From a virus, in IMG/VR virus record IMGVR_UViG_3300028840_005126, positions 1 to 22,443 of that record: DNA of 22,443 bases. The stretch is one strand, 5' to 3'. Position numbers and translations under genes: made by a program. The notes beneath the pieces are model-generated. The model saw nothing but the letters and a program-made list of their open reading frames with translations, was not told where the DNA came from and searched no databases. Shown here in pieces: positions 1 through 22,443 of this stretch; within the stretch, counting starts at the first letter, position 1; each line of letters opens with the position of its first letter.

Positions 1-786
1 GTGATCCTGGCGCTAAAAGACGACCGCCCCAGGGGCCGGGTGCCCGGCGGCAACGTGGTGGCCGGCATGACGGCGGCGGTAGACACCCAGGACAACGGTT
101 TCTGGTACGAGATCCGGGCCTGGGGCTGGGGCGGCAAGACGCTTTCGACCGACTCCTGGCAGGTCCGCGAGGGGTTTGTGATGAGCTTTGCCGAAGTGGA
201 GCGGATCCTATGGGAGGACGAATACTCGGACCCGGAGGGCAAAAAATACGCGGTTTTGATGACGCTGCAGGACTGCCTGGGGCACCGGACATCGGAAGTT
301 TATGATTTTTGCATCCGAAACCGCAACCGGGTGTTCCCGTCGATCGGCCGCGACGTGATGGCGGCGCCTTTTTCGTGGACCAACCTGGAGTTTTACCCGG
401 GCAGCAAAAAGGCGCTCAGGGGCGGGCTAAAGGGCGTGGTGGTCAACACCAAGTTTTTCAAGGACCGGCTGGCGGGGATGTTGGAAATCATAAAAGGAGA
501 CCCGGGGGCTTTTTTATTCCACGCGGAGCTGCCCGAAGAGTTCGCGGCTCATTACCTGTCAGAGGTGATCAACGAAAAGGGCCTGTGGGAGTGCCCGTCC
601 GGAAAGCCTAACCATTTGTGGGACTGCGCGGTCTTAAACCTGGTGTGCCACGAAATTCTGGGTATCAAATACTGGGCCCGGCCGGCGCCGTCCGACAGCT
701 CCGGGCCGCCGGCATTGCCGAAATCATCCGCCGGCGGGTGGATCGGCGGCGGGTCTGGCGGATCCGGGTGGATAAACGGCAGATAA
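1..786 (+). CDS. Phage terminase large subunit, GpA family, C-terminal part (partial)
   Basis: This is the nuclease half of the DNA-packaging motor that cuts concatemeric phage DNA. The reading frame is open from the first base and the ATPase half is missing, so the gene almost certainly begins before the window; the GTG at base 1 is not a credible start. The sequence shows an acidic beta-strand motif, AAVDTQDNGFWYEIRAWGWG, at about residues 25-44, which fits the first catalytic Asp of GpA-type nuclease domains. A late NHLWDCAVLNL motif at about residues 206-216 fits the terminal conserved Asp. The tail is Gly/Ser-rich (GGWIGGGSGGSG), as often seen in this family. Portal, gpW and protease genes follow in lambda-like order, which supports the call. 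Family assignment is by recognised motifs, not a database search. Confidence 0.9.
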   Translation: MILALKDDRPRGRVPGGNVVAGMTAAVDTQDNGFWYEIRAWGWGGKTLSTDSWQVREGFVMSFAEVERILWEDEYSDPEGKKYAVLMTLQDCLGHRTSEVYDFCIRNRNRVFPSIGRDVMAAPFSWTNLEFYPGSKKALRGGLKGVVVNTKFFKDRLAGMLEIIKGDPGAFLFHAELPEEFAAHYLSEVINEKGLWECPSGKPNHLWDCAVLNLVCHEILGIKYWARPAPSDSSGPPALPKSSAGGWIGGGSGGSGWINGR

Positions 787-796
787 AGGATGTGAT

Positions 797-1009
797 ATGG
801 AAAAAAACGGCAGCCGCATTCTGATCGGGCTGAACGACATTTTGGATTACATCAAGATCAGCAAGCCGATGTTTTACCAGTTCATTGAAATGGGGCTGCC
901 GGCCAGGGTGATCAACAACCGCTGGTATGCCCACAAGGACAATATAGACGAGTTTTTCAGGCAGTACACCCTCTGCCGTGAAAAAGAAATTCCGCCGGAC
1001 GCAGAATAG
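797..1009 (+). CDS. Small helix-turn-helix protein (excisionase/AlpA-like fold)
   Basis: A 70-residue protein whose body (about residues 8-55) fits the winged HTH_17 or AlpA pattern: an LNDILDYIKISKPMFYQFIEMGLPA-type helix-turn-helix (shown here only as a pattern) followed by a short wing with NRWYAHKDNIDEFF. A clear ribosome site, aaagga, lies 6 bases before the ATG. It starts 10 bases after the terminase stop, so it is in the packaging operon. In lambda the small terminase gpNu1 also has a winged HTH but sits before the large subunit. A small-terminase-like or DNA-recognition role is therefore possible, as is a regulator. Base composition is intermediate between the GC-rich terminase and the AT-rich genes after it. 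Confidence 0.7.
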   Translation: MEKNGSRILIGLNDILDYIKISKPMFYQFIEMGLPARVINNRWYAHKDNIDEFFRQYTLCREKEIPPDAE

Positions 1010-1024
1010 TGAAAAGGAGAATTT

Positions 1025-1555
1025 ATGTCAGTACATAGATTGAAAGACGGCAGGTGGTTTACCCAATATAGAAATCAAAATGGTAGTATGGAAAGAAAAT
1101 ATTTCGGTCGTGGATTAGAAGCTGAAAAATTTGCTTTTTTAGATGATAAATCTAATCATATTTTAAATTCAGAAGAAAAAAATTCAAAAAGTGAAAAGCA
1201 AGCGGTGGAAAGATTAATTAATAAATTAAAAGAGTATTACCAGGAGAGCGAACTGGAACTTGAATTCAAGTTTGAATCGGGGGTTATTGATATTTTGACT
1301 CCAGATGAAATTATAGAGGTTAAAAACGTGGGCGGTTGGAAAGGTGGAATTGGACAATTGTTAGTATATGCTGAATATTTTCCTGGAAAAAATCTTCGAT
1401 TACACTTGTTTGGAGGAACAACGGGAACAACAATAAAAAAGATTATTCCTGTTTGTCAAAAAAACAAAATTGAAATTACCCATGAACATAGCAAAAATAA
1501 AATTCCGAATATTATCCGTCAACGGATTAGAAGGCGGTTTTTGAATAATATTTAA
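1025..1555 (+). CDS. Putative AP2-like DNA-binding plus PD-(D/E)XK nuclease, possible homing-type endonuclease
   Basis: A 176-residue protein with two visible parts. Residues 1-38 (MSVHRLKDGRWFTQYRN, then RKYFG and EAEKFA) resemble the AP2-like or arm-binding beta-sheet domain found at the N-terminus of many phage integrases and some homing nucleases. Residues 84-125 carry a PD-(D/E)XK-like core: an acidic residue at 84, D89 in GVIDIL, E98-V-K100 in IIEVK, then a helix with Q111 and Y115. No recombinase catalytic residues follow, so it is not an integrase. The gene is strongly AT-rich compared with the terminase and portal, has its own good ribosome site (aaggag), and breaks a conserved head-gene order. 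That is typical of a recently acquired moron or free-standing homing endonuclease. Function is inferred; the nuclease call is moderate. Confidence 0.55.
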   Translation: MSVHRLKDGRWFTQYRNQNGSMERKYFGRGLEAEKFAFLDDKSNHILNSEEKNSKSEKQAVERLINKLKEYYQESELELEFKFESGVIDILTPDEIIEVKNVGGWKGGIGQLLVYAEYFPGKNLRLHLFGGTTGTTIKKIIPVCQKNKIEITHEHSKNKIPNIIRQRIRRRFLNNI

Positions 1556-1611
1556 AAAAATTCGATGGGAAATTGATGCCAAATTAAGATTTTTAACTGG
1601 AGGATAAGATT

Positions 1612-2250
1612 ATGAGTTATACAACACCACTGAGCCCTACAGAGAAAAAGACCATTATGCTTAGAGATATAGAAAAAAAGGATTTTGGCGAAATAGCGGA
1701 ATTGGTGGGCAGGAGCCGGGGCTACATTAGAGAAATTTATAATAGAGCTAAAGACAAGGTTCAATATCATGAGCAAGGTGCAGCTGAATATTGGTTTTAT
1801 GGTTTATCAGCCAGAGCGAGACGTTGTCTTCTCAATTTCGGTTTAAAAAGTAAAGAGGAAGTTGTTGAGGCATTAAATAAAGGCAGATTGAATCCAGGTC
1901 CTAAAGAGAGAGGTTCACGGTTAGGTAATTATGGGTTCAAGACTCATACTGAGGTTTGCGAATGGGCCGGAGTTGTCCCGCATAATTTCGAAGGTAAGAG
2001 GGTTTTTGATAAAGAATTATATACAAAAAGATTCTGGGACCGTTTGAGGGGGTGTAAGTATTGTAATTTTCTTCCTGAGGTGGAAAAAAAAACATCAATA
2101 CGCATTTATGAGAATGGTTTTATAGAACAAGATAATCATTCTTTTTATAGATTAATTTGTCCAGAATGCCCTGAAAAATCTCATTTTGCTACCGAGTGGG
2201 CAGGTTTAAAATATGCCAAAGAGCAGTGGAATAATTTCCATGTCAAGTAA
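1612..2250 (+). CDS. Sigma-region-4-like HTH, RNAP alpha-CTD-like and Lar-like zinc ribbon fusion protein
   Basis: A 212-residue protein with three recognisable pieces. Residues 8-50 (LSPTEKKTIMLRDIE, EIAELVGRSRGYI) match the spacing of a sigma-70 region 4 or LuxR-type HTH. Residues 61-119 (LSARARRCLLNFGLKSKEEV, later NYGFKTHTEV) resemble the RNA polymerase alpha C-terminal domain, whose core reads L-x-x-R-x-x-x-C-L and ends in a G-x-K-S-x-x-E hairpin. Residues 148-208 have C148-x2-C151 and C183-x2-C186 with a final EQWNN, the layout of Lar-type restriction-alleviation zinc ribbons. Known parts bind DNA or modulate transcription or restriction; the combined role is unknown. The gene is AT-rich like its upstream neighbour and has a good site, ggagg, before the ATG. 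It ends 5 bases before an 11-bp-phased repeat array that could be its target. Confidence 0.55.
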   Translation: MSYTTPLSPTEKKTIMLRDIEKKDFGEIAELVGRSRGYIREIYNRAKDKVQYHEQGAAEYWFYGLSARARRCLLNFGLKSKEEVVEALNKGRLNPGPKERGSRLGNYGFKTHTEVCEWAGVVPHNFEGKRVFDKELYTKRFWDRLRGCKYCNFLPEVEKKTSIRIYENGFIEQDNHSFYRLICPECPEKSHFATEWAGLKYAKEQWNNFHVK

Positions 2251-2254
2251 TTTA

Positions 2255-2309
2255 ACAGCACAAATCCGGTAAAAAACCGGCACAATTCCGTTATAATTCC
2301 GGAATAGTC
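2255..2309. repeat. Helically phased 11-bp tandem repeat array
   Basis: CCG occurs at 2266, 2277, 2288 and 2299, exactly 11 bases apart, and each is followed by an AT-rich half: CCGGTAAAAAA, CCGGCACAATT, CCGTTATAATT, CCGGAATAGTC. A weaker fifth unit, ACAGCACAAAT, precedes them. The units also form small palindromes (ccggt-aaaaa-accgg and attccggaat). An 11-bp period puts each CCG on about the same face of the helix, as expected of an operator or UP-element-like array. The role is inferred. Confidence 0.6.
2292..2297 (+). promoter_or_regulatory. Possible -10 hexamer TATAAT inside the phased array
   Basis: A perfect TATAAT lies in the third repeat unit, about 72 bases before the ATG of the small Cys-rich ORF. 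The position 17 bases upstream reads GTAAAA, not a good -35, so a promoter here would depend on an activator or on the upstream A-tract. It would feed the head operon. Confidence 0.35.
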
Positions 2310-2311
2310 CA

Positions 2312-2364
2312 AAACCCCATGATATAGTTGTTTCATAAAATCAGACAACCATATTTTGGGGTTT
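2312..2364 (+). terminator. Hairpin with U-rich tail, or ribosome-site-masking leader hairpin
   Basis: AAACCCCA (2312-2319) pairs perfectly with TGGGGTTT (2357-2364), and inside it GTTGT (around 2327-2331) pairs with ACAAC (2345-2349), giving an interrupted stem. TTTATTT-like sequence follows, so it could be a weak intrinsic terminator. The GGGG of the right arm is also the only ribosome-site-like sequence before the ATG at 2369, so the fold could instead hide that site. Confidence 0.45.
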
Positions 2365-2368
2365 ATTT

Positions 2369-2545
2369 ATGGCTAAAAAGAGAGGTAAGTCCGATGGCCG
2401 ATTAAAAAACAAGCCTGCCGACGATTGTTTGGACTGCCGCATGGCCGACTGGAAGTCAAATTTCTGCCTGAAACTGCGGATTGACATCGACAAAGCAGCC
2501 CCGGTTTCGGGCTGCGATTACTGGCGCAAGCCGCTGGAGGTTTGA
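2369..2545 (+). CDS. Small Cys-rich protein, possible zinc binder (58 aa)
   Basis: A 58-residue frame that starts MAKKRGKSDGRLKNK and ends PLEV, 3 bases before the gpW-like gene. It has four cysteines, C20-x2-C23, C33 and C49 (DDCLDCRMADWKSNFC, later SGCDYW), spaced like a small metal-binding knuckle. The basic N-terminus suggests nucleic-acid contact. Codon use is GC-rich like the portal operon after the first dozen codons, which supports real coding. The ribosome site is weak, only the GGGG in the hairpin at 2358-2361. Small Cys-rich proteins are common between terminase and portal genes in phages; no specific function is recognised. Confidence 0.6.
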   Translation: MAKKRGKSDGRLKNKPADDCLDCRMADWKSNFCLKLRIDIDKAAPVSGCDYWRKPLEV

Positions 2546-2548
2546 TTC

Positions 2549-2773
2549 ATGGCATTTACCGCAACCGATCTTGCCAACGTCGAAGCGGCCATGGTGGAGC
2601 TGGCCACCGGATCCCGGGTGGTGGAAGTTGAGATCGCCGGCAAGACCATCCGCTACCAGCCGGCCCAGCTGCAGCAGATTCAGCGCCTGCGCGATTTGAT
2701 CCAGGCCGATGTCAACAACTCATCCGACAGCTCGGGCTTTTTGCAGTCCGTGTCGTTTAAGGATCCCACCTGA
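2549..2773 (+). CDS. Head-tail joining protein, gpW family
   Basis: A 74-residue protein matching lambda gpW in length and pattern: an N-terminal helix (ATDLANVEAAMVELATG), a beta-hairpin (SRVVEVEIAGKTIRYQPA) and a C-terminal helix (QLQQIQRLRDLIQADV). gpW binds below the portal as part of the neck that lets tails attach. The stop shares its last base with the portal start (TGATG), so translation is probably coupled. It sits directly before the portal, exactly as in lambda. Confidence 0.85.
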   Translation: MAFTATDLANVEAAMVELATGSRVVEVEIAGKTIRYQPAQLQQIQRLRDLIQADVNNSSDSSGFLQSVSFKDPT

Positions 2774-4296
2774 TGCCGCCAGCCATTTTCCAAGACGACC
2801 CGAAAACCACCCGCCTGGAGCGGGCCATCAACTACATATCGCCCACCTGGGCGCTGCAGCGCAATCTGCGCCGGCAGATGCTGGCCTACGCCACAGACTA
2901 CAAGGCCGCCGACATAACGACTTTGCGGGCCGACTGGATCAGCGAATCCGCGGGCGGCGGCCAGACACCGGCCGGAAACGAGCTTGCCATCCTGCGGGCC
3001 CGGTCCCGGGACGCCACCCGCAACCACCCGGTGGCGGCCGGGGCGATCGACACCCTGGCGCACAACATCATCGGCAGCGGGCTAAAGCCCCAGAGCCGGA
3101 TCCCCCACAAGCTGCTGGGCATCACCGAGGAGCGCGCCGCTGACCTGCAGATCCAGGCCGAGGCCGCTTTCGAGCGCTTCAAGCCGTTTGCCTCATCCGA
3201 TGACCGGCTGGATTTTGACGATTTGCAGTTTCTGGCACTTTTAAAAACCGTGGAGGACGGCGAGATCATCGCGCTGCCGACCTGGGCCAAAGACGACTGG
3301 CGGCCTTTCGGGCGCTGTGTCGAGCTTCTTGAGTCCGAGCGCCTGGCGACCCCGATCGGAAAAGGGCTTGAATCTAAAATACGGCACGGGATAAAAGCCG
3401 GCGGCCGCGGCCAGCCGCAAACCTATTTTATCCGCAAGGCCGATTCCACCACCGATTATCTGGAAATCCCCGCCCGGGACAAAAACGGGCGTCCCAAAAT
3501 ACTGCACATATTCGCATCGCGCCGCCCGGGACAGATGCGCGGGGTGCCCTATTTCGCCCCGGTGCTGACCTATTTTCAGGACCTGGCAAGCTACCTGGAG
3601 GCCGAGATCGTGGCGGCCCGGGTGGCGGCCTGCCTGTCGGTTTTCATATCAAAAGAGCAGGCCTTCGGGCCCACCGGCAAGGAGTCGGACACGGGCTTTC
3701 AGGAGCTGACCCCGGGGCTGATCGCACGGCTGGGGATCGGCGAGTCTATCAACGTGGTGGACCCGAAGCGGCCGGGCGATTCCTTTGCGCCCTTTGTCGA
3801 GTCGGTGCTGCGCCTGATCGGTGTGGCCCTGGGCCTTCCCTACGAGCTTCTGGTCAAAGATTTTTCCAAAACAAATTATTCCAGCGCGCGCGCGGCCCTG
3901 CTGGAGGGCCGGCGGGTGTTTAAAACCTGGCGCGGGTGGATGGCAAAGCGGTTTTGCCAGCCGATCTGGCAGCTGGTGATCGAAGAGGCCTATCTGCGCG
4001 GCGAGTTCGACGCGCCCGACTTTTACGACCACTATTTCGAATACACCCGGGCGGCCTGGATCGGCGGCGGCTGGGGCTGGGTGGACCCGGTCAAAGAGGT
4101 GGAGGCCAGCCGCAAGGCGATCGACTACGGCCTGTCGACCCTGGCCAAAGAGGTCGCCGCCCAGGGCGACGACTGGGAAGAAAATCTGGACCAGCTGGCC
4201 CGCGAGCGTGACGCCATCGACAAAAAGAAAATCACGATTTATCACAGCGGCAAAGACACGGAGGTCAAAGAAGATGCCCAACCCCAAAAAGAATGA
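2773..4296 (+). CDS. Portal protein, lambda gpB family
   Basis: A 507-residue protein of the usual length for lambda-family portals, the dodecameric ring through which DNA enters and leaves the head. Family-like landmarks are the N-terminal RATRNHPVAAGAIDTLAHNI block (about residues 79-98), where flanking residues are basic. Further on are the ADWISES region, the FASRRPGQMRGVPYFAPV clip/stem block (about 247-264), and the LGLPYELLVKDFSKTNYSSA block (about 354-373), which is a hallmark of this family. The C-terminus is acidic and lysine-rich. It overlaps the next gene by 23 bases. Confidence 0.93.
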   Translation: MPPAIFQDDPKTTRLERAINYISPTWALQRNLRRQMLAYATDYKAADITTLRADWISESAGGGQTPAGNELAILRARSRDATRNHPVAAGAIDTLAHNIIGSGLKPQSRIPHKLLGITEERAADLQIQAEAAFERFKPFASSDDRLDFDDLQFLALLKTVEDGEIIALPTWAKDDWRPFGRCVELLESERLATPIGKGLESKIRHGIKAGGRGQPQTYFIRKADSTTDYLEIPARDKNGRPKILHIFASRRPGQMRGVPYFAPVLTYFQDLASYLEAEIVAARVAACLSVFISKEQAFGPTGKESDTGFQELTPGLIARLGIGESINVVDPKRPGDSFAPFVESVLRLIGVALGLPYELLVKDFSKTNYSSARAALLEGRRVFKTWRGWMAKRFCQPIWQLVIEEAYLRGEFDAPDFYDHYFEYTRAAWIGGGWGWVDPVKEVEASRKAIDYGLSTLAKEVAAQGDDWEENLDQLARERDAIDKKKITIYHSGKDTEVKEDAQPQKE

Positions 4297-5371
4297 ATCC
4301 AAGCAGGACTTTTTGAAGCGCTGCACCCAGGAGCTGATCGGGAAGGAAAACCGCGACCCCGACCAGGCCTTTAAGCTGTGCAATTTAAACTGGGACGATC
4401 ACCGCAACCAGCGCAGCGTGATCAACATGCACCTGCCGGTCGAGCTGGCGGCCGGAGAGCCCGACCAGGCCCGGGAGTTTATGATCACGGCCTACACCGG
4501 CAAGCCGCTGGAAACCTGGTTTGGGCAGGTGGTTTTTGCCATCGACGGCATTAAAACCAAGGACAAGATACCCATTTTGCGCGAGCACCAGCGCGACCGC
4601 GTGGTGGGGTCGGGCCGCTCTTTTAACGACAAGAAAAACCTTTACGTCAAGGGCGAGTTTTCCCAGGTCACGACCGATTCCAAGGAGGTCCAGCAGCTGG
4701 CCGACGAGGGCTTTCCCTGGCAGGCGTCGGTGGCCATCTGGCCCAGGGTGGTCGAGATGCTGGAAAGCGCAAAAGTCAAAAAAACCGTTAACGGCCGGGA
4801 GATTGCGGGGCCCGCCGAGATCTGGCTGGAGTCCGATGTCGGCGAGGTCAGCTTTGTCAGCCTGGGCCGCGACGACGACACGGCGGCCATATCGCTTAGC
4901 GTGTCGGAAGGCAAGGTGCCGGTCGAAATCATAAATCCAATAAACTTTGAAGCCTTAAAAAAGGCTGAACAGGAGGATGAAATTATGGAATTTACTTTAG
5001 AAATTCTGAAAACAGAAGCGCCCGAGCTACTGGCGCAAATCCAAAAAGAGGCCGCCGACCCGGCGCAGGCCGCGGGCTATGCCGAAGGGGTCAACGCCGA
5101 GCGGGAAAGGGTAAAAGAAATCCTGGACGCCGATGCGGACCCGAAGGAAACCCGCAAAGCCATCGATGGCGGCATCGAGGCCGACGCGGCCTTTAAACAG
5201 TTTTACCAGGCCGAAAGAGCCAAGCGCGCCAACGGGCTCAAGGAGCTGGAGGCCGAAGCAACCCCGCCTGCCGGGTCAGAAAACCAGCAGGACGAGGAAT
5301 CGTCAAAGGAAAAAACCCCCGAGGAGACGCGTCGGGAATGGGCTCCGGTGCTGGGCCCGGCGGCAAAATAA
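4274..5371 (+). CDS. Prohead protease with C-terminal scaffold domain
   Basis: A 365-residue protein that probably cleaves capsid precursors and guides shell assembly. Residues 8-40 form a small helical module (ESKQDFLKRCTQELI, then AFKLCNLNW) common in phage head proteases. Residues 48-215 look like a serine-protease core, with H105 in ILREHQRDRVVG and S152 in PWQASVAIWP as the likely catalytic pair, by analogy with HK97-type (S78) proteases. The C-terminal 128 residues are charged and helical, as in scaffolds. I chose ATG 4274 over an in-frame ATG at 4208: 4208 lies deep inside the portal and adds only a basic out-of-family stretch, while 4274 has gaggt upstream. A second product starts at 4985 inside this gene. 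The subfamily of the protease is uncertain. Confidence 0.8.
   Translation: MPNPKKNESKQDFLKRCTQELIGKENRDPDQAFKLCNLNWDDHRNQRSVINMHLPVELAAGEPDQAREFMITAYTGKPLETWFGQVVFAIDGIKTKDKIPILREHQRDRVVGSGRSFNDKKNLYVKGEFSQVTTDSKEVQQLADEGFPWQASVAIWPRVVEMLESAKVKKTVNGREIAGPAEIWLESDVGEVSFVSLGRDDDTAAISLSVSEGKVPVEIINPINFEALKKAEQEDEIMEFTLEILKTEAPELLAQIQKEAADPAQAAGYAEGVNAERERVKEILDADADPKETRKAIDGGIEADAAFKQFYQAERAKRANGLKELEAEATPPAGSENQQDEESSKEKTPEETRREWAPVLGPAAK
4971..4976 (+). promoter_or_regulatory. Internal Shine-Dalgarno AGGAGG for the nested scaffold
   Basis: A perfect AGGAGG lies 8 bases before the in-frame ATG at 4985, in a locally AT-rich patch (4928-5010) within an otherwise GC-rich gene. Such a strong site in mid-gene is unlikely by chance and mirrors the lambda C/Nu3 arrangement. 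Confidence 0.8.
4985..5371 (+). CDS. Nested scaffold protein (Nu3-like), internal start
   Basis: Translation from ATG 4985 in the protease frame would give a 128-residue protein, beginning MEFTLEILKTEAPEL, with a predicted long helix (ERERVKEILDADADPKETRK) and a Lys/Glu/Pro-rich tail ending in LGPAAK. In lambda the scaffold Nu3 is the in-frame C-terminal part of the protease C, made from its own internal start. The perfect ribosome site 8 bases upstream and the local shift in base use at the junction point to the same design. Free scaffold would be needed in excess over protease, which the stronger internal site would provide. Confidence 0.75.
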   Translation: MEFTLEILKTEAPELLAQIQKEAADPAQAAGYAEGVNAERERVKEILDADADPKETRKAIDGGIEADAAFKQFYQAERAKRANGLKELEAEATPPAGSENQQDEESSKEKTPEETRREWAPVLGPAAK

Positions 5372-5373
5372 AT

Positions 5374-5398
5374 ATCAACTATAAATCTATAAGTTGAT
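5374..5398 (+). other. AT-rich leader hairpin before the decoration gene
   Basis: ATCAACT (5374-5380) pairs with AGTTGAT (5392-5398), extended by a few A-T pairs with one bulge. It stands just before the strong ribosome site (aaaagga). It has no U-tail, so it is more likely an mRNA stabiliser or processing site for the abundant decoration protein than a terminator. Confidence 0.35.
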
Positions 5399-5416
5399 TA
5401 AAAGGAGATCGACATC

Positions 5417-5908
5417 ATGACAATACATTATGACGGATTGGATGTCACCTTTGTCGCTGCCGAGGACCTATCCAGCTACCAGTACCGGTTCGTGCACCAG
5501 GCCAGCGACACCACGGTGGACCTGATGGACGGGGCCACCGAGTACCCGGTCGGCATTTTGCAGAACGCGCCGGAATCAGGTGAGACGGCAGTGGTCCGCA
5601 TCAAAGGGACATCCAAATTGGTAATGAACGGGGCCATGGCGGTCGGCACCCGGATCAAGGCAGAATACGTCGGGGCGGCCGACAACGGCAAGGGAGACGT
5701 GGCCGACACGGATTACGACAACATCCGCGGCATGTGCATCAAGGCGACCGGAGCCGAGGACGATGTCGGCGCGGTTTTGCTGGTGGTCAACACGGTTGCG
5801 ATCGGGCCGAGCGAATCCCCGAGCGAAAGCCCGAGCGAATCCCCGTCATTGAGCCCGAGCGCATCTGAATCGCCGAGCGAATCACCGTCTGCAAGCCCCA
5901 GCGAATAG
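5417..5908 (+). CDS. Capsid decoration/cement-like protein with SPSE-repeat tail
   Basis: A 163-residue protein. Residues 1-130 are a beta-rich domain resembling DUF2190-type capsid cement proteins (FVAAEDLSSYQYRFVHQ, then YPVGILQNAPESGETAVVR and EDDVGAVLL), and it sits in the lambda D position between scaffold and major capsid. Residues 131-163 are a Pro/Ser/Glu repeat (SPSESPSES and SPSASES units) absent from the paralogue next door. By position and fold it should bind the outside of the shell, so the repeat would project as a flexible fibre. The ribosome site is strong (aaaggag). About four in five residues of the domain match the next gene, so this is a tandem duplication. The decoration role is inferred. 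Confidence 0.7.
   Translation: MTIHYDGLDVTFVAAEDLSSYQYRFVHQASDTTVDLMDGATEYPVGILQNAPESGETAVVRIKGTSKLVMNGAMAVGTRIKAEYVGAADNGKGDVADTDYDNIRGMCIKATGAEDDVGAVLLVVNTVAIGPSESPSESPSESPSLSPSASESPSESPSASPSE
5807..5905 (+). repeat. SPSE repeat, copy in the first decoration gene
   Basis: About 33 codons of Ser-Pro-Ser-Glu type repeat at the 3' end of the decoration gene. Serine codons are mixed (agc, tcc, tcg, tca, tct), so the DNA is diverged while the protein repeat is kept. It has the same motif as 14507-15137 and 22207-22443. Confidence 0.9.
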
Positions 5909-5966
5909 GCTGGCGCGGCAGATACGAACTGATATTAACTTTTTGATTTAAACAAGGAGCATAAAA

Positions 5967-6359
5967 ATGGCAATCGAATATGGAGGATTAGATATATCTT
6001 TTGTCGCCGCGGAAGATCTCAGCTCTCAACAATACCGGTTCGTGCACCAGGCCACCGACACCACCGTGGATCTGATGGACGGGGCCACCGAGTACCCGAT
6101 CGGCATTTTGCAGAACGCGCCGGAATCCGGGGAGGTGGCAGTGGTCAGGGTTGAAGGGACTTCCAAGCTGGTGATGAATGATGCGGTGGCTGTCGGCACA
6201 AAGCTAAAGGCGGAATATGTCGGCGCAACAGACAACGGAAAAGGCGACGCCGCCGACACGGATTACGATCTGGTCCGGGGCATTTGCATCAAGGCCTCCG
6301 GGGCGGAGGACGATGTCGGCGCCGTTCTGCTGTGCAGCGACACCCTGATGGTAGCATAG
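5967..6359 (+). CDS. Capsid decoration/cement-like protein, paralogue without repeat tail
   Basis: A 130-residue protein nearly colinear with the previous gene: both share FVAAEDLSS, QYRFVHQA, DTTVDLMDGATEYP and KAEYVGA. It stops at the end of the beta domain, with no SPSE tail, so it is likely the ancestral form. Both genes have their own ribosome site (here acaaggag), which allows independent levels. Together they could decorate the shell in a mix of plain and tailed subunits. As for the first copy, the role is inferred from position and resemblance to cement proteins. Confidence 0.7.
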   Translation: MAIEYGGLDISFVAAEDLSSQQYRFVHQATDTTVDLMDGATEYPIGILQNAPESGEVAVVRVEGTSKLVMNDAVAVGTKLKAEYVGATDNGKGDAADTDYDLVRGICIKASGAEDDVGAVLLCSDTLMVA

Positions 6360-6414
6360 GGCAGCCGCTGATGGCGCGTGGATAATTTTAAAGAATTTTT
6401 AGGAGGATTTTTCA

Positions 6415-7422
6415 ATGCAACCTACCCCGAAAGATGTCCATAAGGATAGCTACCTGACCGGATTCAGCGTCGGCTATAAAAACCCGATGTTCGTTGCGGA
6501 CATGGTTTTTCCCAACGTCCCGGTCAGAAAACAAAGCGACTATTACTATAAATTTCTCAAAGGCGCCTGGTTTCGAAACGAAGCCGAAGTGCGCGGGCCC
6601 GGCGCCCGGGCAGCCCGCGGCGGATACCCGGTGACCAGCGGGACGTACTCCTGCCAGGAGCGGGCCTTCGCCCACCCGGTGCCGATCGAGGTGATCAACA
6701 ACGCCGACGCCCCGGTGCGCCCGTTTGAGACCGGCACGCGTTTTGCCACCAACAAGGTGATGCTGGCCAAGGAAATCGCGGTGGCAAGCCTGTGCACGAC
6801 CAGCGGCAACTGGACATCGTCAAACGATGTCGCCGCCGGCTGGGCCGGAACGGTCGATGGGACTGGCAACACTTTCATCGAGGACATTCTGACCTACAAG
6901 GAAACCATCCGGCAGCTGATCGGGGTTTACCCCAACCGCCTGGTGATGGACGCCAAAACCTTCAAGGAAATCAAAACCGAGTACTCGGTTTTGGAGCGCA
7001 TCAAGTACACCGGCACCCAGGGGCGGCCGGCGGATGTCACCACCCAGACCATCGCACAGCTTTTTGAGCTGGACTGGGTCGGCATCGCGGGCGCTATCAA
7101 GTCCGACGCCGAGGAGGTCGTGGCAGGAACCGACTTCAACGCGGTGGACATCTGGGAAGTGACCGCGACCAAGGGGTCGGCGTTTTTGTACTACGCCACG
7201 CCGGCGCCGGCCATCGATGAGCCGACGGCCGGGTACACTTTCAACTGGAAGGGGTCCGAGGATCCGGTTTCAGCCGAGCTGGAGGCCGATCTTTACCGGT
7301 CCGTGCGCTACTGGTGGGAAAAAGACATCAAGTCCTACATCATCGAGGCCGCGGAAAACTTCGACGTCCAGGCGGTCTGCGCCGATGCCGGATGCCTGTT
7401 TTACGACACGATCGTAACCTAA
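6415..7422 (+). CDS. Major capsid protein (HK97-fold expected)
   Basis: A 335-residue protein in the lambda E position, following protease/scaffold and decoration genes. It begins MQPTPKDVHKDSYLTG and has motifs seen in DUF2190-associated capsid proteins: NPMFVADMVFPNVPV near the N-terminus, KFLKGAWFRNEAEVR, LAKEIAVASLCTT and NRLVMDAKTFKEIKTEYSV, with a basic/aromatic C-terminus. The ribosome site, taggagga, is one of the strongest in the window, as expected for the most abundant virion protein. No propeptide is obvious, which leaves open whether the adjacent protease trims the capsid or only the scaffold. Confidence 0.85.
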   Translation: MQPTPKDVHKDSYLTGFSVGYKNPMFVADMVFPNVPVRKQSDYYYKFLKGAWFRNEAEVRGPGARAARGGYPVTSGTYSCQERAFAHPVPIEVINNADAPVRPFETGTRFATNKVMLAKEIAVASLCTTSGNWTSSNDVAAGWAGTVDGTGNTFIEDILTYKETIRQLIGVYPNRLVMDAKTFKEIKTEYSVLERIKYTGTQGRPADVTTQTIAQLFELDWVGIAGAIKSDAEEVVAGTDFNAVDIWEVTATKGSAFLYYATPAPAIDEPTAGYTFNWKGSEDPVSAELEADLYRSVRYWWEKDIKSYIIEAAENFDVQAVCADAGCLFYDTIVT

Positions 7423-7438
7423 AATGGTGATTTAGGCC

Positions 7439-7768
7439 ATGATTAAAACCGTATTCCAGCAGGCTGCGGTCGATATCTTCGACCAAATGGGAGAGACGGC
7501 GATTTACCGGCCGCTTTCAGGACCGCAGGTCCCAGACTGCAAGGTGTTGATCACCAAAGAGATCGACCTGCAGCCTGTCGGAATGGAAACTTCCACCTGG
7601 CAGCGCACCGTGATGCTCGAGTGCCTGTCCGCCGAAGTCGGGCAGGAGCCGGATCGCGGTGACCGCTTCGAGGTGGGCAGCGATGTCTACAAGGTGGAAA
7701 AAGTGCTGGAGCAAAGCGACGATCTGGGGGTTATCACATCCATGATCGTGCGAAGGATAAGCACCTGA
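7439..7768 (+). CDS. Head-tail joining protein, gpFII-like
   Basis: A 109-residue protein in the lambda FII position. FII completes the head so the tail can bind. It is a beta-rich fold: DCKVLITKEIDLQPVG, then TVMLECLSAEVGQEPDRGDRFEVG and YKVEKVLEQSD. The length is close to lambda FII (117). Its stop shares a base with the next start. Primary sequence similarity to FII is not clear to me, so the call rests on position, length and fold pattern. Confidence 0.65.
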   Translation: MIKTVFQQAAVDIFDQMGETAIYRPLSGPQVPDCKVLITKEIDLQPVGMETSTWQRTVMLECLSAEVGQEPDRGDRFEVGSDVYKVEKVLEQSDDLGVITSMIVRRIST

Positions 7769-8397
7769 TGGCGATGAATATCGAAATCGACCGGGCCGAT
7801 CTGACCGAAATCGGGATCCTGCTTTCCGGGGTGAAAAACGGAGCGGTCAAGGTGTTGACCCGGGCGCTCAACAAAACGCTGGCCAATGTCCAGACCGAGG
7901 CGGCGCGCCGGGTGGCCGATGACCTAAATCTGTCCCAGAAACGCATCAAGGAAGATTTCAGCCAAATTAAAGCGACCTGGTCCAAACCGTCGGCAACATT
8001 TATCTCAAAAGGCAAGCCGGTCGGGCTTATCAGCTTTTCAGGGACCCGGGCGACAAAAGCCGGCGTATCGGTCAAGGTCAAAAAAAGCGGGGCCCGCAAA
8101 ATTATCGACCACGCCTTTATCGCGGTGGCCAACCGGGCCGAAAACGTGTGGCGCAGGCCCTACACCGGCGAACGCAAAAAAGTGCGGCCCGGGTTTGCCT
8201 ACGGGGCGCTTCCTAAAAAATACCGGTTCCCGGTGCCGCCCGGGGGCGGCAAGGGACGAATCAGCCGGCTGACCGGCCCGCGGGTTGAAGACGAGCTGTC
8301 AAAGCCGCACATTATCAAAAGAGTTATGGATCACGCCGATGAGCGGATAGAAATAAACCTGGATGCCGAACTTAACTATGAACTGAGTAAACTGTAA
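7768..8397 (+). CDS. Minor tail protein Z-like
   Basis: A 209-residue protein of the prophage minor tail protein Z family, as judged from the RALNKTLANVQTEAARRV helix, the DDLNLSQKRIKEDF segment and the following beta-rich stretch with basic residues (KVKKSGARKIIDHAFIAV). In lambda Z is needed to finish a functional tail joint. An alternative start at 7774 (codon 3) cannot be excluded. The last base of the gene is the first base of the next ATG (TAATG), so translation is coupled. Confidence 0.75.
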   Translation: MAMNIEIDRADLTEIGILLSGVKNGAVKVLTRALNKTLANVQTEAARRVADDLNLSQKRIKEDFSQIKATWSKPSATFISKGKPVGLISFSGTRATKAGVSVKVKKSGARKIIDHAFIAVANRAENVWRRPYTGERKKVRPGFAYGALPKKYRFPVPPGGGKGRISRLTGPRVEDELSKPHIIKRVMDHADERIEINLDAELNYELSKL

Positions 8398-8855
8398 TGT
8401 CACGAACCATCCGAGCGCAGATAATCGACAACGTGGTCAGCTACCTGGAGGTGGTGCGGACCGCCAACGGCTACAACACCAACATCGGCCGGCGGGTGGA
8501 GCGGGCCCGAAAGGACCTGGACCCCGACGAGCTGGAGGCGATCGTGGTCTGGCCGACGCCGGAGACCGTGGTGCAGCAGGGCGGTAAAAATTTCTGCACC
8601 TTCCCGCTGCGCGTCGAGGGGCTGATGGATTTCGGCAGCCGCGAGGCCCAGGTGGTGGCGGAAGAGATCCTTGGGGACCTGATCCGGGCCATGACCAAGA
8701 CATCGGCCGACCCGACCGGCAGCCTGGCCAACCAGTTAAAGTACAGCGCCGGCGGAACCGATGAATATCCCGAGCCAGGGCAGTCGCTGATCGGCGCCTC
8801 GGCTGTTTTCAATATAGAGTACAAAACCAAGATAGGCGATCCTTACACCCAATAG
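8397..8855 (+). CDS. Tail terminator, gpU-like
   Basis: A 152-residue protein immediately downstream of the Z-like gene, as U is in lambda. It starts with an amphipathic helix (IRAQIIDNVVSYLEVV) and continues with beta strands and a helix (REAQVVAEEILGDLIRAMTK) and a C-terminal strand (GASAVFNIEYKTKIG), the layout of tail terminator proteins that cap the tail tube and stop its growth. The length fits (lambda U is 131). The call is by position and fold pattern. Confidence 0.7.
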   Translation: MSRTIRAQIIDNVVSYLEVVRTANGYNTNIGRRVERARKDLDPDELEAIVVWPTPETVVQQGGKNFCTFPLRVEGLMDFGSREAQVVAEEILGDLIRAMTKTSADPTGSLANQLKYSAGGTDEYPEPGQSLIGASAVFNIEYKTKIGDPYTQ

Positions 8856-8876
8856 TCATAACAGGAGGAAATCAAA

Positions 8877-9899
8877 ATGCCAACTTCCGAAAATGCAATT
8901 TTATATTACGAAGCGGCCCAGACGCCGGTCGGCCAGACCCTTTTGACCAACGCCCTGGCGGACCGCAAAACGTTTAAATCGGCCGCCAACTTCTGGTCGG
9001 GCCGGGCCGGCTACCTTCCGGTGGTCCGCCCCAACGGCCTGGTTACCGGCGGGGCGATCACGCCGGCGGCCAGCGGAACCGAGGAGCTGATCGACGTGGC
9101 GGCCCTGACCTGCTACCTGGCCGGGGTCCTGACCAGCGTGAACGCGGACACGGACGTGACAGTCAACCGCCCGACCGTGTCCAACTATCAAAAACATTCG
9201 GTGACGGTGACCGCGGCAGGTGCGGTCGCGGTGGTCGAGGGCACCGAGGGCAGCAGCTTTTCGACCACGCGCGGGGCTGCCGGAGGGCCGCCTTACATCG
9301 ACAACGACGCTATCGAGATCGGACAAGTCTGGTACAGCAGCCAGGACACGGCCGTGGTGCTGGCCACCGAGATTTACCAGGTGCCCGGCGACAGCCTGGA
9401 GCGCTATGATTACCCGGTCTGGTCGGTCGACTACGCGTCCGTGGCAAACGGGGTGCTGGGCTACGCCGGGGTGACATTTGTCTCGGCTTTAAGCGGCATT
9501 CACTCAGAGGACGCCGGCACCACCGTGGCCGGAAAACTGGTTTATTCCAGCTACTACACGCCGACATTTGCCGAGGCGGTGGACGCCTATGACTTTGTGC
9601 CGCCGGCCAACGCCCACAGCATCAACTCGACCCAGGTCTACGGGCGGACCAAGGGGGCCAAGTCGTCAACCTTGAACCAGGGCTCATTTTCCATCGAGCT
9701 GTCCGACGGCGTGACCGACGGTCTGCTGGCGGTGATCGACGCCAACCTGTGGTTCAAGTTCTACCCCAACCGGCTGAACGCGCCCTATCTGATCTGCCAG
9801 GGCTCGCTGGGGATGAACCAGAGCTTTCCGGCCGGGGCCAATATCGCCGCGGCCTGCACGATCACGTCCGAGGTCAAGGCGGATCGTCTTTACAGTTAA
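8877..9899 (+). CDS. Major tail tube protein (gpV position)
   Basis: A 340-residue beta-rich protein with a strong ribosome site (aggagg) in the tail tube position between terminator and tail chaperones. It has many Gly/Ser/Thr/Val strands (DVTVNRPTVSNYQKHSVTV, LNQGSFSIELSDGVTDG) and a C-terminus with NAPYLICQGSLG and ACTITSEVKADRLYS. It is longer than lambda V (246), which may mean an added surface domain. I infer the tube role from position, abundance-type ribosome site and composition; I recognise no specific family motif. Confidence 0.7.
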   Translation: MPTSENAILYYEAAQTPVGQTLLTNALADRKTFKSAANFWSGRAGYLPVVRPNGLVTGGAITPAASGTEELIDVAALTCYLAGVLTSVNADTDVTVNRPTVSNYQKHSVTVTAAGAVAVVEGTEGSSFSTTRGAAGGPPYIDNDAIEIGQVWYSSQDTAVVLATEIYQVPGDSLERYDYPVWSVDYASVANGVLGYAGVTFVSALSGIHSEDAGTTVAGKLVYSSYYTPTFAEAVDAYDFVPPANAHSINSTQVYGRTKGAKSSTLNQGSFSIELSDGVTDGLLAVIDANLWFKFYPNRLNAPYLICQGSLGMNQSFPAGANIAAACTITSEVKADRLYS

Positions 9900-9922
9900 C
9901 CTTCGACCGAACGGAGATAGAC

Positions 9923-10396
9923 ATGGCGTTTGACCAGGACAAGTTCATGGCGACCGAGTTTGTGGCCCGCGAAGAAACCGTGCCGGTCCCCGATCTCAAA
10001 GGATTTTTCAGCGACGGCGAAAAGCCGGTCTGGAAGGTGCGCGGCTTAAAGGGCGTTGAGATCGGGCGGGCACGGGAGGCCTCGGACAAGAACAAAACGG
10101 TTCGGGCCGTGGTCGAGGGCCTGCTGGAAGGCAATTCAAAAAAAAAAGCCGAGGCCGTCCTGGAGATTATCGGCAACCCCAAAAACGTGCCGCAGGACGT
10201 CGCCTACCGCATCGAGATATTCAAGGCGGGGTCCGTGGAGCCCGCCCTGGACTACCCGGTCATCGTGCGCCTGTGTGAAGCGTTTCCGATCGAGTTTTTT
10301 CTGATCACTAACAAAATCATCGAGCTTTCGGGAAAGGGGCACATCCCGGGAAAAGCGCCGCCCTCTGGCAAGACAGCGAAATCCAAAGCGCATTAG
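9923..10396 (+). CDS. Tail assembly chaperone (gpG-like), zero-frame product
   Basis: A 157-residue protein that should coat the tape measure during tail assembly. Helical and charged, it contains GRAREASDKNKTVRAVVEG, NSKKKAEAVLEIIG and YPVIVRLCEAFPIEFFLI. I chose ATG 9923, not the in-frame ATG at 9749, because 9749 lies inside the tail tube gene and 9923 has cggag upstream. The C-terminus is disordered and Lys-rich (GKGHIPGKAPPSGK), where two slippery heptamers occur. The stop TAG at 10394 lies within the loop of a 12-bp stem. The open -1 frame continues to 10539, so this gene encodes two products. Confidence 0.85.
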   Translation: MAFDQDKFMATEFVAREETVPVPDLKGFFSDGEKPVWKVRGLKGVEIGRAREASDKNKTVRAVVEGLLEGNSKKKAEAVLEIIGNPKNVPQDVAYRIEIFKAGSVEPALDYPVIVRLCEAFPIEFFLITNKIIELSGKGHIPGKAPPSGKTAKSKAH

Positions 10397-10539
10397 CCCT
10401 TTGTCATGCCAGAGGGCGTTTTTTATATGAAGTGCTGCCGGACAGCTTTTCGGAAGGCTACCTGACCCGGACCGAGCTGGAGCTGTGGGACCGCTTCTAC
10501 AAGCGGCAAAAGGAATTAAACCGCCATGGCCGATCTTGA
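9923..10539 (+). CDS. Tail assembly chaperone frameshift fusion (gpGT-like), -1 at 10348-10354
   Basis: If ribosomes slip -1 at GGGAAAA (10348-10354), reading continues in the new frame from 10354 with no stop until TGA 10537-10539, giving about 205 residues: 144 in the zero frame and 61 in the -1 frame. The added segment reads AALWQDSEIQSALALCH, then EVLPDSFSEGYLTRTELE and LWDRFYKRQKELN. It is helical and starts with a Trp, which fits the T domain that binds the tape measure protein in the lambda GT system. Its end overlaps the tape measure start by 14 bases. The frame has no good ATG of its own, which further supports frameshifting. Confidence 0.85.
10330..10354 (+). promoter_or_regulatory. 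Two tandem -1 frameshift slippery heptamers
   Basis: GGGAAAG (10330-10336) and GGGAAAA (10348-10354) are both in the X-XXY-YYZ register of the G frame. GGGAAAG is the lambda G/T slippery sequence. Slippage at either would enter the same open -1 frame. The second is followed 4 bases later by a perfect 12-bp stem, so it is the more likely main site. Confidence 0.85.
10359..10426 (+). other. 12-bp perfect stem-loop with U tract spanning the G stop
   Basis: CGCCCTCTGGCA (10359-10370) is exactly complementary to TGCCAGAGGGCG (10407-10418), with a 36-base loop that holds the G stop codon. TTTTTT follows (10419-10424). It begins 4 bases after the slippery heptamer, so it could stimulate -1 frameshifting. 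The stem-plus-U6 form also resembles an intrinsic terminator. Both uses could hold. Confidence 0.75.
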
Positions 10540-13219
10540 AAAAACCATAGCAATCATATTTGAGGGCGACGACCGGGTCGGCAAAACGATCACCGGCATA
10601 TCGTCGGGGCTTGACAACCTGGCAAGCAAGACCGTCACGGCCACCCAGCCCCTGGCCGACCTGGCCGAAAGCGCCTTAAAGGCCGAGGCGGCCCTGGCGG
10701 CGCTGACGGTGGGGGGCCTGGTGGCGGCTTTTGCGGCGTCGAGTGATTTTGAGTCGGCCACCATCGAGCTTAAAAAAGTCATCGGCGACGAGATCCCGCT
10801 TTTAAACGAGGCGCGGGAAAACGCCCTGGGGCTTTCAGACCAGTACGGTTTGAGCGCAAAGGACATCCTGCAGTCAACTGCGGACTTTAAGCAGGCGGGC
10901 TTTGATGTCGCCGACGCCATGAACCTGACAAAGGCCGCGCTGGATCTTGTTATCGCCGGCAACCTGGACGCCTCGCAATCCAGCGAGATCCTGGTGGCGA
11001 TCCTTAAAGGTTTTAAGGCCCCGGCCAGCGAAGCCGGCGTGGCCCTGGACATCTTAAACGAGGTATCCAACAACTTCGCCACTGACGTCGAGCAACTGGG
11101 CGTCGGCATGGCAGCACTATCCCCGATCGCGCGCACCATGGGGTTTTCCATGGCCGAAACCGCCGGGATCCTGACCCCGGTGATCGAAATTTTCAGGTCC
11201 GGCGACGAGGCGGCGGTGGCCTTGAAAACAGGCCTGTTAAAACTGGTGGACGACTCCGTTCCGGTCCAAAACGCCTTAAAAGCAATCGGGGTTTCCCAGT
11301 ACGATGCCAACGGCGCGCTGCGCTCCGGCAAAGACATCCTGTTCGATGTTTCCACGGCATTCCAGACCTTAGACCAGAACCAGAAACTTTATATCACCCA
11401 GCAGCTGGTCGGCATCAACCAGGCCGCGCGCATGGTGGAGGTGTTTGACGGGCTTTCAACATCGACCCAGGTGACGGCGGTGGCTTTGAATTCCGCAGGA
11501 TCGGCGGCCGGGGAGGTCGCGGCCCGGCTGGCAAGTGCCGAGGTGACCGTCGACCGGTTCATGCAAGGATTTGTTAATCTGGGGATCGTGGTCGGCGACC
11601 AGTTCAGGGAAGCGGCCGCGGGCGCGATCGCCGGCGGCACCGAGATCGAAAACGCCCTGGCCACCATCGTCGGCGACGGCACGTTTGCGCCGATATTCAA
11701 CCAGATAAACGAGTTTGCCGACCAGCTCGGCGGCGACCTGAGAACGATCGCCGCCAATCTGCCGGACGCTTTTGACCTGGTCGACTGGGAGCCGCTGCTG
11801 GAATCCATCCGGGGTTTGGGAGGCGAGATCGGTGATCTGTTCGAGGCTTTTTTCGGCGACATCGATCTTGCCACGCCCGAGGGCCTGGCCGAAGTCATCC
11901 AGAAGATTATCGACAGCGCCACGGCCCTGACCAACGTGGTCGGCGGGATCCTGGACGCCTGGGAGCCTTTTGTCAGGGCGTTGAGCGATGGGATAGACGT
12001 TTTTGCAGAGTCCGACGACGGCATCCAGCGCCTGGTGGGCCAGTTTCTGGGCTGGGGCCAGGTGATCAACACCGTGGCCGACAACATCGGCGTATTGACC
12101 GGGTCGCTGAACCTGATCGGAGGGGCGCTGTCGGTGATGGCGGTGTCAAACATCCCGAACGCCGTTTCCGCGTTGAAGGGATTTGCGACCACAATCGGGA
12201 CGGCCACCTTGGGCGTCGGTCAATTTGTGGCGGTTCTGGCCGCCCCAATAGGCGGGTGGTATCTGGGCACATGGTTAAGGGACAACATCCCGATTGTGGA
12301 AGAATTCGGAGACGCCCTGGGCGGGCTGGCATATGACATCATTCACTTTGGCGACGACAGCGTGGCGGCGGCCGAACAGCAGGCGGCCTATACCAGGTCT
12401 TTAGGAGATGCGGCGGTCGCCATGGTGCTGGCCGCAGAGGCCGCCGGCGAGCTGCCGGACCAGAAAACCACCCAGGTGACAGTCGACGGGGCGGACCAGT
12501 ACCGCTCGGAGTTTGACGACATCCTGACGCAGATCCAGTCCGTTCCGGAAGAAAAAACGACCGAAGTCAAGGCCGAAATTGACACCGGCAGCGTCCAGAC
12601 TGTCAAAGACTATATCATCGAGGAGCTGCCAGATGGCACGGTGACCATCGTGCAGACAAAAATGGACGCCGGCAGCCTGGCCACCACCAGGGCCGAGCTG
12701 GCCACCGTGCCGACCGAAAAACAGATCGAGATCCGGATCCAGGGCGATATAGACACGGAAATCGCGCGCATCAAGGCAGAGGCTGAAACCGTGCAGACCG
12801 CCATGGAGTGGACGGCAAAAGTTGACATTGCCGAAGCCGAGGCAGCCGCTGAAACCATTATTGCGCTGTCAGACGATCTGTCGGCGATGTTTGCCAGTGC
12901 CGGCGACAGCATTGTGGGGCTGGCGGGCGAGCTGGCGGCATTTTCGCCCGGGTCCCCGGGTTACAACGAAATAACCAGCGCCCTTGAAGCGCAGGCGCTC
13001 GCGCAGCGGGAGCTGGTGGAGGCCGAGATCGCGCTGAGCCAGGCCCAGGTCGAATACATGAACGCGCGCACCGAGGCGCTGGCCAACGGCCAGGGGCTGA
13101 TCACCATCAACGCCAACAACCTGGAGCCGGAGCTGCAGCTGGTGCTGCACAGGATCCTGGAGCTGACCCAGATAGAGGCCAACGAGCAGGGGCTGGAGTA
13201 CCTGATAGGGGTGACATAA
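10526..13219 (+). CDS. Tail tape measure protein
   Basis: An 897-residue protein that sets tail length and is ejected ahead of the DNA. Residues 70-330 fit the tape measure core domain (PhageMin_Tail type): SDFESATIELKKVIGDEIP, LSDQYGLSAKDILQSTADF, ALDLVIAGNLDASQSSEILV and PVIEIFRSGDEAAVAL. Hydrophobic segments at about residues 520-585 could cross a membrane during DNA entry. The C-terminal third is helical and Ala/Glu/Thr-rich, with repeated KTTQVTVD, KTTEVKAEID and KQIEIRIQGDID units. If about 1.5 angstroms of tail per residue holds, the tail would be near 135 nm. It overlaps the end of the GT frame, as in lambda. Confidence 0.92.
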   Translation: MADLEKTIAIIFEGDDRVGKTITGISSGLDNLASKTVTATQPLADLAESALKAEAALAALTVGGLVAAFAASSDFESATIELKKVIGDEIPLLNEARENALGLSDQYGLSAKDILQSTADFKQAGFDVADAMNLTKAALDLVIAGNLDASQSSEILVAILKGFKAPASEAGVALDILNEVSNNFATDVEQLGVGMAALSPIARTMGFSMAETAGILTPVIEIFRSGDEAAVALKTGLLKLVDDSVPVQNALKAIGVSQYDANGALRSGKDILFDVSTAFQTLDQNQKLYITQQLVGINQAARMVEVFDGLSTSTQVTAVALNSAGSAAGEVAARLASAEVTVDRFMQGFVNLGIVVGDQFREAAAGAIAGGTEIENALATIVGDGTFAPIFNQINEFADQLGGDLRTIAANLPDAFDLVDWEPLLESIRGLGGEIGDLFEAFFGDIDLATPEGLAEVIQKIIDSATALTNVVGGILDAWEPFVRALSDGIDVFAESDDGIQRLVGQFLGWGQVINTVADNIGVLTGSLNLIGGALSVMAVSNIPNAVSALKGFATTIGTATLGVGQFVAVLAAPIGGWYLGTWLRDNIPIVEEFGDALGGLAYDIIHFGDDSVAAAEQQAAYTRSLGDAAVAMVLAAEAAGELPDQKTTQVTVDGADQYRSEFDDILTQIQSVPEEKTTEVKAEIDTGSVQTVKDYIIEELPDGTVTIVQTKMDAGSLATTRAELATVPTEKQIEIRIQGDIDTEIARIKAEAETVQTAMEWTAKVDIAEAEAAAETIIALSDDLSAMFASAGDSIVGLAGELAAFSPGSPGYNEITSALEAQALAQRELVEAEIALSQAQVEYMNARTEALANGQGLITINANNLEPELQLVLHRILELTQIEANEQGLEYLIGVT

Positions 13220-13223
13220 CATC

Positions 13224-13559
13224 ATGATCGGACTTTCAAAAAAAACGCAGGACGCCTCCGGGGCTATTTTGATCACTGAAAATTATAATTCAAAAATATA
13301 CGACGCCGCCGCGCGCGTCAGCCGGCAGGGGACTTTGGACGGCGGCGTGGTGATCGACCACCAGGGAGTGGTGGCCGGGGACCGCACCCTGGCCGTGCGC
13401 TGCACCCTGTCCGAAACCGAGCTGGCCGTGGTGAAAACCCTTTTTGAAAACGAAACCTATGTCATAATCGCAACGGAAACGGGCTGTTATACCGGCGTGA
13501 TTTCGCGGTTGTCAGGCGATTATGGCGATTTTCTAATAACGCTGATGATAAAAGAATGA
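13224..13559 (+). CDS. Small tail-tip protein in the gpM position
   Basis: A 111-residue beta-rich protein directly after the tape measure, with length close to lambda gpM (109). The middle and C-terminus show alternating strands (DRTLAVRCTLSETELAVV, YVIIATETGCYTGVISRL, FLITLMIKE) that fit a small tail-tip beta fold. It overlaps the next gene by four bases (ATGA). I see no diagnostic motif; the role is inferred from position. Confidence 0.5.
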   Translation: MIGLSKKTQDASGAILITENYNSKIYDAAARVSRQGTLDGGVVIDHQGVVAGDRTLAVRCTLSETELAVVKTLFENETYVIIATETGCYTGVISRLSGDYGDFLITLMIKE

Positions 13560-14071
13560 AAAATCAAATCCAAATAGGCACCACCTGGCACTGGGAACAC
13601 TGGTATAATGGGGTGCTTTTAAAAAAATGGACCGACCACAACCTGTGCACAACCGAAGGCAGAAATCACATACTGGATTCGGTTTTTGCAGCCGACACCC
13701 AGATCACATCCTGGTATGTGGTGCCTTACGAAAACGACCACAGCCCGGCGGCCGGGGACACCTATGCCGCGCCGGGCTTCACCGAGTGCGAGGACTATGA
13801 CGAAACCACCCGGCCCCTTTTGCAGCCGGGTGCTGCAGCAGCAGGGGTGATCGACAATTCTGCCAACAAAGCCAGCATGACATTTAATGCTGTCAAGACT
13901 ATTTACGGCGCGGCCCTGGTCGGCGGCGGATCCGCTCCATCTACCAAGGGAGACGCCGCCGGAGGCGGGGTGCTGTTTTGCGAGGCGGCCTTTGCCGGCG
14001 GGGCGGAGGCGGTTATCGACGGTTCGGTGATCAAGGTAACGGTTGAAATAACCTGTTCTGACATAGGTTAA
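13556..14071 (+). CDS. Phage virion-associated protein of unknown role
   Basis: A 171-residue protein with a Trp-rich start (TWHWEHWYNGVLLKKW), then QITSWYVVPYENDHSPAAGD, PGFTECEDYDETTRP, and a Gly-rich C-terminal half (VKTIYGAALVGGG, GDAAGGGVLF) ending in strands. This pattern recalls structural proteins widely found beside tail-tip and fibre genes in phages, but I cannot name the family. It is translationally coupled to the preceding gene through a four-base overlap and followed 3 bases later by the discoidin-like gene, so it is part of the tail-tip set. Confidence 0.5.
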   Translation: MKNQIQIGTTWHWEHWYNGVLLKKWTDHNLCTTEGRNHILDSVFAADTQITSWYVVPYENDHSPAAGDTYAAPGFTECEDYDETTRPLLQPGAAAAGVIDNSANKASMTFNAVKTIYGAALVGGGSAPSTKGDAAGGGVLFCEAAFAGGAEAVIDGSVIKVTVEITCSDIG

Positions 14072-14074
14072 AAA

Positions 14075-15760
14075 ATGGCATTTACGGAAGACCTAACCAG
14101 CGGCCAGACTTTTTCGGCTGACTCTTATCATACGGGGGAGCCGCCCTCAAAGGCGTTTGACGACACTTTGACTTCGGCGTGGTTTATCCAGACCCCGAGT
14201 TTTCCGCACTGGATACAAGTGCAATTTGCCACAGCGCCTGCCATAATCAAGCTGCGCATGTACCAAAACGAATGGAACCAGGCGCCAGAAGATTTTGTTT
14301 TGTACGGCAGCAACACCGGCTCTTTTTCAGGCGAAGAAACAACACTGCTGACAGTCAATAACATCAACTGGGGAGGGGCGGCAGGCTGGCAGGAATGGGA
14401 ATTTGAAAACACCAACACTTATACTTATTATCGGATTGTAATTACAGACAACAACGAATCGCTCTGGCTTCGGGTAAATGAAATCGAGATGATGGCCGAG
14501 GCAGTTCCGTCTCCGTCTGAGTCGCCCAGCGAGTCGCCGAGCCAGTCGCCGTCCGAGTCACCGTCCGAATCGCCCAGCCTATCGCCATCGGCCAGTGAGA
14601 GCCCGTCGGAAAGCCCCTCGCTGTCGCCTTCGGCGAGTGAATCACCGAGCGAATCACCCAGCGCATCGCCGAGCGCGTCTGAGTCTCCGTCAGAATCGCC
14701 CAGCTTGAGTCCATCCGCCTCCGAATCGCCGTCTGAATCGCCGAGCCAGTCGCCGTCCGAGTCACCGTCTGAGTCGCCCAGCCTGTCGCCGAGCGCATCC
14801 GAATCGCCCAGCGAGTCGCCGAGCCAGTCGCCGAGCGAATCGCCGTCCGAATCGCCGAGCCTGTCGCCGAGCGCATCCGAATCGCCCAGCGAAAGCCCGT
14901 CTGTATCTCCCAGCGAGTCACCGAGCCAGTCGCCGTCCGAATCGCCGTCTGAGTCGCCCAGCCTGTCGCCGAGCGCGTCAGAATCGCCGAGCGAGTCACC
15001 GAGCCAGTCGCCGAGCGAATCCCCATCGGAATCGCCGAGCCTGTCGCCGAGCGCATCCGAATCTCCCAGCGAATCGCCGAGTCTGTCGCCGAGTGCATCC
15101 GAATCTCCCAGCGAGTCGCCGTCGCCCAGCCCGTCGATCGCAGAGACCGACACCGGCGAGGAGATCGGCATCGGGGTCGAGTTTGCGGCCTTTAACTGGA
15201 GCAAGTGGCTTGCCGCCAACAAAGAGCGCGCCATCGAGCGTTATTACTTCACCCTGACCGGGGACGCGGACAGCACAACAGACATTGAAATCCCGATCTC
15301 ATCGTTTCAGGCCAGAAAACGCACGGGGGAATCAACCTACCTTTCGGTGGTGATCCCGGATTTTGCGGGCCAGGCCCAGGCGGTGTCCGACCGCTCAAAC
15401 GGGGAGATGGTCATCGAAATGGCTTACACAATAGATGGGCAGGAGTCGATCCGCGAAGAAATCCTGCGCGCGGACTTAGAAGACATCCGCACCGACGAAG
15501 GCCCGGTCAACCGATCAATTATCTTGACGGGGCATAAAACCCAGACCTTCGGCTCAAAGATAGTTGAGCTTGAAAACCCGACTTATAAAAACGTTAGTGG
15601 AGGACGGATACTGTATCGGTTCGCCCGGCTGGATCTGTACCTGAACCCGGGCGACACCTGTCGGGTGGAAGATGATGAGTTTGTGATCGATTATATCACC
15701 TACATGGTCAGCGTGGGAAGCGATCATGTGTTCAAAACCATGGAATTAAGAGAGATCTAA
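14075..15760 (+). CDS. Tail protein: discoidin-like domain, long SPSE repeat, tail-specific C-terminus
   Basis: A 561-residue three-part protein. Residues 1-143 resemble an F5/8 type C (discoidin) carbohydrate-binding domain: KAFDDTLTSAWF, FPHWIQVQF, EDFVLYGSNTGSFSG, YTYYRIVITDNNE and RVNEIEMM. Residues 145-354 are almost pure SPSESPSQ, SPSLSPS and ASES units. Residues 355-561 form a beta-rich domain (IGVEFAAFNWSKWL, IEIPISSFQARKRTG, YMVSVGSDHVFKTMEL) that probably anchors to the tail. A sugar-binding head on a flexible stalk would suit receptor contact. It shares its last base with the next start. The discoidin call rests on pattern; the anchor role is inferred. Confidence 0.65.
   Translation: MAFTEDLTSGQTFSADSYHTGEPPSKAFDDTLTSAWFIQTPSFPHWIQVQFATAPAIIKLRMYQNEWNQAPEDFVLYGSNTGSFSGEETTLLTVNNINWGGAAGWQEWEFENTNTYTYYRIVITDNNESLWLRVNEIEMMAEAVPSPSESPSESPSQSPSESPSESPSLSPSASESPSESPSLSPSASESPSESPSASPSASESPSESPSLSPSASESPSESPSQSPSESPSESPSLSPSASESPSESPSQSPSESPSESPSLSPSASESPSESPSVSPSESPSQSPSESPSESPSLSPSASESPSESPSQSPSESPSESPSLSPSASESPSESPSLSPSASESPSESPSPSPSIAETDTGEEIGIGVEFAAFNWSKWLAANKERAIERYYFTLTGDADSTTDIEIPISSFQARKRTGESTYLSVVIPDFAGQAQAVSDRSNGEMVIEMAYTIDGQESIREEILRADLEDIRTDEGPVNRSIILTGHKTQTFGSKIVELENPTYKNVSGGRILYRFARLDLYLNPGDTCRVEDDEFVIDYITYMVSVGSDHVFKTMELREI
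14507..15137 (+). repeat. SPSE repeat, long copy in the tail protein gene
   Basis: About 210 codons of Ser-Pro-Ser-X repeat, where X is mostly Glu with Gln, Leu, Ala or Val at set intervals. The higher-order unit is roughly SPSESPSLSPSASES. Longer DNA copies recur (for example around 14783-14812 and 14860-14889), showing recent internal duplication, while serine codons remain mixed. Confidence 0.93.
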
Positions 15761-16416
15761 TGGGAAAAGGCGAGATAGCGTCCGAGATCGGCAGCGGCAA
15801 ATATAGCGTGATTATCCGCTATGCCGGCCGGGCACGTGTCAACCAGTGGATCGCCGACATAGATGTCAAGATATCCGCCCTGCAGGCCGCGGTCGAAGAC
15901 ATGGAGGGTTTGGAAAAAACCATCGGAGAGCTTCGGATAAAAGCGCTCCAAAACAAAAAAGCCTACCTGCAAACGAAAATGCCGGCGGACTTTACCGCGC
16001 CGGCCTGGTGTGCGGACCTGACCGAGGGCCTGACCGGTGAGGTCGGGACAATCGAAATTCCGGGCGAGCGCAGCGACGGCATAAACATCTATCCGGGATA
16101 TGGGGAGGCGGCGGCATACGACGCCGAGCGAGACGGGCAACTGCTGCCGGCGGTGGCCACGTCGGCGGCAGCAGCCTATTTTAACCGGGCGATCATGCCC
16201 GGCTGGCAAAAGTACAAACCGACCTATCGCTACGGAACGATCGTGGCCGACAGCCTCGACTTTGAAAACGAAACCTGTTCGGTGTGCCTTGACCCAGCTT
16301 ACTCCAGTCAGCAAAACCTGGATATAAACCAGAATCAGGGATATTCTCAATGCGAAGTCACGGGGCCGTCTGGGTTTACCCAGTTTTGCAATGACAACCC
16401 TGGGCATCCGACATGA
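15760..16416 (+). CDS. Tail protein, upstream part of a possible readthrough product
   Basis: A 218-residue protein. Residues 1-75 have a strand-turn-strand (GKYSVIIRYAGRARVNQWI) and a coiled-coil-like helix (KISALQAAVEDMEGLEKTIG). Residues 76-218 are a Tyr/Gly-rich domain (EVGTIEIPGERSDGINIYPG, MPGWQKYKPTYRYGTIV) ending in several cysteines (ETCSVCLD, SQCEV, QFCNDNPGHPT). It ends in a TGA, but the same frame is open beyond that codon straight into the cysteine peptidase at 16471. It may be the N-terminal half of a single 757-codon polypeptide. From general memory, similar segments can be joined in other phages; this is unchecked. Confidence 0.6.
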   Translation: MGKGEIASEIGSGKYSVIIRYAGRARVNQWIADIDVKISALQAAVEDMEGLEKTIGELRIKALQNKKAYLQTKMPADFTAPAWCADLTEGLTGEVGTIEIPGERSDGINIYPGYGEAAAYDAERDGQLLPAVATSAAAAYFNRAIMPGWQKYKPTYRYGTIVADSLDFENETCSVCLDPAYSSQQNLDINQNQGYSQCEVTGPSGFTQFCNDNPGHPT

Positions 16417-16425
16417 GTCAACACT

Positions 16426-16446
16426 GAGGCGCCGGGGGCGCTTTTT
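16426..16446 (+). terminator. Terminator-like hairpin between tail protein and peptidase
   Basis: GCGCC (16429-16433) pairs with GGCGC (16437-16441) around a GGG loop, extended by G-U and A-U pairs, and TTTTT follows. It has the form of an intrinsic terminator but lies inside a frame that stays open on both sides, 10 bases after the TGA. It could cut down expression of downstream genes or have a recoding role. Confidence 0.55.
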
Positions 16447-16470
16447 ATAAATGAGGCTGCTTACGCCGAC

Positions 16471-18033
16471 TTGCAGGCCGTCCAGCGGCAGGTTAACACC
16501 GAGCACCGGTATCGGACCGATCAAAGCGGCTACAACGTGGGCGACCACTGGGCAATCATGGGGGAGGGAGATAGTGGCGACTGCGAAGATTTCGCTTTGA
16601 CAAAAATGCAAATGCTGCTCGACGCTGGATATGCGGCTAAAAACCTGCAGCTTGCAACCGGGATCACAGAAACCGGACAGGGTCATGCTTTTTTACTGGT
16701 CCAGACTGTCAACCGCGGAACCTTGGTGCTGGACAACCGCTACCAAAATATTATGCAGCTTGTAAATGTACCATACCGGGTGGAGACCTACCAGCTGGCG
16801 GGGCAGACCTGGGCGAGCTTTACTACCCGGCTTGACGATGTGGCTATCGAGTATATGAACTGCGATGCTTTAGCCTTTGCCGACGGCGACTCGGTCATAG
16901 TTAAGTTCGAATCTCAAGAATGGAATAATCCAAAGGTCGTCGGTTTTAAAAGTAATCCGGCGAGCTGTCCAAATAAAATTTTTATTGTTCAGGGGGTTAC
17001 CTCCGCGCCGACAGAAATATTTGCTTTTTTATATAACCGGGACACAGACGCATATTCTCAATCCGCAATTTATGCGGAGCAAGCTGTCTTATACGCTTCT
17101 TGCGAAGCAATTAACGGCAATGTCTATTATTTCGGCGGAAGGGTCCCCGGTTTAGTTGATCCTGTGTCGGAGAGGTATCTATTTAAAAATTACAATATTA
17201 AATATTCGATCGGAGATGACACGTGGACCAAAAAAACCGACATGGACGTCAAGCGGGCCTGGACACAATGTTTTTCTATTGTTGATAATCTCTTTGTTTT
17301 GTGCGGATCCGGCTCGGAGCTGCTTGTTTATGTCGGGTATGGCGATCAAATTTTTTACGACAGGAACGACCAATATACTCCTTCAACAGATACATGGCAG
17401 GGCGTGGCCGATCACCCGCTGGAACTCACTTATTTTTCGACATTCGTATTGTCGGAAAAAGGCTACACTATCGGCGGCCGATACGGCGGGTCACTTTCAC
17501 AGCCATTTACAAATCGGAATATTGAATATGATCCAGTTTCGAATAGCTATATAGATAGACTGGACTTAGACCGCAACAGGTACGGTCTGGTCACGTTTGC
17601 GGACCGCGAAACAGGAAAGGGGTATATTGTCGGGGGAGATAATGATCCGAAATTTGATTCTTATTCCCGCAGCTTTTGGAATGGCTGGTTAACTGAAAGA
17701 AATTACGAATACGATCCCGTCGGCAATAACTATACGCGAAAGCAGGATTGGAATAATGACGGCTATCTTGGGTTTTTCAATGATCCACCGGGCGAATGGG
17801 TTGTTGATTATACCCTTAATACGGGAAACGATGGCGACGGACCGTTTCAAATACCGTCCGCCGACGGATATGGGATCGGAACTATTTTTCAGACGGCGGT
17901 TTATACCGGCGCCCCTTATAATGTTGTTCCACCACAAAACTTTATCCCGTCAACAGATACGTGGGAAGTAAAAGATTTGATGCCACTTGATCAATTTTAT
18001 AATTTAGACTGGGGGACCGCATGCGCATTGTAG
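16471..18033 (+). CDS. C93-type transglutaminase-like cysteine peptidase with kelch-like repeats
   Basis: A 520-residue frame from TTG 16471, with no good ATG or ribosome site. Residues 1-125 match bacterial transglutaminase-like cysteine proteinases (BTLCP, peptidase C93): SGDCEDFAL with C38, GQGHAFLLV with H72 and LVLDNRYQN with D88, which form the Cys-His-Asp triad. Residues 150-520 hold kelch-like propeller repeats (YYFGGRVPG, GYTIGGRYGG, GYIVGGDND, and D-x-W-x-x-x/K-x-D motifs). The domain border at about 16,860-16,920 is also where base use shifts from GC-rich to AT-rich. A tail-linked peptidase could cut cell-wall peptides or host surface proteins. The true start may be the upstream gene at 15760 through an in-frame TGA. 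Confidence 0.7.
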   Translation: MQAVQRQVNTEHRYRTDQSGYNVGDHWAIMGEGDSGDCEDFALTKMQMLLDAGYAAKNLQLATGITETGQGHAFLLVQTVNRGTLVLDNRYQNIMQLVNVPYRVETYQLAGQTWASFTTRLDDVAIEYMNCDALAFADGDSVIVKFESQEWNNPKVVGFKSNPASCPNKIFIVQGVTSAPTEIFAFLYNRDTDAYSQSAIYAEQAVLYASCEAINGNVYYFGGRVPGLVDPVSERYLFKNYNIKYSIGDDTWTKKTDMDVKRAWTQCFSIVDNLFVLCGSGSELLVYVGYGDQIFYDRNDQYTPSTDTWQGVADHPLELTYFSTFVLSEKGYTIGGRYGGSLSQPFTNRNIEYDPVSNSYIDRLDLDRNRYGLVTFADRETGKGYIVGGDNDPKFDSYSRSFWNGWLTERNYEYDPVGNNYTRKQDWNNDGYLGFFNDPPGEWVVDYTLNTGNDGDGPFQIPSADGYGIGTIFQTAVYTGAPYNVVPPQNFIPSTDTWEVKDLMPLDQFYNLDWGTACAL

Positions 18034-18584
18034 ACACCTTATTGTCAGACTATCAGTCCCGGCATAGTGATTTCCAGATCGACAACTTTATCATCGGAAA
18101 GCAGGGTGACAATTGGTCCATGTATAAGCAATGCCTGCGCGAAATTCATATGCGCTCTACCTCTTTAGTTACCTTAAAAGAGGACCTGGAACTGATGGAT
18201 ATCGAACGATGGAAGTGGAAATTTTCAATCAGTAAAAAATCAAAAATAAGAAAAAAACGCCGGGCACGAGTTCGTAATGAATTGGTAAAAAGTATCAATG
18301 AAACCGAGCGCGAGCTGAAACGATTCGTTTCATTGGCTAAAAAACTGAAACGGAAAATCGGCGAGCTGAGTTATGAAAAACGGGCGGTATTAGAGGCGGA
18401 TTCGTGGCTGCAAAAGGCGCGGAGAATGGCGGGCATGGATATGCTTATAAATCGCGGACAGATAAGTCAAACGACGCTCGAAATGATTGTTGCATTGCCT
18501 CCACGCGAACGGAAGTCAATCTTATATGAAATTGCGAACGGGCCGGACCCCAACCGATTGATCGGAATGGATATCAAAAGGTGA
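18021..18584 (+). CDS. Charged coiled-coil protein, unknown function
   Basis: A 187-residue Lys/Arg/Glu-rich protein with a predicted central helix (KSKIRKKRRARVRNELVKS, NETERELKRFVSLAKKLKRK), starting 13 bases before the end of the preceding gene. It has no signal peptide or membrane segment. The first 45 residues (FIIGKQGDNWSMYKQCLREI) look folded, the C-terminus helical (LEMIVALPPRERKSILYEI). Overlap with the peptidase gene suggests co-translation, perhaps as a chaperone or tail component, but I do not recognise it. Confidence 0.6.
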   Translation: MRIVDTLLSDYQSRHSDFQIDNFIIGKQGDNWSMYKQCLREIHMRSTSLVTLKEDLELMDIERWKWKFSISKKSKIRKKRRARVRNELVKSINETERELKRFVSLAKKLKRKIGELSYEKRAVLEADSWLQKARRMAGMDMLINRGQISQTTLEMIVALPPRERKSILYEIANGPDPNRLIGMDIKR

Positions 18585-18587
18585 AAA

Positions 18588-18899
18588 ATGAGAAAATTAC
18601 TTACAGCTTTATTATTTTTTTTGCTCCCGGGCGTCGCTTTTACAGGACCGTTTCTTATCTGCGATCCGCAGCCTGGAGTGGAGACGTATCAAGTGTATCA
18701 AGACAACGTACTGCTTTCTGATAATGTTGCAGCCCAGACGGACGGATCACTGAAATATGATCTTAAGGATATTACACCTGGCAAGTACAGTTTTACATCC
18801 AAAGCTTGTGCGGGGCCCTGGGGGTGCTCCACTCTGTCGGACCCTTTTGTCTCACCAGAACCCGTATCGAAACCGACCGGTATGCGGCTGACAAAGTAA
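18588..18899 (+). CDS. Small exported protein with fibronectin-like domain
   Basis: A 103-residue protein with a classic signal peptide: MRKLL, a hydrophobic core (TALLFFLLPGVAF) and a likely cut near residue 19-20. The remainder is beta-rich (ETYQVYQDNVLLSDN, DLKDITPGKYSFTSKACAG) and resembles a single fibronectin-III-like sandwich with Cys residues that could pair outside the cytoplasm. There is no lipobox Cys at the expected place. An exported protein inside a tail operon could alter the cell surface of a lysogen or act during lysis; this is only inferred. Confidence 0.65.
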   Translation: MRKLLTALLFFLLPGVAFTGPFLICDPQPGVETYQVYQDNVLLSDNVAAQTDGSLKYDLKDITPGKYSFTSKACAGPWGCSTLSDPFVSPEPVSKPTGMRLTK

Positions 18900-18939
18900 T
18901 TATAAACTACTCAATAACATTCAAATAAGGGGAATTGGA

Positions 18940-19377
18940 ATGGCTTTTTTAGGAACGTTAAAATATACAGAGACTGACCATGCTCAGTCACTCATACTGT
19001 CCCAGACGGATTGCCGCACTTGGGGCAACGGGTCGGCCTGCCTCTGGTTGTTTCAAAATGACCAGGCCTGGCTGATGGCAAATTATTATAGGGTCAGGGG
19101 CAAGACCTTGGCTGAAGCCGCGGTAATTATAACCGACATCGCTATCAGTTGGGCTTCAAAACAGAACGACCCAGCATATCTGGCATACGTTAGAGACTGG
19201 TCTTATAGGGTTTTGTTACAGTATCCACCTTTACCAGAACCAGAGCCAGAACCTGAGCCAGAGCCAGAGCCTGAGCCTGAGCCTGAGCCACCGACTGGAG
19301 ATTGCTCATCGTGTCAACAAGCATTAGAACAATCATTGGATAAGTTAAACAGGATAAAATTAATAATTAATGAATAA
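18940..19377 (+). CDS. Unknown protein with Pro-Glu repeat linker
   Basis: A 145-residue protein. Residues 1-95 look like a small helical domain (DQAWLMANYYRVRGKTLAEA, ITDIAISWASKQNDPAYLAY). Residues 97-117 are a PEPEPE repeat encoded by hexamers such as ccagag and cctgag, which often act as a rigid spacer. The C-terminus has C-x2-C (DCSSCQQ) and a short helix (ALEQSLDKLNRIKLI). The ribosome site (aagggga) is good. I do not recognise a family. The placement among appendage genes fits a virion or host-surface role. Confidence 0.55.
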   Translation: MAFLGTLKYTETDHAQSLILSQTDCRTWGNGSACLWLFQNDQAWLMANYYRVRGKTLAEAAVIITDIAISWASKQNDPAYLAYVRDWSYRVLLQYPPLPEPEPEPEPEPEPEPEPEPPTGDCSSCQQALEQSLDKLNRIKLIINE

Positions 19378-19394
19378 ATAAAAGGAGATTAAAA

Positions 19395-19667
19395 ATGGGA
19401 ATAAAATTTAGTCCTTCGTTTCAAAGTTTTCTTGACACCATGACGTGGTGTCGGCAACAGGGTCAGGGCGGTGAGATAAATCCGTTTCGCCCGGTTCAAG
19501 AACGATCATATCCTGGAAAAGATCGGGTTGTAATTATACAGGATTTGCTTGAAGACCTTTCGGCAAAGGCAACGAAAATAAGCGCAAAGGAAACTGTGCG
19601 CGAACTGAAGCAAAACCTTGCAGAATTAGGCAAAGACATAGACACCTTTGTCAATGGTCTTAAGTAA
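19395..19667 (+). CDS. Small protein of unknown function
   Basis: A 90-residue protein with a strong ribosome site (aaggaga). The N-terminus has Ser/Phe-rich sequence and a Cys (FSPSFQSFLDTMTWCRQQG); the C-terminal half is helical and charged (DLLEDLSAKATKI, VRELKQNLAELGKDIDTF). It lies in line with the tail appendage genes and has their AT-richer base use. There is no recognised family. Confidence 0.55.
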   Translation: MGIKFSPSFQSFLDTMTWCRQQGQGGEINPFRPVQERSYPGKDRVVIIQDLLEDLSAKATKISAKETVRELKQNLAELGKDIDTFVNGLK

Positions 19668-19756
19668 TATCAAATCGGGCCGCGATATGACTTATCACTA
19701 TGGGTAAAATTTGGCTTGAAACCGTTTATATTATTTAGATAGTAAGGAAAATTAAA

Positions 19757-20209
19757 ATGGCGGAAGAAAGATATGAATACCCATATCATGAATATGATGG
19801 GTTAGGCAGTTGGACTTTGCGAAGACGCATCACAAAAGATGTCGGTGTTACACCTTTGGGGGTGTCTTCCTTCCCCGATCAAAATAAATTAGTAGTCACG
19901 TTTGATGCTGAATTGACGATTGGGCAGAAAACAAACCTTGACACCCTTATGGCAGAAGGCGCGGCGGCTTTTGATCCACCGAACCCGACAGGCGTTAGCA
20001 TCTTTTCGCTTGAAGATATTTATGAAGACTTTGAAAGCGTAAGAACTGCTGCGAACGACCCCGGCGCGGATATATGGTTTCGTGAGTCAACGCCCGGAAG
20101 TGGTAATTATGACAAAATTGAAATTCAGTTTTCTAAATCTCTATCGGTGCAGGAAAGAAAAGCGGTGGAGAATTATTATGCTGCTAACGCTGTTTGGACG
20201 GTGCAATAA
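19757..20209 (+). CDS. Phage appendage-associated protein, unknown
   Basis: A 150-residue acidic protein (start MAEERYEYPYHEYDGLGSW) with helix and strand alternation (LVVTFDAELTIGQKTNLDTL, IFSLEDIYEDFESVRTAAND). It ends on the first base of the next gene (TAATG), so it is translationally coupled to the propeller protein and may serve as its adaptor or chaperone. An 89-base gap before it (19668-19756) has AT-rich sequence but no convincing promoter. There is no recognised family. Confidence 0.55.
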   Translation: MAEERYEYPYHEYDGLGSWTLRRRITKDVGVTPLGVSSFPDQNKLVVTFDAELTIGQKTNLDTLMAEGAAAFDPPNPTGVSIFSLEDIYEDFESVRTAANDPGADIWFRESTPGSGNYDKIEIQFSKSLSVQERKAVENYYAANAVWTVQ

Positions 20210-22149
20210 TGGCTGTTAAGTTTGTCAAATACATTAATATTTTAGACCGTGAAATTACCAGCAGCAGCGGCAATATTGCTGAAAAAGTTTATCTTGATAC
20301 AACCGATTATGACGGCACGGTGTTATATTATTTTGAGATAGTGGCTAAGATTTCAGTCGGCAGCGGTTCGGTTTATTTTCAAGATTCGTCAAATAACGCA
20401 GACGGCACGATCACGGTTTCAGCAGCAACCTATACTCGTTATCGTTCAGCCGCAATGACAGTTGCAACCGACACCTATCATATAAATATAAATTCAATCT
20501 TGATATCTGTAAAATCTGCCAGAATAGTAATCGTACAGTCAGACGCAAGCGCCATAACCGACACAGAACTGCAAGCGGAGATTGGCGACTATGAAGCAAA
20601 TAAAACTGGCGCTGCCGACGCCACCGATTACCCGCTAACCTATCCGAAGTACTTTTATTATGATTCAAGCAAATTTGACGGTACGTTATCATTTGAGGCA
20701 CACCTGACATGGATGCAGAACAACGATAAAACTACGGCCACGTTCAAGCTGGAAAAAAATGAACTTGGATTAGCATATATCGACGTTGAAGATCATGGTG
20801 GTACTTACGTGGACGTTTGGGGTGACGGCACCTACATTTACTGCGCTTGCTATGGTAGTGGCATACGAAGTTATTCAGTCGATGGTTCTGGTAATTTGGT
20901 CAATAAAGATACTGATTATCAGGGCGGTCTTTATTGGGGCGTTTGGGGGGATGGAACTTATCTATATGTTGCTTGTGGCTTAGACGGTATCCGAAGCTAT
21001 TCCGTGGACGGTTCGGGAAATTTTACTTATATCGACGTTGACGACCAGGGGGATGATTATCGCGAAGTTTGGGGGGACGGTAATTTTATTTATGCGGCTT
21101 GTTATGGTGGCGGCATACGAAGTTATTCAGTCGATGGTTCTGGTAATCTAACTTATATCGACGGAGACGACCAGGGCGGAAGCTATTGGCGAGTTTGGGG
21201 GGATGGCAATTTTATATATGCGTTAGCTTTGACCAGTGGGATACATAGCTATTCCGTAGATGGTTCGGGAAATTTGACTTACATAGATACTGATTATCAG
21301 GGCGGGTCATATATCGGAGCTTGGGGGGATGGAACTTATCTATATGTTGCTTGTGGCTTAGACGGTATCCGAAGCTATTCCGTGGACGGTTCGGGAAATT
21401 TTACTTATATCGACGTTGACGATCAGGGGAATGATTATTACGACGCTTGGAGTGACGGCACCTACATTTACTGCGCTTGTTATGATGATGGCATACGAAG
21501 TTACTTAGCCGATGCTTCTGGCAATCTAACCTATATCGACGTTGAATATCAGGGTGATTATTACTATTCTGTATGGGGTGACGGCACCTACATTTACTGC
21601 GCTTGTGGCTCTGACGGAATACGAAGCTACAATTTAGAAGAGGCATTCAATCTATGGACTGATGTTGCAACTATTTACAGCGGAAGTGGCACGGATGGGG
21701 TTGTTGTTTTCACCCGCTACACAACAGACTTTAGCGCCAACATGATAAGCGGCAGAAATTATAGGCTTGTATGGCAAGCGGCGGATGCAAAGTATGGCGA
21801 TGTAACTATTTACAATGCCAAACTGGTGGTGAAGCAAACGGACGCAAGTGAGATTACAAAAACCCAAACCATCCTAACCCTTTTAAATTCCGAGACAGTT
21901 TCCGACACCGGCCTTCAAGACTGCGATGGCTATTATGATGCCGACGAGTGGGACGGTGTGACGGTAAACATTTACCCGGAGCATGACGCCAGCGGAGCGA
22001 GTAGTAATACAAAATTACAGGAAGATACGGACGATACCGCAAGCGATGTCGCCAACAGCAGTATAACCGGAGCAAACCGCCAGCGCGGGGCAACGGCATT
22101 GAGTATAACCGACAATGAAGACATTGATACTAATATCGTGACGGCTTAA
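20209..22149 (+). CDS. Seven-repeat beta-propeller appendage protein, likely receptor-facing
   Basis: A 646-residue protein, chosen from ATG 20209 because it overlaps the preceding stop (an in-frame ATG at 20194 lies within the previous gene). Residues 1-189 are beta-rich. Residues 190-483 are seven 42-residue repeats with motifs YIDVDDQGG, VWGDGTYIYCACY and GIRSYSVDGSGNLT, which fit a seven-bladed, LVIVD-like propeller. Residues 484-646 are another beta-rich domain. The N- and C-flanks look related (IVIVQSDASAITDTELQ and LVVKQTDASEITKTQ), as if the propeller split or was inserted between two copies of one fold. Repeats 2-3 and 5-6 are nearly identical in DNA. The next gene is an SPSE protein, so this is likely part of the tail fibre set. 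Confidence 0.65.
   Translation: MAVKFVKYINILDREITSSSGNIAEKVYLDTTDYDGTVLYYFEIVAKISVGSGSVYFQDSSNNADGTITVSAATYTRYRSAAMTVATDTYHININSILISVKSARIVIVQSDASAITDTELQAEIGDYEANKTGAADATDYPLTYPKYFYYDSSKFDGTLSFEAHLTWMQNNDKTTATFKLEKNELGLAYIDVEDHGGTYVDVWGDGTYIYCACYGSGIRSYSVDGSGNLVNKDTDYQGGLYWGVWGDGTYLYVACGLDGIRSYSVDGSGNFTYIDVDDQGDDYREVWGDGNFIYAACYGGGIRSYSVDGSGNLTYIDGDDQGGSYWRVWGDGNFIYALALTSGIHSYSVDGSGNLTYIDTDYQGGSYIGAWGDGTYLYVACGLDGIRSYSVDGSGNFTYIDVDDQGNDYYDAWSDGTYIYCACYDDGIRSYLADASGNLTYIDVEYQGDYYYSVWGDGTYIYCACGSDGIRSYNLEEAFNLWTDVATIYSGSGTDGVVVFTRYTTDFSANMISGRNYRLVWQAADAKYGDVTIYNAKLVVKQTDASEITKTQTILTLLNSETVSDTGLQDCDGYYDADEWDGVTVNIYPEHDASGASSNTKLQEDTDDTASDVANSSITGANRQRGATALSITDNEDIDTNIVTA
20776..21657 (+). repeat. 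Seven tandem 126-bp propeller repeats
   Basis: The coding repeats have an exact 126-bp period (starts at 20776, 20902, 21028, and so on). A 102-base block at 20943-21044 recurs unchanged at 21321-21422, offset by 378 bases, or three repeats. Other blocks match at offset 252. This indicates recent duplication or gene conversion of repeat groups. Confidence 0.9.
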
Positions 22150-22152
22150 TCT

Positions 22153-22443
22153 ATGACGATTTATCATCATAAATTAATTTTTGATGTTGAGGCTTCGGAT
22201 GGTTCGTCAGAGTCGCCATCGGAATCGCCGAGCGAATCGCCAAGCCTGTCACCATCGGCCAGCGAAAGCCCGTCGGAGTCGCCATCGGAATCACCATCAG
22301 AGTCGCCGTCAGAATCACCGAGCCTGTCGCCGTCGGCCAGTGAGAGCCCCAGCGAGTCACCGTCTGAGTCACCCAGTGAGTCGCCATCGGAGAGCCCCTC
22401 ACTGTCACCATCGGCGTCAGAATCTCCGAGTGAATCGCCATCC
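22153..22443 (+). CDS. SPSE-repeat protein, 5' part (cut by window end)
   Basis: A frame open from ATG 22153 to the end of the window (97 codons), starting 3 bases after the propeller gene stop. It begins MTIYHHKLIFDVEASDGS and from residue 19 is SPSESPS, SPSLSPS and SPSASES repeat. The short N-terminal strand followed straight by the repeat suggests a stalk with a C-terminal domain beyond the window. There is no good ribosome site; coupling with the previous gene is likely. It is the third gene here with this repeat. Confidence 0.7.
   Translation, partial: MTIYHHKLIFDVEASDGSSESPSESPSESPSLSPSASESPSESPSESPSESPSESPSLSPSASESPSESPSESPSESPSESPSLSPSASESPSESPS
22207..22443 (+). repeat. SPSE repeat, third copy, runs off the window
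   Basis: At least 79 codons of the same Ser-Pro-Ser-Glu repeat, with the same SPSLSPSASESPSE higher-order unit as at 5807 and 14507. Serine codons are mixed (tcg, tca, agc, agt, tct). It continues past the window end. Confidence 0.9.

What the first reader, a model, noticed from the sequence alone, without database searches (positions are those of the whole stretch)
1612..2250. Possible fusion of sigma-4-like HTH, RNAP alpha-CTD-like and Lar-like zinc ribbon in one phage protein
Seen: an HTH-like N-terminus, an LSARARRCL...GFKTHTE block that echoes the alpha-CTD core, and two CxxC pairs with a terminal WNN. Known: alpha-CTD binds UP elements and activators, sigma region 4 contacts the -35, and Lar proteins alleviate restriction. 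Inference: a phage transcription-hijacking or anti-defence protein. I do not recall this domain combination, but I could not search for it.
Basis: partly seen in the sequence, partly recalled or inferred. Interest (0 to 1): 0.75.

Follow-up and report, generated by a model that had tools for sequence, protein, structure and literature searches.

The report
Phage protein joining two promoter-binding domains
A phage carries a small protein that fuses look-alikes of the two bacterial RNA polymerase parts that touch DNA just upstream of promoters (sigma region 4 and the alpha-subunit tail) to a zinc knuckle, most likely as a DNA-binding regulator, a rare domain combination whose function is untested.

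Summary
The ORF at 1612-2250 (+, 212 aa) is real. Residues 7-50 match sigma-70 region 4 above Pfam's cut-off, and the model superposes on sigma-4 structures. Residues about 62-121 resemble the RNA polymerase alpha C-terminal domain (alpha-CTD). Pfam's alpha-CTD model misses this, but profile-profile comparison gives 75-93% probability (none of 150 shuffles came close), a Pfam-positive phage ORF bridges the two, and the isolated-domain model's top structural match is a solved alpha-CTD, though weakly (Z 4.3). The three E. coli residues that touch UP-element DNA (R265, N294, K298) line up with R68, N106 and K110. Residues 146-212 hold two CxxC pairs and WNN: a plausible zinc ribbon, but Lar-family membership was tested and not met. 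A phage homologue (117 aa) consists of the first two domains only, and a plasmid protein shares them; no relative with the zinc part was found. The gene lies in an AT-rich cargo slot (GC 31-38%, flanks about 60%) that holds other genes in related phages. Best reading: an accessory DNA-binding transcription regulator pairing a -35-type HTH with a UP-element-type domain. RNA polymerase hijacking is possible but untested. An interesting new domain combination, not a new kind of system.

The parts
1612..2250 (+). the ORF, 212 aa: sigma-4-like HTH + alpha-CTD-like + zinc-ribbon-like
   Evidence: homologue L005:4202-4552 (tblastn E 1e-15)
1599..1603 (+). GGAGG ribosome-binding site, 8 bases before the ATG
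   Evidence: sequence
1630..1761 (+). sigma-70 region 4-like HTH, residues 7-50
   Evidence: Pfam PF04545 over its cut-off; modelled at pLDDT about 90 and superposes on sigma-4 structures (0.6 A over 47 residues of 8jzt; VIA-align Z 8-10)
1795..1974 (+). alpha-CTD-like (helix-hairpin-helix type) domain, residues 62-121; R68, N106 and K110 at the positions of E. coli R265, N294 and K298
   Evidence: hhalign probability 75-93%, Pfam-positive bridge L007, top VIA-align row an alpha-CTD but Z only 4.3, RNAP alpha chains among PDB sequence hits of a profile that includes the bridge
2047..2247 (+). zinc-ribbon-like C-terminus, residues 146-212: CxxC 148-151, CxxC 183-186, WNN 206-208
   Evidence: sequence; no family match; low-confidence model; absent from the homologue L005
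1010..2368 (.). AT-rich cargo slot (the two cargo ORFs are 31.5% and 37.7% GC; TerL 61%, portal 63%) between the HTH_17 gene and the small CxxC/gpW genes; the same slot holds different AT-rich genes in L044 and L045
1025..1555 (+). neighbouring cargo ORF, 176 aa, probable DNA-binding N-terminus plus PD-(D/E)XK-like nuclease motif (by eye)
   Evidence: NucS_C 0.055 only; no phage relative

Best explanation
The gene is accessory (moron-like) phage cargo encoding a DNA-binding transcription regulator. Its core, shared with a 117-aa protein in a related phage, joins a sigma-region-4-type helix-turn-helix to an RNA polymerase alpha-CTD-type domain by a short linker of about 12 residues. In a holoenzyme these two modules sit side by side on DNA, on the -35 hexamer (major groove) and the proximal UP element (minor groove). 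The fused protein therefore most likely binds a composite site made of a -35-like motif next to an A/T-rich minor-groove tract, and activates or blocks the promoter there. The C-terminal zinc ribbon, found only in this copy, is an add-on for protein or nucleic-acid contact. Shown: ORF, sigma-4 homology, alpha-CTD-type homology, retained UP-contact residues, cargo location. Inferred: zinc binding, composite DNA binding, regulatory direction. Not shown: any contact with RNA polymerase.
For: Sigma70_r4 over the Pfam cut-off, with structure matches to sigma-4 domains including Z 8.2 to the sigma-4 chain of 3n97, the solved alpha-CTD/sigma-4/UP,-35 DNA complex. Alpha-CTD type: hhalign probability 75-93 with 0 of 150 shuffles reaching it; the signal is confined to the alpha-CTD part of RpoA; bridge phage ORF L007:3360-4118 is over the Pfam PF03118 cut-off and aligns to both sides. 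A profile of the four cores, which includes that bridge, searched in 395 whole genomes hits ORFs of RpoA length and essentially nothing else, and RNAP alpha chains make up 8 of its 12 PDB hits. With the bridge left out, RpoA ORFs still crowd the top of a ranking of 6860 ORFs, each at non-significant E. Isolated-domain model: top VIA-align row is H. pylori alpha-CTD, Z 4.3, with E. coli and T. thermophilus alpha-CTD also listed. DNA-contact residues R265/N294/K298 (PMC5101437) line up with R68/N106/K110. GC island and variable slot.
Against: The sequence does not reach Pfam's PF03118 cut-off (13 bits on the isolated fragment against 23.8; 8 bits). Structural Z for the alpha-CTD part is only 4.3, tied with helix-hairpin-helix domains of Rad51, DNA polymerase X and Hel308, so the domain may be a generic HhH rather than a true alpha-CTD. 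The best PDB sequence hit of the four-core profile is a Hel308-type helicase, not RNAP alpha. The sigma-4 recognition helix keeps R36 and R40 but has G and E where SigA has E410 and Q414 (alignment), so the -35 specificity must differ. The alpha-CTD face that touches sigma in E. coli (E261 and neighbours) is not conserved. Only three proteins with the HTH + alpha-CTD core were found.
Confidence: 0.55

Rival explanations
1. RNA polymerase hijacker: the protein competes with or replaces host sigma-4 and alpha-CTD on RNA polymerase or promoters, shutting off host promoters or redirecting polymerase to phage promoters.
For: Both domains are the two upstream DNA-contacting modules of the holoenzyme and retain contact residues; phages are known to target these modules (AsiA/MotA in sigma appropriation, PMC6755090).
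Against: No RNAP contact is shown; the sigma-contacting face of alpha-CTD is not conserved; the gene sits in a cargo slot among packaging and head genes, not in a recognisable early region.
Confidence: 0.2
2. Generic phage DNA-binding accessory protein: HTH plus a helix-hairpin-helix domain used in packaging, recombination or DNA repair, with no link to transcription.
For: HhH domains of Rad51, PolX and Hel308 score about the same structurally and Hel308 tops the PDB sequence list; in L005 the homologue lies next to terminase genes; the bridge L007 fuses the domain to a primase-type C-terminus.
Against: Sequence profiles single out RNAP alpha in six-frame genome searches; the position differs between phages and near relatives lack the gene, so it is not a core packaging part.
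Confidence: 0.17
3. Anti-restriction (Lar-like) protein, the zinc ribbon being the active part.
For: CxxC...CxxC...WNN pattern; hhalign 70% to a RalR/Lar pair.
Against: No PF14354 or NCBIfam match; 2 of 150 cysteine-preserving shuffles score as well; the phage homologue has no zinc part.
Confidence: 0.06

Closest known systems
Sigma-70 region 4 (Pfam PF04545; SigA/RpoD, ECF sigma factors)
   Same: HTH residues 7-50, R..IR recognition-helix pattern, trailing KVQYHE like T. aquaticus SigA KLKYHE
   Different: no sigma region 2 or 3, so not a sigma factor; two of the three SigA -35-contact positions changed
RNA polymerase alpha subunit C-terminal domain (Pfam PF03118)
   Same: pattern, profile homology and aligned DNA-contact residues of the UP-element face
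   Different: below the Pfam cut-off; long insertion (93-105) between helices; no alpha-NTD; sigma-contacting face not conserved
Lar/RalR restriction alleviation family (Pfam PF14354)
   Same: two CxxC knuckles, final helix ending in WN
   Different: no family-level match; longer loop between knuckles; attached to a DNA-binding core
L005:4202-4552 phage protein and Piscinibacter plasmid protein WP_316704619.1 (annotated hypothetical)
   Same: HTH plus alpha-CTD-like core
   Different: no zinc part; the plasmid copy has an extra N-terminus and a shorter inter-helix loop

Membership tests
Sigma-70 region 4 (PF04545) | score over the curated Pfam cut-off | tested here: met
   27.9 bits against 24.1, E 1.6e-6
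Sigma-70 region 4 (PF04545) | sigma-4 HTH fold | tested here: met
   pLDDT about 90; 8jzt 0.6 A over 47 residues, TMt 0.80; VIA-align Z 8-10
Sigma factor | region 2 (-10 binding, core RNAP binding) | tested here: not met
   no such match anywhere in the 212 aa
RNAP alpha-CTD (PF03118) | score over the curated Pfam cut-off | tested here: not met
   13.0 bits on the fragment against 23.8; 8.1 bits
RNAP alpha-CTD (PF03118) | remote homology by profile-profile comparison | tested here: met
   hhalign probability 75-93, 0 of 150 shuffles, signal confined to the CTD
RNAP alpha-CTD (PF03118) | alpha-CTD fold | tested here: inconclusive
   top VIA-align row is an alpha-CTD, but Z is only 4.3 and tied with other HhH domains
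RNAP alpha-CTD (PF03118) | UP-element contact residues R265, N294, K298 | tested here: met
   R68, N106 and K110 align
Lar restriction alleviation (PF14354) | family HMM match | tested here: not met
   no match at E 10, no NCBIfam Lar match
Lar restriction alleviation (PF14354) | alleviates restriction in vivo | not testable with these tools
   -

The most novel reading that the evidence does not exclude
A phage-encoded one-piece mimic of the upstream promoter-recognition face of RNA polymerase holoenzyme (sigma-4 and alpha-CTD fused) that occupies -35/UP DNA, or the RNAP surfaces that normally hold these modules, to seize or silence promoters.
Probability: 0.2. Interest if true: 0.75.

Novelty: new variant of a known kind. 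Interest (0 to 1): 0.5.

Why it matters
Sigma-4 and alpha-CTD normally belong to different subunits and meet only on the promoter. A natural single-chain version would be a compact tool to test how -35 and UP-element recognition combine, and would show a phage regulator built from RNA polymerase's own DNA-binding parts. I found no description of this combination in the searched open-access papers, which is weak evidence of novelty only.

Tried and rejected
Relatives: tblastn in 50,697 phage records found none for the window or L005 protein; plasmids gave one real relative, Piscinibacter, while the Rhizobium and other hits are annotated sigma factors aligning mainly over the HTH. Viral-contig scans with the protein or its pieces found only the L005 contig or nothing. 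395 genomes of the phylum of one terminase-bearing MAG (Desulfohalobiaceae) and 398 of the Aliivibrio phylum gave no HTH+alpha-CTD protein; their single hits are sigma-factor-like proteins matching the HTH only. A genome-contig scan with the core found nothing. A search of the alpha-CTD bridge L007 in phage records found nothing. Foldseek on the isolated domain gave no match with E <= 0.001, only weak HhH-type and other hits. The full-length model says nothing reliable about residues 131-212 (pLDDT below 60). Promoter/terminator scans in the AT-rich region gave consensus hits only and no clean transcription unit. Considered and rejected: a genuine sigma factor (no region 2); a frameshift or two-gene artefact (one open frame, ORF-level homologue); core packaging protein (position varies, near relatives lack it). 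The best PDB sequence hit of the HTH, 8vd6, is a repeat protein whose score is the sum of several weak repeats.

Full report
What is there. The window is a 22,443-base IMG/VR virus record, a fragment, from a tailed phage with a lambda-type packaging/head module: gpA-type terminase large subunit (1-786), HTH_17 protein (797-1009), the AT-rich cargo region, a small two-CxxC protein (2369-2545), gpW connector (2549-2773) and portal (2773-4296). The finding is an intact 212-aa ORF at 1612-2250 with a good ribosome-binding site. Terminase and portal relatives are IMG/VR contigs and a few MAG loci (Deltaproteobacteria, Nitrospirae, Desulfohalobiaceae, Proteobacteria), so the host is probably a related anaerobe (inference).

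HTH. Residues 7-50 match Pfam Sigma70_r4 above its cut-off (27.9 bits). PHROGs and NCBIfam give sub-threshold matches to sigma-factor models. The model of this part has pLDDT about 90 and superposes on sigma-4 domains (8jzt 0.6 A over 47 residues; VIA-align Z 8-10). The alignment to T. aquaticus SigA keeps R36 (R409 in SigA) and R40 (R413) but has G37 and E41 where SigA has E410 and Q414, so DNA binding is plausible but with a different -35 preference (SigA residue numbers and roles are from general knowledge).

Alpha-CTD-like domain. Pfam's PF03118 model does not reach its cut-off. Profile-profile comparison of the three available cores (window, L005, L048) with RpoA C-terminal domains gives hhalign probability 88-93% and score 34-39; with only window and L005 it gives 75-91%. 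In each of the four series the best of 150 column-shuffled templates scores between 16 and 20. Sliding the template along RpoA shows the signal only at the CTD (alpha-NTD windows at most 13; 63 single-sequence decoy windows from other window proteins at most 16). A phage ORF from a related contig (L007:3360-4118) is over the Pfam PF03118 cut-off (29.5 bits) and aligns to both, so it bridges them. A profile of the four cores, the bridge included, run over 395 whole genomes in six frames matches in 14 genomes, in ORFs of RpoA length (one is a 197-aa open frame) and over most of the domain; three of the places were already identified as RpoA. The same profile in the PDB hits RNAP alpha chains in 8 of 12 rows, although its best row is a Hel308-type helicase. 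Without the bridge, RpoA ORFs still dominate the top of a ranking of 6860 ORFs, though each with non-significant E. The isolated domain was modelled at pLDDT 78, pTM 0.69; its highest VIA-align row is the H. pylori alpha-CTD (Z 4.3, 26% identity), with E. coli and T. thermophilus alpha-CTD also listed, but other HhH domains are tied. The fold evidence alone is therefore not decisive; the sequence evidence carries the claim. E. coli R265, N294 and K298, described as possible minor-groove contacts to the UP element (PMC5101437), line up with R68, N106 and K110; C269, G296 and E302 are also kept (C72, G108, E114).

C-terminus. Residues 146-212 carry CxxC, CxxC and WNN. No family in Pfam, NCBIfam or PHROGs matches; PF14354 (Lar) has no match in the window. 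hhalign to RalR plus one Lar-like protein gives 70%, but 2 of 150 shuffles that keep the cysteines do as well. It is best called a zinc-ribbon-like domain; Lar membership is not met. The phage homologue L005 (117 aa) lacks this part.

Context. The two cargo ORFs are 31.5% and 37.7% GC between genes of about 60%. In the close relatives L044 and L045 the same slot, between the HTH_17 gene and the small CxxC/gpW genes, carries different AT-rich ORFs (27-43% GC), including an HNH-like ORF in L045 (by eye). The L005 and L007 genes with alpha-CTD-like domains are also AT-rich (about 38%) and lie beside terminase genes. So the gene behaves as exchangeable cargo. Searches of 395 and 398 genomes of two bacterial phyla found no other full-length relative.

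Mechanism. Sigma-4 on the -35 element and alpha-CTD on the adjacent UP element are neighbours in the holoenzyme (solved together in 3n97, which appears). A single chain joining both by about 12 residues most simply binds a composite -35-like plus A/T-rich site and acts as a regulator. Direct action on RNA polymerase is possible but there is no evidence for it here.

Verdict. It is an unusual combination of known domains; function is inferred.

Noticed in passing
window 1025-1555 +: Neighbouring AT-rich ORF of 176 aa: an integrase-arm/AP2-like start (MSVHRLKDGRWFTQYRNQNG) followed by a PD-(D/E)XK-like motif (GVIDILTPDEIIEVKN...GQLLVYAEYF); no relative in phage records, only a weak NucS_C hint.
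   Followed up: partly
L044:2846-3876 and L045:3286-4982: The same slot (HTH_17 gene to gpW) in close relatives holds different AT-rich genes, in L045 with an HNH-like ORF: a cargo hotspot in the packaging/head module.
   Followed up: partly
L007:3360-4118 (also L006): Phage ORF with a Pfam-positive alpha-CTD domain at its N-terminus and a P4-primase/D5-type C-terminal domain.
   Followed up: partly
window 14075-15760, 5417-5908 and 22153-22443: SPSxSPSE / ESPS repeat tracts in several ORFs of the phage, and shorter ones in relatives (L044/L045).
   Followed up: no
window 5417-5908 and 5967-6359: Two tandem copies of a related small protein before the major capsid-like gene, also duplicated in L044 and L045.
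   Followed up: no
window 20194-22149: Large ORF (651 aa) with about eight repeats of a YIDxDxQGxxYxxxWGDGxxIYxACxxxGIRSYSVDGSG beta-propeller-like unit.
   Followed up: no
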